Notes under the pieces: generated by a model
What the model was told of the DNA's origin: nothing
The model's database searches: none
The model's input: only the letters and a program-made list of their open reading frames with translations
Position numbers and translations under genes: made by a program
In this document: positions 1 to 64,000 of the stretch, in pieces
Numbering within the stretch: the first letter of the stretch is position 1
How the letters are laid out: the number at the start of each line of letters is the position of its first letter
DNA from: Alistipes sp.
Lineage (GTDB): Bacteria; Bacteroidota; Bacteroidia; Bacteroidales; Rikenellaceae
Assembly (NCBI GenBank): GCA_017623505.1
Contig: JAGAOZ010000021.1
Location: 62,001-126,000, forward strand
Reading direction: 5' to 3'
Length of the DNA: 64,000 nucleotides

Positions 1-177
1 TATGTAAAAACCAAACTATCTGCTTGGTGATACAAAGATAAAAAACTTTTCGCAAACGAACAACACTCACGTGAGACATTGCATAAAAAGATATATCCAA
101 TAGAATATATCTTCGCCAAATCTGTGTCGAAATTGACACCTCATCCTATCATCAATTTACAAAAAAAATAATCTTCT

Positions 178-375
178 CTCGGCTTCACACTATTAGTATT
201 CGAACGGCTGTAGAAGTTGAGAGCAGACCGAAAGGTTAAAGAGGTGGCACACAACATAGTTGGATGCTTTGTGGCGATAGACAACTGGGAATTTATTCAC
301 AATATGCCTATTGACACAAGGCATAAATTGCGTAGCAAAGTGACACCGCAAATAACCTGCAGACAAGTCTGCCGA
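178..375. repeat. 198-bp direct repeat, copy 1
   Basis: This segment recurs at 459-656 with 4 differences in 198 positions, no indels and a period of 281 bp. A further 48 bp after it (376-423) recur at 761-808 with 5 differences. Each copy has a short open frame starting TTG, but the two frames diverge after the repeat and resemble nothing I know, so I do not call a gene. Origin unknown; a recent local duplication is the simplest reading. Confidence 0.9.
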
Positions 376-458
376 GGTGAAGTGGGAATACCTTTGAAAA
401 TAAATATCTTATATTCCCACAACATTCCTCTCCCTTTGTAGTAAAGATTTATATTACA

Positions 459-656
459 CTCGGCTTCACACTATTTGTATTCGAACGGTTGTAGAAGTTG
501 AGAGCAGACCGAAAGGTTAAAGAGGTGGCACACAACATAGTTGGATGCATTGTGGCGATAGACAACTGGGAATTTATTCACAATATGCCTATTGACACAA
601 GGCATAAATTGCGTAGCAAAGTGACACCGAAAATAACCTGCAGACAAGTCTGCCGA
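459..656. repeat. 198-bp direct repeat, copy 2
   Basis: Second copy of the repeat at 178-375. Unlike copy 1, its 48-bp tail (761-808) is separated from the body by a 104-bp insertion (657-760). The insertion carries a terminator hairpin and tRNA-Leu 3'-end sequence, so the second unit looks like the first interrupted by tRNA-derived DNA. Confidence 0.88.
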
Positions 657-669
657 AACGCCACCAGCC

Positions 670-745
670 GTCGAGTCCCTTTAGACGCACAAAAAAAGAG
701 CAGACAAAAATCTGCTCTTTCCCGTGCGGATAAAGGGACTCGAAC
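670..745. pseudogene. tRNA-Leu 3'-end fragments in inverted orientation
   Basis: Positions 723-745 are identical over 23 bp to 949-971, the T-arm and acceptor 3' side of the intact tRNA-Leu on the minus strand. Positions 670-690 carry a degenerate copy (2 substitutions over about 20 bp) in the opposite orientation. Between them lies a perfect 10-bp hairpin with a T run on the minus strand (691-720). No anticodon or D arm is present, so this is a remnant and not a working tRNA. Confidence 0.7.
691..720 (-). terminator. Hairpin terminator behind the tRNA-Leu fragment
   Basis: A 10-bp perfect stem (695-704 with 711-720, 6-nt loop) is followed on the minus strand by seven T residues. It sits where a terminator for the fragmentary tRNA-Leu would be. 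Confidence 0.7.
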
Positions 746-903
746 GCCGAGCTTTAGCGAGGTGAAGCGGGAATACCATTGAGAATAAATATCTTTTATT
801 CCCGCAACCCCTATACATCACTCCTTATCAGCACACAAGGCGAGCGAGCCGAGAGGCTTCGATTTTTTGTGTGGCAGGGAGGGTGCTTGCACACTCACAG
901 ACA

Positions 904-937
904 CAAAAAAAACGAACAACGGTAAAACCGTTGCTCG
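904..937 (-). terminator. Terminator of tRNA-Leu
   Basis: Stem 917-923 with 927-933 (7 bp, AAA loop), extended by further outer pairs, then a run of eight T on the minus strand. It lies 14 nt beyond the tRNA-Leu 3' end. Confidence 0.75.
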
Positions 938-950
938 CCTCAAAATTTCG

Positions 951-1032
951 TGCGGATAAAGGGACTCGAACCCCCACGCCTCTCGGCATCAGATCCTAAG
1001 TCTGACGTGGCTACCAATTACACCATATCCGC
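951..1032 (-). tRNA. tRNA-Leu (UAG)
   Basis: A complete 82-nt class II tRNA. It has a 7-bp acceptor stem, a 5-bp anticodon stem enclosing the loop CTTAGGA (anticodon TAG), a long variable arm with its own stem (GCC/GGC) and a canonical GGTTCGAGTCC T-arm. The discriminator is A and the next bases are CGA, so CCA is not encoded and must be added. It is followed by its own terminator at 904-937 and preceded by a TATCTTTG box. Confidence 0.95.
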
Positions 1033-1065
1033 ATAGAATCCTCAAAGCTCGCTGCTTTGATGCGA

Positions 1066-1073
1066 CAAAGATA
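1066..1073 (-). promoter_or_regulatory. -7 box for tRNA-Leu
   Basis: TATCTTTG on the minus strand matches the Bacteroidota TAnnTTTG element, 33 nt before the tRNA 5' end. I see no matching TTTG at the usual upstream spacing. Confidence 0.55.
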
Positions 1074-1147
1074 GTAATTTTTTAGTTAATATATCACATT
1101 TGTACCAAAAATCTCTTTCCCGTCGGCTAACAATGGCTATCAAGACG

Positions 1148-1714
1148 CTATCTGAGTACTATCTTGCCGCCCGAAAGACTCTCGACGATGGCAAGACTCT
1201 CGACGTGGAGTCCCTTCTCACGCAGTATGTTTCCGCCCGTCTGAAAACCCTTCTCAATGAGAAATCCCATACCGACACACTCTGCTCCTGCTTTGCGTAT
1301 GAGCTCCAGCACCCCCATAGCCGCATTGCCATTGGCTAAGAAGTCGTCGATAAAGAGCACCCGTTCGCCGGCACGTAGGTAGTCGCCCGATACGCAGATG
1401 TCGTAGTCGCGGTTCTTGGTGAATGAGAATACTTTTGTCGTGAGCATACCCTCCATCGTTGAGGGCTTATTTTTCTTGGCGAAGACCACCGGCAGCTGCA
1501 TACGGCAGCCCACCATTATCGCTGGGGCTATGCCACTTGCCTCGACGGTGAGTATCTTTGTTGGCTGCTCTGCTTCGAAGCGGCGTGCCAACTCCTCTGC
1601 CATAGCCTCCATCAGCTGAGGGTCCATCTGGTGGTTGATGAAATTATCCACTTTGAGTATACCCTCACCCACGCAGCGACCATCGCTCAAAATCCTATCT
1701 TTTAATCTCTGCAT
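1148..1714 (-). CDS. xpt: Xanthine phosphoribosyltransferase
   Basis: A 188-residue cytoplasmic purine-salvage enzyme converting xanthine and PRPP to XMP. The PRPP-binding loop [13 protein letters not shown] lies at about residues 119-131, and the N-terminus MQRLKDRIL is typical of Xpt. A longer in-frame start at 1765 exists, but those 17 codons are exactly the terminator hairpin behind aspA (1731-1764), so the start at 1714 is preferred. The gene follows aspA on the same strand and is probably transcribed separately or by read-through. I see no purine-riboswitch-like leader. Length fits the family. Confidence 0.93.
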
Positions 1715-1730
1715 ACTATTTTTTATAAGA

Positions 1731-1764
1731 AGAGCACAGACATTCGAGATAGTGTCTGTGCTCA
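1731..1764 (-). terminator. Terminator between aspA and xpt
   Basis: A perfect 10-bp stem, AGCACAGACA (1733-1742) with TGTCTGTGCT (1753-1762), followed on the minus strand by a T-rich tract. It lies 13 nt after the aspA stop and excludes the longer xpt start. Confidence 0.8.
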
Positions 1765-1776
1765 CTGTTTGTTCAT

Positions 1777-3201
1777 CTATCGACGTGGCTTGATATCGAG
1801 CTTCACGGGACGAATCATATTCTCTGGCGAGAGTATTGTGTCCAGCTCCTCCTTTGTCAGTACGCCGTGCTGGAGTACCAAGTCGTATACGCTACCGCCC
1901 GTTTCAAGAGCCTCCTTAGCTATCTTTGTCGAGTTCTTGTAGCCGATTATTGGGTTGAGGGCTGTGACAATACCGATACTGTTACGCACATAACCCTGGC
2001 ATACATCCTCGTTAGCCTTGATGCCCTCGATGCAGTTTATACGCAGCGTGTCAAAGCCATTCATCATAATCTCTGCCGACTCGAAGCAGCACTGTGCCAT
2101 CACAGGCTCCATAGCGTTGAGCTCCATCTGTGCAGCCTCTGCCGACATTGCTACACACATATCGTTACCGATAACCTTATAAGCCACCTGGTTCATCACC
2201 TCCGGAATTACAGGGTTCACCTTACCCGGCATAATCGACGAGCCTGGCTGACGTGCTGGCAGGTCAAACTCGTTCAGACCGCAACGAGGACCCGACGCCA
2301 ACAGACGCAGGTCGTTACATATCTTATTCATCTTCACGGCGATACGACGCAACGCCTGTGAGTATCCGAGCATTGATGTAGTGTCCGACGTAGCTGCCAC
2401 GAGATCGTGTGCGAGCTTCACATCCCAGCCTGTCACCTCACGTAGCGCAGCGATGCACTTCTCGGCATACTCTGGTTCCGAGCAGATACCCGTACCGATC
2501 GCCGTAGCACCCATATTCACCGTCAGCAGCTCCTCTGCTGCAAACTCTATGTTGCGACATTCGTCCTTTAGGATGTTGGCATACGCACCGAAGGTCTGAC
2601 CGAGGGTCATAGGTACAGCATCCTCGAGCTGTGTACGTCCCATCTTCAGTATGTGGGCAAACTCCTTTGCCTTAGCCTCGAACGCAGCTATGAGGGCCTT
2701 GAAGTGCTCCATGAAGCGGAGGTGTGTAGCGTAAAGACCGAGGTGGATAGCCGTAGGGTATGCGTCGTTTGTCGATTGTGAGCAGTTCACGTGGTCGTTA
2801 GGTGAGAGATATTGATACTCGCCCGGCTCGTGGCCCATAATCTGCAAGCCGCGGTTCGCTATAACCTCGTTGGCGTTCATATTTGTTGTGGTACCTGCGC
2901 CACCCTGAATCATATCGACAGGGAATTGGTCATGGTGCTGACCGTGCAGAATCTCCAAGCAAGCCTGTGAGATACCCTTGAACTGCTCGTCTGTCAAAAG
3001 GCCGAGCTGGTGGTTAGCCTCAGCTGCCGCCAACTTTGTCATCGCCAAGCCGTTGATAAACAGAGGATAGTGGCTCAGACGGAAGTGGCTGATTGGGAAA
3101 TTCTCGATACCTCGCAGGGTCTGTACGCCGTACAACTTGTCGGCAGGAATCTCAAGCTGACCGATAAGGTCGCTCTCGATACGTGTTTTCTTGTCGCTCA
3201 T
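1777..3201 (-). CDS. aspA: Aspartate ammonia-lyase (aspartase)
   Basis: A 474-residue cytoplasmic enzyme that deaminates L-aspartate to fumarate and ammonia. It carries the three conserved blocks of the aspartase/fumarase superfamily: [10 protein letters not shown] (residues 100-109), SQSTND (141-146) and the SS-loop signature [12 protein letters not shown] (320-331), which holds the catalytic serine. Aspartase is favoured over class II fumarase by its overall sequence, and a class I fumarase is encoded elsewhere in the window. With the asparaginase at 18.7 kb it gives an Asn-Asp-fumarate route that feeds fumarate respiration in gut Bacteroidales (inference). A terminator follows at 1731-1764. 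Confidence 0.94.
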
Positions 3202-3299
3202 AGTATATTTTGGTTTATATATTTAATTGGTCAGATAGAATTTTTCTCTATGCTATAAAGTCTTTTCTTCAAAAGAGCACCCATAAAGGTATAGCTTTT

Positions 3300-3330
3300 T
3301 TTGCGAAATGCAAAATTTGTTATATCTTTG
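3300..3330 (+). promoter_or_regulatory. Promoter of the CAU-anticodon tRNA
   Basis: TTTG (3300-3303), a 19-nt spacer and TATCTTTG (3323-3330) exactly match the Bacteroidota housekeeping consensus. The tRNA begins 33 nt later. Confidence 0.75.
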
Positions 3331-3363
3331 CACCACTCAAGCCCCACAAAGGGGTTGCGGTAA

Positions 3364-3440
3364 GGACCCATAGCTCAGTTGGTCAGAGCAGCGGACTCAT
3401 AATCCGAAGGTCGTGGGATCATGCCCCTCTGGGTCCACCA
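3364..3440 (+). tRNA. tRNA with CAU anticodon (Met or Ile2), CCA encoded
   Basis: A 77-nt tRNA with a 7-bp acceptor stem (GGACCCA/TGGGTCC) and encoded CCA. The anticodon loop CTCATAA gives CAT, so it is elongator Met or the lysidine-modified Ile2; the sequence does not decide. The T arm is unusual. The loop reads ATCATGC where TTCGANN is expected, so positions 54 and 58 are A and T in place of T and A. The T stem holds a T-T mismatch, and the anticodon stem has a G-A pair at 27-43. It has a consensus promoter and its own terminator. It is the only one of the four tRNAs here with encoded CCA. Confidence 0.88.
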
Positions 3441-3441
3441 C

Positions 3442-3472
3442 AGCGACTGTCAGTGATGACGGTCGCTTTTTT
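3442..3472 (+). terminator. Terminator of the CAU tRNA
   Basis: AGCGAC-TGTCA, GTGA loop, TGACG-GTCGCT, then six T. It starts 2 nt after the tRNA CCA end. The rest of the gap to 3576 holds nothing I recognise. Confidence 0.8.
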
Positions 3473-3576
3473 GTGTGGGATGGTAGTGGAGGTAGTTGTC
3501 GCCAACTCTTGATAGCAAAAGGGCTGCCTCGCTCAGTTGTCAGGCAGCCCTTCATTATTTTTATGTGTCAATTACC

Positions 3577-4971
3577 TTACAGACTATTCTCGTTTGTAAG
3601 CTTCTTGCCCTCAAACTCTCCGGTCAGCGTGCGCAAGAAAGCCACTACGTCGTTAATCTCTTGTGCCGACATATCGACATCCGATTGGTAGCGACCCATA
3701 TCGCGTACTGCATCCTCCAGCGTCGCGCGTGTTCCGTCGTGGTAATATGGCCAAGTAAGCTCTACGTTACGCAGTCCTGGCACCTTGAAGCGGTGGCGGT
3801 CGCGCTCCTGCTGAGTCTGCTTGAAGCGACCGTTATCCTCCTCGGTAAGCTCTGTGCCTCTGTCGGCGAAGTAGTGACGGCGCAATCCCATCAACTCGTA
3901 TGACTCGCCACCCAGGTTTACACCCACGTGACATGTTGCGCAGTTGTACTCCTTGAAGAGCTTATAACCATTGAGCTCCTGTGCCGTCAGGGCCTTGTCA
4001 TCGCCACGCAACCACTTGTCGAACGCCGAGTTAGGTGTTACGAGTGTGCGCTCGAACTGCTCTATGGCATCTGTTATTGTCGCCTCGTTTATACCCTCTG
4101 GATAGACTGCTACGAAAGCCTTTGCAAACTCCTCATCGGCCTTCAATTTGGCTACTATCTCGTCGAATGACTCTGAAGCCATCTCCACAGGGTTGAGCGG
4201 TGGTCCTGCCGCCTGCTCGGCAAGTGTTGTAGCACGACCATCCCAGAACTGTACGAAGTTGAATACGGCGTTGTATACCGTTGGGGCATTTACTCCTCCG
4301 AGTTTACCCTCTACACCCTCCGAGAACTGTTTGTTGTCTACGCCGGCGGTATTCAGACCGTGACATGTTGCGCACGATACGGTGTTATCTACCGAAAGAC
4401 GTGTGTCGTGATAAAGCGCAAAGCCGAGTGCCGCCTTCTGCTCGTCGATATTCTCCGGCATCGGTATAGGACGTATAGGCTCTCCGGCGCGCTCTCCGGC
4501 AAGGCCATCGTTGTAGTAAGCCTCACGATACTTTGCGGCCCACTCCAAGATGATATCGCGCTTAGCGTCTGTCATCTGCGTACCCCAATGTATCAGATAA
4601 TACTTAGCCTCCGGCATGCGCTGCTGACGAGCCACGCTCTCCACCTTTGCTACATCGACAGGATTTGGCTGCTCTCCCGCCTCCATAGCCTTCAGCATAG
4701 GTTCAATATCGAATGCGCGGTAGCCCTCCGCCACATCCTCAGCAATCATACCGCCCACGATTGGCAGGTCGGCATAAAATGGCAGGTCTGGGTTTGCCGA
4801 GTGGCAATGCAGACAACCTCCCTCAGCCAGAACCGTTGTTGCACGCTTCTGTAGTGGTAAATCCTCCGATGGTGCCATATTGACTATCCAGTAGACAACA
4901 AAAAGCACTACGGCTACAGACAATAGCAGAAGCAGGGCAATCTTCAGTTTTTTCTTTCTACTCTCCTTCAT
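3577..4971 (-). CDS. Membrane-anchored triheme cytochrome c peroxidase (YhjA type)
   Basis: A 464-residue protein with an N-terminal membrane anchor (about residues 9-31) and three CXXCH c-type heme sites: CLHCH at 53-57, CATCH at 200-204 and CATCH at 344-348. The last two define the classical diheme cytochrome c peroxidase/MauG fold. The extra N-terminal heme and the length match the E. coli YhjA-type quinol peroxidase. The expected role is reduction of H2O2 in the periplasm with electrons from the quinol pool. The gene is monocistronic. Its upstream region has a near-consensus TATCTTTA box at about 5033. Peroxidase activity and electron donor are inferred from the family. Confidence 0.88.
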   Translation of the reverse strand: MKESRKKKLKIALLLLLSVAVVLFVVYWIVNMAPSEDLPLQKRATTVLAEGGCLHCHSANPDLPFYADLPIVGGMIAEDVAEGYRAFDIEPMLKAMEAGEQPNPVDVAKVESVARQQRMPEAKYYLIHWGTQMTDAKRDIILEWAAKYREAYYNDGLAGERAGEPIRPIPMPENIDEQKAALGFALYHDTRLSVDNTVSCATCHGLNTAGVDNKQFSEGVEGKLGGVNAPTVYNAVFNFVQFWDGRATTLAEQAAGPPLNPVEMASESFDEIVAKLKADEEFAKAFVAVYPEGINEATITDAIEQFERTLVTPNSAFDKWLRGDDKALTAQELNGYKLFKEYNCATCHVGVNLGGESYELMGLRRHYFADRGTELTEEDNGRFKQTQQERDRHRFKVPGLRNVELTWPYYHDGTRATLEDAVRDMGRYQSDVDMSAQEINDVVAFLRTLTGEFEGKKLTNENSL

Positions 4972-5065
4972 AGCGATTCGTTTTTAGGTGTTTTTATATT
5001 AGTTCATTTCGTTCCATTTCCCTTGCCAAGTGTAAAGATAAATATTTTTTTGTAAAATACTATCA

Positions 5066-5093
5066 TTGTGAGCAAAAAAAATTATTATTTTTG
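5066..5093 (+). promoter_or_regulatory. Candidate promoter for the YD-repeat lipoprotein
   Basis: TATTTTTG (5086-5093) matches TAnnTTTG, with TTG at 5066-5068 at a spacing of 17 nt. The start codon is about 90 nt further on. Confidence 0.45.
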
Positions 5094-5183
5094 TAAAGTT
5101 CTCCTTTGGAGAGTTTTTGTAACGTCAATTTTTTGTATATTTGGGTAGTCAAAACCGTGTTGTTAAGATTAAATATTTCAGCC

Positions 5184-6146
5184 ATGAGAAGCTATATTGT
5201 ATTCTTGTTATCCCTTTTGGTGGTGGGTTGCTGCAACCAGCCGCCACAGAGCGCCACGTCGCAAGAGGCACTTCCGCCGGCACCTAAGCGTGGGGCGTGG
5301 GATAACGAGCGTCACCCGCTGTATGGCGATGTGGAGAGCATCGTGACGTGTCTGCGTACGCCTCAGGCGGGTCCCGACGGAGAGCTAACCTATCATATCG
5401 ACACCGTGCAGCAAGCTTGGTTTAATGAGGCGGGCGATATGGACCATCGCTACCTATTTGATGAGCACGAGCACGCTTCGTATAACGAGCAGGGCAGACT
5501 CTCTGCGCTCTCGGTTTTCTCGCTTGATGGGCAACTGCGTACGATTCGTTACTATGTCTACAATGATGCAGGTTTGATGGTTGAGGAGCGCGGTTTGGAT
5601 GGCGAGGGCGAGCTGACGCACAAGTGGCTCTATGAGTATAACTCGTCGGAGCAGATGCTCTCGTCGTCATACGTTCCTGTGGATGGGAGAAACAATGTGA
5701 AAAACATCTTTAACTATGCCGACGGACGTCTTATCGAGGAGCAATATTATAGTTCTGGCCTCTTCTCCGGCTCAGTGCTCTTTGAGTACGACTCTGCGGG
5801 TAATGTTGCCCGACGCACCTTCTTTGCCGAGAAAGATACTCCGATAAACAGTGTCACCTTCAGCTACGATTCTGCGGGCAATAAGGTCGAGGAGCTTATC
5901 AGTGTGTATGAGGCGGATAATGTGTGCCGAGCGCAGCAACGCTACCATTACACATACGATAGGCAGGGCAAGCGCGTGAGAATGGAGGAGTACTACTACG
6001 ACAAGCAGGGTGTCGAGCAGGCTGGCCCTCGCTACGAGTATAGCTACGATGAGCGTAACAACGTCATCCTGACCGAGTTCTACCGTCTGCCCGATGCAGA
6101 TACCCCCGATAATTATTTTGAGGTGCATATCACCTACCGTGAATAA
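5184..6146 (+). CDS. YD/RHS-like repeat lipoprotein
   Basis: A 320-residue protein with a lipoprotein signal: a hydrophobic run, then VVGC with Cys16 as the likely lipidated residue. The start at 5184 puts the signal peptide at the N-terminus; an upstream in-frame TTG adds an unlikely tail. The mature part is built of YD-type repeats such as YDSAGN and YDRQGK, in 20-30 residue beta units typical of RHS/YD proteins. It has no toxin domain and is short. It probably lies on the outer membrane. Function unknown. No operon partner: the next gene begins 100 bp downstream. Confidence 0.75.
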   Translation: MRSYIVFLLSLLVVGCCNQPPQSATSQEALPPAPKRGAWDNERHPLYGDVESIVTCLRTPQAGPDGELTYHIDTVQQAWFNEAGDMDHRYLFDEHEHASYNEQGRLSALSVFSLDGQLRTIRYYVYNDAGLMVEERGLDGEGELTHKWLYEYNSSEQMLSSSYVPVDGRNNVKNIFNYADGRLIEEQYYSSGLFSGSVLFEYDSAGNVARRTFFAEKDTPINSVTFSYDSAGNKVEELISVYEADNVCRAQQRYHYTYDRQGKRVRMEEYYYDKQGVEQAGPRYEYSYDERNNVILTEFYRLPDADTPDNYFEVHITYRE

Positions 6147-6245
6147 ATTTTTCAATAAAAACGGCTCTTTGACAAGAGTTGTCACGGCGTGGCTGTTCCT
6201 TTGTGCAGTTGAATTTTTAACCTAATAAATTATATAAGATTTCTT

Positions 6246-6770
6246 ATGTGGATTGCAATTATTGTTGTTGGCGTTTTGGTTGTTGTGCTTGTAGCGATGT
6301 ATTTCTCGTATAACAACCGCGAGATAGCCTTGCGTAAGGAGGCTGAGGCTCAGGAGGGTAAGATTGAGTCGGTACACGATACCATGTGGAAGACTCTCAA
6401 GCAGGAGGCAGGTGTTACCGACCAGTATCGCAAGACCTTCGAGGAGCTCTATCCCAAACTCATTGCCGGTCGTTACTCCAACGAGGGTGGCGAGTTGATG
6501 AAGATGATTACCGAGTCGAATCCCGACTTCGATACTCGTCTTTACGATAAGTTGATGCAGTCTATCGAGGCGCAGCGTGCCTATTTTGCCTCGGCTCAGC
6601 AGCGTATGTTGGATATCCTGCGTGAGCGCGAGACTCTTATCGAGTCTTATCCGTCACGATGGTTTGTATCGAATAAGCAGAAGATAGAGTATGAGGTTAT
6701 CTCTTCTACCACTTCTAAAGAGACGATGCAGAGCCGTATCGACGATGATATTGAGCTGTTCGGCAAGTAG
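6246..6770 (+). CDS. lemA: LemA family protein
   Basis: A 174-residue protein with one N-terminal transmembrane segment (about residues 2-21) and an all-helical domain characteristic of LemA proteins. It is short for the family (usually about 185-200 residues). LemA proteins are membrane-anchored with the helical domain outside the cytoplasm; their function is not settled. The next gene, 36 bp downstream, encodes a multi-TM protein, and LemA genes often neighbour membrane partners. Confidence 0.78.
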   Translation: MWIAIIVVGVLVVVLVAMYFSYNNREIALRKEAEAQEGKIESVHDTMWKTLKQEAGVTDQYRKTFEELYPKLIAGRYSNEGGELMKMITESNPDFDTRLYDKLMQSIEAQRAYFASAQQRMLDILRERETLIESYPSRWFVSNKQKIEYEVISSTTSKETMQSRIDDDIELFGK

Positions 6771-6806
6771 TTTTATTAAATTACATAACCTACCTTATAT
6801 TAAATA

Positions 6807-8003
6807 GTGCATCGTTTTGCCTATATACTGCCCATCGCGACAGCTGTCGGGATTGTTGTGTGGCGTGAGCAATGGGAGCAGGCTTGGATATATCTTTTTG
6901 GGGTTGCTTTGTGCGAGCTGATACTCTATCTGGTTATCCACCGAGCCTCTCGTCAGAGGGAGTTTCTGAGTGCCTTTTCTCTCAATGTCCAGCACCATGA
7001 GCCGTGGGTTGAGCGTGTTGTCACTACCGAGACCTATACCGATAGCCGAGGTAAGACTCACACTCGAACCAGGGTGCACTATATCTCCCATCCCGACCGC
7101 TGGCTTATGGAGTTCAATACCGGCTACGTGGTGGATATTACCCCTAAGACCTATACCAAGTGTATCTTGAAGTGGCAGACACAAGAGGAGTGGATTAATC
7201 CGCCGCATATAAATTGCGTGTCGGGTGGCGGTGGTCAGCTCTATAAGTGGAACAAGAAGTATAAAGATGCCTTTACCGCAACATATAGCGGACTGTATAT
7301 CAACTACATCAAGAACTCCCGTTCGATATTCCGTTTCCGCGATATTTCCGACGAGGAGGCAGCCACGTTGGGGCTTGTGAAGTACCCTTCGTTGGAGGGC
7401 ACCAATCTCGACATCCCCGTTGTCCTCTGCTCGTCTAAGGTGGCTAAGCGTTACGCTGTGCCGAAGGGTTTTCAGCGCGCTTTGCAGCTGGTCAATGCCT
7501 TCAATGGGGAGCGTCGCCAGATTCACATCTTCGTCATCCTGTTCGATGCCTCGCAGCAGCCGCTCTCTGTGGCTATGGAGCAGCGCGCCTATTGGGAGGG
7601 AGGCAATAAGAACGAGTTTACCCTATGCTTGGGCTTGGACCTCTCGCAGGAGGGGCAGGCTCCGCGCGTGAGCTGGAGCAAAGCCTTTTCGTGGTGCGAT
7701 GTCCCTCGTTTGGAGAGTGCCTCGGAGAGTTGGTTTATTTCCCATCCGGAGTTGGATTTGGAGGCGTATGCCGAGTGGCTCAGAGAGAATATCTCGCTGT
7801 GGAAACGTAAGCAGTTCAAGGATTTTAAGTATCTGGGTATCCGCCTCTCGCCTGCGCGTACCGCCATTGTCTACGTCGTTGCCCTTATCCTCTCGGCTGC
7901 GATGTTTGCCATCGCCTTGTGGGTTGATGAGTCGCACAAGAGCAACGAGTCCGTCGCGCGTGAGTATTATGAACGCTCATCCTATTACAACGATTTTTAT
8001 TAG
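6807..8003 (+). CDS. Membrane protein of unknown function, LemA neighbour
   Basis: 398 residues from a GTG start at 6807. It has two N-terminal hydrophobic segments (about residues 5-18 and 26-44), a large soluble middle part, and one transmembrane helix near the C-terminus (about 353-372) followed by a charged, Tyr-rich tail. I do not recognise the family. The 36-bp gap after lemA suggests co-transcription, and a joint role in an envelope complex is inference only. Confidence 0.7.
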   Translation: MHRFAYILPIATAVGIVVWREQWEQAWIYLFGVALCELILYLVIHRASRQREFLSAFSLNVQHHEPWVERVVTTETYTDSRGKTHTRTRVHYISHPDRWLMEFNTGYVVDITPKTYTKCILKWQTQEEWINPPHINCVSGGGGQLYKWNKKYKDAFTATYSGLYINYIKNSRSIFRFRDISDEEAATLGLVKYPSLEGTNLDIPVVLCSSKVAKRYAVPKGFQRALQLVNAFNGERRQIHIFVILFDASQQPLSVAMEQRAYWEGGNKNEFTLCLGLDLSQEGQAPRVSWSKAFSWCDVPRLESASESWFISHPELDLEAYAEWLRENISLWKRKQFKDFKYLGIRLSPARTAIVYVVALILSAAMFAIALWVDESHKSNESVAREYYERSSYYNDFY

Positions 8004-8084
8004 TCAGCCAATAACTATAAGTTGCGCTTATAACGTTATTTGAAATAACAATCAAAAACTCTTCTTTTCGCTCTTCTATGGTCC

Positions 8085-8092
8085 TATCTTTG
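8085..8092 (+). promoter_or_regulatory. -7 box for the thioredoxin gene
   Basis: TATCTTTG, 40 nt before the start codon. No clear TTTG at the usual distance. Confidence 0.5.
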
Positions 8093-8132
8093 CAGTAGCA
8101 AAACAGATAGAAAACATAAAAACAACAAAGAT

Positions 8133-8483
8133 ATGACAGCGATACATTTAACAAAAGGTGGTTTTGAGCGTCGTGTAGCGAGTTTGAACCAGAGCGAATG
8201 GAAGTTTGTGGGCGAGCGTCCGGCACTTTTGGATTTCTACGCTTCATGGTGTGGCCCTTGCAAGATGCTCTCGCCTGTTATCGACGAGCTTGCCGACGAG
8301 TATCAGGGCAAGGTCGATATCTATAAGGTTAATGTCGATGAGGAGCAGGAGCTGGCAGAGCTTTTCTCTATTCGCACCATCCCGACCCTTATCTTCATTC
8401 CGCTGACGGGTGAGCCTCAGAGGGTTATGGGAGCCAGACCAAAGGCGGAGCTTCGCCAGATGCTCGACGCTATGATTAAATAG
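8133..8483 (+). CDS. trxA: Thioredoxin
   Basis: A 116-residue cytoplasmic thiol-disulfide reductant with the WCGPC active site (Cys40, Cys43) and the cis-proline loop TIPT (Pro84). Length is typical of thioredoxin and there is no signal peptide. Ferritin follows 48 bp later and desulfoferrodoxin soon after, so the three form an oxidative-stress and iron cluster on one strand. A terminator after ferritin (9100-9133) suggests trxA and ftnA share a transcript. Confidence 0.93.
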   Translation: MTAIHLTKGGFERRVASLNQSEWKFVGERPALLDFYASWCGPCKMLSPVIDELADEYQGKVDIYKVNVDEEQELAELFSIRTIPTLIFIPLTGEPQRVMGARPKAELRQMLDAMIK

Positions 8484-8531
8484 TAGCTTTAAACAAACAA
8501 AATATTAGAAAACCTTAAAAATTCAGAAACT

Positions 8532-9056
8532 ATGTTAAGTCCTAAATTACATGCAGCTCTCAATGAGCAAATCAACGCCGAGTTGTGGTCGGCATATCTC
8601 TACCTCTCAATGTCTATGGACGCTGAGGCAAAGGGCCTTAAGGGTGTAGCCAATTGGTTCTATGTTCAGTGGTTGGAGGAGCAGGACCATGCTCGTATTC
8701 TGATGAACTACATCAATTCACGTGACGGTAAGGTCTGCTTGAAGCCTATCGAGCCTGTTCAGACCGAGTGGAGTTCTGTTTTGGAGATGTTCCAGGAGAC
8801 TCTCAAGCACGAGAAGGTTGTCACAGGTCTGATTAATAATCTGGCTGCCATTGCTGCCGAGGACCGTGATTTCGCATCATCTAATATGCTCGTCTGGTTT
8901 GTTGATGAGCAGGTTGAGGAGGAGGCATCTGCACGTGATATGATTTTTGCGGCAGAGTCTGTCGAGGGTGACAAGTATGGTATGTATCAGCTCGACAAGG
9001 AGCTTGCATCACGCACCTATACCCAGGCTTCGCCTTTAGCTTCAGAGGCAGAGTAG
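8532..9056 (+). CDS. ftnA: Bacterial non-heme ferritin
   Basis: A 174-residue iron-storage protein forming a 24-mer cage. The ferroxidase ligands of E. coli FtnA are all present at the same positions: Glu17, Glu50, His53, Glu94, Gln127, with Glu129 and Glu130 for the third iron site. No heme-ligating Met typical of bacterioferritin was identified. It stores iron and limits Fenton chemistry when the anaerobe meets oxygen. It lies between thioredoxin and desulfoferrodoxin. Confidence 0.94.
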   Translation: MLSPKLHAALNEQINAELWSAYLYLSMSMDAEAKGLKGVANWFYVQWLEEQDHARILMNYINSRDGKVCLKPIEPVQTEWSSVLEMFQETLKHEKVVTGLINNLAAIAAEDRDFASSNMLVWFVDEQVEEEASARDMIFAAESVEGDKYGMYQLDKELASRTYTQASPLASEAE

Positions 9057-9099
9057 ACAGCTCATAATAAATAGATATTTAGGTTGATTGATTTTCGAC

Positions 9100-9133
9100 G
9101 GGGCTCGTCAGTCGTAGTTGGCGGGCCTTTTTA
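9100..9133 (+). terminator. Terminator after ferritin
   Basis: GGCTCGTC (9102-9109) pairs with GGCGGGCC (9120-9127) with two G-U pairs, followed by five T. Confidence 0.65.
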
Positions 9134-9166
9134 TGAACTAAAAAGGTAATTATTGATTAAATAATA

Positions 9167-9215
9167 CGTCATTCCCCGATTGGCGTAGCCAAGCGATGGG
9201 AATCTACCTTGTAAA
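9167..9215 (+). repeat. REP-like hairpin, ATTCCC/GGGAAT variant
   Basis: Contains CGTCATTCCCCGA, an inner hairpin and GATGGGAATCTACCTT. The same layout recurs at 31926 and, with an ATTGC/GCAAT outer stem, at six other places. It lies just before the desulfoferrodoxin start, so it is transcribed in that gene's leader if the promoter is upstream. Confidence 0.7.
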
Positions 9216-9246
9216 AAGTAAAAACTTAAAACTAAAAGCTAAAGAT

Positions 9247-9621
9247 ATGAAAACACGATTTTATAAATGTGCAACTTGTGGCAATGTAGCCATCAAAGTT
9301 GTCGATTCAGGGGTGCCGCTCGTATGTTGCGGCGAGAAGATGCAGGAGCTCATACCTAACACTGTCGATGCGAGTGGCGAGAAGCACGTTCCCGTTGTAA
9401 CAAAGCTCGACGGCGGAATGATAAAGGTCGAGGTTGGCTCTGTTGCTCACCCTATGGAGGAGGCGCACCACATTGCCTTTGTCTATGTTGAGACAGAGCG
9501 TGGCGGCATCCGTGTCGATTTGAGCGATAAGCCTGAGGCTTTGGTCTATGTAGGCGAGGAGAAGGTCTTGGCGGTATACGAATACTGCAACCTGCACGGT
9601 CTGTGGAAGACAGAGTTGTAA
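9247..9621 (+). CDS. dfx: Desulfoferrodoxin (superoxide reductase)
   Basis: A 124-residue cytoplasmic non-heme iron protein that reduces superoxide to H2O2. The desulforedoxin-like Center I ligands are Cys8, Cys11, Cys27 and Cys28. Center II ligands are His47, His68, His74, Cys114 and His117, with the EKH motif at 45-47. This is the two-domain desulfoferrodoxin, not the one-domain neelaredoxin. The start at 9247 is chosen because the 17 upstream in-frame codons come from a repeat. Its H2O2 product could be handled by the peroxidase at 3.6 kb. Confidence 0.94.
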   Translation: MKTRFYKCATCGNVAIKVVDSGVPLVCCGEKMQELIPNTVDASGEKHVPVVTKLDGGMIKVEVGSVAHPMEEAHHIAFVYVETERGGIRVDLSDKPEALVYVGEEKVLAVYEYCNLHGLWKTEL

Positions 9622-9627
9622 TAAGAT

Positions 9628-9668
9628 GAAAGGTGAAAACAAATGAGTTTTCACCTTTCTTTTTTTCT
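9628..9668. terminator. Bidirectional terminator between dfx and the next minus-strand gene
   Basis: A perfect 13-bp stem (9628-9640 with 9647-9659) flanked by T-rich sequence on the right. It lies between converging genes that end at 9621 and 9669. Confidence 0.75.
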
Positions 9669-10760
9669 CTATACATTTATTATACAAATATCCTCCATTA
9701 TCTTGTACAATCTGTAATTCACCGCCTCGGTCATCTGTCTGTACAGCTTCGCCTGTTTTGCATCCAACTCGTCGGCGATATTATATCTATGCTGATACCA
9801 GCACCAATAGGAGTGTTTACATAGCAGAGCCATCTCTTCTATTGCCTCCACATCGAAGACATCTTCTCCACTAAACGAGTTCTGGTACGACTCCTCGGCC
9901 CACTCTCTGTTGCCATTGAGCTTCTTTGTCATTCGCTCGATTATCTCCTCTTTTGTGAGTCCGACAAACGAATCTATAAGGTTCAGGAATCGCTCCGGCG
10001 AGATGTGCTTTCCGGGCAAGCTGTTCACCCTCTCTTTGGTCTCTTGCTCGTCAATACCCACTACAATATAACGCTCCATAGCCACCTCCTCGGCACGCGC
10101 CCTCGACCACTCGGCAAAGGTGCCTGTTATATCGCTACTTTTCATCACATAGTGTAGCGGAGCATACTTGTAATACTCCAGCAGTGCGTTACATGCGTTG
10201 TTAAAATCGAACCACATGTAGTAGTCGCTATATAGGCGGTCTGCCATCACCTCATCGTCGTCATATCGGCTTATCATCTGATAATAGGCGTCGAGCACCC
10301 TGTAATGTGCCGTTATGGAGCGTATGTAGCTTGTAATATTCTCCATATATGAGCTGGCGCTGCTTGTCTGTATGGGTAGCAGTTCGACGGCATGTATAGC
10401 CATTTCGCGGTACTTTTCGTCCTCGACATATCGACCTAAGCGGCAGTTGTACTCGTCAATGCAGTCGTACATCGCTAGTAGCCACGCCATACCGTCATCT
10501 GCCGTCTCAATCATACGCATCATATCCATCATACGTTGCATCAGCCAATATGCGTGTGGGTCTATCTCTTGCAGTTCCTCATCCTCGAAGCTCCAGTAGT
10601 TGAGTTCGTCGCACGTCGATAGCATCTCCTCTTTTCTGAGGTTGAGCATCCCCTCGTCAAAGTCGTGTATGGCTATCTTCTCGCATTTAAGCTTTTTAGC
10701 CTCTGCTCCCATTGCCGACAGGAGCAACATCATCATAATAGTCAAAATACTTTTTTTCAT
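9669..10760 (-). CDS. Secreted protein of unknown function
   Basis: 363 residues with a clear Sec signal peptide (hydrophobic core about 5-17, cleavage probably after AEA near residue 21). The mature part is rich in Met, Glu, Asp and Tyr and is probably mostly helical. I recognise no catalytic motif and no family. It lies on the same strand as the caspase-sigma operon but is separated from it by 630 bp with a terminator, so it is probably not part of that transcript. Confidence 0.65.
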   Translation of the reverse strand: MKKSILTIMMMLLLSAMGAEAKKLKCEKIAIHDFDEGMLNLRKEEMLSTCDELNYWSFEDEELQEIDPHAYWLMQRMMDMMRMIETADDGMAWLLAMYDCIDEYNCRLGRYVEDEKYREMAIHAVELLPIQTSSASSYMENITSYIRSITAHYRVLDAYYQMISRYDDDEVMADRLYSDYYMWFDFNNACNALLEYYKYAPLHYVMKSSDITGTFAEWSRARAEEVAMERYIVVGIDEQETKERVNSLPGKHISPERFLNLIDSFVGLTKEEIIERMTKKLNGNREWAEESYQNSFSGEDVFDVEAIEEMALLCKHSYWCWYQHRYNIADELDAKQAKLYRQMTEAVNYRLYKIMEDICIINV

Positions 10761-10823
10761 CATTATATATGCTTTGTTACCTAGTTCTGCTAATCCCTGT
10801 GAAGCCGCATAAGCGGGTTCTAT

Positions 10824-10906
10824 CTGCGTTGTTCTTGCCTTGCGAGTTCCTCATTTACGCCGAGTAAACTGCGGACTCGCAAGACTTCGAGAGCCTTGCT
10901 ATAACC
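10824..10906. repeat. 83-bp stem-loop repeat, copy 1
   Basis: Similar to 10986-11068 at roughly 83 percent identity. Its core can fold as TTGCGAGT...ACTCGCAA enclosing a small TTTAC/GTAAA hairpin. One stem pair differs between copies but stays complementary (T-A here, C-G in copy 2). Confidence 0.65.
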
Positions 10907-10985
10907 CTCTTCTGCGACTTCTCCCGCTGATGGAGGGGGGCGTAGCCTTTCTAATCTTTGTTGAAATCCGTTTGGCTGGTTGCTA

Positions 10986-11068
10986 CTGCGTTACTCTTGC
11001 CTGCCGAGCTCCTCATTTACGCCGAGTAAACTGCGGGCTCGTCAGACTGCGAAAGCCTTGTATCAACC
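10986..11068. repeat. 83-bp stem-loop repeat, copy 2
   Basis: Second copy, offset by 162 bp. The gene-free stretch 10764-11389 consists of these two copies, a member of another repeat family at 11140-11222, low-complexity TTTTCAGTTTTCA runs and a terminator at 11295-11339. I see no gene in it. Confidence 0.65.
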
Positions 11069-11139
11069 TACCCAAGCCGAATTTCCGTGCTGATTGAGGT
11101 GTTGCAACTTTCACCTTTCAGTTTTCACTTTTTAGTTTT

Positions 11140-11222
11140 GGCAAGACATAAAGGTCTTCCCTTAGTTGCTCCCGCTCGGCATAGCTCAAGCAAGCTTGGC
11201 TCTGCCCTCGCTTACTCGCAAC
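11140..11222 (-). repeat. GTTGCGA...GGTCTTGCC repeat, copy 1 (minus)
   Basis: An 83-bp element nearly identical on the opposite strand to 22560-22642 and related to 46985-47065 and 47083-47163. It contains GTTGC...GCAAC outer arms and an AAGACCT/AGGTCTT-like hairpin. It is flanked by repeated TTTTCAGTTTTCA runs. Confidence 0.75.
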
Positions 11223-11294
11223 TTTCACTTTTCAGTTTTCAGTTTTCAGTTTTCACTTCCCCGCCTCGTCCAATTTCCACAATGCAAATCTCCG

Positions 11295-11339
11295 AAAAAA
11301 AACTCATACAACTGCAAACATATCTTGCAATTGTATGAG
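11295..11339 (-). terminator. Terminator of the caspase-sigma operon
   Basis: A 15-bp stem (11303-11317 with 11325-11339, one G-U pair) followed by a run of T on the minus strand. It lies about 50 nt beyond the TraB/GumN stop. Confidence 0.8.
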
Positions 11340-11389
11340 TTATATTCTCTGCTGTATGAAATTGCGTTGCAGCGGGTGTTTTAACCCTG

Positions 11390-12310
11390 CTACTCCATCG
11401 ATTCGACGGTGTAACCCAGCTTTTTGAGCTGATTCAATATTCCCGACTCGGTAACCAAGTGACCTGCTCCCATAATAAAGAATGTAGACTTCTCGCTCAT
11501 AATCTGTGGTATCTTCTCCATCCAGCGCAAGTTGCGGTTTACAAATAGCTCGTTGTAATCCACCGGTCCGCTCATCACTCTTGAGTCCTCTACGCTCTCG
11601 ATGATTCTTGTCAGCCCATCTATATCGTGTGCGTAGTAGGCTTCCACCAAGGCGTTAGTCTCCGTGGTAAACGTCTCCCAATTCTCCACGAGCATCATCA
11701 GCTCTGCCACCTGCTCCTCGTATGGCATCTGCGAGAAGTCCATTATACTCAGCTGGTCCTCCACGCTCTCTAAGCCGACAATATCCAACTCCTTTGCCTT
11801 AGCCTTGAGCATCAGCTGCACATCCATACTTTGGTTAGGCTTGTAGCCTGGGAGGTTGTTTGTTATATACAATATCTGTACGGAGTTAAAGAGACCTATC
11901 GGCGAGAGGTTTTCCATTCCGAATAGAGGTATTGTTGCCTCGTCATCCTCCTCTTCTCCCACGACCTTTTTGATTAGTCTATCCACCTGCCACGCCTGCT
12001 CCTCGGTGAGCAAATCCCTTATGCTTACACCCTCTGGCAGGAAGTTCATCTTCTGTGGCAGCTGTTGTATCTCGGACATTTTGCTTATCATCTCCGAGAG
12101 TGAAACCTCCCAGCAGCACTGCTCGACACTCTCCATTGCCTGGTTCACTCCCTCAATCTTCTCCACGTAGTCGTTTGGTGCTAAGTGCAACGTTCCCAAG
12201 ATGTAAGATGGCTTCTGCAAGCCGTTACCCGACACCTTGTAAAATATCTGTGCCTGACTGCCGCCTATCGTGGCAATCAACACAACAACGAGTGTTAATA
12301 GTCGTTTCAT
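11390..12310 (-). CDS. TraB/GumN family protein (predicted metalloprotease), secreted
   Basis: 306 residues with a Sec signal peptide (cleavage near SQA, residue 20). The family motifs are GTLH (39-42), GLES (179-182) and GAGHL (281-285), which supply the His and Glu residues proposed as metal ligands in TraB/GumN and the eukaryotic Tiki proteases. It probably acts in the periplasm or at the surface. It is the last gene of the minus-strand operon with the TPR protein (25-bp gap), anti-sigma-like protein, sigma factor and caspase-like peptidase. Protease activity is inferred from the superfamily. Confidence 0.82.
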   Translation of the reverse strand: MKRLLTLVVVLIATIGGSQAQIFYKVSGNGLQKPSYILGTLHLAPNDYVEKIEGVNQAMESVEQCCWEVSLSEMISKMSEIQQLPQKMNFLPEGVSIRDLLTEEQAWQVDRLIKKVVGEEEDDEATIPLFGMENLSPIGLFNSVQILYITNNLPGYKPNQSMDVQLMLKAKAKELDIVGLESVEDQLSIMDFSQMPYEEQVAELMMLVENWETFTTETNALVEAYYAHDIDGLTRIIESVEDSRVMSGPVDYNELFVNRNLRWMEKIPQIMSEKSTFFIMGAGHLVTESGILNQLKKLGYTVESME

Positions 12311-12335
12311 AGTAAATTTTGGTTAGTGGTTTGTA

Positions 12336-13967
12336 TTATTTGGCTTGCGCCTTATATTTTTTCATCAGTTTCTTGAACTTCGCCCTATTTCGTATAGGGT
12401 CCATATCGTCATCATTCTCGATATGAGCAAAAGCTCTAAAACCCCTCTCTAAGGCCATCTCCAAAGCCTCCAACGCCTCATCCGTGCGTCCCATACGACC
12501 ATACAGACAGGCCTTGTCGTAGTATACGCTGCCCCATTGGAGGTTGTTGGCCACCACCTTCTCCATCCACTCTATGGACCCCTGCTCGTCGCCCAAGAAG
12601 TAGAGTGCATAGTGGCGACAGCTGTATTTAGGATGGTTGTCTATTTGCAGGATATGCTCAAAATCTGCCATTGCCAGCTCCCTCTTGCCCTGCTTGAGGT
12701 ACTGCTCTGCGCGCATCAGATATATCTGCGGGTAGCTTTCATCGACGGCGATACCTGCATTGTAGTTTTCCATCGCTTTCGTGTCGTTGCCCATAAGCTC
12801 GTAGACAAAACCTCTCTGATAGTATGCTTGCACCATTTCGGGTTTTAGTGCCAGCACCTTGTCGTAATACTCCAACGCTTTGTTGTACTTACCCATATCC
12901 GCGTAGATTAGCCCCAGCTGAATGTAGTATGACGATTTATCCTGCTCCGAGCTTAGGCTCTCCGCCTTCAGCATCTGGCTCAACGCCTTCTCCAGCTCGC
13001 CCAAGCTGTGATATGCCAAGCCGCGCAACAGACAAATATCTGCCGACTCGCCCATATCCTTCTCCAGCACATCCAAAGCCTCTATCTCTTCGCGTGAGTA
13101 GCCCGCCACGCGGCAGAAGTCGCCCTTTATAGCTGTCAGCATCATAGCCTTATAACCTCTTTGGTCTGCTTGTAGTGCTATTCTCTTGTCCAGTTGCTGG
13201 ATTGTGTACTCCGGCATAAGCTTCATTATCTCAAGTGCCGGCTCTAAGTCGGCATCTTCCCGTCCGAAATACTCGAACATGTAATCTAACGCATCATCTA
13301 TCGCCTCCTCGCTCTGACCTGCGCTCTGACGGAGCTTCATACGCATCAAGTATGCCTCAGGGTTCACTGCACCCTCCGCAATATATATATCCAGCTGATG
13401 CTTGGCCTCCTCGGCTGCCCCCTTTGCGATTAGGTTCTCTGCCCACAGCAGTCGCGCCTCACCCATTGTGGGGTCCTCTTCGAGCAGCTGTTGCACTATC
13501 TGGTCCGACTTCTCAATATCAAACTGAGCATATATCTTTGCCAAATCGAGCATTATCATCTGTCGCTCCCACTCATTTTCCTCCTCGACGCAGAGCTCTT
13601 TGGCTTTTGTATAATCCTCTATTGCCGCTTCGCGCATCCCCATCTGCTTATGTATATCGGCACGCCACCAGTAGAGTAGTGACCGATATATAGCGTCCTC
13701 TGCCTTCCATACGCTCAGAGCCTTGTTTACATCCTCCAAAGCTTTGTCGTTCTGCCCCAGGCTGACATATATCGTAGCACGCGTAGCTAATGCCTCACAT
13801 TGGTCCGGGTTGCTCTCAAGGTGTGCATTTACCAGCTCCAGAGCCTCCTCCATTTGTCCCAATCCATGCTTCTGTTGAGCATAGTAGAGCAAATCTGTTG
13901 TATCCTCCTGTGCGAAGAGCGATGTCGAACACGCTATCGCTGCAATCAATAATAAAAATCTCTTCAT
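12336..13967 (-). CDS. Secreted TPR-repeat protein
   Basis: About 543 residues with a Sec signal peptide (cleavage near LFAQ, residue 20). The rest is tetratricopeptide-like 34-residue helical hairpins from about residue 20 to the C-terminus, with recurrent A-Y-x-x-R/L-G and P-E/D-x-A patterns, for example KALEYYDKVLALKPEM. A second start lies two codons upstream. TPR proteins are scaffolds, and nothing suggests enzymatic activity. It lies between the anti-sigma-like gene (85-bp gap) and the TraB/GumN gene (25-bp gap), so it may bridge partners in the envelope (inference). Confidence 0.82.
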   Translation of the reverse strand: MKRFLLLIAAIACSTSLFAQEDTTDLLYYAQQKHGLGQMEEALELVNAHLESNPDQCEALATRATIYVSLGQNDKALEDVNKALSVWKAEDAIYRSLLYWWRADIHKQMGMREAAIEDYTKAKELCVEEENEWERQMIMLDLAKIYAQFDIEKSDQIVQQLLEEDPTMGEARLLWAENLIAKGAAEEAKHQLDIYIAEGAVNPEAYLMRMKLRQSAGQSEEAIDDALDYMFEYFGREDADLEPALEIMKLMPEYTIQQLDKRIALQADQRGYKAMMLTAIKGDFCRVAGYSREEIEALDVLEKDMGESADICLLRGLAYHSLGELEKALSQMLKAESLSSEQDKSSYYIQLGLIYADMGKYNKALEYYDKVLALKPEMVQAYYQRGFVYELMGNDTKAMENYNAGIAVDESYPQIYLMRAEQYLKQGKRELAMADFEHILQIDNHPKYSCRHYALYFLGDEQGSIEWMEKVVANNLQWGSVYYDKACLYGRMGRTDEALEALEMALERGFRAFAHIENDDDMDPIRNRAKFKKLMKKYKAQAK

Positions 13968-14058
13968 AGTCATCTCGATATTTGGTTACTTTCTGCCTAT
14001 TTATCGTAATAGGCCCCAAAAGGTAACCACACTATTTTTCTTCGAGGTAAAACAGCTT

Positions 14059-14721
14059 CTAAAGCTCGTCGAGTGCCTGTTGAGCCTCTTCGCGGTATTC
14101 GCTCTCAGAGGCGGCTATCTCTTTCAGCAGTTTGCGAGCCTGCCACCACTCTCCCTGTCGCATCAAGGTAAGTGTCTTTAGCCATAGCAGATGGTCACGC
14201 TCTATCTCATACTCTATGCGGGCCTGCGCCTGTTGCTCTGGGTGCGGGTCGTCGCAGACAAAAGCTCTCTGCTCCGCCTTTTCGATAAGCTCCAAAGTCT
14301 TTTCATACTCTCCACTCTCAAATGCCGAAGTAATCTGCGAGTCTACAATCTCTCCACCACGTGCCGTCGTGTAGTCATACGATACCCCCATCGCATAGCT
14401 TCTGTAAGCATCCACCTTCGCATCGTGGTATATGAAGCCACCGATAACCAAGCATCCTGCAACGGCGCAGGTCAGCCAGCCCCATACCCAACCTCTGCGG
14501 CTACGTTGCTTTGCTGCTGCCTTCTGCTCTGCGGCTATCTCCTCTTCGAGGGCTTGCAGATGCGCCTTTGCCCCTTTTAGCTTGAGTGAGGTGACAATGT
14601 CGCGGTGCAGAGCCACCTGCTCCCTAAGCGCAACATCCTCTTCGAGCTGTTTGTCGAAGAGCTCTCGCTCCTGTTGGCTCATCTGGCCTGTCAAATATCT
14701 ATCTATACTCTCCTGATTCAT
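14059..14721 (-). CDS. Single-pass membrane protein, probable anti-sigma factor
   Basis: 220 residues. The N-terminal 75 residues are cytoplasmic, Glu/Gln-rich and helical, starting MNQESIDRYLTGQMSQQERE, which resembles the start of many Bacteroidota anti-sigma and sigma-partner proteins. One transmembrane helix follows (79-98), then a roughly 120-residue extracytoplasmic helical part with TPR-like character. No zinc-binding HxxxCxxC motif is visible. The gene overlaps the sigma factor gene by 23 bp, suggesting tight translational coupling. Anti-sigma function is inferred from topology and this overlap. Confidence 0.7.
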   Translation of the reverse strand: MNQESIDRYLTGQMSQQERELFDKQLEEDVALREQVALHRDIVTSLKLKGAKAHLQALEEEIAAEQKAAAKQRSRRGWVWGWLTCAVAGCLVIGGFIYHDAKVDAYRSYAMGVSYDYTTARGGEIVDSQITSAFESGEYEKTLELIEKAEQRAFVCDDPHPEQQAQARIEYEIERDHLLWLKTLTLMRQGEWWQARKLLKEIAASESEYREEAQQALDEL

Positions 14722-15283
14722 CTCTTTGTAGTTGTTTTGTTATGTAAACCTTCAGTTTTGTCATACACTTACTTTTCTGTGTCTTTGCCGAGTCGGGGTT
14801 GTTGTAACCGCACTCCTGAGCTATCTCCTGCATGCTCTTCTGCTCCCAATAAAACTTTAGCAGAATGGTGTTACACGGCTCGGTCATCTTTGCCACGGCT
14901 TGTCGGATTACCACCTCCCGTTCACTTGGCTCCTCCTCTTGCCATGGCAGCTTATCGTGTATGTAGTCAATGTTTTCGATGAAATCTCTGCGTCGCTTAA
15001 ACTCGCGGCTGCGATACATATCTACGAGTTTGTTGCGTCCGATGCAGAACAGATAGGTCTTTAGCGAGGCGTGCGTCAGTTGCTCTACGGTCAGCCTACC
15101 TTTTATTATATTCTCGTATAGAGCCACACACGCATCCTGATATAGGTCGATTATTGTATCATCCCCTCCCCGAAAACTCTTCCGCACATAGCCGATGAAC
15201 TCCGCGCGGTACATATTGTACAGCTCGGTAAAGGCTCTCTGGTTGCCCTCGGCTATTTCTCGTATTATCTGCGGGTCTGTCAT
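14699..15283 (-). CDS. ECF-type RNA polymerase sigma factor
   Basis: 194 residues. Region 2 spans about 20-95 (the ENIIKGRL...SLKTYLFCIGRNKLVDMYR segment includes the -10 recognition helix). Region 4 spans about 130-185, with helix-turn-helix residues around SMQEIAQECGYNNPDSAKTQ. The spacing suits an ECF sigma factor. It starts 3 nt after the caspase-like gene stops and overlaps the anti-sigma-like gene by 23 bp, so the five genes form one operon. It may control its own operon; the box at 16202-16209 looks housekeeping-like. Confidence 0.88.
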   Translation of the reverse strand: MTDPQIIREIAEGNQRAFTELYNMYRAEFIGYVRKSFRGGDDTIIDLYQDACVALYENIIKGRLTVEQLTHASLKTYLFCIGRNKLVDMYRSREFKRRRDFIENIDYIHDKLPWQEEEPSEREVVIRQAVAKMTEPCNTILLKFYWEQKSMQEIAQECGYNNPDSAKTQKSKCMTKLKVYITKQLQRDESGEYR

Positions 15284-15286
15284 AAC

Positions 15287-16180
15287 TTAAAATATAGGTT
15301 TGTCCTTTAGGCGGAGGTTGTAATCGACGTTTGGTGTTTGGCGATAACGTTTTCCGGGTAGCGGCATCATGTTGTATAGCTGGCGTATACGTTGCTCCAA
15401 CTCGCTGATATTCATCTTTGTCGCCAAGACGCTTGAGAGCGCATAGCTCAGTCGTCCGTAACGTGTACCATCCTGCATCTTGTACTCAAAGTTTTGCTCA
15501 TGCTCAAGGCATGCGCTTATACATACCCATCTTACGTCCACAGGCTCAAACTGCTCTTTATTTTCGGGATGCAGTATATCGAAACGGTTTGCCGTACCAC
15601 GCACAAACAGCTCTTCTTCGACCTCTTCGTCAGCCTCTCCGCGTGTTCCGCCTCCGCTGTGACACGCATCTAATACAACGAGTATCGAGCCCCTCTCGCC
15701 GATACAATCTTTGAGCTGCGAGAGTATGTTGTTCAACTCGTCATCTACGATGTGATTCTCGCCATCGTAACCTCCGGCATTATCTATCCGTGCATCGTAA
15801 GGCACAATCGACTCGTCCCAGAAATCCAACGAATCGAGCAACCTCTCGTCGCCATTTATATCTGTTATCTGCTGTCCGTGACCTGAGAAATGGAAATATA
15901 TCATATCCCCCTCCGATGCACGCTCCGTAAGCGATAGTAGGGCGTTGCGGATATTCTGTTTTGTTGCCTGGGCATCACTCAGCGTTGTTATGTTCTGCTC
16001 GCTTATGCCTACACGATGTAGCACCGGCACAATCAACTCTATATCGTTTGTACCTGAGAGTTTACTCCATCCCGACTCCTGAGCATAATCCGATATACCG
16101 ACCACCACAGCCCACTTTTGTTGAGCTTGAGCCGATAACACACCGAGTGTGCAACAGATTATCGTCAGTAGTTTTCGCAT
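15287..16180 (-). CDS. Secreted caspase-like (C14/metacaspase) peptidase
   Basis: 297 residues from the start at 16180, with a Sec signal peptide cleaved near AQA (residue 19). The p20-type caspase fold is clear: beta-1 WAVVVGISDY, the catalytic His in HFSGHGQ (His101) and the catalytic Cys in LDACHSGG (Cys173). Both dyad residues are present, so it is probably active. Acidic insertions around GEADEEVEEE may be calcium-binding or regulatory (inference). It is first in a five-gene operon with sigma, anti-sigma-like, TPR and TraB/GumN genes. Export distinguishes it from cytoplasmic caspases of defence systems. Confidence 0.85.
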   Translation of the reverse strand: MRKLLTIICCTLGVLSAQAQQKWAVVVGISDYAQESGWSKLSGTNDIELIVPVLHRVGISEQNITTLSDAQATKQNIRNALLSLTERASEGDMIYFHFSGHGQQITDINGDERLLDSLDFWDESIVPYDARIDNAGGYDGENHIVDDELNNILSQLKDCIGERGSILVVLDACHSGGGTRGEADEEVEEELFVRGTANRFDILHPENKEQFEPVDVRWVCISACLEHEQNFEYKMQDGTRYGRLSYALSSVLATKMNISELEQRIRQLYNMMPLPGKRYRQTPNVDYNLRLKDKPIF

Positions 16181-16201
16181 GCTTGAGTTCTGTTTAATAG
16201 A

Positions 16202-16209
16202 CAAATATA
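16202..16209 (-). promoter_or_regulatory. -7 box for the caspase-sigma operon
   Basis: TATATTTG on the minus strand, about 20 nt before the caspase start codon. No TTTG at standard spacing was found. Confidence 0.45.
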
Positions 16210-16333
16210 CAAAAAATTAACGTAGTTCTTTACCACATTATTGCAAAAACCACATTTTTCCTCCAAAAAGCTTTTACAAACTAAAATGTGAAAACTGAAA
16301 ACTGAGAACTGAAAACTAAATTTTGAATTGTAA

Positions 16334-16440
16334 ACCCCGTCATTGCGAGAAATAGCATCTGCTGTCCGCTCTGATACGCCACCACGCCCTATGCTATTTC
16401 GTGGCAATCTACCTTTTATCAAACACCCTCACTGATACCC
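16334..16440 (+). repeat. REP-like composite repeat, copy A (truncated)
   Basis: CCCCGTCATTGCGAG, inner arms AAATAGCAT/ATGCTATTT, GTGGCAATCTACCTTTTA, then ACCCTCACTGATACCCA. It stops at the tRNA-Cys terminator and lacks the later parts of the composite block. The rest of the stretch 16205-16748 holds this repeat, TGAAAACTGAAAA runs, tRNA-Cys and its promoter. Confidence 0.8.
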
Positions 16441-16442
16441 AA

Positions 16443-16469
16443 CAAAAAAACCTCTACAGGGGTAGAGGT
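16443..16469 (-). terminator. Terminator of tRNA-Cys
   Basis: CCTCTAC (16451-16457) pairs with GTAGAGG (16462-16468), followed on the minus strand by a T run. Confidence 0.75.
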
Positions 16470-16492
16470 TTGTTGGATTTTATTCATATCAG

Positions 16493-16564
16493 AGGTCTGA
16501 AGCGGATTCGAACCGCTGTAGACGGTTTTGCAGACCGTTGGTTAAGCCACTCGCCCATCAGACC
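16493..16564 (-). tRNA. tRNA-Cys (GCA)
   Basis: A 72-nt tRNA. It has a 7-bp acceptor stem GGTCTGA/TCAGACC, anticodon loop CTGCAAA with anticodon GCA, T-arm GCGGTTCGAATCCGC and the Cys-typical U73 discriminator. CCA is not encoded. Confidence 0.95.
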
Positions 16565-16603
16565 ATTACCCTGCTTGCGACAAATTCGCAACCATTCGGA
16601 GTG

Positions 16604-16634
16604 CAAATATACAAAAAAAACTAAAACCTCCAAA
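16604..16634 (-). promoter_or_regulatory. Promoter of tRNA-Cys
   Basis: On the minus strand TTTG (16631-16634), a 19-nt spacer and TATATTTG (16604-16611): an exact match to the Bacteroidota consensus. Confidence 0.75.
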
Positions 16635-16748
16635 ACTTATCTTCAACTTTGCCACTTTTTCCAAAAAATTTGTAACTTTACAACGTTATACCGACCTATT
16701 GGGCATATATTTTTCGTTGTCGGTGTATCTGTTTTTTATTTTTAAGGT

Positions 16749-17861
16749 ATGGCTATGGGTTTACCTTTTGAGGATATAGCTCTTACGTTTGTCCCCTCGT
16801 TGGGGGTGCGAGGTGCGGTGCATCTGCTGGAGGTTTTCGGCTCGGCGGAGGCTATCTATGCCGCATCGGAGCAGGAGCTTATGGAGCGTGCGGAGTTGCG
16901 TGAAGATTTGGCGCGTGCTATTGTGCGTCGTGCAGGCTTTGCCGAGGCTGAGCGCGAGTTGGCGCATTGTCGTAAGCACGATATTACCCCTTTAGCCTCT
17001 ACCGATAGCCGTTATCCACCCTTGTTGCGTGAGCTCCCCGATTACCCTCCTGTGTTGTATGTTTTGGGTAATGTTGATGCGCTGATGCAGCGTACCGTTG
17101 CCTTTGTCGGCACCCGTAAGATGTCGCCCTACGGCGAGCGTGTCGCCACGGAGTTGGTCGAGGGGTTGAAGCTTTTGGTTCCCGATGTGGCTATCGTGAG
17201 CGGTTTGGCGTATGGCATTGATGGTGCCTCGCACCGTGCCGCTATTGCTTGTAATGCCACTACCGTTGGCGTCTTGGCCAATGCCTTACCTGCCATCCAA
17301 CCTGTCGTTCATCGCAAGGTCGCTGCCGAGATGGTTAGTCAGGGTGGTGCTATTGTTACCGAGCTGAGCTCACAGACTAAGCAGAATGGCCGCTTTTTCA
17401 TCCCTCGTAACCGTATCATTGCCGGCTTGTCGGCAGGTGTTGTCGTTGTCGAGAGTCCCGATTCGGGCGGTTCTCTTTCTACGGCGGCTTTTGCCGATGA
17501 CTACTCGCGTAGTGTTATGGCTGTTCCGGGACGTATCACCGACGCTACCTCGCGTGGCTGTAACGTGCTGATTCGCAATCGCAAGGCTCAAGCCGTCTTG
17601 TCGGCTATGGATATTGTTCATGAGTTGGTATGGGAGTTGGGCCGAGCCGATGCCGAGGCGACGCCGGCTGTCGATGACTCGACGCTTTGCACTGAGGAGC
17701 GAGCCTTTTTAGAATATTTTTCCACTGAGCCTATATCGTTTGACGAGCTTATGGCGCGTAGCGGACTGAGTTCCGGTGCGTTGGCTCTTATGTTGATGAA
17801 CCTTGAGTTGTCGGGTGTTGTTCGGCAGCTCCCGGGTAAGATTTACGAGAAACTGTTATGA
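16749..17861 (+). CDS. dprA: DNA-processing protein DprA
   Basis: A 370-residue cytoplasmic protein that binds incoming single-stranded DNA and loads RecA during transformation. The Rossmann-like DprA domain spans about residues 100-300, with FVGTRKMSPYG, SGLAYGIDGASHRAA, the PRNRIIAGLS block and GGSLSTA. N-terminal helices resemble a SAM/HhH-type region, and a small C-terminal winged-helix-like domain follows about residue 315. It overlaps tatD by 4 bp (ATGA), so the two are co-translated. It is widespread in bacteria not known to be competent. Confidence 0.94.
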   Translation: MAMGLPFEDIALTFVPSLGVRGAVHLLEVFGSAEAIYAASEQELMERAELREDLARAIVRRAGFAEAERELAHCRKHDITPLASTDSRYPPLLRELPDYPPVLYVLGNVDALMQRTVAFVGTRKMSPYGERVATELVEGLKLLVPDVAIVSGLAYGIDGASHRAAIACNATTVGVLANALPAIQPVVHRKVAAEMVSQGGAIVTELSSQTKQNGRFFIPRNRIIAGLSAGVVVVESPDSGGSLSTAAFADDYSRSVMAVPGRITDATSRGCNVLIRNRKAQAVLSAMDIVHELVWELGRADAEATPAVDDSTLCTEERAFLEYFSTEPISFDELMARSGLSSGALALMLMNLELSGVVRQLPGKIYEKLL

Positions 17862-18664
17862 TGCTTATAGATACCCATTCACACCTCTACGCCGAGGAGT
17901 TTGATTTGGACCGTGCGGATGCGCTTGAGCGTACCCGTGAGGCGGGTCTGCGACATATTTTACTCCCTGCGATAGACTCCGAGAGCCATCAGCGGATGTT
18001 CGATTTGGCCAATGCGGAGCCTACGTTGTGCCGTGCGATGATGGGCCTGCACCCTACCTCTGTGAATGATAATCCCCGTTGGCGGGAGGAGCTTGAGCTG
18101 GTGCGCCAATATCTTCATGCACCCCCTTCGGGCATCAGTTTTTGTGCCGTTGGTGAGATAGGTCTGGACTACTATTGGAGTCGGGATTTCGTGGTCGAGC
18201 AGCGAGAGGCTTTTGTCGAGCAGTGTCGTTTGGCTGTGTCGTTGGATTTGCCTGTCGTTGTGCATACGCGCGACGCTTGGGCGGATATGTGTGACATATT
18301 ATGTAGTGAGGCGGAGGCTGCGCGTCGTGGCGGAGGTCGTTTGCGAGGTGTCTTGCACGCCTTCAGCGAGGATGTTGCGACCTATGAGCGGTTGCGTTCG
18401 TGTGGCGATTTCTTGTTTGGTATCGGCGGTGTTGTGACCTATAAGAAGAGCCAAATATCCCAGAGTGTCGCCTCCATGTCGCTTGACGATATTGTTTTGG
18501 AGACAGACTGCCCCTATTTGACGCCTGTCCCCTATCGTGGCAAGCGTAACGAGTCCTCCTATGTTCGCTATGTGTGTGAGCGTGTAGCCGGTATTTTGGG
18601 TGTTGAGGCGGCAGAGGTTGCCGAGCGCACCACAGCCAATGCTTGTCGAATGTTTGATTTATAA
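17858..18664 (+). CDS. tatD: TatD-family metal-dependent DNase
   Basis: 268 residues of the TatD TIM-barrel hydrolase family. The metal ligands are visible in order: DTHSH with His7 and His9, VGEIGLDYYW, VVHTRDAW, LHAFS and LETDCPYLTP. TatD proteins are 3'-5' exonucleases linked to DNA repair and clearance. The start overlaps the dprA stop, and the pair forms a DNA-handling operon. Confidence 0.93.
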   Translation: MMLIDTHSHLYAEEFDLDRADALERTREAGLRHILLPAIDSESHQRMFDLANAEPTLCRAMMGLHPTSVNDNPRWREELELVRQYLHAPPSGISFCAVGEIGLDYYWSRDFVVEQREAFVEQCRLAVSLDLPVVVHTRDAWADMCDILCSEAEAARRGGGRLRGVLHAFSEDVATYERLRSCGDFLFGIGGVVTYKKSQISQSVASMSLDDIVLETDCPYLTPVPYRGKRNESSYVRYVCERVAGILGVEAAEVAERTTANACRMFDL

Positions 18665-18737
18665 TGTTTTACTAATAGAAATTACTTGAGAAGCGGGCTT
18701 ATCCGTAAGGAGTTTTAACAATCAAAATCAACAATAA

Positions 18738-19796
18738 ATGCAGAGTATTAAGTCAGAAAACAACACTTCGCGCCCCTCTATCCTGCTCATCTATACCGGT
18801 GGCACAATCGGTATGAAACGTGATGAGGAGAGTGGTGCCTTGGTCCCTTTCGATTTCAGTGGCATCTACGAGGAGTTCCCATCGATTAAACGCCTTCACG
18901 TTGATATTGATGTTCACACGATGCCAAAACTTATAGACTCTTCGAATGTTCAGCCCTCGGATTGGTGCGCTATTGCCGAGGTGTTACAGCAGAACTATGA
19001 GCGTTACGATGGTTTTGTCATCCTGCATGGCACCGATACGATGTCCTATACCGCCTCTGCGCTGAGTTTTATGCTTGAGAACCTCGCTAAGCCAGTGGTC
19101 TTTACCGGTAGCCAGATACCTATCGGCGTGATGCGTACCGACGGACGCGAAAACCTCATTACAGCCATAGAGGTCGCCTCGGCGCGTGATGGCGAGCGTC
19201 CTATGGTCCCTGAGGTGTCGCTCCTGTTTCATAGCCGTCTGCTGCGAGGCAATCGTACCCATAAGGGCAGTGCCGAGGAGCTTGATGCCTTCTGCTCGCC
19301 GAACTACCCCTCTTTGGCGGAGGTGGGTGTCAAAATCGCCTACAACCGCTCTGCGATAGCTACTCCGAGCGATAGCTCTACCCCTCTGCGCATAGCAACC
19401 ATGTTGAGCGAGGGTGTTGCCATCATTAAGCTCTTCCCTGGCATTGGCGAGTATACCCTGCGCGCCATTTTGTCTGTCGAGGGGCTGCGAGGTGTGGTTT
19501 TGGAGACCTACGGTGCGGGTAATGCTCCGACGAGTGATTGGTTTTTGAAGCTGATGCGAGAGACTGTCGAGCGAGGTGTTATTGTCATGAATGTCACCCA
19601 GTGTCAGAATGGCTCTGTTGAGATGGCTCTCTATGAGACAGGCCAGCGTCTTCAGGCTGCGGGTGTCTTGTCGGCGTATGATATGACCACCGAGGCCGCT
19701 ATTACCAAGCTGATGTATGTCTTGGGCAAGAATCTCTCTGGGGAGGAGACCCTCTCGTTGTTGCGCACTCCTTTGCGTGGAGAGTTTACTATGTAA
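18738..19796 (+). CDS. ansA: L-asparaginase I (cytoplasmic type)
   Basis: 352 residues hydrolysing asparagine to aspartate and ammonia. The first catalytic loop YTGGTIGM lies at about 19-26 and the second, HGTDTM, at about 96-101 (Thr98, Asp99). There is no signal peptide, so this is the type I constitutive enzyme. Its product feeds the aspartase at 1.8-3.2 kb. It lies 73 bp after tatD on the same strand. Confidence 0.93.
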   Translation: MQSIKSENNTSRPSILLIYTGGTIGMKRDEESGALVPFDFSGIYEEFPSIKRLHVDIDVHTMPKLIDSSNVQPSDWCAIAEVLQQNYERYDGFVILHGTDTMSYTASALSFMLENLAKPVVFTGSQIPIGVMRTDGRENLITAIEVASARDGERPMVPEVSLLFHSRLLRGNRTHKGSAEELDAFCSPNYPSLAEVGVKIAYNRSAIATPSDSSTPLRIATMLSEGVAIIKLFPGIGEYTLRAILSVEGLRGVVLETYGAGNAPTSDWFLKLMRETVERGVIVMNVTQCQNGSVEMALYETGQRLQAAGVLSAYDMTTEAAITKLMYVLGKNLSGEETLSLLRTPLRGEFTM

Positions 19797-20023
19797 ATTT
19801 TGCGAATAAAAAAATTATTCGTATATTTCGGCTCGTAAAGTGTGCCAAAAGGCTTTGTTTAGTTTTTTTGGCGACGCTTTTTGCCGTAACCATTTGTCTG
19901 TCAAGTTTTTGACTAAATAGGCGTAATTGGGTGGATGTTTTTACTGAGGAGGACAAAATTTTAGACGAAATAATTTTAACAATAAAAATTTACAAACACT
20001 AATCAAAAAACATTTAAAAAGTT

Positions 20024-20812
20024 ATGAAAAAAATTTTTATGTCTTTGGCAGTTGCCGTTATGGGTACTGTACAAGCTTTCGCAGCTGAGGCTGAAGAGGC
20101 AGCTGCTCCAGTAGCTGATACACTTCAGGCAGCAGCAGAGCCAGTTGCTCAGGCTGCTGAGACCGTTGCTCCAGTAGAGCAGGGTTTGCACCAGGTATTG
20201 TTGCAGAAGTTCCTCGAGGGAGGTTGGGAATGGATGTTGCCAGTGTTGGTATGTTTGGTTCTCGGTTTGGCTATCGCTATCGAGCGTATGTTGTTCCTCT
20301 CATTCTCTAACATCAACACTAAGAAGTTCATCAAGAAGGTTGAGGCTGCTTTGAACTACGAGGGTATCGAGTCTGCAAAGGATATCTGCCGCAAGACACG
20401 TGGTCCTATCGCTTCTATCTACTATCAGGGTTTGATGCGTTACGAGCAGGGTATGGACGCTGTTGAGAAGGCAGTAGTATCATACGGTTCAGTACAGACC
20501 GGTAAGATGGAGTCAGGTCTTTCATGGATGGGTCTTTTCATCGCTCTTTCTCCTATGTTGGGATTCATGGGTACCGTAGTAGGTATGATCCAGGCGTTCG
20601 ATGATATCCAGGCTATGGGTGATATCTCTCCAACCGCAGTAGCAGGTGGTATTAAGGTTGCGTTGCTTACAACTTTGATGGGTCTTATCTCTGCTGTTAT
20701 TATCCAGTTGTTCTACAACTACATCGTATCAAAGATTGACACCATGGTTAATAAGATGGAGGATGCGTCAATCATTTTGGTTGATATGTTGAGCGCATAT
20801 AACAAGAAATAA
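20024..20812 (+). CDS. exbB: ExbB/TolQ/MotA-family proton channel, with periplasmic N-terminal extension
   Basis: 262 residues. A signal-peptide-like segment (1-20) is followed by an Ala/Glu/Val-rich low-complexity stretch (about 20-55). The ExbB core follows, with three transmembrane helices at about 68-88, 165-190 and 213-238. The conserved block LSPMLGFMGTVVGMIQAF and the last TM match the family. It forms a proton-driven motor with ExbD to energise TonB transport or gliding-type machinery. It is the first gene of exbB-(4TM)-exbD-exbD. Confidence 0.92.
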   Translation: MKKIFMSLAVAVMGTVQAFAAEAEEAAAPVADTLQAAAEPVAQAAETVAPVEQGLHQVLLQKFLEGGWEWMLPVLVCLVLGLAIAIERMLFLSFSNINTKKFIKKVEAALNYEGIESAKDICRKTRGPIASIYYQGLMRYEQGMDAVEKAVVSYGSVQTGKMESGLSWMGLFIALSPMLGFMGTVVGMIQAFDDIQAMGDISPTAVAGGIKVALLTTLMGLISAVIIQLFYNYIVSKIDTMVNKMEDASIILVDMLSAYNKK

Positions 20813-20840
20813 TCGTCTATCCTAAAAAGAGACAAACGTT

Positions 20841-21332
20841 ATGATGAGTAAAATTTTTAAATATTTACTTGTAGCTATCATGGCAGCAATTGTAGCTCTT
20901 GCAGCATGGGCAGCCTTCTCTACCCCAGAGATTGATAAGGGTAATTTGGCTGAGTTGCACCTTGACAAGAGCTCTAAGGCATTCCCAACGGCTGTTAATG
21001 CCAACCTGTATTTGGGCTATGTTCTCTTTGCTGTTGCCGTTGTAGCTGCACTCTTCTCGGCTCTTTGGGATATGATTAAGAGACCGGAAGGAATTTTGGG
21101 TACAGTGATTTCGTTGGTCATTGTAGTAGGTGTTGTTGTTGCTGCATGGTTCATCGCAAGTAGTAATGTTGCTACCAATCCAAACTTTGTGATTGAGGAT
21201 TTGCAGAACCACTCAGTGTTTGGTTCGTTTGAGACTACCATCAGCTGGGCATCAATCATTGTTACAGGAGTAGTATTTGCTGGTGCCGTTTTGTCAGCAA
21301 TTTATTCAGCAATTAGCGACGCAGTTAAATAA
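20841..21332 (+). CDS. Four-TM membrane protein within the ExbBD operon
   Basis: 163 residues with four hydrophobic segments (about 5-27, 53-77, 88-111 and 134-157) and almost no soluble domain. It lies 28 bp after exbB and 25 bp before the first exbD, so it is surely co-transcribed. The family is not recognised. By position it may be an accessory subunit of the ExbB-ExbD motor (inference). Confidence 0.75.
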   Translation: MMSKIFKYLLVAIMAAIVALAAWAAFSTPEIDKGNLAELHLDKSSKAFPTAVNANLYLGYVLFAVAVVAALFSALWDMIKRPEGILGTVISLVIVVGVVVAAWFIASSNVATNPNFVIEDLQNHSVFGSFETTISWASIIVTGVVFAGAVLSAIYSAISDAVK

Positions 21333-21357
21333 TAATTAAAGTAAAAGAAGAATTAAC

Positions 21358-21999
21358 ATGGCAGGAAATAAGAGAAAAATTCAGGAGATTAATGCTGGTT
21401 CTATGGCAGATATCGCCTTCCTGTTGCTTATCTTCTTCCTTGTTGCTACCACAATGAGTAACGACAAGGGTATTATGCGTCAGCTTCCCCCTATGCCACC
21501 TGAGGATATGGAGCTCGAGGACAACAAAGTTAAGCAGCGTAACTTGATGCTTGTCTTTGTAAATGACCGAGGCGAAGTTATGGCTCAGGACGGTCGCGAC
21601 CAGGGACGCGGTCAGAATTTCAATATTTGGAATCCGGCCGAGTCACAGCGTCTGACCGAAAAGGTTAAGGAGTTCGTGCTCAATCCATCTAACTCTGAGG
21701 CATTGCCTGAGATGAAGGAGATTGAGTTGGACCTGCCGGATAATAAAGGTAAGATTAAGTACTTAGAGAGTTCAGGTGTAGTATCATTGCAGACTACACG
21801 TAATACCAACTACGATACTTATATTGCAGTACAGGATGCTTTGACTCGTGCATTTAACGATGTACGTAATCAGGCTTCGATATCAATCTTCAATGGTCGT
21901 GAGATGAAGGATTTGAACGACGAGGAGAAGGCTGTTATCACTAAGGCTGTAAAGATTAAGATTTCGGAGGCTGAACCACGTCAAAAAAATAAGAAATAG
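21358..21999 (+). CDS. exbD: ExbD/TolR-family protein 1
   Basis: 213 residues. A short cytoplasmic N-terminus is followed by one TM helix (about 17-35) containing Asp18, the proton-carrying residue expected in AGSMADIAFLLL, then a periplasmic domain. It is longer than typical ExbD (about 140), with extra periplasmic sequence. The second exbD starts 2 nt after its stop. Confidence 0.93.
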   Translation: MAGNKRKIQEINAGSMADIAFLLLIFFLVATTMSNDKGIMRQLPPMPPEDMELEDNKVKQRNLMLVFVNDRGEVMAQDGRDQGRGQNFNIWNPAESQRLTEKVKEFVLNPSNSEALPEMKEIELDLPDNKGKIKYLESSGVVSLQTTRNTNYDTYIAVQDALTRAFNDVRNQASISIFNGREMKDLNDEEKAVITKAVKIKISEAEPRQKNKK

Positions 22000-22001
22000 T
22001 T

Positions 22002-22469
22002 ATGGCAGTAATGAAGAAAAAGGGTAGCAAAGAGCTACCTCCAATTTCGACAGCATCGCTTCCTGACGTTATCTTCATGATTCTGTTCTTCTTCATGGTT
22101 ACAACCACCATGCGAGAGCAGGAGTTGTTGGTAACTACCAAGCTTCCAAATGCAACACAGGTACAGAAGCTTGAGAAGAAGAGTCTTGTTAGCCATATCT
22201 ACATTGGCGAGCCTGTAAAGCACATGCAGGACAAGTACGGTAAGGCGACACAGATTCAGTTGAACGATGCTTTCAAGACCCCACAGGATATTGGTAACTT
22301 TATCGCTGCTGAGCGTGCAGCTGTCGAGGAGGCAGACCGCGCTTATATGACTACAAGTATCAAGGCGGATAAGGGTACTACTATGGGTATCATCACCGAC
22401 GTTAAGCAGAACTTACGTCGTGCAGAGGCACTAAAGATTTCTTATGCAGCTCTTGAGCCAGCAAAGTAA
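22002..22469 (+). CDS. exbD: ExbD/TolR-family protein 2
   Basis: 155 residues. The N-terminal TM is at about 18-36, with the conserved Asp22 in ASLPDVIFMILFFFM, then a periplasmic domain. It diverges from the first ExbD, suggesting a heteromeric ExbD pair, as is common in Bacteroidota. It is the last gene of the operon; a terminator follows at 22493-22526. Confidence 0.93.
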   Translation: MAVMKKKGSKELPPISTASLPDVIFMILFFFMVTTTMREQELLVTTKLPNATQVQKLEKKSLVSHIYIGEPVKHMQDKYGKATQIQLNDAFKTPQDIGNFIAAERAAVEEADRAYMTTSIKADKGTTMGIITDVKQNLRRAEALKISYAALEPAK

Positions 22470-22492
22470 TCTTTCTATACCTTATATATTAA

Positions 22493-22526
22493 ATAGGTGT
22501 TCCACAGCGGAGCACCTATTTTTTTA
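22493..22526 (+). terminator. Terminator of the exb operon
   Basis: ATAGGTG (22493-22499) pairs with CACCTAT (22513-22519), followed by seven T. Confidence 0.8.
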
Positions 22527-22559
22527 CCACCTATTGAAACTGAAATCTAAAAACTGAAA

Positions 22560-22642
22560 GTTGCGAGTAAGCGAGGGCAGAGCCAAGCTTGCTTGAGCTA
22601 TGCCGAGCGGGAGCAACTAAGGGAAGACCTTTAGGTCTTGCC
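22560..22642 (+). repeat. GTTGCGA...GGTCTTGCC repeat, copy 2
   Basis: An 83-bp element nearly identical, on the opposite strand, to 11140-11222, flanked by CTGAAAACTAATAA runs. It opens the gene-free stretch 22527-23500, which otherwise holds two composite repeats and four palindromes. Confidence 0.75.
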
Positions 22643-22664
22643 AAAACTGAAAACTAATAAATAA

Positions 22665-22840
22665 AACCCCGTCATTGCGAGCGGTTGCATCTGCGGGGCT
22701 TGCTGATACCCCACTTGGCTCTATGCAACGGCGTGGCAATCTACCTTTTACTAAAACCCTCACCGATACCCACCCACAGTCCCGCCGTCCCCTTTAGTAT
22801 CCCTTAATAACCCTTAGTTCCCCTTACCCTGTGCTCTTTC
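22665..22840 (+). repeat. Composite REP-like repeat, copy B
   Basis: CCCCGTCATTGCGAGCGG with inner arms TTGCAT/ATGCAA, then GTGGCAATCTACCTTTTA, ACCCTCACCGATACCCACC, and the TTTAGTATCCCTTAATAACC motif. Copy C follows directly. Confidence 0.8.
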
Positions 22841-22844
22841 AATA

Positions 22845-23064
22845 AACCCCGTCATTGCGAGAAATAGCATCTGCTGTCCTGCCTGATACGCAACCACGCT
22901 CTATGCTATTTCGTGGCAATCTACCTTTTATTAAACACCCTCACCGATACCCACCCACAATCCCGCCGTCCCCTTTAGTATCCCTTAATAACCCTTAGTC
23001 TCCTAACCTCCATCGTACTTCCTCTAACCACCCCCAAGTCCCGCGGGTAACCAATTGGCTACCC
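22845..23064 (+). repeat. Composite REP-like repeat, copy C
   Basis: Same order of parts, with inner arms AAATAGCAT/ATGCTATTT, ending in the palindrome at 23045-23064. Confidence 0.8.
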
Positions 23065-23259
23065 ACATTACCGTTGCACTCCATTAAATCTTTTTCACTC
23101 GTCCCTCCAAGTAGCGCGGGTAACCATTTGGTTACCCAGAGTATCTCGCCTCTCCTCAGTAGCGTGGGTAACTATTCGGTTACCCAGGCTTTCTTTGCAC
23201 TCCATTTAAATCTTTTTCGCTCGTCCCTCCAAGTCCCGCGGGTAACCAATTAGTTACCC
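23045..23259. repeat. Cluster of four GGGTAAC...GTTACCC palindromes
   Basis: Copies at 23045-23064, 23118-23137, 23166-23185 and 23240-23259, spaced 73, 48 and 74 bp. Each is an imperfect palindrome of about 20 bp preceded by GCG or GTG. Other copies are at 24909, 27787, 28033, 28114 and 32092. None is followed by a T run. I see no gene here. Confidence 0.85.
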
Positions 23260-23500
23260 ATACCTCAAACGCGAAACCCCAATGCCCAACCCCTCCTTCC
23301 TCTTTGTTTTTCCCTTTTTCCCACCTCATTTAACCCCTTTCTCCGCATAAAAATCCTCTAATTGGGTTGTTTTATATAAAAAATACAATAAAATATTGTA
23401 AAAACCGTATAAAATCTTGTATTTTCATAAGGTTTTATCTAATTTTGAATATCCGAGCAACGGATAAAAAATATTCTATACATTTAAAAACACACTAAAA

Positions 23501-24430
23501 ATGAAAAATGAGTCGGGTAGTCAGCCTACAATAGTAAAGTATGTTGAGGCTACCAATGCAGGTATTCAACTATTAACCCTTTCCAGATGTGCTATCGGTT
23601 ATGTTTTGCGCGGCAGACGACGCATTTATTATGGAGATACCCACTACGACATCTCGCGAGGCGAGATTTTCTATCTTGGAATAGGCAACCACTATGTTGA
23701 GAACCTCCCCGACAAGGAGTCACCCTTCGAGCAGATTGTCGTCTATTACTCGTCGGAGCTGTTGCAGCGCATTTTGTTGTATCTGAATATGAACTATTCG
23801 ATTAACATTTCCAACACTCACCACTGCGAGCTGTGCCGTCGTCTGAATCACACCTCGACTGTTGCCAGCCGTTCTATGCGCAGTTTCTTTTCGCACATAG
23901 CCACCTATTTTCAGGATGACAACTTCATCCACGACCAGACAGCTGAGAATATCAAGCTCACCGAGCTCATCTACCTTGTTGTGTCGCATAGCGAGGGTTG
24001 TTTGAAGTCTAAGGTTTTGAGCAATGCCGATGTTGCGCACGACAATTTCGAGCAGATTATCTACTCCAACATCTTCAATGACCTCTCCATTGAGCAGCTC
24101 TCCTCGATGACCAACCGCTCTCTAACCTCTTTTAAAAAGGAGTTCAAGCGACACTTCTTCTCGCCACCCCATCGTTGGTTTATCCAGCAGCGACTGCTTC
24201 AGTCGCGTCTGCTGCTTATCTCCACCTCCAAATCTATCTCCGAGATAGGCAACGAATGTGCCTTTCCGAACACTTCACACTTTATTAAACTTTTTAAGAA
24301 AGAGTATTCACTCACTCCGGCCTCTTATCGCAGTCAATATTCTGCCGAAAGTGGTGCAACTGCCCCTGACGAGGTCTTGGTCCTTGCTGCGGAACCATCC
24401 ACAGCCGATGCGGTAAGCTCTATTGCCTAA
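23501..24430 (+). CDS. AraC-family transcriptional regulator
   Basis: 309 residues. The N-terminal sensor part (about 1-180) resembles the cupin region of AraC regulators (RGEIFYLGIGNHYVENL). The C-terminal AraC-type double helix-turn-helix lies at about 190-285, with SIEQLSSMTNRSLTSFKKEF and ISEIGNECAFPNTSHFIKLF as the two recognition units. The effector is unknown. Downstream lie a candidate small RNA and the GH92 gene, either of which could be a target (inference only). Confidence 0.88.
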   Translation: MKNESGSQPTIVKYVEATNAGIQLLTLSRCAIGYVLRGRRRIYYGDTHYDISRGEIFYLGIGNHYVENLPDKESPFEQIVVYYSSELLQRILLYLNMNYSINISNTHHCELCRRLNHTSTVASRSMRSFFSHIATYFQDDNFIHDQTAENIKLTELIYLVVSHSEGCLKSKVLSNADVAHDNFEQIIYSNIFNDLSIEQLSSMTNRSLTSFKKEFKRHFFSPPHRWFIQQRLLQSRLLLISTSKSISEIGNECAFPNTSHFIKLFKKEYSLTPASYRSQYSAESGATAPDEVLVLAAEPSTADAVSSIA

Positions 24431-24500
24431 TCTGTTATTTAATTTTTTAAAATATGTTAGGTTAAAAGTCTAAAAAATAATCAAAATAGTTGCAAAAAAT

Positions 24501-24531
24501 TTTGCAAACGTAAAAAATAGGCTTATCTTTG
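24501..24531 (+). promoter_or_regulatory. Consensus promoter of the candidate small RNA
   Basis: TTTG (24501-24504), a 19-nt spacer and TATCTTTG (24524-24531): a full match to the Bacteroidota consensus, with no protein gene directly behind it. Confidence 0.7.
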
Positions 24532-24535
24532 TATA

Positions 24536-24628
24536 CGCAATGTGGGTACAACCCACAATTCTCATTAACCTAACTAACCTAACAATGGTGGTAATATGTC
24601 GTGAGACTAATTACCACCGATCTTTTTT
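24536..24628 (+). ncRNA. Candidate small RNA, about 90 nt
   Basis: It starts a few bases after a consensus promoter. Hairpin 1 is TGTGGGT/ACCCACA with a 3-nt loop (24541-24557). A single-stranded CTAACCTAACTAACC-like tract follows, then hairpin 2, GGTGGTAAT (24587-24595) with ATTACCACC (24610-24618), ending in a T run (24621-24628) that makes it a terminator. The next gene begins 500 bp away, so a leader role is unlikely. Function unknown. A possible 18-codon frame inside it crosses the terminator and is not believable. Confidence 0.55.
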
Positions 24629-24702
24629 ATACCCGTCGTAAAACTAAAAGCTGAAAGGTGAACGCTGAAATCTAAAAGGTGAAAGCTGAAAACTAATAAA
24701 TA

Positions 24703-24928
24703 AAACCCCGTCATTGCGAGAAATAGCATCTGTCTTCCGTGCTGATACGCAACTACGCCCTATGCTATTTCGTGGCAATCTACCTTTTATTAAACATCCT
24801 CCCTGATACCCACCCACAGTCCCACAGTCCCACAGTCCCACAATCCCGCCGTCCCCTTTATTATCCCTTAATACCCCTTAATATCCTTTAACAACCCCCA
24901 AGTAACGCGGGTAACCAATTAGTTACCC
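24703..24928 (+). repeat. Composite REP-like repeat, copy D
   Basis: The hairpin part with AAATAGCAT/ATGCTATTT arms, the ACCC-rich middle, the TTTATTATCCCTTAATACCCC motif and the palindrome at 24909-24928. It is followed by GGCTACTGAAACTGAAATC. It fills most of the gene-free stretch 24431-25131, together with the candidate small RNA. Confidence 0.8.
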
Positions 24929-25131
24929 CGGCTACTGAAACTGAAATCTAAAAGGTCAAATCTGAAAACTAAAAACTGAAAGGCAAAACCCAAAGCCGAA
25001 TGTTCCGCCCCCCCCTTTTATTGTATCAATTTATGCCATAGTAGTCTACTGTGGTTTTTTGTTGGTGGATAAATAGTTTTGTTGTATTAACTTTGTAATG
25101 ATGTCGAGTCAATAACATAAAAACTAAATAG

Positions 25132-27488
25132 ATGAAAAGCAGATTTTTCACCCTTTTACTCTCTCTCTTTGTAGCTGCAACATCTTTTGCCGCTACTGAG
25201 CCTATCGACTATGTTCGCCCTACGTTGGGTTCTATTCATAGCCGTTGGTTCTTCTTCACTCCTGCCGCCGAGCCTTTTGGTATGGCTAAGTTGGGAGCTT
25301 CGACTAATGGTACCTATGGTAATGAGCAGGGCTGGGAGGCTGTCGGCTATGAGGACGGCCATAGCTCTATTGACGGATTCCCTTGTCTGCACGAGTTCCA
25401 GATTGGTGGTGTAGCTTTGATGCCTACCGTAGGCGAGCTGAAGACTATGCCGGGTAAGTTAGAGAATCCCGATGAGGGTTGGCGTTCTCGTTTCGATAAG
25501 GCTGACGAGTATGCCACTGCGGGTTACTATTCTGTCCTGTTGAAGGACTATGACGTACGCACGGAGCTCACTGCCACTGCACGTGTAGGTTTCCAGCGTT
25601 ACACCTTCCCTCAGAGCGAGGCGTCGCATATCTTGTTCAATATCGGTAATCGCCAGGGCGAGAGTGGAGCTGTTAAGGATGCTTATGTAAAGATGGTCGA
25701 TGAGCATACTATCGAGGGTTGGGTTATCACCGAGCCTGAGTACGTGAAGAAATATCAGGCGGGAGCCTCTGTTGCTATGTATTTCTACGCCGTTGTAGAT
25801 AAAGCCCCTGCCTCTACCTCTGTCTTCTTCGAGGGCGAGATGTTAGCGAGGGCAGTGAGCTGCGTGGTGCAGGAGCTATCCTTGCCCTTAACTATGCAAC
25901 CGCCGAGGCTGAGCAGATTAATGTCAAGGTCGGCTTGTCGTATACCTCTGTTGAGAATGCTCGAAAGAATCTTGAGTGTGAGGCTCAAAAGCTCTCGTTC
26001 GATAAGGCACGTAAGGCTACCCAGCGTAAGTGGCGCGAGCAGTTGGGCCGTATCCGTGTCGAGGGAGGCTCGGAGCAGAGCAAGATTAAGTTCTATACAG
26101 GTTTGTATCACGCCTTGTTGGGTCGTGGTTTGGCGAGCGATGTCAGCGGTGCTTACCCTCGCAATGATGGCTCTGTGGGCCAGATTCCATTGGGCAAGGA
26201 TGGCAAGCCACAGCATAATCACTACAATACCGATGCTGTGTGGGGTGCATATTGGAACCTCACTACCTTGTGGGCTATCGCCTATCCCGAGTATTACAGC
26301 GATTTTATCAGCAGCCAGCTTTTGGTCTATCAGGATGCAGGTTGGCTGGGCGACGGTATCGCTGCGAGCCGTTATGTGTCGGGCGTAGGTACCAATATGG
26401 TCAGTATCACTATGGCGGGAGCCTATAATAGCGGCATCCGCAACTACGACGTCGAGAAAGCCTATGAGGCTGCGCTGAAGAACGAGATAGGCTGGGAGGG
26501 CCGTATCGAGGGCGCAGGTAAGACCGATGTAGGCCAGTTTGTTAAGTTGGGCTATGTCCCTTATGAGGATAGCATCTTCTTCGGCACACACCCTGGCGGC
26601 TCGCAGTTCTCTGCGTCGCATACTCTGGAGTATAGCTTCAGTGCCTATGCTGTTGCTCAGTGGGCTAAGTCGTTGGGCAAGATGGATGACTATGCTAAGC
26701 TTATGGATTTGTCCAAGGGCTGGGAGCGTCTGTTCGATGAGGAGCTCAAGCTCATCCGCCCACGCGTTGTCGGAGGCGAGTTTATTGATAAGTTCAATCC
26801 TTTGGAGTCGTGGCGAGGCTTCCAGGAGGGTAACTCTATGCAGTACACCTTCTTTGTCCCTCACGCACCTTCACGCTTGGCTGAGAAGATGGGCAAGGAG
26901 GCCTTCAACACTCGTCTGGACTCAGTCTTTACCGAGGCACGCAAGACCATCTTCGGTGGCGGTAAGGTTGTCAATGCCTTTTCGGGTTTGCAGAGCCCTT
27001 ATAACCACGGTAACCAACCATCATTGCATATCTCGTGGCTGTTTAACTTCTCGGGTAAGCCTTACTTGACACAGAAGTGGACACGTCTTATCTGTGACGA
27101 GTTCTACGGCACCGATGGCGAGCATGGCTACGGCTACGGTCAGGATGAGGACCAGGGCCAGCTGGGTGCATGGTATGTCTTGGCAGCTATGGGCTTGTTT
27201 GATGTTCAGGGTGGCTCGTGCTCTGAGCCTACCTACCAGATTGGCTCGCCACAGTTCGATAAGGTTGTGATTCGCACCTCGGAGCGCGGTCCAAAGTTCA
27301 CTATTGAGGTCGAGGGCAATGGCTCTGATAACTATTATGTGCAGTCGGCAGAGCTCAATGGTAAGAGGTTAGATAATTGTTGGTTCTATCGCGAAGCTCT
27401 CTCCGAGGGCGGTCACTTGAAGCTTACTATGAGCTCAGAGCCTAACAAGCAGTGGGGTGCTGATGTACCACCGGCCATCAGCGAGTAA
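25132..27488 (+). pseudogene. GH92 alpha-1,2-mannosidase, interrupted by a frameshift
   Basis: Together the two frames encode about 785 residues, full length for GH92, with a Sec signal peptide (MKSRFFTLLLSLFVAATSFA). The first frame runs from 25132 to about 25839, ending in family-consistent VFFEGE. The family sequence continues in the -1 frame from about 25839 (DVSEGSELRGAG) to 27488. That part holds GH92 landmarks such as HYNTDAVWGAYWNL, EGNSMQYTFFVPH, NQPSLHISWLF and GQDEDQGQLGAWYV. One missing base near 25837-25841 explains it. No slippery heptamer is visible, so it is either a real disruption or a sequence error. GH92 enzymes trim alpha-mannosides from host glycans. Confidence 0.85.
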
Positions 27489-27492
27489 CGAT

Positions 27493-27532
27493 AAAAAAGC
27501 TGTCCAACTCTCGAGTTGCAACAGCTTTTTTT
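27493..27532 (+). terminator. Terminator of the GH92 gene
   Basis: AAAAAAGCTGT pairs with ACAGCTTTTTT, with an inner CAACT/AGTTG stem, 5 bp past the stop. Confidence 0.8.
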
Positions 27533-27603
27533 ATAAACTAAAAACTGAAAACTAAAAGGTAAAAACTCAATTACTCATTACTCATTACTAATTACTCATT
27601 GAA

Positions 27604-27806
27604 TAAAACCCCGTCATTGCGAGCGGTTGCATCTGCGGGGCTTGCTGATACCCCACTCGGCTCTATGCAACTGCGTGGCAATCTACCTTTTATTAAACAC
27701 CCTCACTGATACCAAACACATTTTCTGCCGTCCCCTTTAGTATCCCTTAATAGCCTTTAGTACCCTTTACTCCCTCCAAGTCCCGCGGGTAACTAATTAG
27801 TTACCC
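27604..27806 (+). repeat. Composite REP-like repeat, copy E
   Basis: Arms GGTTGCAT/ATGCAACTGC, the ACCCTCACTGATACC and TTTAGTATCCCTTAATAGCC parts and the palindrome at 27787-27806, then AGCTACTGAAACTGAAATC. Confidence 0.8.
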
Positions 27807-27851
27807 CAGCTACTGAAACTGAAATCTAAAATGTGAAATCTAAAAACTAAT

Positions 27852-28133
27852 AAACCCCGTCATTGCGAGCGGTTGCATCTGCGAAGGTTGCTGATACTCC
27901 ACTCGGCTCTATGCAACTGCGTGGCAATCTACCGCTTACTAAACACCCTCACTGATACCAAACACATTTTCTGCCGTCCCCTTTAGTATCCCTTAATAGC
28001 CTTTAGTACCCTTTACTCCCTCCAAGTCCCGCGGGTAACCAATTAGTTACCCGGAGTGTTTCGCCGCTCCCCTTAATACCCCTTAATATCCTTTAACAAC
28101 CACCAAGTAGCGCGGGTAACTAATTAGTTACCC
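27852..28133 (+). repeat. Composite REP-like repeat, copy F
   Basis: A near-duplicate of copy E with palindromes at 28033-28052 and 28114-28133. Copies E and F are adjacent and share long identical stretches, so a recent tandem duplication is likely. The gene-free stretch 27489-28511 is made of these two copies, a duplicated gene end and a long hairpin. Confidence 0.8.
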
Positions 28134-28134
28134 A

Positions 28135-28220
28135 TACAGCCATAGGCTTTAATCTAAAGCCCACCGAAACCCGCAAATATCAGTGATAAAGAAATTTAGA
28201 ACGGATAACCTACACCAAAC
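28135..28220 (-). pseudogene. Duplicated 3' end of the tamL gene
   Basis: Matches 28453-28536, the end of the tamL gene and its downstream flank, with scattered differences. On the minus strand it still encodes FGVGYPF and a stop codon. No upstream part of the gene is present, so it is a non-functional fragment. Confidence 0.75.
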
Positions 28221-28406
28221 TCTCCTAAATACAAACCCTTTAGATTCTTCAGCGTTTTTTGGAGCAGGCTATGTCTGCGACCAAGCCCCGCCCTTTTTCA
28301 AAGGGAGGGGTTGGGGAGGGAATGTCAATATTATTCTTTATATAATAGATAGAATATTTGTATGATACATTCGGTTTTCGTTTGCCTCCGTTAGGAGGTG
28401 CTGTCT

Positions 28407-28452
28407 GCTGTCTACTCTGCAACAAATATGTTTGTTAAGCAGAGTAGGCAGC
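28407..28452. repeat. Long hairpin downstream of tamL
   Basis: GCTGTCTACTCTGC pairs with GCAGAGTAGGCAGC (14 bp, one G-U), continuing inward as AACAAA/TTTGTT. It lies about 60 bp beyond the tamL stop on the minus strand. It lacks a T run, so it may stabilise the transcript end or be a weak terminator. Confidence 0.6.
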
Positions 28453-28511
28453 ATACAGCCATAGGCTTTACCAAAAGCCCACCGAAAACCGCAAAATAGC
28501 CGATAAAAAAA

Positions 28512-30887
28512 TTAGAACGGATAACCCACACCAAAATTCAGCGATGTATTCTTCCACTTGAAATTACTTATCCACCTCTCTCCCTCTGGGCGGTTAGGGT
28601 TATGAAGCTGTATACCCCAGTCCAGACGCAATATCGCAAAGTCGATATCCAGTCTGATGCCGATACCTGTGTTGAATCCCAGCTGCTTGTAGAACTTATT
28701 GAAGTGGAATACACCATCGGCTGGCACCTGTGCCTCCGAGCCACCCAGATACCATACGTTACCCAAGTCGAGGAACGTAGCACCGTGGAACATCCACCAT
28801 ATAGGGAATCTGAACTCTAAGTTAGCCTCCAGTCGCATATCACCCATCTGTACAGGATAGGCAGTATCTTGTGCCGGAGTATTTCCCGGGCCAAGTGTTC
28901 GAGGGGCCCATCCACGCATACTGTTGCTACCACCGACGTAGAACATACGGTCGAAAGGCAGTGCTGACGAGTTGCCGTAGGGGACACCCACTCCCGCAAA
29001 TATTCTACCTGCCAGAGCTGTCTTCTCGCCCAAAACTATCTTACGGCTGATGCTCACATCGCCACGTACATATTGCGAGTAAGGTGTGCCGAAGAGGTTG
29101 TATTTCCCCTCGTCGCTCTTATTCAGGAACGCGACACCTATCAAGTTCAGCAGGTTACCCGCCGACTCGAAGTTTGCGCGCAGGAGTGTTGCGCTGCCGC
29201 CGACATTCTTGTTTTGGTTGTTGTAGACGTACGATGCCGAGAGTCCGAGGATAGCCTGTGTCTTGTAACTCTGACGCAGATATTCATTTTGTAGCGAGTT
29301 GAAGAAATCCTCATTGATGTAACCCACCGAAATCCAGTTGAAGTCCAACGGACGCAGCTGATAGAAGTAACGGCCATTCATGCTCTGCCATGAGTAGGTC
29401 CACGTCACACGCGAGAGGTCTCGGCGGTAGTACGGTCTATCTTGATAGTTGAACGACGCCTCCACCTTTGTTCGTGGGGCATTGATGTTTCGTGTCGATA
29501 TATCGAATGGCGTGATAAAACGAGGGAATGACATTCCGACAGTAAATCCCAACTCGTTGGCACGTCGTTTCACCGCATTAGGAGCCTTCATATACTCGTA
29601 ACCGAAGGTCACCGAGGCGTTGAGCGTCTCCATGCCCTTGAATATGTTACGGTTTTGGTAGCCGGCTGTTGCCGATATGCCGAAGAAGCTCGACGTCGTG
29701 CTTCCCTCCAGCTCGACATTGAATCCCTGTTTTAGTGTCGGTGAGCAGAGGATATAACACCTGAGCAACCCCTCCTCGATGTTGCTAAACTCTTTTGGGG
29801 AGTACGCCTGTGCGCCCTCGCCTGCATAGTTTAGCAGCTTCACATCTTCTCCCTGAGGCAGCTCCTCGAATATTATTCTTGCGCTCTTGAAGTATCCGAG
29901 CGACATAATATCCGAATATGTACGCTCCACCAGTGATGCGTTGTATAGGGTATTTGGCGTCATCGGTATTGCTCCGTGTAGCACCTTAGGTCTTACATTT
30001 GGCTTTCCCTGGCTCACGATGTTCAAACCGTTGTAGTATGTTGTATCGAGCAGTGTCAGGTTCTGCTCCAGGCGTGTCACTGTTGGGTTGTATGCCGGCA
30101 GGACGTTTATCTCAGCTATGCGGAACACCTTGTTGTTATCCATCTGTGCCACTCCGCGCTCGTCGTAACCTGTTATGTTACGTCGCACAACCATCTTAAC
30201 CTTCGCTGTGCGGTTGCCGTCGAGTGTATCGACTCGATATGTGATGTTGTTTACCGTGAAGTTGAAGTAACCTCTATCGTTCAGGTAGTGTGCGATGCGT
30301 GCTCGCTCTGCATCCAGCTCCGTAATATCGAATCTATCGCCCACCTTTATCAGCGAGTTGGCTGTGTCGGCAGCAATTATAGGCTCCAGCTCTTCATCTC
30401 GAAACTCATACGACAGCTCTGTAATAGAGTAAGGCTCTCCCTGTCGTATATCGTAGGTTATGTAGGCTCTGTTTCTCTTACGTGTAGTATCTACCGTATA
30501 CCTTACCTCCGAGTCGTAGTAACCTCTGGAGTTCATGTAGGTCTTCAAGTTCTGTGCGCTCTTCTCCGTCAGGGCCATATCGAGCAATACAGGCTTTTCG
30601 CCGATTTTACGCTTCAGGTTGTTCCACCAGTTATCCTTCTCAGGCTTTGCTTGGTTGTAAGTCCAGACGTAGAAGTTGGTGCCGAGGAAGTGTTTGTTAG
30701 GAGTCTGTCGCACATATACCTCGAAGGTCTCTACTGTGAAGCGGTCGTGTTTAGGCGTCTGCTTGTCGGTGTTTATTGTCACCTCCTGCACCAGATACTC
30801 CCCCTGGGATAGGTGGCGCGTCACATTACATGCCGAGCATAATATACCCAGCAGAGCCGCCATTACTATTTGCCTAAGGTTTTTCAT
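28512..30887 (-). CDS. tamL: TamL-type lipoprotein of the Omp85/BamA family
   Basis: 791 residues starting at 30887. The lipoprotein signal is ILCSAC with Cys20 lipidated. POTRA-like domains fill about 25-330 (for example MNSRGYYDSEVRYTVD and LNDRGYFNFTV), and a 16-strand barrel follows. The C-terminal third has the Omp85 signature around GGSNSMRGWAPRTLGPG, and the last residue is Phe, as expected for Bam-inserted barrels. The lipidated TamA-like form is typical of Bacteroidota. It works in outer-membrane protein or lipid assembly. The last codons and flank are duplicated at 28135-28220. A start 9 codons upstream would spoil the signal peptide. Confidence 0.9.
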   Translation of the reverse strand: MKNLRQIVMAALLGILCSACNVTRHLSQGEYLVQEVTINTDKQTPKHDRFTVETFEVYVRQTPNKHFLGTNFYVWTYNQAKPEKDNWWNNLKRKIGEKPVLLDMALTEKSAQNLKTYMNSRGYYDSEVRYTVDTTRKRNRAYITYDIRQGEPYSITELSYEFRDEELEPIIAADTANSLIKVGDRFDITELDAERARIAHYLNDRGYFNFTVNNITYRVDTLDGNRTAKVKMVVRRNITGYDERGVAQMDNNKVFRIAEINVLPAYNPTVTRLEQNLTLLDTTYYNGLNIVSQGKPNVRPKVLHGAIPMTPNTLYNASLVERTYSDIMSLGYFKSARIIFEELPQGEDVKLLNYAGEGAQAYSPKEFSNIEEGLLRCYILCSPTLKQGFNVELEGSTTSSFFGISATAGYQNRNIFKGMETLNASVTFGYEYMKAPNAVKRRANELGFTVGMSFPRFITPFDISTRNINAPRTKVEASFNYQDRPYYRRDLSRVTWTYSWQSMNGRYFYQLRPLDFNWISVGYINEDFFNSLQNEYLRQSYKTQAILGLSASYVYNNQNKNVGGSATLLRANFESAGNLLNLIGVAFLNKSDEGKYNLFGTPYSQYVRGDVSISRKIVLGEKTALAGRIFAGVGVPYGNSSALPFDRMFYVGGSNSMRGWAPRTLGPGNTPAQDTAYPVQMGDMRLEANLEFRFPIWWMFHGATFLDLGNVWYLGGSEAQVPADGVFHFNKFYKQLGFNTGIGIRLDIDFAILRLDWGIQLHNPNRPEGERWISNFKWKNTSLNFGVGYPF

Positions 30888-31046
30888 CCTCTGTTCATCC
30901 TCTACAAAATCCACTCCAACTCTTCTTAAGAGTTGCCCGTGCGCAATAATCTTTCAAAAATACGAATATTTTGTTCTTAAAACAACACGCGAGGCGATAT
31001 TTTTGATATCTGCCATAGTTTTGCACCCTCTTTGTCGTTTTTTTCG

Positions 31047-31054
31047 TATTTTTG
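31047..31054 (+). promoter_or_regulatory. -7 box for the alpha/beta hydrolase gene
   Basis: TATTTTTG, 25 nt before the start codon. A TTTG lies at 31020-31023 with a longer than usual spacing of 23 nt. Confidence 0.45.
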
Positions 31055-31079
31055 TCTGCGAAACAAAACGCTAAATCAT

Positions 31080-31877
31080 ATGAAAGAGAGTTTTTTGATG
31101 GCGGGTTCTACCGCTCTGCATATAGCCGACAGTGGTGTCGGCGATAAGGTTTTGGTCTTGTTGCACGGCTATTTGGAGTCGATGTATGTGTGGGATGATT
31201 TCACCCCGCTTCTCACTCCTTCGATGCGTGTCATCACGCTCGATATCCCCGGCCACGGCATCTCCGAGGTCAAGGGCGAGGTGCATACTATGGAGCAGAT
31301 GGCTGATGTTGTGAAGGATATGTTGGATGCTTTAGGCTTGGAGCGTGTCACCCTGTGTGGTCACTCCATGGGCGGCTATATCTCGTTGGCTTTCTGTGAG
31401 AAGTACCCTGAGCGATTGGATGGTGTTGTGCTGCTGAGCTCATCTCCTATGGCTGATACGGAGCTCAAGCGCGAGAATCGTCGTCGCGAGATAGCCCTTG
31501 TCAAGGCGGGCAAGAAGGATTTGTTGGCTGCCGTAGCCCCTGAGGCGGGCTTTGCCGAGCAGAACCGTAAACGCCTCAAGGACTATATCGAGGATTTGGT
31601 TGAGCAGGTACATATCACCGAGGAGGAGGGTATCGTCGCCCTGCTGGGAGGTATGATTGAACGCAAGGACCAAAACGAGATGCTCAGCACATCTGCTGTG
31701 CGACAGCTCTTTATTTTGGGTAGGTGGGATGGCTATATTCCTGTTGAGGCTGCCGAGGAGTTTATAGCTTTGAATCCTCAGGCGCAGGTTGTCTGGCTTG
31801 AGCAGTCTGGCCACATGGGCTTTATCGAGGAGCCCGAAGCGTGTGCCGAAGCATTGAAAACTTTTGTCCTTAACTAA
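31080..31877 (+). CDS. Alpha/beta-fold hydrolase
   Basis: 265 residues, cytoplasmic. The oxyanion motif VLLHGY lies near residue 30, the nucleophile elbow GHSMGG at 94-99 (Ser96), an acid near GRWDGYIP and the catalytic His in QSGHMGF. All members of the triad are visible, so it is an active serine hydrolase of unknown substrate. It stands alone between repeat blocks. The start at 31080 follows a -7 box. Confidence 0.85.
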
Positions 31878-31925
31878 AAACTGAAAAAGCCAATTACTCT
31901 TCACTAATTCTTCATTGCACATTGA

Positions 31926-32111
31926 ATAAAACGTCATTCCCCGACTTGCGCAGCAAGGCGATGGGAATCTACCTTTTATTATACACCCTCACTGATACCA
32001 AACACAATCCCGCCGTAGACTTTAGTATCCCTTAATAACCCTTAGTTTCCTAACCTCCATCAAACATCCTCTACCACCAACGGTAACGCGGGTAACCAAA
32101 TAGTTACCCAA
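31926..32111 (+). repeat. Composite REP-like repeat, copy G (ATTCCC variant)
   Basis: CGTCATTCCCCGA, inner arms TTGC/GCAA, GATGGGAATCTACCTTTTA, the ACCCTCACTGATACC and TTTAGTATCCCTTAATAACC parts and the palindrome at 32092-32111. Its outer stem is ATTCCC/GGGAAT where the other copies have ATTGC/GCAAT. It fills the gap 31878-32171; no gene is seen. Confidence 0.8.
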
Positions 32112-32171
32112 GCTACTAAGCGTAAAAGTGAAAGGTAAAAACTGAAAACTAAGTCAATGACGCCAAATATA

Positions 32172-32210
32172 AAAAAACCGCAAACCCCATTTCGGAGCTT
32201 GCGGTTTTTC
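32172..32210 (-). terminator. Terminator of the bamA-ompH operon
   Basis: AAAAACCGCAA pairs with TTGCGGTTTTT, with a T run on the minus strand, about 40 bp beyond the last ompH. Confidence 0.8.
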
Positions 32211-32249
32211 TCTTTGGGCACGGCTAAAAAGCCTGTCGCTACGTAATGC

Positions 32250-32804
32250 TTACTGAGCAGGTGTAGCTGCTGGTGCTGCGCCCTCTGCTGGGAGTGTCAC
32301 GCCCAATTTAGCGCATACCTCAGGAGCAATATCCACCACTGCTGCCTCGTCGATGTAAGCCAACGAGCCGGCTGTCTCATCAAATATAGCTATGTAACCA
32401 CCTGCCTTAGCCACCTCGTTGATAGCTGCTACGGCCTTCTCTGTTACAGGCTGCATCAACTCCATCTGCTTCTTCTGTACCTCCTGCTGAGCTATCTGCT
32501 GGAACTCCTGGTAACGCTTAGCCAAGTCGTCCAACTCCTTCTCCTTAAGCTGCTTTGCCGAGTCGCTCAAAGTCTGATATGATGCCTGATACTCCTGGTA
32601 ACGAGTGTTATATTCCACCTGAATAGTCTCCAGCTGTGCACCCCACTCCTTTGAGAACTCCTCCAACTGTGTCTGTGCATCCTTGAACTCCTGCATATTT
32701 ACGATGATGAGCTGAGAGTTGATGCGTCCGAACTTCTGTGCAAAAACAGCTGTTGAGCACAGTGCAAATACTACCACTAAGGTAAGCTTCAATACTTTCT
32801 TCAT
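32250..32804 (-). CDS. OmpH/Skp-family periplasmic chaperone 2
   Basis: 184 residues with a Sec signal peptide (cleavage near VFAQ, residue 22). The long Gln/Glu/Lys-rich coiled coil (about 40-120) is typical of Skp/OmpH, which holds unfolded outer-membrane proteins for BamA. The C-terminal tail is Ala/Pro-rich. It is 26 bp downstream of a paralogue and at the end of the uppS-bamA operon. Confidence 0.9.
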   Translation of the reverse strand: MKKVLKLTLVVVFALCSTAVFAQKFGRINSQLIIVNMQEFKDAQTQLEEFSKEWGAQLETIQVEYNTRYQEYQASYQTLSDSAKQLKEKELDDLAKRYQEFQQIAQQEVQKKQMELMQPVTEKAVAAINEVAKAGGYIAIFDETAGSLAYIDEAAVVDIAPEVCAKLGVTLPAEGAAPAATPAQ

Positions 32805-32830
32805 AATTTATTAGTTGTATAGTTTAAAAT

Positions 32831-33337
32831 TTATTTCACAAGTTTAATAATCTCCTCTGTCTTGTCTGCCTTCGAAGAGTAGTAGAGCATTGTTGCGTTC
32901 TGTGCTATGTCGATAATCATATCGTAGCCCTTCTGCTGAGCATACTGCTCTATTGTCTCAAATACCTTCTTCTGTATAGGCTGAATCATCTCCAGACGCT
33001 TCTTCATCAGCTCTCCCTCCGAGCCAAACAGAGACTCTTGGAACTCTGATGCCTCCTTCTCTTTTTTGAGGATATTCTCCTCGTTAGCCTTCTGTGAAGC
33101 CTCTGATAGCGAAGCCTTACGCTCCATGTAAGTATTATAGAGAGTCTCTACCGCCTCAAACTTCTCGTCCACCTGTTTTTGGTATTGCTCTGCCAGGTTG
33201 TCGAGCTCTGTTATTGCTGTGTTGTACGCCTCGATAGACTTAAAAATCTTCTCGCTATCTACTACGGCATAGTTTTGTGCCGATGCTACTGTTGCCAGAC
33301 CTATTGTCATAGCCAACATCAAAATCATCTTTTTCAT
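32831..33337 (-). CDS. OmpH/Skp-family periplasmic chaperone 1
   Basis: 168 residues with a signal peptide (cleavage near ASAQ, residue 21) and a central coiled coil (about 45-115), as in Skp. It shares the pattern Q/E-rich helix, then MIQPIQKKVFETIEQ, with its neighbour, showing an old duplication. It is co-transcribed with bamA, 83 bp upstream. Confidence 0.9.
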   Translation of the reverse strand: MKKMILMLAMTIGLATVASAQNYAVVDSEKIFKSIEAYNTAITELDNLAEQYQKQVDEKFEAVETLYNTYMERKASLSEASQKANEENILKKEKEASEFQESLFGSEGELMKKRLEMIQPIQKKVFETIEQYAQQKGYDMIIDIAQNATMLYYSSKADKTEEIIKLVK

Positions 33338-33420
33338 AACTCTATCTGTTTTAGGTTATATAATTATCAAAAATCCTACCACGTACCTACGGCATCTTTC
33401 CTATACAGCCTCGCTGCCCC

Positions 33421-35979
33421 TTAGAATGATTGGCCGAGGGTGAAGTGGAAGTGTCCGCCGCTGCGTCGTACGTCGCCTGCCGGAGCATCGAATCCCCAAC
33501 CCCAGTCAAGACCGAGCTGACCTACGATAGGCAGATAAACTCTCACGCCGAGACCTGCCGAACGCTTGATGTTGAATGGTGAGAACTCTTTCCACGACTT
33601 GAAGCCGTTACCACCCTCCAGGAATCCCAATACGAAGATTTGTGATGAAGGCTTCAGTATAATAGGATAACGTACTTCGAGGGTGTATTTATTGTATGCA
33701 AGTGAATAATTACTATCCACAGGGTCCAATGCTCCGTCGTCGTAACCGCGCAGACCGATGATGTCCACACCATAAATCGTGTATCCGCTCATGCCGTCAC
33801 CACCGACCTCGAATCGCTGGAAAGGAGATGACTTATGACGGTTGTAGTGTCCCAGGAATCCCATCTCTGCTGCTGCCATGATTACCAAGTCGCCATTGTT
33901 TGACAAAGCCTGGAACCACTTACCTTTCAGCTGCCAGCGGTGGTACTCAATCCACTTGTAACGCACGTTGTCGGCCATGTTCTCGTCGCTGTAATCCTTA
34001 CCATCCCATGCTGAGTATGGAGGAGTGAGTGTCGCTGTTATCGAGAACTCCGAACCCTTACGAGGATATATAGGCTGGTCGATTGTCGAACGTCCGAAAG
34101 CAATCTTTAACGAGAGCTCGTTTGCCACACCATTCTTCATGATGAAGTAATCCCAGTTGTGGAGTGCGTAGCGACGATATTGTCCCTCGACGTAGAGTGT
34201 AAAGTTAGGGTCTGGCCACTTGAGTCGCTTACCCAATCCGACGCCGATACCGAGTGTACGGAAGTGCATTGTCGATGACTGCCAGATGTAATATGCGTTG
34301 TTCTGCTCCGACCAGTGTGCCGATACTGTCAGCGAGTTAGGCTTACGGCCACCTACCCAAGGGTCTGTGAAGCTTGCTGCAATAGCCTTGTAGTACGTAC
34401 CGTTTGTCTGACCTGAGATAGAGAACTTCTGATTCTGTCCCATAGGATATGGACGCCATGTTCCCTTCTTGAACATGTTACGTGTCGAGAGGTTGTTGAG
34501 CGTGATACCTACCGAGCCTACAAATGAGCCTGAGCCCCAACCTCCGGCGATGTTGAATTGGTCGCTGGCGGTCTCTGTAAGTGGGAAGTTCACATTTACC
34601 AAGTCATCCGTTACAGGCTGAATATCCGGCTGCAAAGACTCTGCGTCGAAGTGTCCCATACCCATCAGCTGACGCAACGTATACATAAGCAACGAACGGT
34701 CGTAGAGCATACCCGGATATATAGCCAACTCACGACGTATCACCTCGTCATCGACGCGGATGTTACCCGATATACCTACCTCGTTAATCGTGAAAGGCTT
34801 ACCCTCGAATACGCGCACCTCTATATCAATGCTATCCTTGCCTACAACAATCTCCGTAGGGTCAATCTGCGACATCAGATAACCACTATTTTGATATATG
34901 CTGGCCACAGATTGCTGCTCTGGGTCCATCTCACGACCCACACCCAGTCGCTTGTGCATCGACTTCTTGTCGTATGTGTCGCCCTTCTTCACACCAAACA
35001 TACGCTGCAAGTAGTCGGTGTCGTATACCGAGTTACCCACCCAGCGCACGTCGCGGATGTAGAACTTCTCACCTTCGGTAATATCGAGGTGAATACCTAT
35101 ACGGTTGTCGCTTATCTGGTAAATTGAATCCGAGAGAATCGTAGCATTTCTGTAACCGCGTGAGTTGTAGAAATCCAACAACAGATTCTTATCCTCCTTG
35201 TATTCGTCAGCCTTGAACTTCGAGCTCTTGAAGATGTTGATGCTCTTCTGACGTGTCTTCTTGAAGGTCTTACGCAGACGTTTGTCATCAAACTGCTCGT
35301 TACCTGAGAATGTAATCTTACCGACCTTCACCTTCTCGTTCTTTGTGATGCGGAAGGTTACGTTCACAGCATTTTGGATTAGCGAATCATTCTCCACTAT
35401 GGTCTTTACCTCGACGTTGCGGAAGCCCTTGTCTGCAAAATCCTTCTTTATGAGTCGTTCGCTGCGGTCAATCACATAATCCGAGAGCTCTGTACCGCGC
35501 TTCAGCTTCAGCTTCTCCAACAAATCCTTCTGCTTGCTGCGACCAATACCCTCGCCTTCGAAGTACCACTGATAGACACGTGGACGCTCTTGTAAGTAGA
35601 GCTCCAAGTCGAGTGTGTCGCCCTCGATAGTCGCTCCGACCTTAATATCCGAGAAGTAACGCTGACTCCACAGACGCGAGAGCGAGTTCGAGATATAAGC
35701 ACTTGGCAGATATATCGAGTCGCCCGGAATAAGTCCCGAAGCGGCACGCAGCTGGTTGTGGTCCAGATGCTCTACGCCGTGAATGTTTACGTTACGTATG
35801 TGGTATAGCTTAGGCTCTCCGGTGAACTCCATCATCGGAGCATTCTTATCGAATACAACCTCAGTTTTCGCATTGTCCAGCGAGTCGGTTTTTGTTTCGG
35901 TTGTCTGCGCAAAAGCGGCTCCCGCCGAGATACCCAGCAGTGCCACCAAAGCCACAAATCCTTTAGAAATGTAATTCAT
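33421..35979 (-). CDS. bamA: Outer-membrane assembly factor BamA
   Basis: 852 residues. The signal peptide ends near AFAQ (residue 25). POTRA repeats fill about 55-440 (with G-N-x-x-x-D/Y motifs such as GNSVYDTDYLQRMFG), then a 16-strand barrel to the C-terminal Phe. Longer than E. coli BamA (810), with a short N-terminal extension before the first POTRA. It inserts outer-membrane beta-barrels. The gene order uppS-bamA-ompH-ompH is characteristic of Bacteroidota. Confidence 0.95.
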   Translation of the reverse strand: MNYISKGFVALVALLGISAGAAFAQTTETKTDSLDNAKTEVVFDKNAPMMEFTGEPKLYHIRNVNIHGVEHLDHNQLRAASGLIPGDSIYLPSAYISNSLSRLWSQRYFSDIKVGATIEGDTLDLELYLQERPRVYQWYFEGEGIGRSKQKDLLEKLKLKRGTELSDYVIDRSERLIKKDFADKGFRNVEVKTIVENDSLIQNAVNVTFRITKNEKVKVGKITFSGNEQFDDKRLRKTFKKTRQKSINIFKSSKFKADEYKEDKNLLLDFYNSRGYRNATILSDSIYQISDNRIGIHLDITEGEKFYIRDVRWVGNSVYDTDYLQRMFGVKKGDTYDKKSMHKRLGVGREMDPEQQSVASIYQNSGYLMSQIDPTEIVVGKDSIDIEVRVFEGKPFTINEVGISGNIRVDDEVIRRELAIYPGMLYDRSLLMYTLRQLMGMGHFDAESLQPDIQPVTDDLVNVNFPLTETASDQFNIAGGWGSGSFVGSVGITLNNLSTRNMFKKGTWRPYPMGQNQKFSISGQTNGTYYKAIAASFTDPWVGGRKPNSLTVSAHWSEQNNAYYIWQSSTMHFRTLGIGVGLGKRLKWPDPNFTLYVEGQYRRYALHNWDYFIMKNGVANELSLKIAFGRSTIDQPIYPRKGSEFSITATLTPPYSAWDGKDYSDENMADNVRYKWIEYHRWQLKGKWFQALSNNGDLVIMAAAEMGFLGHYNRHKSSPFQRFEVGGDGMSGYTIYGVDIIGLRGYDDGALDPVDSNYSLAYNKYTLEVRYPIILKPSSQIFVLGFLEGGNGFKSWKEFSPFNIKRSAGLGVRVYLPIVGQLGLDWGWGFDAPAGDVRRSGGHFHFTLGQSF

Positions 35980-36004
35980 CTATATCTCAAAAAGTTTCTT
36001 ATCT

Positions 36005-36718
36005 CTATTTCACTAAACCGTAGCGACGCTCTCTTAGGGCGTATGCCTCCAGCGCCTTTTGCAACTCGGCCTTGTCAAAGTCGGGCCACAACACCTCCGA
36101 GAAGTATAGCTCGGCGTATGAGGCCTGCCAGAGCAGGAAGTTACTGAGTCGATACTCTCCGCTTGTGCGAATTACAAGGTCGGGGTCCGGCACTCCTGCT
36201 GTGAGCAACGAGTCCGATATGAGCTGTTGGTCAATCTGCTCCAGTGTAAGCTCTCCGCTCTGCACCTTGCGGGCAATCTGACGTACCGCCTCGGTTATCT
36301 CACTACGTGAGGAGTAGTCCAGCGCAAGTATCAATGTCATCTGCTCTCCCTCGCGCGTCTTCTCCTCGATGCTCTCTATCGCCTTGAGTACCTTTGGCGA
36401 GAAGAGCTGCTTGCGTCCCATCACACAAACTCTGATGCCGCCCTCGCGCAGGTTGTCACTCTCCATCTCGACACCCTTGCATATCAGCTCCATCAAAGCA
36501 TCTACCTCCTCCTGTGGTCGTCCCCAGTTCTCTGTCGAGAAGGCATATACGGTAAGATACTTCACCCCTGCCTCTGCGGCGTTACGGATGGTTGCTCTGA
36601 GAGCCTCCATACCGGCCGCGTGGCCCTCGCTGCGTTGCTTTCCGCGCATCTTGGCCCACCGTCCGTTGCCATCCATAATGATAGCAATATGCCGAGGAGT
36701 ATCTTGATTTAGGTTCAT
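36005..36718 (-). CDS. uppS: Isoprenyl transferase (undecaprenyl diphosphate synthase)
   Basis: 237 residues, cytoplasmic. It makes the C55 lipid carrier for peptidoglycan and surface polysaccharides from FPP and IPP. The catalytic motif is IMDGNGRW (Asp16), and the later RTSGEYRLSNFLLWQ block binds IPP. It lies 25 bp before bamA. A TACATTTG box on the minus strand at 36727-36734 lies so close that, if used, the transcript would be nearly leaderless. Confidence 0.94.
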   Translation of the reverse strand: MNLNQDTPRHIAIIMDGNGRWAKMRGKQRSEGHAAGMEALRATIRNAAEAGVKYLTVYAFSTENWGRPQEEVDALMELICKGVEMESDNLREGGIRVCVMGRKQLFSPKVLKAIESIEEKTREGEQMTLILALDYSSRSEITEAVRQIARKVQSGELTLEQIDQQLISDSLLTAGVPDPDLVIRTSGEYRLSNFLLWQASYAELYFSEVLWPDFDKAELQKALEAYALRERRYGLVK

Positions 36719-36819
36719 ATAACTCGCAAATGTAGTTATTTTAACTCGTAAATTAAAGCTTTTTCAGGTTTTTATGTAATAAAAACGCCAAAACGACTAT
36801 TTGGGCCACCTTTTTTGCG

Positions 36820-37692
36820 TTAGTTGCGTATGTCGGTGTCCCACATCATCTTGTTACGTAACGTTTCGTAAAACGAAATATTGTGCGATACAACCAATAA
36901 AATCTGTCGTTGTGAGCGACGTATTTTTAACTTGTCGGTTGGGTGTACGGAGTAGGTCTTATTATCCACCGATAGCTCTGCATTCAAAGAGTATTGAGGG
37001 TCTATTTCGAGCTCTATTTCTGCCGATGCGGGAACCACCAGAGGGCGTACTCCGAAGTTGTGCGGTGCCAGAGGTGTGAGCAATATGGTGTCGCAGTCGG
37101 GCGATATGATTGGACCTCCTGCGCTGAGCGAGTAGGCTGTTGAACCCGTTGGTGTTGAGATGATTACACCGTCGCCATTGTAGCGCGCTACCACCTGCCC
37201 ATTGACCTTTGCTTTGGCTCTGAGCATCGAGGCCTCAGCGCGATGTATTACCACCTCGTTCAGTGCCGTCAGCGTTAAGTTCTCTATGCCCTGCACTTCG
37301 AGTGTCATTCGTCGCTGAATATGGAACGAGCGTTCTACTACGCTCTTCAAAAACTCTTCCAGCTCGTGAACTTGTACCGAGGTGAGAAAACCCAGATGTC
37401 CCAGATTTACTCCGGCAACCGGTATCTGGTTATCTCCCAGGCGGCGTATTCCCTCCAACAATGTGCCGTCGCCCCCGAAGCACAACATTATGGCCTCAGC
37501 CTCCTGTGGCTTAACGTTGTTGGTGTATATTTTGTCCGACGGAATCTCTATATTTGTGAGCTCCTGCACTACGTTTGCAAACTCCAAATTTATCTCGTAG
37601 ACGAAGCTGTATTGCTCAAGCAGGCGGAACAAATTTTGCAATTGTTCTGCGGTGTGAGCGATTCCATATCTCGAAAAAAGTATTATTTTCAT
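36820..37692 (-). CDS. nadK: NAD kinase
   Basis: 290 residues, cytoplasmic, phosphorylating NAD to NADP. The ATP-binding GGDGT motif is at 73-77 (Asp75), followed by the family block TPTGSTAYSLSAGGPI. It lies about 100 bp upstream of uppS on the same strand and may be first in the transcript. A TATATTTG box on the minus strand at 37811-37818 lies 120 nt upstream. Confidence 0.94.
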   Translation of the reverse strand: MKIILFSRYGIAHTAEQLQNLFRLLEQYSFVYEINLEFANVVQELTNIEIPSDKIYTNNVKPQEAEAIMLCFGGDGTLLEGIRRLGDNQIPVAGVNLGHLGFLTSVQVHELEEFLKSVVERSFHIQRRMTLEVQGIENLTLTALNEVVIHRAEASMLRAKAKVNGQVVARYNGDGVIISTPTGSTAYSLSAGGPIISPDCDTILLTPLAPHNFGVRPLVVPASAEIELEIDPQYSLNAELSVDNKTYSVHPTDKLKIRRSQRQILLVVSHNISFYETLRNKMMWDTDIRN

Positions 37693-37826
37693 CCTCCTCT
37701 AAAAAAAAATAAGTAACTTTACCACGTTAAACCCCAAAAAACATAACCAATCGAAGATTTTTTGTAACGATTCTTGCAATAATCTTAACCATTGGAGGTG
37801 TTTTCTGATGCAAATATAACGAAATT

Positions 37827-38543
37827 ATGACAAAACTGAGTGTAAATGTAAATAAGATTGCCGTTCTGCGCAATTCGCGTGGTGGAAATTTACCAAATGT
37901 CGTGGATGTATCACTTGATATCGAACGCTTTGGTGCTGAGGGTATTACCGTGCATCCTCGCCCCGATGCTCGTCATATTCGTTATAGTGATGTGCGTGAT
38001 TTAAAGCGAGTTATCTCCACCGAGCTGAATGTTGAGGGTAATCCTATCCCAAGTTTTATTGATTTGGTTTTGGAGGTTTGCCCTGCTCAGGTGACCTTAG
38101 TGCCTGATGCTGAGGACGCTATCACCTCGTCGGCGGGTTGGGACACCATTGCAAATCGTCAATTTTTGACCGATGTGTGTGCTCGTTTCAAGGCGGCAGG
38201 CATCCGTACCTCAATCTTCGTAGCCCCTGATGCTGAGATGGTTGCGGGCGCGAAGGCGTGTGGCGCGGACCGTGTGGAGCTCTACACCGAAGCCTATGCC
38301 GCTGGTTATAAGGCAGATAGAGAGGCAGCTATCGCCCCTTATGTGGTTGCTGCCGAGAAGGCTCGCGAGGTTGGTTTGGGACTGAATGCCGGTCACGACC
38401 TGAGCCTTGTGAACTTGGCATATTTTGTTGAGCGCATACCTTGGTGTGATGAGGTCTCGATTGGCCACGCCCTGATTGCCGATGCCCTGTATTTGGGCTT
38501 GGAGAAGTGCGTTGCCGACTATCTGAAATGTTTAGGTAAATAA
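37827..38543 (+). CDS. pdxJ: Pyridoxine 5'-phosphate synthase
   Basis: 238 residues, TIM barrel, condensing 1-deoxyxylulose 5-phosphate with 3-amino-2-oxopropyl phosphate. The N-terminal [15 protein letters not shown] and [13 protein letters not shown] are family hallmarks, and the NAGHDL loop lies near residue 192. Divergent from nadK. PLP made here serves aminotransferases; glutamate mutase, by contrast, needs B12. Confidence 0.94.
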
Positions 38544-38568
38544 TTGAAAACTAAGAATTTAGTGTAAT

Positions 38569-39996
38569 ATGACTATACCGACACCCCTTTCACAACCCCT
38601 CTTTAAGCATATCTCTCGCATAGTGGATAAACTTGGCGTGGAGGCATACGTTGTGGGCGGCTATGTACGTGATTATTATCTGCGTCGCCCCTCGACCGAT
38701 GTCGATGTTGTGGTTGTGGGTAGCGGTATCGAGGTGGCTGAGGCTTTGGGTCGTGAGGTGCACTCCAAAGTGTCGGTGTTTAAGCGTTTCGGTACGGCTA
38801 TGGTGCGCGCCTATGGTGTTGAGGTTGAGTTTGTTGGAGCGCGTAAGGAGTCTTACAGCGAGGACTCTCGCAAGCCCTTCGTTGAGGCTGGCACGCTGCA
38901 CGATGACCAGCTCCGCCGCGACTTTACAATCAATGCTATGGCGTGGTCGCTCAATGGCGAGCGGTATGGCGAGTTGGTAGACCCTTTTGAGGGTATGTTC
39001 GACTTGGAGGATTGTATAATCCGTACCCCCTGCGACGCCGATATAACCTTCTCGGATGACCCTCTGCGTATGATGCGTGCCGTGAGGTTTGCTACGCAGT
39101 TGGGCTTCGATATTGACGATGAGACGTTCGAGGCTATCAAGCGAAACAAGGAGCGCATAGCGATTGTGTCAAAAGAGCGTATCATCGTGGAACTCAATAA
39201 GATACTCCTTTCGCCTGTCCCTTCGATGGGCTTTGATTTGTTGGAGGTGTCGGGCTTGTTGAAGCTTATCTTTCCGGAGGTGCACAACCTTTGCGGTGTG
39301 GAACGCGTTGGCAATCACGCCCACAAAGATAACTTCCGCCATACGCTGAAGGTGTTGGATAATGTGGCACGTCGCAGTGATGATTTATGGCTTCGCTGGG
39401 CTGCCCTGTTGCACGATATTGCCAAGCCTTTGACCAAGGCGTATGATACCCGCATAGGTTGGACCTTCCACCAGCACGAAGTCGTTGGTTCTAAGATGGT
39501 TCGCGATATATTCCGTCGTATGAAGTTGCCGATGAACGAGCCGATGAAGTTTGTGCAGAAGATGGTCTATCTGCATCTTCGTCCTATCATCCTATCGGAG
39601 GATATGGTGACAGATTCGGCGGTGCGTCGTCTGCTCTTTGAGGCGGGGGATGATGTGGAGTCGCTCATGACGTTGTGCGAGGCCGATATTACATCGGGCA
39701 TTGACGCTAAGGTGAAGCGTTATATGGCTAATTTTGAGCTTGTTCGCCGCAAGATGAAGGATTTGGAGGAGCGTGACCGTGTGCGTAACTTCCAACCTCC
39801 GATTACGGGCGATGTGATTATGCGTTGCTACGATTTGGCACCTTGTAACATCATAGGTGAGATTAAGGAGGTGATAAAGAATGCCATCCTCGACGGCGAG
39901 ATTTCCAACTCATACGCAGAGGCTTATGCCCTTATGGAGCGGGAGGCTGAGCGGCGTGGTTTGAAAAAAGTCCGAGACGTAATAGAGGGAGAGTAA
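38569..39996 (+). CDS. cca: CCA tRNA nucleotidyltransferase with HD domain
   Basis: 475 residues. The class II nucleotidyltransferase core has GGYVRD and DVDVVV (metal-binding Asp pair), then RRDFTINAMA. A C-terminal HD domain follows (HAHKDNFRHTLKVLDN, LLHDIAKP). It adds or repairs the 3' CCA of tRNAs. Three of the four tRNAs in this window (Leu, Cys, His) do not encode CCA, so it is needed. It lies 25 bp after pdxJ on the same strand. Confidence 0.92.
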   Translation: MTIPTPLSQPLFKHISRIVDKLGVEAYVVGGYVRDYYLRRPSTDVDVVVVGSGIEVAEALGREVHSKVSVFKRFGTAMVRAYGVEVEFVGARKESYSEDSRKPFVEAGTLHDDQLRRDFTINAMAWSLNGERYGELVDPFEGMFDLEDCIIRTPCDADITFSDDPLRMMRAVRFATQLGFDIDDETFEAIKRNKERIAIVSKERIIVELNKILLSPVPSMGFDLLEVSGLLKLIFPEVHNLCGVERVGNHAHKDNFRHTLKVLDNVARRSDDLWLRWAALLHDIAKPLTKAYDTRIGWTFHQHEVVGSKMVRDIFRRMKLPMNEPMKFVQKMVYLHLRPIILSEDMVTDSAVRRLLFEAGDDVESLMTLCEADITSGIDAKVKRYMANFELVRRKMKDLEERDRVRNFQPPITGDVIMRCYDLAPCNIIGEIKEVIKNAILDGEISNSYAEAYALMEREAERRGLKKVRDVIEGE

Positions 39997-40029
39997 GCCT
40001 ACTCTCCCTCTCATATTATATTGTATCTG

Positions 40030-40926
40030 TTATACCAAGCGGCGAATAATCTCCTCGCGTTCGCCTGCCAAGAAATCTATCACAGGAATCTCTATCATTG
40101 TGTAGCAACCCGGCTTCTGGCGCAATACGGCGCGTGCTCCTGCCACCAAAATCTGACTTGTCAAACCCGGATTGTCGATGCTCATATTGAACTCAAAACG
40201 CTGATTCTGCGTCTTGCCCGACACACCCTTGCGGACCATATTTACTCCGTGGCCCATATCCTTCAGAGCCTCGACGCTATCGACTTGGATGACGTGTGTC
40301 TCATCGTGTATGAAATAGGCGTCAGTCTTGATTGCCTCAGCCACCTTTGCAAAGTCGTAACCCTCCTCCAGCTCGATGTAGACCATACGTCGGTGGATAC
40401 CTGTGCCCACAGGAATAGTCATCGAAAGGGCCGCCTTGACACCTGCGATAGCCTTTACCGCGACGGTGTGGCCCATACTCATTCCCGGACCGAAGTTAGT
40501 GTAGGTGATGCCTTGTGGGGCGCAGACCTCCAACAGGGCTCTTACCACAGAGTCACTACCCGGGTCCCAGCCGGCAGAGATAAGCGATGCGGCGTTGTGC
40601 TCACGGGCAATGACATCCAGACGGGCGCGCATATCGGCAATGCCTGTGTGAATATCGAAGCTATCGACAGTCGAGATACCCAACTTGAGTGCCGCCTCAG
40701 CACTCTGCTCAACCAGACGTGATGGCGTACAGAGGATAGCGACATCGACGCCCTCCAACTGCTCCAATGAGCTGACAACCTTATATTTAGACTCTTCGCC
40801 CTGGGCCAATGATGATGCGCGACGAACGATACCTGCAATCTCAAAATCGGTTGCTGCCTCAAGGGCTTCAACCACATACTTACCTATATTGCCGTAACCA
40901 ACAACGGCAGCTCTAATCTTTTTCAT
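40030..40926 (-). CDS. ddh: meso-Diaminopimelate dehydrogenase
   Basis: 298 residues, NADPH-dependent, interconverting tetrahydrodipicolinate and meso-DAP in a single step of lysine and peptidoglycan synthesis. The Rossmann motif VGYGNIGKYV is at the N-terminus, then the family blocks SAGWDPGSDSV and FGPGMSMGHTVAV. The start at 40926 gives the usual N-terminus MKKIRAAVVGYG. A TATATTTG box (minus, 40954-40961) lies upstream. Confidence 0.94.
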   Translation of the reverse strand: MKKIRAAVVGYGNIGKYVVEALEAATDFEIAGIVRRASSLAQGEESKYKVVSSLEQLEGVDVAILCTPSRLVEQSAEAALKLGISTVDSFDIHTGIADMRARLDVIAREHNAASLISAGWDPGSDSVVRALLEVCAPQGITYTNFGPGMSMGHTVAVKAIAGVKAALSMTIPVGTGIHRRMVYIELEEGYDFAKVAEAIKTDAYFIHDETHVIQVDSVEALKDMGHGVNMVRKGVSGKTQNQRFEFNMSIDNPGLTSQILVAGARAVLRQKPGCYTMIEIPVIDFLAGEREEIIRRLV

Positions 40927-40953
40927 ATCTACAAGATTTTTGTAATTCACTTG

Positions 40954-40961
40954 CAAATATA
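40954..40961 (-). promoter_or_regulatory. -7 box for ddh
   Basis: TATATTTG on the minus strand, 28 nt before the start codon. Confidence 0.45.
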
Positions 40962-40992
40962 ATTCATTTTTTGGCAGAGTTGTCGAAAAAAA

Positions 40993-41025
40993 ATAAAAAA
41001 AAAGACTCCCGAAAGAGCCTTTTTA
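40993..41025 (-). terminator. Terminator of the AspT-like transporter gene
   Basis: AAGGCTC pairs with GAGTCTT (one G-U) on the minus strand, followed by nine T. It lies about 30 bp past the stop. Confidence 0.7.
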
Positions 41026-41052
41026 TATCAGCGAACCTATGACGGTTGTGCG

Positions 41053-42732
41053 TTATGCAAAAATCAGAATGAGCAGCTGTGCCGCTAAAACTCTGAGGAA
41101 CATAGACAGCGGATAAACCGTAGCGTAACCTACTGAAGGAGCGTCGGTTGCCGTCTGCTCGGATGAGAAAGCCAACGCCGGTGGGTTGGTCGAAGCTCCC
41201 GACAAAACACCTATGAGGGTGTAGTAGTTGATGCCGAAGAGTCGCTTGCCGATAACACCTGCTATGAGTAGCGGAATGACGGTGATGGCTGCACCATAGA
41301 GAATCCAGATGTAACCGCCCTCGGTTACCGTCCTTACGAAATTCTCGCCCGCACCCAATCCGACACCGGCCAAGAAGAGCGATATGCCGACCTCACGCAA
41401 CATCAGATTGGCACTCATGGTGGTATAGGTAACCATCTTATAATTAGGACCGTAGCGACCTATCAAAAGTGCTATGATAAGTGGACCTCCCGCCAAACCC
41501 AACTTGACGGGCTGAGGTATTCCCGGCAGTGAGAATGAGATGCTACCCAAGATAACTCCCAAAGCGATACCGATAAAGATAGGGATAAGGTTTGGATGGC
41601 GCAGACGCTTCAGCGAGTTACCGAAACGTTGCTCTGCCTGCAAGACAGAGAGTTCAGGACCTACGACAGTAACCCTATCGCCAAGTTGTAGCTGAAGGTT
41701 TCCTGCGGCAACCAAGTCGATGCCGGCACGGTTTACGCGTGTGATAGTAACGCCACACGATGAGCGTATCTGCAAGTCAGAGAGTCGCTTACCGTTGAGC
41801 TCGGGTTTGGTGATAAGGATGCGGCGCGAAATCATATCCTTCGACAAGTCGTGCCAATTCATCGTAATCTCCTCACCGACCATAGTCACGATAGCCTCAG
41901 TGTCAGCAGGTGACGAGACAACCAAAATCTTATCCTCAAGATGTAGTATTGTCGCAGCGTTGGCAAGCTCAGGCTCCGCCTCGCCATGTGAGATACGTGA
42001 GACGACAAACTCGCGGTTGAGCAGTGTGTGGAGCTCGGCAACACTCTTACCGTCGATAGCGCGGTTGGTTATCTTGATAGAGGTGCGTATCGTTGTAGGG
42101 TTGCGATGTGCATCGGCTCCTGCACCAGCCTCCTGCTCCTCGGCTTTGGTGTTGATGCGTAGCAGGTGACGCAGTAACAAGATAGTGAGAATAGCACCGA
42201 TGACACCCAAAGGGTAGGCTACGGCATAACCTGTGGCCATATCTGCCGCCTGCGCTCCGTTGTTCATATCGCTATATGCCTGCTGGGCAGCACCCAGTCC
42301 CGGGGTGTTTGTCACAGCTCCCGACATCACGCCGACCATAGTTGTAATATCCAAGTCGGTGATGTAGTAGAGTGCAATGGTAGTGGCTACACCCAACAGT
42401 ACTACGATGATTGCCAGCTGATTAAGGCGCACTCCTCCCTCGCGGAACGAGGAGAAGAAACCCGGACCAACCTGCAAGCCGATAGAGTAGACGAACAGAA
42501 TCAGACCAAACTCCTTGAGGAAATGCATCAACTCGGCGTCGATACTCATCCCGAAGTGTGAGAAGGCAATACCCGCAAAGAGAATACCCGTAACACCCAA
42601 CGAGATACCCGCAATCTTAATCTTGCCCAGCATAACTCCCAGCGAAATAACCACAGCCAATATCAGTATTGAATGGGCTATACCACCGCTCCAAGCATCG
42701 CTGCCGCAAAATAACTCTCTGAAGAAATCCAT
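41053..42732 (-). CDS. AspT/YidE/YbjL-type transporter
   Basis: 559 residues. The layout is five or six TM helices (about 15-185), two cytoplasmic TrkA-C/RCK-C-like domains (about 210-370), then five or six more TM helices, the duplicated topology of the aspartate:alanine exchanger family. Repeated glycine-rich motifs (GVMSGAVTNTPGLGAAQQ and GVLSGASTNPPALAF) confirm the internal duplication. The substrate is not known; aspartate, alanine or other dicarboxylates would fit the local Asp/Glu catabolism (inference). It has a structured leader (42747-42810). Confidence 0.85.
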   Translation of the reverse strand: MDFFRELFCGSDAWSGGIAHSILILAVVISLGVMLGKIKIAGISLGVTGILFAGIAFSHFGMSIDAELMHFLKEFGLILFVYSIGLQVGPGFFSSFREGGVRLNQLAIIVVLLGVATTIALYYITDLDITTMVGVMSGAVTNTPGLGAAQQAYSDMNNGAQAADMATGYAVAYPLGVIGAILTILLLRHLLRINTKAEEQEAGAGADAHRNPTTIRTSIKITNRAIDGKSVAELHTLLNREFVVSRISHGEAEPELANAATILHLEDKILVVSSPADTEAIVTMVGEEITMNWHDLSKDMISRRILITKPELNGKRLSDLQIRSSCGVTITRVNRAGIDLVAAGNLQLQLGDRVTVVGPELSVLQAEQRFGNSLKRLRHPNLIPIFIGIALGVILGSISFSLPGIPQPVKLGLAGGPLIIALLIGRYGPNYKMVTYTTMSANLMLREVGISLFLAGVGLGAGENFVRTVTEGGYIWILYGAAITVIPLLIAGVIGKRLFGINYYTLIGVLSGASTNPPALAFSSEQTATDAPSVGYATVYPLSMFLRVLAAQLLILIFA

Positions 42733-42746
42733 AACTCAAAATTTTA

Positions 42747-42810
42747 GTCGGAGAGGTGGCTGAGCCCATTGCAGAATGGACAAACTCTCCGCTTAAACCT
42801 ACTAACCGAC
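42747..42810 (-). promoter_or_regulatory. Structured leader of the AspT-like transporter gene
   Basis: Between a TACCTTTG box (42813-42820, minus) and the start codon at 42732, the leader can fold. Outer stem 42747-42750 with 42807-42810, then 42751-42755 with 42785-42789, and an inner hairpin CCATT/AATGG (42766-42770 with 42775-42779). It does not match a riboswitch I know. The other strand begins like a tRNA-Ser (GGAGAGGTGGCTGAG), but no complete tRNA is there. The rest of 42821-43067 is AT-rich without visible features. Confidence 0.45.
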
Positions 42811-42812
42811 GG

Positions 42813-42820
42813 CAAAGGTA
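42813..42820 (-). promoter_or_regulatory. -7 box for the AspT-like transporter gene
   Basis: TACCTTTG on the minus strand, giving a leader of about 75 nt. Confidence 0.5.
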
Positions 42821-43067
42821 GTTATTTATTTGATAGGGTGACATCTTTTAGGTAAAATATTTTAAAATTTTTTAGAAAATAAGGCTGTTGTCCTGTTTTG
42901 TCTTGATTTTTTGGCTGTTTGGTCGTGTACAAAAAAGCTTGGACGAGGAGAAAATATCGCATAAATTGGAATTTTACGGGAATAAATAGTACATTTGTCG
43001 CCTGAAACCTCGCCCAAAATACACGTTGGGTAGATAACAAAATGTTTTTGACAGCAAAAAAGAAACG

Positions 43068-43850
43068 ATGAAACACCCATACATAGGTCTTTGGTCGCTG
43101 CTTGCAGTGAGTTTTATACTCTTCTTTTCACTTTCGGCATTCGGTACGATAACCATCGGCGGGGTAGAGTTGCACTCCTCGCAGATGTACGATGAGCTGA
43201 CACGTGAGCCGGAGCCGCAGAATCCATTTGAGGAGCTCTATGTAGAGCGGGATAGTTGCGCAGTGGAGCAGAAGCCCCAGATTGATACTCTGCCTCAGAG
43301 AATCTTGCTTGTGGGTGACTCGATGCTCGAAGGTCTGTCGCCCCGTATGGCGGCGTATGCTGAGCATAACGGCCACACGCTCTACACGGTGATATGGTAC
43401 GGCTCGACCTCAAAGACATGGGGCTCGACAACACGACTCAAGGATTATATAGCCGAGTATGAGCCGACCTACGTATTTGTTGCGCTAGGAGCTAACGAAC
43501 TCTTTGTGCGCGACATTAAGAAGAGCCGCGACAAGTATGTGAAAAACATAATCGAGCAGTTGGGAGATGTAGATTATCTGTGGATTGGTCCTCCAAACTG
43601 GAAGGAGGATACAGGTATCAACGACTTGATTCGCAGCAACACGCCGCGAGGAAAATTCTTCCTAAGTAAAGATATGCATTTCGATAGAGCTAAGGACCGT
43701 ATGCACCCGACTCGCAACGCTGCGGCTAAGTGGTTTGACAGCATAGCGCGCTGGATGCCCGAATATTCGACACACCCTATTAAGTTGGAGGTGCCGGAGG
43801 TAGCCAAGGCACAGCCTGAGAAGATCATAATCCATCAACCACAAAATTAG
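43068..43850 (+). CDS. SGNH/GDSL-type hydrolase, membrane-anchored
   Basis: 260 residues. An N-terminal TM anchor (7-28) is followed by an SGNH hydrolase with LVGDSMLEG (Ser85), the block III-like GANEL, and a C-terminal D-x-x-H-like MHPT. It resembles the acetyl-transfer partners (AlgX/PatB/DltD type) of MBOAT proteins. The MBOAT gene follows 2 nt after its stop, so they act together, moving acyl groups onto a surface glycan in the periplasm. The glycan is unknown. Confidence 0.85.
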   Translation: MKHPYIGLWSLLAVSFILFFSLSAFGTITIGGVELHSSQMYDELTREPEPQNPFEELYVERDSCAVEQKPQIDTLPQRILLVGDSMLEGLSPRMAAYAEHNGHTLYTVIWYGSTSKTWGSTTRLKDYIAEYEPTYVFVALGANELFVRDIKKSRDKYVKNIIEQLGDVDYLWIGPPNWKEDTGINDLIRSNTPRGKFFLSKDMHFDRAKDRMHPTRNAAAKWFDSIARWMPEYSTHPIKLEVPEVAKAQPEKIIIHQPQN

Positions 43851-43852
43851 TT

Positions 43853-45325
43853 ATGGATTTATCGTTGCTGTGGCATAACATCACCTCGTTACTCTCATAT
43901 TCTCCTGAGAGCCCGATGATATTCTCGTCGGGAACATTCTGGGCGTTGTTCCTGCTCTTTATGCCACTGTATGCCCTGCTGAAGAACTCGCGCTACAAGA
44001 TGATGCTCTTTGTGGTGGCCTTCAGCCTATACTTCTACTATAAATCAAGCGGTTGGTTCTTCCTGCTGCTCGTCGGCACGTCGCTTTTCGACTGGACACT
44101 ATCGCGAGTGCTCGTGAAACGGGCGAAGGAGTGGCAGCGCAAGCTATGTGTGGCAATATCTATTGTTGCATCACTCGGCGTGCTCTGCTATTTCAAGTAT
44201 GCAAACTTCTTCCTGGAGAATTGGGCGCAGATTGTGGGCGACAACTTCCAGCCACTCGATATTATCTTGCCGGTGGGAATTTCGTTCTATACCTTCCAGT
44301 CGATAAGTTATATCGTCGATGTCTATCGCGGCAGGGTTGCGCCGACGGATAGTTGGCTCGAATATGCTTTCTTCCTGTCGTTCTTCCCGGCGTTGGTTGC
44401 AGGACCTATTGTTCGTGCCGACTATTTCCTGCCACAGGTCAAGCAGAACAGACGAGCGTTGCCTAACGAGATATGGCTCGGTATGTGGCTGATTCTGCTG
44501 GGCGTGCTGAAAAAAGCATTGATAGCCGACTATATCTCGCAATACAATGACTTGGTGTTCGTGCAGCCTGAGGTATATCAGGGTGTGGAGAGCCTGATGG
44601 GTGTTGTGGGCTATACAATGCAGATTTATTGCGATTTTTCGGGTTACTCGGATATGGCGATAGGTATAGCCTTGATAATGGGCTTCCGCCTCAGCCCCAA
44701 CTTCAATTTCCCATATAAATCGACCAACCTCACGGAGTTTTGGCATAGGTGGCACATCTCGCTTTCGTCGTGGCTGCGCGACTATGTATATATTCCGCTG
44801 GGCGGCAATCGCAAGGGTGCGATACGTACCTACGTGAATAACTTTTTGACGATGCTTATAGGCGGTCTGTGGCACGGCGCATCGTGGAAATTTGTCTTTT
44901 GGGGAGCGATGCACGGCGTAGGACTTGCTGTGCATAAGCTGTTTAAGCCGCTGCTGAAGGGTATACCCGACAATTGGGCGGTCAAGACGCTATCGTGGCT
45001 ATTGACAATTAGCTGTGTGGCCTTCTTGTGGATATTCTTCCGCGCCGACAGCTGGAGCGATGCGTGGTTTATCACGACGAATATCTTTACAAACTTCCAC
45101 GCCGACTATCTGCCAGTTTTTCTTCAGGTGCGCTATGTGTGGTGTATCTTTATGGCGTTGTTAATCGCGGCTCACGCTATGCCGGAGGGGTGGTGGAGTC
45201 GTATGGGCGAGAGATTTGTTCGTGCGCCGTGGATAGTCAAGCTATTGGTTTTTGTGGTTGTGGTGCAACTGGTGTTGCAATTTAAGAGCGAGGAGGTTAC
45301 TCCGTTTATATATTTTCAGTTCTAA
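43853..45325 (+). CDS. MBOAT-family O-acyltransferase (AlgI/PatA/DltB type)
   Basis: 490 residues, about 10-12 TM helices. It has the family motifs SFYTFQSISYIVDVYRG, DFSGYSDMAIG, NLTEFWHRWHISL (about 292-304) and the catalytic His in GLWHGASW (His341). It transfers acyl groups across the membrane for O-acylation of an extracellular polymer. Paired with the SGNH hydrolase upstream. The pair and the OafA-type acyltransferase after it suggest a surface-glycan modification region. Confidence 0.92.
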   Translation: MDLSLLWHNITSLLSYSPESPMIFSSGTFWALFLLFMPLYALLKNSRYKMMLFVVAFSLYFYYKSSGWFFLLLVGTSLFDWTLSRVLVKRAKEWQRKLCVAISIVASLGVLCYFKYANFFLENWAQIVGDNFQPLDIILPVGISFYTFQSISYIVDVYRGRVAPTDSWLEYAFFLSFFPALVAGPIVRADYFLPQVKQNRRALPNEIWLGMWLILLGVLKKALIADYISQYNDLVFVQPEVYQGVESLMGVVGYTMQIYCDFSGYSDMAIGIALIMGFRLSPNFNFPYKSTNLTEFWHRWHISLSSWLRDYVYIPLGGNRKGAIRTYVNNFLTMLIGGLWHGASWKFVFWGAMHGVGLAVHKLFKPLLKGIPDNWAVKTLSWLLTISCVAFLWIFFRADSWSDAWFITTNIFTNFHADYLPVFLQVRYVWCIFMALLIAAHAMPEGWWSRMGERFVRAPWIVKLLVFVVVVQLVLQFKSEEVTPFIYFQF

Positions 45326-45349
45326 ACGTGTTGCGTGACTTATACAATA

Positions 45350-45385
45350 GGAGGCTGTCCAACAAGTAGTGTTGCGACAGCCTCC
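45350..45385. terminator. Hairpin after the MBOAT gene
   Basis: GGAGGCTGTC pairs with GACAGCCTCC, with an inner CAAC/GTTG stem. Similar hairpins lie at 47224-47264 and 27493-27532. There is no strong T run on either side, so termination is uncertain. Confidence 0.5.
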
Positions 45386-45428
45386 TGTGCCTTAAAGTCA
45401 AAGATTTAAGGGAGTTTTAATCCCTTAA

Positions 45429-45692
45429 TTACATATATTCAAGCCTAAACTCTGCCTCGGCATCCTCTAATTGCTTGTTATAGTATTCGAGCTCCTCCTC
45501 GTTGAGCTTGGCACGAAAATCACGGTCTTCTTTTGTAATCTGGTCCAAAAGAATCCAGTCACGACTCAATTCAGCATAGGTCGATTGTTCGGCTATGTAG
45601 CGTGCTTTGTTGGCAATCTCCTCCTTAGAGGGGGCGCAAGCCACAAACGCAACGGTTATAGCAACAGCCACGATAGTGAACAATCGTTTCAT
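45429..45692 (-). CDS. Small lipoprotein of unknown function
   Basis: 87 residues. The signal MKRLFTIVAVAITVAFVAC ends in a lipobox with Cys19, followed by a short, highly charged helical part rich in Glu, Lys and Tyr. I recognise no family. It stands alone between converging and diverging neighbours. The lipobox and clean start support a real gene. Confidence 0.7.
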   Translation of the reverse strand: MKRLFTIVAVAITVAFVACAPSKEEIANKARYIAEQSTYAELSRDWILLDQITKEDRDFRAKLNEEELEYYNKQLEDAEAEFRLEYM

Positions 45693-45837
45693 AATAGTAA
45701 AGTTTTAGAAATAGTAATCATAAGCAAAGTTAAACAAATATTTGTTAAAAATCTTAGTCTAATGTTTTTTTTGTTCGTCAGACACTCTTTTTATACACTT
45801 TTGATTACTTTTGTCTATTATTCTAATATCATCTACA

Positions 45838-46995
45838 ATGAACAATACTCTTACGGCGAAGCCGCGGTATGAATTGCTTGACGGATTGCGTGGTGTGGCG
45901 GCTTTGGTGGTTATATGGTATCATATCTTTGAGGGTTTTGCCACATCGCCCTACGACCAAATGCTCAATCACGGCTATTTGGCTGTCGATTTCTTCTTTG
46001 TCTTGTCGGGCTTTGTGGTGAGTTACGCCTACGACGACCGCTGGGGCAAGATGTCGATAGGAGGGTTCTTTAAGCGTCGTCTGATACGTCTGCACCCTAT
46101 GGTGATAATGGGTGCGATACTCGGCGTTGTGGCGTTTATCATACAGGGCTGTACCACGTGGAGTGGAGAGCAATCGCCAATGTCGATGGTTATGCTCTCG
46201 ATGTTGATGGCAATGTTCCTCATCCCCGCTTTTCCGGGACAGGGTGCTGAGGTGCGTGGCAATGGCGAGATGTTCCCGCTCAATGGTCCGTCGTGGTCGC
46301 TATTTTTTGAATATATAGGTAATATCCTCTACGCCTTGGCTCTGCGACGTCTCTCAACGAAGGCTCTATGGTTTGTTGTTGTGGCTTTAGGCTGTGGTGT
46401 GGTTACGTTCGTTATGGCGGATGGTTCGGGCTTCGGTCATTTAGGCGTGGGGTGGTCGATGGCGGAGTATAACTTTGTGGGAGGTATGTTGCGTATGGGC
46501 TTCGCCTTCTCGATGGGTTTGCTTCTGCAACGCACGTTTCGACCTCGTCGGGTGCGAGGTGCTTTCTGGCTCTGCTCGGCGGTGCTGGTGGCTGTGCTCG
46601 CTATGCCATACGCGGGAGATGAGAGCGTGAAGTGGATAAATGGTCTGTACGACTCACTATGCGTTGTGGTGCTCTTCCCGCTGTTGGTGTGTGTGGGTGC
46701 TTCGGGCGTGACAACCGACAAGGGCTCAACCAAATTGTGTAACTTCTTGGGCGAAATATCCTATCCGCTCTATATCATCCACTACCCCTCGATGTATCTG
46801 TTCTATTATCACTACGCATCGTGGAGTGCCACACCTCATACGTTCTCCGAGGTATGGTACATCGCATTGGCTGTCGTTGCAGGAAATATCCTCTTGGCGT
46901 GGTTGCTGCTGCGTTTCTACGACAAGCCTCTCAGGGCGTGGCTGACGCAGCGCGTGATTAAAAATTCAAAATTCAAAATTCAAAGTTGCGATTAA
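45838..46995 (+). CDS. OafA/YrhL-type membrane acyltransferase
   Basis: 385 residues, about 10 TM helices (acyltransferase family 3). The start ELLDGLRGVAALVVIWYH carries the conserved RG and His, and the FFFVLSGFVVSYAY block follows. It O-acylates surface glycans, probably with acetyl-CoA. The start at 45838 is chosen by homology of the N-terminus. The last 10-11 codons (KNSKFKIQSCD) are encoded by the downstream repeat (from about 46963), so the natural C-terminus has been replaced or extended. Confidence 0.88.
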   Translation: MNNTLTAKPRYELLDGLRGVAALVVIWYHIFEGFATSPYDQMLNHGYLAVDFFFVLSGFVVSYAYDDRWGKMSIGGFFKRRLIRLHPMVIMGAILGVVAFIIQGCTTWSGEQSPMSMVMLSMLMAMFLIPAFPGQGAEVRGNGEMFPLNGPSWSLFFEYIGNILYALALRRLSTKALWFVVVALGCGVVTFVMADGSGFGHLGVGWSMAEYNFVGGMLRMGFAFSMGLLLQRTFRPRRVRGAFWLCSAVLVAVLAMPYAGDESVKWINGLYDSLCVVVLFPLLVCVGASGVTTDKGSTKLCNFLGEISYPLYIIHYPSMYLFYYHYASWSATPHTFSEVWYIALAVVAGNILLAWLLLRFYDKPLRAWLTQRVIKNSKFKIQSCD

Positions 46996-47065
46996 GCCAT
47001 ACGCAGAGGGAGCTTGCTCACTATGCTATGGCGGAGCAACTAAGGGAAGACCTTCAGGTCTTGCC
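46985..47065 (+). repeat. GTTGCGA...GGTCTTGCC repeat, copy 3
   Basis: An 81-bp element in tandem with copy 4 (period 98 bp). It begins inside the 3' end of the acyltransferase gene. The flanking runs are AAAATTCAAAATTC instead of the AAAACTGAAAACTG of copies 1 and 2. Confidence 0.8.
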
Positions 47066-47082
47066 AAAATTCAAAATTCAAA

Positions 47083-47163
47083 GTTGCGATTAAGCCATAC
47101 GCAGAGGGAACTTGTTCACTATGCTATGGCAGAGCAACTAAGGGAAGACCTTCAGGTCTTGCC
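47083..47163 (+). repeat. GTTGCGA...GGTCTTGCC repeat, copy 4
   Basis: Second tandem copy, differing from copy 3 at about three positions. The perfect AAGACCT/AGGTCTT hairpin is preserved. Confidence 0.8.
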
Positions 47164-47223
47164 AAAATTCAAAATTAAGGGATAAGGGTTGCTAAACGTG
47201 ATTAATGCAAACAACTTCTAAAT

Positions 47224-47264
47224 AGAAGGGGCTGTCGCAACGCACTTGTTGGACAGCCCCTTCT
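47224..47264 (-). terminator. Hairpin after the fumarase gene
   Basis: AGAAGGGGCTGTC pairs with GACAGCCCCTTCT, a 13-bp stem, about 20 bp past the fumarase stop on the minus strand. No long T run, so it may terminate weakly. Confidence 0.5.
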
Positions 47265-47281
47265 GTTATTGTGTTGATGTG

Positions 47282-48928
47282 TTATTTATGGCAACCTACA
47301 CACCACGGTTTGAGTTGCTGGAAGAAGTCGTTGCCCTTATCATCGACCAAGATGAATGCAGGGAAGTTCTCGACGCGAATCTTCCATACAGCCTCCATAC
47401 CCAACTCAGGGAACTCGACACACTCGATAGCCTTGATATTCTCTTGGGCGAGCAGTGCGGCAGGACCACCGATAGAGCCCAAATAGAAGCCGCCGTGTTT
47501 GCGACAAGCGTCGGTAACCTGCTGTGAGCGGTTACCCTTGGCAATCATTACAAGTGAGCCACCCTCTGCCTGGAAAGCATCGACGTATGGGTCCATACGC
47601 TGTGCTGTGGTAGGGCCCATAGAGCCACAAGGCATACCCGCAGGAGTCTTGGCAGGACCGGCATAGTAGACAGGGTGATTCTTGAAGTAGTCGGGCAGTC
47701 CCTCGCCGGCATCCAAACGGGCCTTCAGCTTGGCGTGGGCTATGTCGCGCGCAACGATGATTGTGCCATTGAGGCTGACGCGTGTGGCTACGGGGTATTT
47801 CGCCAACTCGGAGCATACCTCGCGGATAGGCTTATCAAGGTCTATCTGCACAGCATCTCCCTCGCCTGCCTCGCGCAGCTGCTCAGGGATAAGTTCGTAT
47901 GGTGCGAAGTCCATCTTCTCAATCCACAGTCCCTCCTTGTTAATTTTAGCCTTGATGTTGCGGTCTGCCGAGCAACTGACACCCATACCGACAGGGCAAG
48001 AGCCACCGTGACGTGGCAGACGGATAACACGTACATCATGGCAGATGTATTTACCACCAAACTGAGCGCCCAGACCTATACGGTGAGCCTCCTCGGTTAA
48101 GGTCTTCTCAAGCTCTACGTCGCGGAATGCACGACCTGTCTCGTCGCCAGTGGTTGGGAGCGAGTCGTAGAAGTGTGTCGATGCCAACTTAACGGTCAGC
48201 AGGTTGCGCTCAACGCTCGTACCGCCGATAACAAAGGCGATATGGTAAGGCGGGCAGGCTGCTGTGCCGAGTGAGCGAATCTTCTCGACGCAGAATGGGA
48301 TGAGTCGTTCGGGGTTGAGCAGAGCCTTAGTCTCCTGATAGAGGTAGGTCTTATTGGCCGAACCACCGCCTTTGGCTATGAAGAGGAACTTGTACTCCAT
48401 ACCCTCTGTAGCCTCGATATCAATCTGCGCAGGTAGGTTGCAACGGGTGTTTACCTCGTCATACATCGTCAGTGGTGCATTCTGCGAGTAGCGCAGATTC
48501 TCTTGAGTATAGACCTCATAAACTCCGCGCGATAGTGCCTCCTCATCGCAGAAATCGGTCCAAACGCGCTGTCCCTTCTCGCCGTGGATGATAGCCGTAC
48601 CGGTATCCTGGCAGATAGGTAGCAGTCCCTTACTTGCTACCTCGGCATTGCGGAGCATAGCGAGTGCAACATATTTATCGTTATCCGAGGCTTCGGGGTC
48701 GTGAAGAATCTTAGCCACCTGCTCGTTGTGCGCGCGACGCATGTGAAACGAGACGTCGTAGAAGGCCTGACGTGTAAGTGTTGTAAGCGCTTCGGGGCTT
48801 ACTATAAGCATCTGCTTACCATTAAATTCACCTACCGATACACCTTCGCTGGTCAGGTGGTAGTATTCGGTGGTATCCTCGCCCGTCTGGAACATTGGGG
48901 CGTACTTAAATTCAGGAATCTGTGCCAT
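47282..48928 (-). CDS. Class I fumarate hydratase (4Fe-4S), possible mesaconase
   Basis: 548 residues, full-length FumA/FumB type with both alpha and beta parts fused. The cluster-ligand segments ICQDTGTA and [17 protein letters not shown] are present, and the C-terminal beta part has [12 protein letters not shown]. It hydrates fumarate to malate. Class I fumarases of E. coli also hydrate mesaconate, so here the enzyme may supply the mesaconase step missing from the methylaspartate operon 2 kb away (inference). The start at 48928 follows a TATATTTG box. The cluster is oxygen-sensitive, suiting an anaerobe. Confidence 0.92.
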
Positions 48929-48965
48929 AGTATCTTTTTTAATAAATTTTAAACAGCATCTAATG

Positions 48966-48973
48966 CAAATATA
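48966..48973 (-). promoter_or_regulatory. -7 box for the fumarase gene
   Basis: TATATTTG on the minus strand, about 38 nt before the start codon. Confidence 0.45.
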
Positions 48974-49021
48974 CAATGTTTTTTATTACCTTGCACTCAA
49001 TAAACTAAATAAATGGTAGTT

Positions 49022-50653
49022 ATGCGTCGAATATTAGCGGTTTTGATGGCTTTCTTAATCTGTGCGCTTTATGTTGGTGGAGCATGCACGGGAAAGTCGG
49101 CTTTTGGTGGGGAGGAGTTACAACCCGAACAGAAACCGGGTGGTGGTAGTGGCGGGCAAGACAACCCTTCGGAGGAGCTGCCTGAGGCCAAAGATGGAGA
49201 GTTTGTCATACTTTTTACCAACGATTTTCACAGCCAGATAGAGCCGTTGGGAAAGGATGAGACGTATAATGCTGACCGTGGTGGCATAAAGCGTATCAAG
49301 GCGTTGGTGGATAGCGTGCGTATGGCAGAGCCGGCGGTGTTGCTGGCCGATGCGGGCGACTTTGTGCAGGGAACATACTACTTCAGCCTGATGAATGGCG
49401 TGGTAGAGATGTTGATAATGAATGAGTTGGGGTATGATATTCGTACGATAGGTAACCACGAATTCGACAAGAAGATGTCGGGCTTGCAGGATATGCTCTC
49501 GTGGTGTGAGGTGCCTGTGGTGGCGACAAACTACGACTTTACCACAACGAAGCTCGCTAAACGTGTGGAGCGTTCGATGATTCTCGATGCGGGAGAGGTG
49601 AAGGTCGGTTTTGTGGGCTTGAATGTGCGACTGGAGTCGTTGGTGGACCCTATGGCGTGTGAAGGCGTAGGGTGGCAGAATGCTATCAACGTGGCAGATG
49701 CCGAGGCGGAGCGTCTGCGTCAGCAAGGGGCAGATATTGTCATCGCTCTCTCGCACTTGGGTTATCAGAAAGATAGCGATGCATACTATTACGACAGAGG
49801 AATAGCGATGCGTACACGCCATATAGATATGATTATCGGCGGTCATACCCACACGTTCCTAAATTCGGCAGACTACGTGACCAATCTCGATGGCGATAAG
49901 GTGCCTATCGTGCAGACGGGAAGCAAGGGTATCTGCTTGGGATATGCCAAAATCAAGCTTGACGAGCAGGGTAAGCCGTCGTTTACATATAAACTGTTGC
50001 CCGTAAAGAACTATCTTGACAAGAAGGTGGACCCGGAGTTTTCGGCTGTGATAGATGCCTATACGGCGGATGTGGAGCAGGAGATGAGCAGAGTGCTGGG
50101 TTATTGCCCTCAGGCGATACGCAAGGGGCTGCCGGAGAGTCCGCTGGGCAACATCTCGGCAGATGGCTTGGTGTGGCTGGCAAAGGAGCTTTTCGATGTG
50201 GAGGCAGATGTGGCTATATATAACAGCGGAGGCTTAAGAGCCGAGATTTCGAAGGGAGATTTGACTGTGGGAGATGTCTATGCGGTCTATCCGTTTGATA
50301 ATAAATTGTCTGTTTTGACACTCAAGGGTAGCGACCTTTTGAAGTTCTTTGACGGAGTTGCATCGGCGGGAGGTGTGCCGATAAATAAGGGTGTGAGGTT
50401 GGTTATCAGTGGCGGAAAAGTGAAGTCGGTGACGGTCGGCGGTAAGGCTGTTGATAAGGACAAAACCTATACCGTAGCGACGATAGACTACGTCGTGAAC
50501 ACGAAAGACTACGGCTTGGATAACGCCACATCGCGTCGCGACCATAGCGAGATGATACGTGATTGTATGGTCGAATATTTCGAGTATCTGGCTGCGCAAA
50601 ACAGCAGAGGAGAGATTACGGCTGCGACGGATGGACGTATAATAATTGAGTAA
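49022..50653 (+). CDS. 5'-nucleotidase/UshA-like metallophosphoesterase lipoprotein
   Basis: 543 residues. The signal ends in a lipobox-like VGGAC (Cys near 22), followed by a Gly/Pro/Glu-rich linker. The calcineurin-like domain has NDFHSQ, GDF, GNHEFD and GGHTHT, the two-metal site, and the 5'-nucleotidase C-terminal domain starts at about 330 with NYNSGGLRAEI-like sequence (YNSGGLRAEI). It hydrolyses extracellular nucleotides for salvage, which links to xpt in purine use. An in-frame start lies 3 codons upstream. Confidence 0.88.
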   Translation: MRRILAVLMAFLICALYVGGACTGKSAFGGEELQPEQKPGGGSGGQDNPSEELPEAKDGEFVILFTNDFHSQIEPLGKDETYNADRGGIKRIKALVDSVRMAEPAVLLADAGDFVQGTYYFSLMNGVVEMLIMNELGYDIRTIGNHEFDKKMSGLQDMLSWCEVPVVATNYDFTTTKLAKRVERSMILDAGEVKVGFVGLNVRLESLVDPMACEGVGWQNAINVADAEAERLRQQGADIVIALSHLGYQKDSDAYYYDRGIAMRTRHIDMIIGGHTHTFLNSADYVTNLDGDKVPIVQTGSKGICLGYAKIKLDEQGKPSFTYKLLPVKNYLDKKVDPEFSAVIDAYTADVEQEMSRVLGYCPQAIRKGLPESPLGNISADGLVWLAKELFDVEADVAIYNSGGLRAEISKGDLTVGDVYAVYPFDNKLSVLTLKGSDLLKFFDGVASAGGVPINKGVRLVISGGKVKSVTVGGKAVDKDKTYTVATIDYVVNTKDYGLDNATSRRDHSEMIRDCMVEYFEYLAAQNSRGEITAATDGRIIIE

Positions 50654-50679
50654 AATGATTGTAATCAGCAGGGCTGATA

Positions 50680-50723
50680 AAAAGCATCGGGAGAGAGTCT
50701 ATCTTCCGATGTTTTTCTTTTTT
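50680..50723 (+). terminator. Terminator after the nucleotidase gene
   Basis: AAAAGCATCGG pairs with CCGATGTTTTT (one G-U), followed by further T. Confidence 0.75.
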
Positions 50724-50813
50724 AGGGGAGCAGATTGCATCCAAAATAAAAAAATCTTTATCCGAAATGTAAAAAGAGTGGGGCGAAATGATACAACTTT
50801 GAAAAATAAAGCG

Positions 50814-50821
50814 TAGCTTTG
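50814..50821 (+). promoter_or_regulatory. -7 box for the glutamate mutase operon
   Basis: TAGCTTTG, 27 nt before the glmS start. The leader is too short for a cobalamin riboswitch. Confidence 0.5.
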
Positions 50822-50847
50822 TGTTACGTTATCACATAATTTCGAAT

Positions 50848-51261
50848 ATGGAAAAAACAACAGTTGTAATTGGAGTTATCGGCGCAGATGCACACGCTGT
50901 CGGTAACAAAATTATCGATTTGACACTGCGCAACAGCGGTTTTGATGTGGTGAACCTCGGTGTGATGGTCTCACAGGAGGAGTTTATCGAGGCGGCAATA
51001 GAGACCTCGGCTAAGGCTATTTTGGTATCATCGCTCTATGGTCATGGCGAGATAGACTGTATGGGTCTGCGCGAGAAGTGCGAGGAGGCCGGCTTGAAGG
51101 ATATGCCTCTGTTTGTGGGCGGTAACCTGGTTGTAGGTAAGCAGAATTTTGAGGATGTGAAGGAGCGTTTCTTGGCGATGGGCTTTGACTTCGTATATCC
51201 GCCAAGCACACCAATTGAGGATACTATCGTAGATTTGAAGAAACGTCTGGGTATCGAGTAA
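50848..51261 (+). CDS. glmS: Glutamate mutase small (sigma) subunit
   Basis: 137 residues. This is the B12-binding subunit of methylaspartate mutase, unrelated to glucosamine synthase. The cobalamin motif DxHxxG appears as DAHAVG (14-19), with His16 ligating cobalt. The later SSLYGH and GGNLVVG segments complete the flavodoxin-like fold. With GlmE it rearranges L-glutamate to L-threo-3-methylaspartate. First gene of a six-gene operon. The start at 50848 gives the family N-terminus. Confidence 0.94.
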
Positions 51262-51275
51262 AAAGAGTGTCGGCT

Positions 51276-52661
51276 ATGAAGTTTTTGACCGTAGATGTAG
51301 GCAGCACCTATACCAAACTGACGGCTATCGACGCTCAAAAGTGCGCTATTCTGGGAACGGCTCAGGCATTTACAACCATCGAGAGCGATGTGATGCAGGG
51401 CTACGAGAAGGCTTTGGCGGAGTTGCGCGCTCAAGAGGGCTGTCGTGACTTTTGTTGGGACGAGATGTTGGTATGCTCGTCGGCAGCAGGCGGTTTGAAG
51501 ATGGTGGCGTTGGGTTTGGTGCCCGACCTGACGGCCAAGGCGGCCCGTACGGCGGCATCGAATGCCGGAGCAAAGGTTGTCAAGACCTATGCCTATGAAA
51601 TATCGGGCGGCGAACAGGAGGAGATAGCCCAAATTAAGCCCGACTTGGTGTTGCTGTGTGGCGGAACGGATGGCGGTAATCGAGAGGTTATTACGGCCAA
51701 TGCCCGTCGCTTGGCAAGCATCGAGGGGGAGTTTACAACTATCGTTGCGGGAAATAAAAGTGCGGCAGATGAGATAAGCGAGATTTTTACTCAGGCGGGC
51801 AAGAGCTTTGTCATTACCGAGAATGTGATGCCTCAGTTCAACCAACTCAATATCGAGCCGGCGCGTGACGCAATACGCCAACTATTCATAGCACGAATCA
51901 TCGAAGCAAAGGGGTTGAATCGTCTTCAGGCGATGGCCTCACGCAAGATAATCCCGACGCCACTTGCTGTGTTGCAGGCCTGTGAGCTGCTGAGTCGTGG
52001 TACGCAGACCAAGGCAGGACGAGGCGACTTGCTGGCCGTAGATGTGGGTGGTGCAACCACCGATGTATACTCTATGGCGGCAGGAACACCGACGGTGGAG
52101 AATACGATGCTCAAGGGTCTTCCAGAGCCATGGGCGAAGAGAACCGTAGAGGGCGATTTGGGTATGCGATACAGCCTTTTGCACGTCTTTGAGCAGCTGC
52201 CTCCGGTAACACCTTCAGAGCAGGAGCAGAGAGCGAAGGTGGAGCAGTGGGTTAGGCTATGTACGGAGCAACCCGATACGCTGGCTCAGCCCGATACGGA
52301 GCAGGAGCAGATAGAGGAGTGGCTGGGACAGCAAGCGGTGGCAATGGCGGTTGAGCGTCACGCAGGACGCATAGCCGATGTCTATACACCTTTGGGACTG
52401 ATGCACACCTTGGAGGGTAAGGATTTGATGGATTTGAAAGCGGTGGTGGGTATCGGCGGCGTGATACGCAACTCGCGTCATCCGAGCCGAATTTTGCGTG
52501 GTGCGCTCTACGATGTGATGCATCCCGAATCGACCAAGCCTCGCAATCCAAAGTTTTATCTGGATAAGGAGTATATCTTTGCGGCGATGGGACTTTTGAG
52601 GGATGTCGATGCCGAGCTTGCCTTTGAGTTGCTCAATAAACATACTGTCGAGGTGGAGTAG
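51276..52661 (+). CDS. glmL: Glutamate mutase accessory ATPase GlmL/MutL
   Basis: 461 residues of the ASKHA/MutL family. Two ATPase phosphate motifs are visible: VDVGSTYTKLTAI at the N-terminus and AVDVGGATTDVYS near residue 255. It is thought to reactivate or protect the B12 mutase. It sits between glmS and glmE, the classic order. A GTG three codons upstream could also start the protein. Confidence 0.92.
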   Translation: MKFLTVDVGSTYTKLTAIDAQKCAILGTAQAFTTIESDVMQGYEKALAELRAQEGCRDFCWDEMLVCSSAAGGLKMVALGLVPDLTAKAARTAASNAGAKVVKTYAYEISGGEQEEIAQIKPDLVLLCGGTDGGNREVITANARRLASIEGEFTTIVAGNKSAADEISEIFTQAGKSFVITENVMPQFNQLNIEPARDAIRQLFIARIIEAKGLNRLQAMASRKIIPTPLAVLQACELLSRGTQTKAGRGDLLAVDVGGATTDVYSMAAGTPTVENTMLKGLPEPWAKRTVEGDLGMRYSLLHVFEQLPPVTPSEQEQRAKVEQWVRLCTEQPDTLAQPDTEQEQIEEWLGQQAVAMAVERHAGRIADVYTPLGLMHTLEGKDLMDLKAVVGIGGVIRNSRHPSRILRGALYDVMHPESTKPRNPKFYLDKEYIFAAMGLLRDVDAELAFELLNKHTVEVE

Positions 52662-52709
52662 CCCCGACAAGAGTCATAAATAGTGGAATAATATCAATTT
52701 AAACAGAAT

Positions 52710-54173
52710 ATGGACCGAGAACTTAAGAATCAAAGAATCCCTGATGACGTGTTCATGAAGGAACGCGCAGAGGTGCTTCAACAGTGGCCTACCGGTAAGG
52801 ATATTGACTTCCAGGAGGCTGTCGATTATCAACTTGCTATCGACAGGAGTAAACGTTTCGGCGAGAAGCTGGCTAAGGCCGAAAAGGAGGGTGTGACACT
52901 TGTTCAGCCCCGTGCCGGTGTGGCTCTCTACCAAGAGCAGATTGAGCTTTTGCAGTATCTGGAGAATGAGGGCAAAGCAGATTTGTTGCCTACAACAATC
53001 GACAGCTACACGCGTCTGAATCGTTACAACGAGTGCCAGGTAGGTATCGAGAAGAGTCAGGCGTCGGGTCGCTCGATGCTTAACGGCTTCCCTGCGGTAA
53101 ACTATGGTGCGAAGGTGTGCCGTATGGTCACCTCGTCGTTGAAGAATCCCGTTCAGGTGCGTCACGGTACGCCTGATGCTCGTCTTTTGACGGAGATTGC
53201 TATCGCAGGTGGTTTCACATCGTTTGAGGGTGGCGGTATTTCGTATAACATCCCTTATTCGAAGAATCACACCATCGAGCAGACTATCAAGCATTGGCAG
53301 TACACCGACCGTCTGGTAGGTATGTACGAGGAGGCGGGTGTGAGCATCAACCGTGAGCCTTTTGGTCCGCTGACAGGTACTCTTATCCCACCTTGTATCT
53401 CTAACTCGGTAGCCGTTATCGAGACGTTGCTGGCGGCAGAGCAGGGTGTGAAGGATGTAACGGTAGGTTATGGCCAGTGCGGTAACTTGATTCAGGATGT
53501 GGCGGCTATGCGTTCGTTGGCGAAGCTGACTCGCGAGTATCTACATAAGTACGGCTACGACGATGTACGTGTGACAACAGTATTCCACCAGTGGATGGGT
53601 GGTTTCCCACAGGATGAGTCGAAGGCCTTTGGTGTTATCTCTTGGGGCTCGGCAGCAGCAGCGTTGTCAAAGGCTACGAAAGTTATCGTGAAGACTCCTC
53701 ACGAGGCTTATGGTGTGCCTACAAAGGAGGCTAACGCGTGCGGTCTGCGTGCTACAAAGCAGGTTATCTCGATGTTGCGTGACCAGGATTTGCGCGAGAT
53801 ACCTTTGGTGGTGATGGAGAGCCAGATTATCGAGTCGGAGGTACGTTGTATCTTGGATAGAGTAGAGGTTTTGGGTAAGGGTGACTTGGCTAAGGGTACT
53901 GTGGCTGCTTTCGAGGCAGGAGTGCTTGACGTGCCATTTGCTCCAAACCGATACAATGCAGGTAAGGTGTTGCCAGCGCGTGACGATGACGGTGCGATAC
54001 GTATCTTGGAGATGGGTAACCTGCCATTTACGCAGGAGCTTATCGACTTCCACCGCGAGAAGTTCGAGGAGCGTGCGCGTCGGGAGAAGCGACAGGTGTC
54101 GTTGCAGATGGTTATCGACGACGTGAGTGCTATCGAGAAGGGCGTGTTGGTTGGCCGTCCTAAAAACAACTAA
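52710..54173 (+). CDS. glmE: Glutamate mutase large (epsilon) subunit
   Basis: 487 residues forming the TIM-barrel catalytic subunit of methylaspartate mutase, active as a dimer with two GlmS. Family stretches include [27 protein letters not shown] and [17 protein letters not shown]. Length is typical (about 483). 48-bp gap after glmL. Confidence 0.95.
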
Positions 54174-54206
54174 TTAAGGTGTTGAATAAGTAACTATTAT
54201 AGAGCA

Positions 54207-55445
54207 ATGAAGATTAAAAAAGTAGTTTGTTCTGCCGGTAAGACAGGATTTTTCTTCGACGACCAGAAGGCTATTAAGGCGGGTGCGAAGAATGATGGTA
54301 ATTTCTATGTAGGTGAGCCTATGACCGAGGGCTTCACATCGGTACGTCAGATGGGTGAGTCTATCTCGGTGATGTTCGTTTTGGAGGATGGTCAGGTGGC
54401 TTTTGGTGACTGTGCTGCGGTGCAGTATTCGGGTGCCGGAGGTCGTGACCCTCTGTTCTTGGCAGAGAATTTTATCCCTGTAATCCAGAAGGAGATTGCT
54501 CCGCTGTATGAGGGCCGCGAGATTAGCTCATTCCGCGAGATGGCGGATGTGGTTGATAAGATGGTCTCTCCTTCGACAGGTAAGGTTTACCACACTGCTA
54601 TCCGCTACGGTGTGACACAGGCTTGTCTGGACGCTGTGGCTAAGAGCAAGCATTGCCTTATGGCTGAGGTTATCGCCGAGGAGTATGGCACAGAGGTTAG
54701 CGCAGAGATGATTCCTATCTTCACTCAGTCGGGTGATGACCGCTATATGAACGCCGATAAGATGATTATGAAGGGTGCGGCGGTGTTGCCACACGCCCTG
54801 TTCAACCACGTCGAGGAGAAGGTGGGCTTGAAGGGCGAGAAGATAGAGGCTTATGTAGAGTGGTTGCGTAACCGCGTTTTGGAGAAGAAGCCTTTTGCAG
54901 ATTACAACCCTATATTCCACATCGACGTATATGGTACTTTGGGTTTGGTATTCAACAATGACTTCGAGGCTATTGCCGACTATATCGCCGGTCTGGAGAA
55001 GATTGCAGCTCCATTCCACCTCCGCGTAGAGGGTCCTGTGGATATGGGCGAGAAGCAGGCACAGATTGAGGCTTTGGCGGCTATCCGTCGTGCTTTGGAG
55101 GCTCGTGGTGCGAAGGCTGAGATTGTTGCTGACGAGTGGTGTAACACATTTGAGGATGTGGTGGACTTCACTAAGGCGAAGGCGGGTCACATGGCACAGA
55201 TTAAGACTCCGGACTTGGGCGGTATCAACAACTCTATCGAGGCGGTGCTCTACTGCCGTGAGAATGGTATGGGCGCTTACCTGGGTGGTACTTGTAATGA
55301 GACAAACCGCTCGGCAGAGGTGTGCGCTCACGTAGCTATGGCTACACATCCTAAGCAGTATCTGGCGAAGCCAGGTATGGGTGTCGATGAGGGTTATATG
55401 ATTGTCTTTAACGAGATGTCACGTATCCTCGCATTGCGTAAATAA
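54207..55445 (+). CDS. mal: Methylaspartate ammonia-lyase
   Basis: 412 residues, enolase-superfamily enzyme removing ammonia from 3-methylaspartate to give mesaconate. The catalytic lysine block QIKTPDLGGI and the GGTCNETNRSAEV loop are present. Third step genes for mesaconate hydration and citramalate lyase are not in the operon. Length matches the clostridial enzyme (413). Confidence 0.95.
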   Translation: MKIKKVVCSAGKTGFFFDDQKAIKAGAKNDGNFYVGEPMTEGFTSVRQMGESISVMFVLEDGQVAFGDCAAVQYSGAGGRDPLFLAENFIPVIQKEIAPLYEGREISSFREMADVVDKMVSPSTGKVYHTAIRYGVTQACLDAVAKSKHCLMAEVIAEEYGTEVSAEMIPIFTQSGDDRYMNADKMIMKGAAVLPHALFNHVEEKVGLKGEKIEAYVEWLRNRVLEKKPFADYNPIFHIDVYGTLGLVFNNDFEAIADYIAGLEKIAAPFHLRVEGPVDMGEKQAQIEALAAIRRALEARGAKAEIVADEWCNTFEDVVDFTKAKAGHMAQIKTPDLGGINNSIEAVLYCRENGMGAYLGGTCNETNRSAEVCAHVAMATHPKQYLAKPGMGVDEGYMIVFNEMSRILALRK

Positions 55446-55462
55446 TTGAAACATACAATATT

Positions 55463-56836
55463 ATGAATACCGAAAATAAAAAGCAGATTCGCGTACTCTC
55501 GCCAACGGCTATCCTTGGCTATGGCTTCCCTATGGAGTCTTTTGTGGAGGGTATGCGTCGTAAGCCTGACGTGATAGCAGTGGATGCCGGCTCGACAGAC
55601 CCTGGACCATACTACTTGGGTGCTGGCTACTCGTTTACGGACCGTAATGCCGTGAAACGCGACCTCTCGATAATGATTCCTGCCGCTTTGGAGGCGGGTA
55701 TCCCTGTGATGATTGGTACAGCAGGAGGTTCGGGTGCGCGTCCTCACGTTGAGGAGACCGTAGGTATCATTCGCGAGATTGTCGAGGAGCAGAAACTCCA
55801 CTTCAAGATGGCTGTTATTCAGTCGGAGTTCGAGAAGGAGTTCGTTAAGGAGAAGATACGTCGTGGCGACATATTCCCTCTGGGTCCTGTTGCAGAGCTG
55901 ACAGAGGAGAATGTTGAGGAGTCAATACATATCGTAGCACAGATGGGCGAGGAGCCTTTCATCAAGGCTTTGGAGAGTGGCGCAGATGTAATTCTGGCAG
56001 GTCGTAGCTACGACCCTTGCGAGTTCTCGGCGTTGGCTATAAGCCGCGGCTTCGATAAGGCGTTGGCTATACATATGGGTAAGATTTTGGAGTGTGCAGC
56101 CATCACCGCCCTGCCGGGTAGTGGTAGCGACTGTATGATGGGTACGCTGAGCGAGGATAGCTTCGTGGTGGAGCCATTGAACCCTATCCGTAAGTGTACT
56201 GCGCTGTCGGTTGCAGCTCACTCTTTGTATGAGAAGTCTAATCCTTACGTGTTGCCGGGTCCCGGTGGTGCGTTGGATTTGCACGAGACCAAGTTTGAGC
56301 AGCTGAGCGACACGCAGGTTAAGGTTAGCGGCACGAAGTTTATCCCTACCGAGGAGTATTTCGTTAAGCTGGAGGGTGTACGTCGTGTTGGTTATCGTAC
56401 AATGTCGCCTGCGGCAACACACGACCCTGTGATGATTAGTCAGATTGACACTATCGTCGAGAAGGTACGTGAGCGTGTGGAGGATAACTTCCGTAATACG
56501 GGTATGAAGAATTTCTACCTCGACTTTAAGATTTACGGCAAGAAGGGTGTGATGAATATGTTCCCTTCGACACCAGACTCATCGTCTGACGAGCTGCTTA
56601 TCATCATCGAGGCTGTTGCTCCAACACAGGAGGAGGCCAACACGATATGTGGCTTTGCACGCTCTACGATGTTGCATTATGGCTACGAAGGACGTATCTC
56701 TACGGCAGGAAACCTGGCGTTCCCATTCTCGCCAAGCGACTGTAAGATGGGTGCCGTCTACGAGTTCAACGTATATCACTTGATGCGTATCGAGGACCAG
56801 TGCGAGCCATTCCCAACGACAATAATTGAGTTCTAA
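55463..56836 (+). CDS. AtuA-like protein (DUF1446 family) in the methylaspartate operon
   Basis: 457 residues, cytoplasmic. It belongs to the acyclic-terpene-utilisation AtuA/DUF1446 family, judged from the N-terminus LSPTAILGYGFP and the blocks DAGSTDPGPYYLG, GTAGGSGARPH and LPGPGGALDLHETKF. Biochemical function is not established in general. It is 17 bp after mal and paired with a DUF4387 protein. The pairing suggests a further step on a C5 dicarboxylate such as citramalate or mesaconate, or its CoA ester (inference). Confidence 0.85.
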   Translation: MNTENKKQIRVLSPTAILGYGFPMESFVEGMRRKPDVIAVDAGSTDPGPYYLGAGYSFTDRNAVKRDLSIMIPAALEAGIPVMIGTAGGSGARPHVEETVGIIREIVEEQKLHFKMAVIQSEFEKEFVKEKIRRGDIFPLGPVAELTEENVEESIHIVAQMGEEPFIKALESGADVILAGRSYDPCEFSALAISRGFDKALAIHMGKILECAAITALPGSGSDCMMGTLSEDSFVVEPLNPIRKCTALSVAAHSLYEKSNPYVLPGPGGALDLHETKFEQLSDTQVKVSGTKFIPTEEYFVKLEGVRRVGYRTMSPAATHDPVMISQIDTIVEKVRERVEDNFRNTGMKNFYLDFKIYGKKGVMNMFPSTPDSSSDELLIIIEAVAPTQEEANTICGFARSTMLHYGYEGRISTAGNLAFPFSPSDCKMGAVYEFNVYHLMRIEDQCEPFPTTIIEF

Positions 56837-56853
56837 TCTTTTAAGAGAGTGTT

Positions 56854-57174
56854 ATGGCAAAATATAAGTTAATAGATATAGCTTCGGTAATTCGTAGCAA
56901 GAACTCAGGTCCTTATGAGCTGACGTTTGATGTGATATTTAAGGACTTTGATATATATGGTAAGGTGAAGGCTGCAAATGCTATCAACCACGAGAATTTC
57001 TGCGCGTTGTATGGTATTGCGCGTGAGGAGATTCTTCATCTGGTGTATTTCGACCCTGCAAAGGCTGTCAAGGTGACTATCCGCCGCCCTATCCCAAGCG
57101 GTGCATTAGGCGAGACGGATGTCTATGGCGCACAGCAACATGCTCCGCTGATGGGCTTGGAGGTAGAGTTGTAG
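56854..57174 (+). CDS. DUF4387 protein in the methylaspartate operon
   Basis: 106 residues, cytoplasmic, starting MAKYKLIDIASVIRSKN and rich in beta/alpha alternation. The family is known mostly as a neighbour or fusion partner of AtuA-like proteins, so the two probably form a complex. Function unknown. It is the last gene; a terminator follows at 57210-57243. Confidence 0.85.
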   Translation: MAKYKLIDIASVIRSKNSGPYELTFDVIFKDFDIYGKVKAANAINHENFCALYGIAREEILHLVYFDPAKAVKVTIRRPIPSGALGETDVYGAQQHAPLMGLEVEL

Positions 57175-57209
57175 TAGGGCAGAAGATGCCTAATTTGACT
57201 GTTATATGG

Positions 57210-57243
57210 AAAATGCTCCGATTTCACATCGGGGCATTTTTTT
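57210..57243 (+). terminator. Terminator of the glutamate mutase operon
   Basis: AAATGCTCCGAT pairs with ATCGGGGCATTT, followed by a T run. Confidence 0.8.
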
Positions 57244-57348
57244 GTTTTTTTGAGGGGGGGGGTAAGAGGAAGATGGGGTTGACTTCACTATGCTCCGCTC
57301 CTGCGTCGCACCGTTCGTCTTTCCCATCTGCTTGCCGCAGGGGCACTT

Positions 57349-57490
57349 CCAAAGAGTAGAATGAAACAAGAAGTTGCTTTGCAACTTTTTTGTTTCTGTG
57401 TACTATTGTTTACAAACAAGTTTGTACGATAGTCCACAAAAACAAAAGGTGTCGAATTTCGACACCTTCTTGTTTCATTCTACTCTTTGG
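57349..57490. repeat. 25-bp perfect inverted repeat around two hairpins, next to tRNA-His
   Basis: CCAAAGAGTAGAATGAAACA and 5 more bases (57349-57373) are perfectly complementary to 57466-57490, with 92 bp between. The interior holds a GTTGC/GCAAC hairpin with a T run on the plus strand and an AGGTGTCGA/TCGACACCT hairpin with T-rich sequence on the minus strand. The right arm ends exactly at the tRNA-His 3' end. It probably acts as the tRNA terminator; the long arms are unexplained. Confidence 0.8.
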
Positions 57491-57564
57491 GTGGAAGATG
57501 GGGCTCGAACCCACGACCTTAGGAACCACAATCCTCTACTCTAACCAACTGAGCTACATCCACC
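57490..57564 (-). tRNA. tRNA-His (GUG)
   Basis: 75 nt including the His-specific extra G at -1 opposite C73. Anticodon loop TTGTGGT gives GTG. T-arm GTGGGTTCGAGCCCCAT. One T-T mismatch at positions 6-67 in the acceptor stem. CCA is not encoded. Promoter at 57596-57627. The remaining sequence of 57175-57666 holds the operon terminator, the inverted repeat and a G-rich tract at 57254-57262. Confidence 0.95.
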
Positions 57565-57595
57565 ATTTACGACTCAACTTACGCGAATCGGTGTG

Positions 57596-57627
57596 CAAAT
57601 ATAGTGGGTTTTCGACTTTCCTCCAAA
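57596..57627 (-). promoter_or_regulatory. Promoter of tRNA-His
   Basis: On the minus strand TTTG (57624-57627), a 20-nt spacer and TATATTTG (57596-57603). Confidence 0.7.
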
Positions 57628-57666
57628 TAAAATCGGGAAAATCTTACAAAAAACCTCTCCAACGTG

Positions 57667-59499
57667 TTATTTTTCAACACTCAACTTATTCTTTAACTTC
57701 TTCAGCAGGTTGTTACGAGCCGAAGAGAGGGTGACCTCAATCTCAACATCATCACCAGCCTTAAGCTCAATGCTGAAGCCGACACGACGAACCGCCGAGT
57801 CATCTGCCTCGTAGCTCTTGAAGGGGTAATCGTTCCAGACGTGTGCCGTTGCCTTAGCCTTGGTGCGAAGCTTGACGTAAAGCGTCTCATCGCCCTGGCG
57901 CAACTCAATAAGGTTGGGACCCATAACCTCGGCCTCGGCGTAGGTCGCCATCTTCCACTCGATGTGCAGTGGAGAGTCCCCCGCCTCGACGTAGTCGCAT
58001 ATCTTGACCATACCTCGCTGGCTGAGGTCGGCCTCACGTGTAACCTTCGTGGCGTGCTCGGCATAGAGGGCACTCATATCGAATGTGACGTGGCGGTTAT
58101 CCGACGAGATAATCTCCGCACGGGCATTGACCGCAGGGCGCGAGCCATTGATAGTGAGTATATTGTGTGAGTCAGCACCTGTGCGGAACAAATCCCAACG
58201 GGTGCTATGCTGCTCCATATTCCATAAATCAACACCTGCCTGCTCCAGCGTATCGTATGGCTGAACACCCAAATCCACAGCCCAGCGGATGCCCTTATCC
58301 TCGTAGATGAACGAGCCGGCGTCGATATGTCCGTGGCTGTCGGCGGCGCGACCTCCCTTAATAGCGAAATAGGTGTCGGTAGGCTTCTGCCAGCCACTGC
58401 GATAGATGTAGAGCGGAGTGTCACCCTTGCTCACCCATACGTTCTGTGATAGCGTGACGCCCTCGTTGAGCGATATACCACTTGCCCACAGCATATACAG
58501 AGGTAGCAGGCGGTCACTCTTGACGCCGTGCTTTTCGAGTAGCTGCTCGTCAAGAGCAATCAACTCCGGAGCGTTCAATGTGCGGGCAAACCAATACTTG
58601 GCAGGGGTGCAACTTGCCTGAAGGTGCGAATCGTAGAAGTTGTAGCAGTCAAGGGATGGCGCAACCATAAAATTCATCCACAATGCCGACTGCATAAAAC
58701 TTTGCGATGTAGAGATACCTCTATCCTCGCCAAGAGCCGATTCGAGTGCAGCGGCCATTATCGCTTGGTAGCTTGTGCCGTATTCCCAATAACCGAAACC
58801 TTCGGGGTAGGCTCCGTTGGGGTTGTATTTGTCAAGGGCCTTGCGGTTGCTCTCGACAGCCTTGTCGATGAGTGCGTCGCATAGCTCTGTGTCGCGCTCA
58901 TATATGGCTAAAGCACCTGCCACAATAGCGGCGTTGCAGACCTGATTCCAATTGTTTGCAGAACTTTGATACCAAGCATCGGTGTTTGACTCTGCCTGCT
59001 TGAGTCCCTTTTCGTAGATAGCCATTCCGATTCGGCTCTTAGAGTGTGTGGGCAGGTAGTTATATAGCCAATCATAGCCTATCGCCATGGCGAGAGTCAT
59101 CTCCGCCACATCGAGAAAATGGGCGGGATTCCAATCTTTAAACTCGCTCACGGCAAGCATCTCAGCCTCAGCACGTTGGGCATAACGTATATCCTCTGTT
59201 GTGACGTAGGCATAGCTAAGGTAGAATACGCGTTTTAGCACCTCGCGAGATGTGCCCAGCATACGTTCGCCCTCCATTGTGCGCTCCGTAGGCGACTGGG
59301 GCAGTATGGCGTCGGCTGCCGCGATGATATGGCGGTGGACAGCCTGGGCGTTGGGGTGTGTCTGAGCAAAATGCTTGATATTTGTCACGTCGCCCTTATG
59401 CAGTAAAAGGCGAGGGTGTGATGCGATATTCTGCTGCGCCGCGGTTGCGCTAAAGACAAAAGTGAATATTAAAAGTATGGTTGTAAACAGATTCTTCAT
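57667..59499 (-). CDS. Secreted heparinase II/III-like polysaccharide lyase
   Basis: 610 residues. The signal peptide MKNLFTTILLIFTFVFSATA is cleaved near ATAAQQ. An alpha/alpha-toroid part follows (about 60-330, with the NNWNQVCNAA and YNPNGAYPEGFGYWEYG blocks), then an anti-parallel beta part beginning around 390. It has the heparinase II/III-like motif ADSHGHIDAGSF and later HNILTINGSRP. It probably cleaves a uronic-acid polysaccharide in the periplasm. The substrate cannot be read from sequence. No SusC/D pair is adjacent, so it is not in a visible PUL. Start chosen at the signal peptide. Confidence 0.82.
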   Translation of the reverse strand: MKNLFTTILLIFTFVFSATAAQQNIASHPRLLLHKGDVTNIKHFAQTHPNAQAVHRHIIAAADAILPQSPTERTMEGERMLGTSREVLKRVFYLSYAYVTTEDIRYAQRAEAEMLAVSEFKDWNPAHFLDVAEMTLAMAIGYDWLYNYLPTHSKSRIGMAIYEKGLKQAESNTDAWYQSSANNWNQVCNAAIVAGALAIYERDTELCDALIDKAVESNRKALDKYNPNGAYPEGFGYWEYGTSYQAIMAAALESALGEDRGISTSQSFMQSALWMNFMVAPSLDCYNFYDSHLQASCTPAKYWFARTLNAPELIALDEQLLEKHGVKSDRLLPLYMLWASGISLNEGVTLSQNVWVSKGDTPLYIYRSGWQKPTDTYFAIKGGRAADSHGHIDAGSFIYEDKGIRWAVDLGVQPYDTLEQAGVDLWNMEQHSTRWDLFRTGADSHNILTINGSRPAVNARAEIISSDNRHVTFDMSALYAEHATKVTREADLSQRGMVKICDYVEAGDSPLHIEWKMATYAEAEVMGPNLIELRQGDETLYVKLRTKAKATAHVWNDYPFKSYEADDSAVRRVGFSIELKAGDDVEIEVTLSSARNNLLKKLKNKLSVEK

Positions 59500-59591
59500 A
59501 AAAAACGCTTTATCGGAGGCTAAAATTAGAAATAATTTCGCAAACTTAGCACCGTTGGTGACAGAATATTCCGCAGAACAGATATTTTTCC

Positions 59592-59599
59592 TATCTTTG
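59592..59599 (+). promoter_or_regulatory. -7 box for groES-groEL
   Basis: TATCTTTG, about 130 nt before groES. The leader has a TGCCA/TGGCA hairpin (59602-59614). No CIRCE element (TTAGCACTC-N9-GAGTGCTAA) is present. Confidence 0.5.
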
Positions 59600-59730
59600 T
59601 ATGCCAAATTGGCATAGCAAGGTGTGCTTGGTGGCAGAGCAGTGTGACAAAAGCTGTTTGGCACACCTATTGTTATAACAATATAACGTGTAAGCAAACG
59701 AAAAATTTTAAACTTAAAAATATTAGACTT

Positions 59731-60000
59731 ATGACAATTAAACCACTTTCAGACCGTGTTTTGGTGTTGCCAAATCCGGCAGAGGAGAAGACTGCGGGCG
59801 GTCTTTTTATTCCTGACACAGCCAAGGAGAAGCCATTGATGGGTAAGGTAGTAGCCGTAGGCCCAGGTACAGCCGATGTTAAGATGGAGGTTAAGGAGGG
59901 CGACCAGGTTCTCTATGGTAAGTATGCCGGCACTGAGATTTCATTCGAGGGTGTGGATTACCTGATTATGAAGCAGAGCGATATTATGGCTATCATCTAA
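59731..60000 (+). CDS. groES: Co-chaperonin GroES
   Basis: 89 residues forming the heptameric lid of GroEL. The N-terminus [12 protein letters not shown] and mobile loop [18 protein letters not shown] are typical. Followed 41 bp later by groEL. Start fixed by family N-terminus. Confidence 0.96.
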
Positions 60001-60029
60001 TTTTACTAATTTATTGACAATCTTTATAG

Positions 60030-61673
<1,644 letters not shown>

Positions 61674-61697
61674 TAGACACCGACCAGATATGCTTAG

Positions 61698-61732
61698 GGG
61701 CTGCTTGACGAGGGTTGAGCAGCCCTTTTTTT
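61698..61732 (+). terminator. Terminator of groES-groEL
   Basis: GGGCTGCT pairs with AGCAGCCC, followed by seven T. Confidence 0.85.
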
Positions 61733-61867
61733 GTTGAAATATAAGCCTCTATAAAATTTATTTATGTGGCAATAAAAATTTAGAATCGAAATGACGTGTG
61801 GCAGATAAAAATATGCACTTTCTTTGCAGTAAAGATAAAAGAATAACCATAAATGATAATTAAAGCT

Positions 61868-62638
61868 ATGAAAAGATATTTCGATTTGAGTGGACAGGTG
61901 GCTGTGGTAACAGGCGCTTCTGCAGGTTTGGGTTTACAGATGGCCAAAGCTTTGGCAAATCAGGGGGCTAACTTGGTGTTGTTGGCTCGCCGAGGAAATC
62001 TGTTGGAGGAGAATGCCCGAAAGATAAGCGAGGAGTTTGGAGTAGAGGTGTTGCCTGTGGTGTGCGATATTACCCGTACCGAGATGGTTCAGCAGGCCGT
62101 CAAGGTGACTATGGAGCGTTTTGGCAGGGTGGATATTCTGATTAACAATGCAGGAACGGGCGCTGTGGCTCCGGCTGAGGAGATTACCGACGAGCAGTTT
62201 AAGCACGAGATGGATATAGACCTTTTCGGCACGTTTGTCTGCGCCAGAGAGTTTGGTCGCGAGATGATTAAGGCTAAATATGGCAGAATCATCAATATCG
62301 CATCAATGTATGGTTTGGTAGGTAATATGATAGCGGGTTGTTCGCCTTACCACGCAGCCAAAGGTGGTGTGGTAAACCTGACACGAGCGTTGGCTGCTGA
62401 GTGGGGTAAGTATGGCATTACGGTCAATAGTATCTGTCCCGGTTACTTCTACACCGATTTAACCACCGCAACCCTCGATAGTGAATATTTCCAATCCATA
62501 GCCAAGCGTAGTATTCCGCTGGAGCGTTACGGACGGGAGGGAGAGCTGGATACGTGTGCTATATTTCTCGCTTCGCCTGCCAGCACATACGTCAATGGGC
62601 AGAATATAGCAGTTGATGGAGGATATACAAGTATATAA
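61868..62638 (+). CDS. SDR-family oxidoreductase, gluconate 5-dehydrogenase-like
   Basis: 256 residues. Classical short-chain dehydrogenase: cofactor motif TGASAGLG near 15-22, NNAG near 89-92, and YHAAK with catalytic Tyr and Lys near 160. The C-terminal region VNGQNIAVDGGYTSI is typical of sugar-acid and gluconate 5-dehydrogenases. The substrate is inferred. A start 5 codons upstream is also possible. Monocistronic, with a shared terminator at 62648-62677. Confidence 0.85.
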   Translation: MKRYFDLSGQVAVVTGASAGLGLQMAKALANQGANLVLLARRGNLLEENARKISEEFGVEVLPVVCDITRTEMVQQAVKVTMERFGRVDILINNAGTGAVAPAEEITDEQFKHEMDIDLFGTFVCAREFGREMIKAKYGRIINIASMYGLVGNMIAGCSPYHAAKGGVVNLTRALAAEWGKYGITVNSICPGYFYTDLTTATLDSEYFQSIAKRSIPLERYGREGELDTCAIFLASPASTYVNGQNIAVDGGYTSI

Positions 62639-62647
62639 GTAATAATA

Positions 62648-62677
62648 AGGCGTGTCGCAAAGACACGCCTTTTTTTA
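62648..62677. terminator. Bidirectional terminator between the SDR and RelA/SpoT genes
   Basis: AGGCGTGTC pairs with GACACGCCT (9 bp), with seven T on the plus side. It separates converging genes. Confidence 0.8.
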
Positions 62678-64000
62678 CTTATTGAGTCGATATGCCTTCT
62701 GCACGCCTTTGATGCGTTGCAGTGCCGAGATGAGCGAATCGACCTGTGAGGCCGACATCACCTCGACAGCTACCGTTCCTGCTACCGTGCCGTCGCCACG
62801 TGATGAGAAGTTGAGCATACGGATATTGAGCTTCATATCGCGTGTGATAACTTCGGTAATCTGTGCCGCCAAGCCCGATGTGTCGTGTGCCATAACGGCG
62901 ATAGTTGCGCGGAATGCTCCGTCGGTATTTTGTCGCCATTGAGCCTCCATGACGCGATAAGGGTAGTTCTCCTTCAGTCGCTGAGCATTAGGGCAGTCCG
63001 AACGGTGGATTGTAATACCCGAAGCAACAGTTACGAAACCGAAAATATCATCACCCTTGATAGGGTTACAGCATCGTGCCAGCTTATACTCTATATTATT
63101 AATACGCTCGTCGATAATCAGTGCATCGGTTGAACGTGGAGCGACCGGCTCGCGCTCCGCCTTCATAGCCTCCTTGAGCTGTTCGGCTTCGGCTGCCGCA
63201 GCACGACGCTCATCCTCGGCTTTACCCGAGAGCCAATGCAGCAGCATCTCTTTAATATCCAAGAAATCCAACTTCTCGGTAGCTATGGCAGAGTAGACCT
63301 CACGTCCGGTGCGTATCTTCAGTTGGCGACCTATATATGCCACCGCCTCGTCAATAGGGATGGTAATCTTCCAATTTTTCAGTTTACGCTCCAACTCCTC
63401 ACGACCTATGCGGGCAAATTTCTGCTCCTCGGCACGCAGAACAGACTTGATGCGGCTGCGGGCCTTGTTGGTGACACAGAAAGAGAGCCAGTCCGCCTTG
63501 GGCTGCTGGTTCTTCTGCGTCATAACCTCGACAATATCGCCATTGTGTAGCACCTCACGGATAGGTACAGCACGGTTATTAACCTTAGCACCCGTACAGG
63601 TTGAGCCCAATGAGGTGTGTATGTCGAAGGCGAAGTCCAAAACCGTAGCACCCTCCGGAAGCTTACGAATATCGCCATTTGGCGTGAAGACAAATATCTC
63701 GCCCGACGAAGGCTTAGCCTCGAAGCGTTGCGATAGCTGGTGCGTGGTCTCCTCCAACGCCTCGCGTAGGCGTGAGAGCCACTGCTCGCTGGTCTGCGCA
63801 CCCTGCTGAACACCCTTATAACGCCAATGTGCCGCAATACCTCGCTCGGCTACGGCATCCATACGCTCCGAACGAATCTGAATCTCTACCCAGCGGCCCT
63901 CGCCCGCCGAAACGGTGGTGTGCAACGACTCATAGCCATTCTTCTTAGGGATGGTAATCCAGTCACGCATACGGTCCGGATTGGGGGTATAGCAGTCGCT
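62675..64000 (-). CDS. RelA/SpoT-family (p)ppGpp synthetase/hydrolase, C-terminal part
   Basis: 441 residues visible; the gene runs past the right edge. It enters in the synthetase domain (DRMRDWITIPKKNGYESLHTTV), then the TGS domain (IFVFTPNGDIRKLPEGATVLDFAFDIH begins near 63690), helical and zinc-finger-like middle regions (ARCCNPIKGD) and a C-terminal ACT domain (IAVMAHDTSGLAAQITEVI). It controls the stringent response. Whether it is bifunctional cannot be judged as the hydrolase domain is outside the window. Confidence 0.93.
   Translation of the reverse strand, partial: SDCYTPNPDRMRDWITIPKKNGYESLHTTVSAGEGRWVEIQIRSERMDAVAERGIAAHWRYKGVQQGAQTSEQWLSRLREALEETTHQLSQRFEAKPSSGEIFVFTPNGDIRKLPEGATVLDFAFDIHTSLGSTCTGAKVNNRAVPIREVLHNGDIVEVMTQKNQQPKADWLSFCVTNKARSRIKSVLRAEEQKFARIGREELERKLKNWKITIPIDEAVAYIGRQLKIRTGREVYSAIATEKLDFLDIKEMLLHWLSGKAEDERRAAAAEAEQLKEAMKAEREPVAPRSTDALIIDERINNIEYKLARCCNPIKGDDIFGFVTVASGITIHRSDCPNAQRLKENYPYRVMEAQWRQNTDGAFRATIAVMAHDTSGLAAQITEVITRDMKLNIRMLNFSSRGDGTVAGTVAVEVMSASQVDSLISALQRIKGVQKAYRLNK

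Follow-up and report, generated by a model that had tools for sequence, protein, structure and literature searches.

Organization of the locus

In the analyzed stretch of Alistipes sp. DNA (64,000 nucleotides, here called the window), five genes follow one another on the minus strand, in the order given by the initial annotation: an exported C14 caspase/metacaspase-like peptidase (15287 to 16180; 297 amino acids), an ECF sigma factor (14699 to 15283; 194 amino acids), an anti-sigma protein with one transmembrane (TM) helix (14059 to 14721; 220 amino acids), an exported TPR protein (12336 to 13973; 545 amino acids), and an exported TraB/PrgY/GumN protein (11390 to 12310; 306 amino acids). The coordinates also bear out the 3-nucleotide gap between the caspase and sigma genes and the 23-bp overlap between the sigma and anti-sigma genes, and 25 nucleotides separate the TPR gene from the TraB/GumN gene. 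The caspase start was set at an ATG; the listed open reading frame opens at a TTG further upstream. The sigma factor scores 64.5 against the sigma70-ECF model TIGR02937, above the cut-off of 42.9 bits, and its region 4 scores 21.7 in Pfam, below the cut-off of 25.7. Many TPR matches were obtained for the TPR protein, and the TraB/GumN protein reaches 171.9 bits with TraB_PrgY_gumN (cut-off, 26.8), both of its GxxH motifs being intact.

The five genes had been read as one operon. Their order and common strand agree with this, but the 85 nucleotides between the anti-sigma and TPR genes contain a hairpin (13983 to 14029, minus strand; −22 kcal/mol for a 93-nucleotide stretch, z score of −2.5) whose 5' arm has no second copy in the window, which makes a single transcript for all five genes uncertain. 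The terminator placed behind the TraB/GumN gene was recovered by computation as an intrinsic-terminator-like hairpin on the same strand (11341 to 11301). As for the promoter box placed before the operon, TATATTTG is present (16209 to 16202, minus strand) and weakly resembles TAnnTTTG, which we take to be the Bacteroidota −7 box; a promoter scan restricted to sigma-70 patterns listed none at 16202 to 16209 on the minus strand.

The caspase-like peptidase

The exported peptidase belongs to Pfam family C14 (75.3 bits; cut-off, 21.4), and metacaspase folds top the matches of a structure search with its model. The dyad of His101 (codon 15878 to 15880, minus strand) and Cys173 (15662 to 15664, minus strand) is intact, as initially annotated, and both residues occur in 54 of 54 aligned caspases. 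The same holds for an Arg-Gly pair in the post-Cys loop, R194-G195 (R194 codon, 15599 to 15601, minus strand), which by its position would be where metacaspases self-cleave. R194 is modeled with fair confidence (block mean, 84), and it may therefore be structural.

Furthermore, S99, D171, and N230 are each found in 54/54 sequences and E232 is found in 53/54. In our own alignment, these four residues correspond to Ser84, Asp137, Ser350, and Asp352 of AtMC4, whose pocket holds Lys225 according to the accessible part of PMC7206013, and the caspases are on this ground predicted to possess an S1 pocket of the Arg/Lys type. The putative peptidase thus shares with the metacaspases AtMC4, TbMCA2, and CgMCA-I the fold, the His-Cys dyad, the acidic S1 pocket, and a basic residue after the Cys; different from them, it is an exported bacterial protein whose gene shares an operon with that of a sigma factor. 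With the caspase_w_EACC1 model it scores 35.2, below the cut-off of 140.

The anti-sigma protein and its linker

The protein encoded directly behind the sigma gene consists of an N-terminal anti-sigma-like domain, a single TM helix (residues about 79 to 97), a linker (112 to 122), and TPR-like C-terminal helices. It matches NCBIfam NF052375 with an E value of 3.7e-9, yet its 36.9 bits fall below the cut-off of 100, and its identity is therefore based on architecture, position, and co-inheritance. Foldseek gave no match at an E value of ≤0.001, with TPR proteins recurring among the weak matches.

Residues 112 to 122 are the only part modeled below a pLDDT of 50. They include R121 (codon 14359 to 14361), which together with G122, the next codon (14356 to 14361 for the pair, minus strand), is suggested by conservation and model as a candidate Arg/Gly site-1 cleavage position. 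Among 43 anti-sigmas, the column approximately 25 residues past the TM helix holds Arg in 40, Lys in 2, and Leu in 1; the distance from the membrane is nearly constant, and the flanks are variable. An RG pair 16 to 34 residues past the helix is found in 35 of 48 anti-sigmas from caspase contexts (shuffle control: mean of 2.0, largest of 1,000 equal to 8; other 20-residue windows: 14/354), and Gly follows the Arg at 34 of 44 sites in C14 contexts versus 18 of 70 others (P = 9e-8, kinship being ignored). Near-identical anti-sigmas were removed for these two counts and for that of the C14-free set below, and they were kept in the gene-order census; for the counts on 19 and 37 loci given below, only identical rows were dropped.

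Conservation of the module

The census covered the best 80 of the 485 relatives found, ranked by caspase likeness; one of them (L195), without a caspase open reading frame, was left out, which leaves 79 loci, and L132, L149, L155, L163, L177, and L191 are the same records as G250, G374, G437, G440, G102, and G317. It relied on our own greedy open reading frame caller and on HMMs seeded on the window proteins (on L055 for CHAT), and its counts are lower bounds owing to wrongly chosen opposite-strand frames. At the 69 loci with a short caspase, a sigma gene lies immediately downstream in at least 37, the order caspase, sigma, anti-sigma is found in at least 31, and a sigma gene occurs within five genes in at least 48, none being found at that distance in 21; a sigma or CHAT gene occurs within five genes in at least 63. 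In a few loci the sigma pair is oppositely oriented. The distance matrices are correlated (Mantel r of 0.82 to 0.88 for 32 loci with the window), with 0 of 2,000 permutations as high. It follows that the association of caspase, sigma factor, and anti-sigma reaches far past close relatives, as had been supposed, and the conserved core is an exported C14 peptidase, an ECF sigma factor, and a one-TM anti-sigma, often with a TPR-CHAT gene.

The five-gene set as a unit did not survive the same search. A TraB/GumN relative was found in 0 of the 79 named loci and in 0 of 80 further regions, which rules this protein out as a core member and places it outside the conserved module; in the congeneric genomes G040 and G041, TraB/GumN lies behind a gene whose start reads as aspartokinase. 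The TPR partner varies in the relatives, where a TPR-CHAT protein, with a second caspase fold, is common. Both the TPR and TraB proteins look lineage-specific.

The caspase was matched in 7 of 120 genomes searched, the window's own included; only one other of the seven is of the same genus, and its copy is broken, so that the module is rare within the genus. A plasmid search listed relatives that are all under 60% identity. One named strain, Parabacteroides distasonis An897 (L201), carries the module as well, which is thus open to testing.

Comparison with known systems

In type III-E CRISPR systems, according to the accessible part of PMC10028731, Csx29 (TPR-CHAT) cuts the anti-sigma Csx30, which is proposed to free CASP-sigma. 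Both there and here, a caspase-fold protease and TPR repeats accompany an anti-sigma and an ECF sigma factor, and Csx29/Csx30 sets a precedent for anti-sigma cleavage by a protease of this fold. However, Csx29 is described in that part as RNA activated and bound to Cas7-11, and Csx30 was purified as a soluble protein, whereas in the window the peptidase and TPR protein are separate and exported and the anti-sigma has a TM helix. Among the five operon proteins, no Cas7-11, TPR-CHAT, or Cas family was found, which sets the locus apart from type III-E.

In the RseA/DegS/RseP system, as given in the accessible parts of PMC7728848 and PMC10024687, a one-TM anti-sigma receives a periplasmic site-1 cut (between Ala108 and Cys109 of RseA) and is then handed to a site-2 protease. 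The anti-sigma studied here likewise has one TM helix, in which an Ala-Ala pair is nearly invariant among relatives (Ala in 40 of 43 at each position) and reads Ala-Gly in the window. DegS is a serine protease, whereas the site-1 enzyme proposed here is a caspase-family cysteine peptidase. Finally, proteolytic activation or control is proposed in the accessible parts of PMC8195603 and PMC8999054 for neighborhoods of EACC2 caspases, ECF sigma factors, and TPR proteins and for CHAT-linked ECF54; there too, a caspase or CHAT gene neighbors an ECF sigma and TPR, the EACC2 systems having other partner domains, and these parts of the sources give no anti-sigma cut site for either.

Proposed mechanism and alternatives

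Starting from the observed gene order, co-inheritance of the core, linker Arg, S1 pocket, Arg-Gly loop, and one M50 match, we infer the cleavages, the signal, the regulon, and the roles of the TPR and TraB proteins in an envelope switch operated by caspase cleavage of the anti-sigma, to which, second step included, we assign a probability of about 0.48. The anti-sigma in the membrane would retain the sigma factor in the cytoplasm, with its periplasmic TPR-like domain attached via a flexible linker. The exported caspase would be an Arg-specific zymogen of the metacaspase type; its activation in the periplasm would probably involve self-cleavage at R194-G195, and the enzyme would make the site-1 cut at R121-G122, some 25 residues outside the membrane. 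The shortened stub would become a substrate of an RseP-type site-2 protease, and the freed sigma factor would transcribe a regulon likely to include the caspase operon, with the TPR protein probably serving as sensor or scaffold and TraB/GumN being a putative accessory. The earlier idea that periplasmic proteolysis drives sigma release is plausible in view of the candidate linker site and the Arg-Gly and S1 pattern of the caspase. An M50 site-2 protease is encoded in the same genome (PF02163, 180.8 bits; G000:C6), a weak test since PF02163 also occurs in 14/14 control genomes.

The same Arg could be cut by a CHAT protease, the C14 caspase being its paralogous partner, activator, or target. The notion that the Arg is specific to C14 loci was weakened once the wider family was read: R[GSDA] is found in 67 of 71 nonredundant anti-sigmas from regions lacking a C14 match, which were picked from the higher-ranked anti-sigma matches with known C14 loci left out, so that the missing C14 is partly an effect of selection. 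Since the Arg is equally conserved there, CHAT may be the cutter; it is kept in 41 of 43 such proteins with CHAT within seven genes and, as R[GSDA], in 26 of 28 without. CHAT is encoded beside the sigma pair in many relatives and in trans here (a lone protein at G000:C9), and the anti-sigma cutter of type III-E is a CHAT protease in the accessible part of PMC10028731. Moreover, CHAT and anti-sigma co-occur in 145 of 386 genomes (anti-sigma only, 14; CHAT only, 61; neither, 166), counts that ignore kinship and assume that both searches drew the same 386 genomes; 205 of the 206 CHAT genomes lie above the family cut-off, and in many cases the weaker anti-sigma matches extend over no more than the C-terminal half. 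Against this, the Arg is kept as R[GSDA] in 19/19 C14 loci without CHAT within six genes (RG in 17), and Arg-Gly is commoner beside C14 and matches the caspase's own Arg-Gly. A CHAT cutter appears rather doubtful to us. R[GSDA] is lacking in 5 of 37 anti-sigmas from loci with both C14 and CHAT.

A true negative control set for the linker Arg was not found. The five proteins of a "neither" set (none with R[GSDA] in the 16-to-34 stretch) proved invalid for this use, as four (L062, L063, L065, and L147) read as another kind of protein and the fifth (L067) lies at a contig end, with RG at position 35. In 12 genomes, whose assemblies are possibly incomplete, an anti-sigma match was found with neither CHAT nor C14; of four that were read, L236, L262, and L317 keep the Arg, and L316 has none in that stretch, with RS at 37.

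It seems unlikely that the caspase is an effector of the sigma regulon (for example, a periplasmic protease triggered by stress or conflict) that leaves the anti-sigma alone, the first cut being made by an HtrA-like or C11 protease. Co-transcription with the sigma gene is compatible with effector and cutter alike, the PADLOC caspase model matches the caspase domain (E value of 1.4e-20), and our own motif search found trypsin-like exported proteases in 15 of 79 loci; yet none of the five proteins of the window's operon matched a trypsin-like family in the family search, and in the two anti-sigmas seen with a fused trypsin-like domain (L058 and L316) the usual stretch is without the Arg, as it is in some unfused ones. 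A structural or docking role for the Arg, in place of cleavage, is highly improbable: it persists in the 26 of 28 family members that have no clan CD gene close by, but it sits in the only stretch below a pLDDT of 50, at a near-constant membrane distance between variable flanks.

Significance

Bacterial relatives of caspases are common, and, to our knowledge, few of their physiological substrates are known. Cleavage of the anti-sigma by the caspase would name a likely substrate, and a single predicted bond in it, for a widespread bacterial caspase group, and it would tie caspase relatives to transcriptional signaling rather than to cell death. For the Bacteroidota as a whole, we see an even chance that caspase-fold proteases, both C14 and CHAT, act as the off switch for a large family of membrane anti-sigmas by cutting a single conserved Arg-Gly/Ser bond approximately 25 residues outside the membrane, the activation site of the enzyme resembling its target. 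The logic of caspase-fold protease and anti-sigma seen in CRISPR-linked systems would extend to the periplasm, and caspases, if this is true, would be site-1 proteases of bacterial envelope signaling.

Operon layout and conservation of the gene set

The five genes, identified by gene calls and family matches, occupy positions 16180-11390 on the minus strand in the order caspase, ECF sigma factor, one-TM anti-sigma, TPR protein and TraB/GumN protein; the first two are 3 nt apart, sigma and anti-sigma overlap by 23 bp, and the next two gaps measure 85 nt and 25 nt. A terminator-like hairpin lies 3' of the operon. A further hairpin (13983-14029), the 5' arm of which occurs once in the window, is located in the 85-nt gap between the anti-sigma and TPR genes, where it may act as an attenuator or operator. 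AAACTGA heptad repeats stand on either side of the operon, on opposite strands (11109-11258 and 16278-16319), and a 16-mer has 14 matches in the window versus 0.02 expected. Beyond the terminator, a 364-aa protein (9669-10763) shows a signal-peptide-like start and matches no family over the cut-off.

A search of 120 genomes of relatives, with the window's own included and counted in each figure, matched the caspase in 7 genomes (E ≤ 1e-8) and the anti-sigma in 5 (E ≤ 1e-5); at E ≤ 1e-10 the sigma factor was matched in 15 and TraB in 18, and at E ≤ 1e-20 the TPR protein was matched in 7. Order-wide, the caspase is matched in 36 of 393 genomes (E ≤ 1e-15, own genome counted). This patchy distribution, together with the tRNA-Cys gene adjoining the operon (16492-16564), hints at an accessory insertion site. 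Three genomes (G091, G098 and G102) carry caspase and TraB on separate contigs. Within the genus, G048 presents caspase, sigma and anti-sigma in order (L051, 11062-12471), but a frame change and stop codons interrupt them, and this copy is a decaying module. In G047, a TPR-CHAT gene accompanies sigma and anti-sigma, and the search for a caspase match there gave none.

The core of the operon was surveyed in the named loci, i.e., the best 80 of 485 relatives from a scan with 12 aligned caspases, 79 of them usable. In the 69 loci whose caspase is short (at most 360 aa), a sigma gene lies immediately downstream on the same strand in 37 and within five genes in 48, and the order caspase, sigma, anti-sigma occurs in 31; among the 10 long-caspase loci, the sigma gene is immediately downstream in 4. 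Since ECF genes are sparse (8 model matches in the 2.0-Mb, 29-contig genome of the window), we estimate chance adjacency at about 1 in 200 genes. Furthermore, across 32 trio loci, window included, the caspase, sigma and anti-sigma distance matrices correlate at 0.82-0.88, a value reached by 0 of 2,000 permutations.

The closest relative among the best 80, a Rikenellaceae MAG (L124, 49%), has the three-gene core, and no TPR, CHAT or TraB match was found in the available stretch; TraB was found in none of the 79 loci. The TPR and TraB genes look like lineage-specific additions. In relatives, their place is commonly taken by a TPR-CHAT gene, and G102 and G250 show the exact order caspase, sigma, anti-sigma, CHAT. 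A CHAT gene is present in 48 of the 69 short-caspase loci, and either sigma or CHAT in 63. A motif search placed an exported trypsin-like protease nearby in 15 of the 79 loci (L142, L144, L138, L141, L147 and others). Several of these loci also encode proteins about 224-241 aa long whose starts resemble signal peptides.

The window's own genome contains one match each for C14, the M50 site-2 protease and CHAT. The CHAT gene lies away from the operon (G000:C9 5557-7539, L314) and encodes 660 aa beginning with a putative signal peptide; the 19-kb stretch that contains it has no sigma match, and the small genes downstream of it seem to be ribosomal.

The caspase and the linker arginine

The structural model of the caspase is confident (pLDDT 89, pTM 0.88), and its best predicted structural matches are metacaspases. 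In AtMC4, the pocket formed by Ser84, Asp137, Ser350 and Asp352 holds Lys225, the first self-cleavage site (PMC7206013); by alignment and position relative to the catalytic residues, S99, D171, N230 and E232 of our caspase appear to correspond, and they are conserved in 53-54 of 54 sequences. R194-G195, 21 residues past the catalytic Cys, is invariant (54/54). The cleavage sites of CgMCA-I include Lys263, located 25 residues past its Cys238 (PMC9622860), and TbMCA2 is cut after Lys55 and Lys268, with Arg as its P1 specificity (PMC12914765). R194 should be read cautiously, because basic residues at metacaspase maturation sites are described as not mandatory in vitro (PMC9622860).

Of 48 non-redundant anti-sigmas from caspase loci, 35 have RG 16-34 residues past the TM, against a mean of 2.0 and a maximum of 8 in 1,000 shuffles; for R[GSDA] the count is 43, against a mean of 10.5 and a maximum of 19. 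In the other sequence windows of these proteins, RG is found in 14 of 354. The median TM-to-Arg distance is 25. Just four columns of a 43-row alignment are at least 90% conserved, two being the TM Ala-Ala and one this Arg. The structure prediction has the long helix stop at 113 and the TPR-like helices start at 125; residues 112-122, which include R121, are the sole stretch modeled with pLDDT below 50.

Association of the arginine with C14 or CHAT proteases

The anti-sigma family is wider than the caspase loci, with matches in 159 of 386 genomes. In 83 further regions without a C14 match (80 + 3), R[GSDA] is found in 67 of 71 non-redundant anti-sigmas; split by whether CHAT lies within seven genes, the figures are 41 of 43 (CHAT present) and 26 of 28 (CHAT not present). 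Over the 386 genomes, CHAT and anti-sigma occur together in 145, anti-sigma only in 14, CHAT only in 61 and neither in 166; a CHAT gene is also present in 25 of 26 anti-sigma-carrying genomes of other families, a set chosen mainly for loci where CHAT is not a neighbor. Within the genus, CHAT is found in the window's own genome and G047, not in G048, and in 2 of 11 genomes lacking the anti-sigma. Because the Arg is kept without C14, and given this co-occurrence, the linker Arg is a feature of the anti-sigma family and is compatible with clan CD proteases in general. These results speak against an Arg specific to C14 loci.

At the sequence level, two observations point to C14 itself: in C14 loci without CHAT within six genes the Arg is kept in 19 of 19 (RG in 17), and the residue following it is Gly at 34 of 44 C14-context sites versus 18 of the 70 remaining sites, at which Ser is the commonest residue (44), kinship being left in these counts. 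In 12 genomes an anti-sigma was matched but neither CHAT nor C14 was found, and the Arg is kept in three of the four examined. In the fourth (L316), as in L058 (194-1285), a trypsin-like domain appears fused to the anti-sigma; both lack the Arg in the usual stretch, and L316 has RS at position 37.

Relation to known systems

Cleavage of an anti-sigma by a caspase-fold protease, proposed to set an ECF sigma factor free, is known for Csx29/Csx30, site-1/site-2 proteolysis is known for RseA, and caspase or CHAT neighborhoods with ECF genes were noted earlier. In the accessible open-licence PMC literature, we found no description of a membrane anti-sigma whose site-1 protease belongs to the caspase family, nor of this linker Arg.
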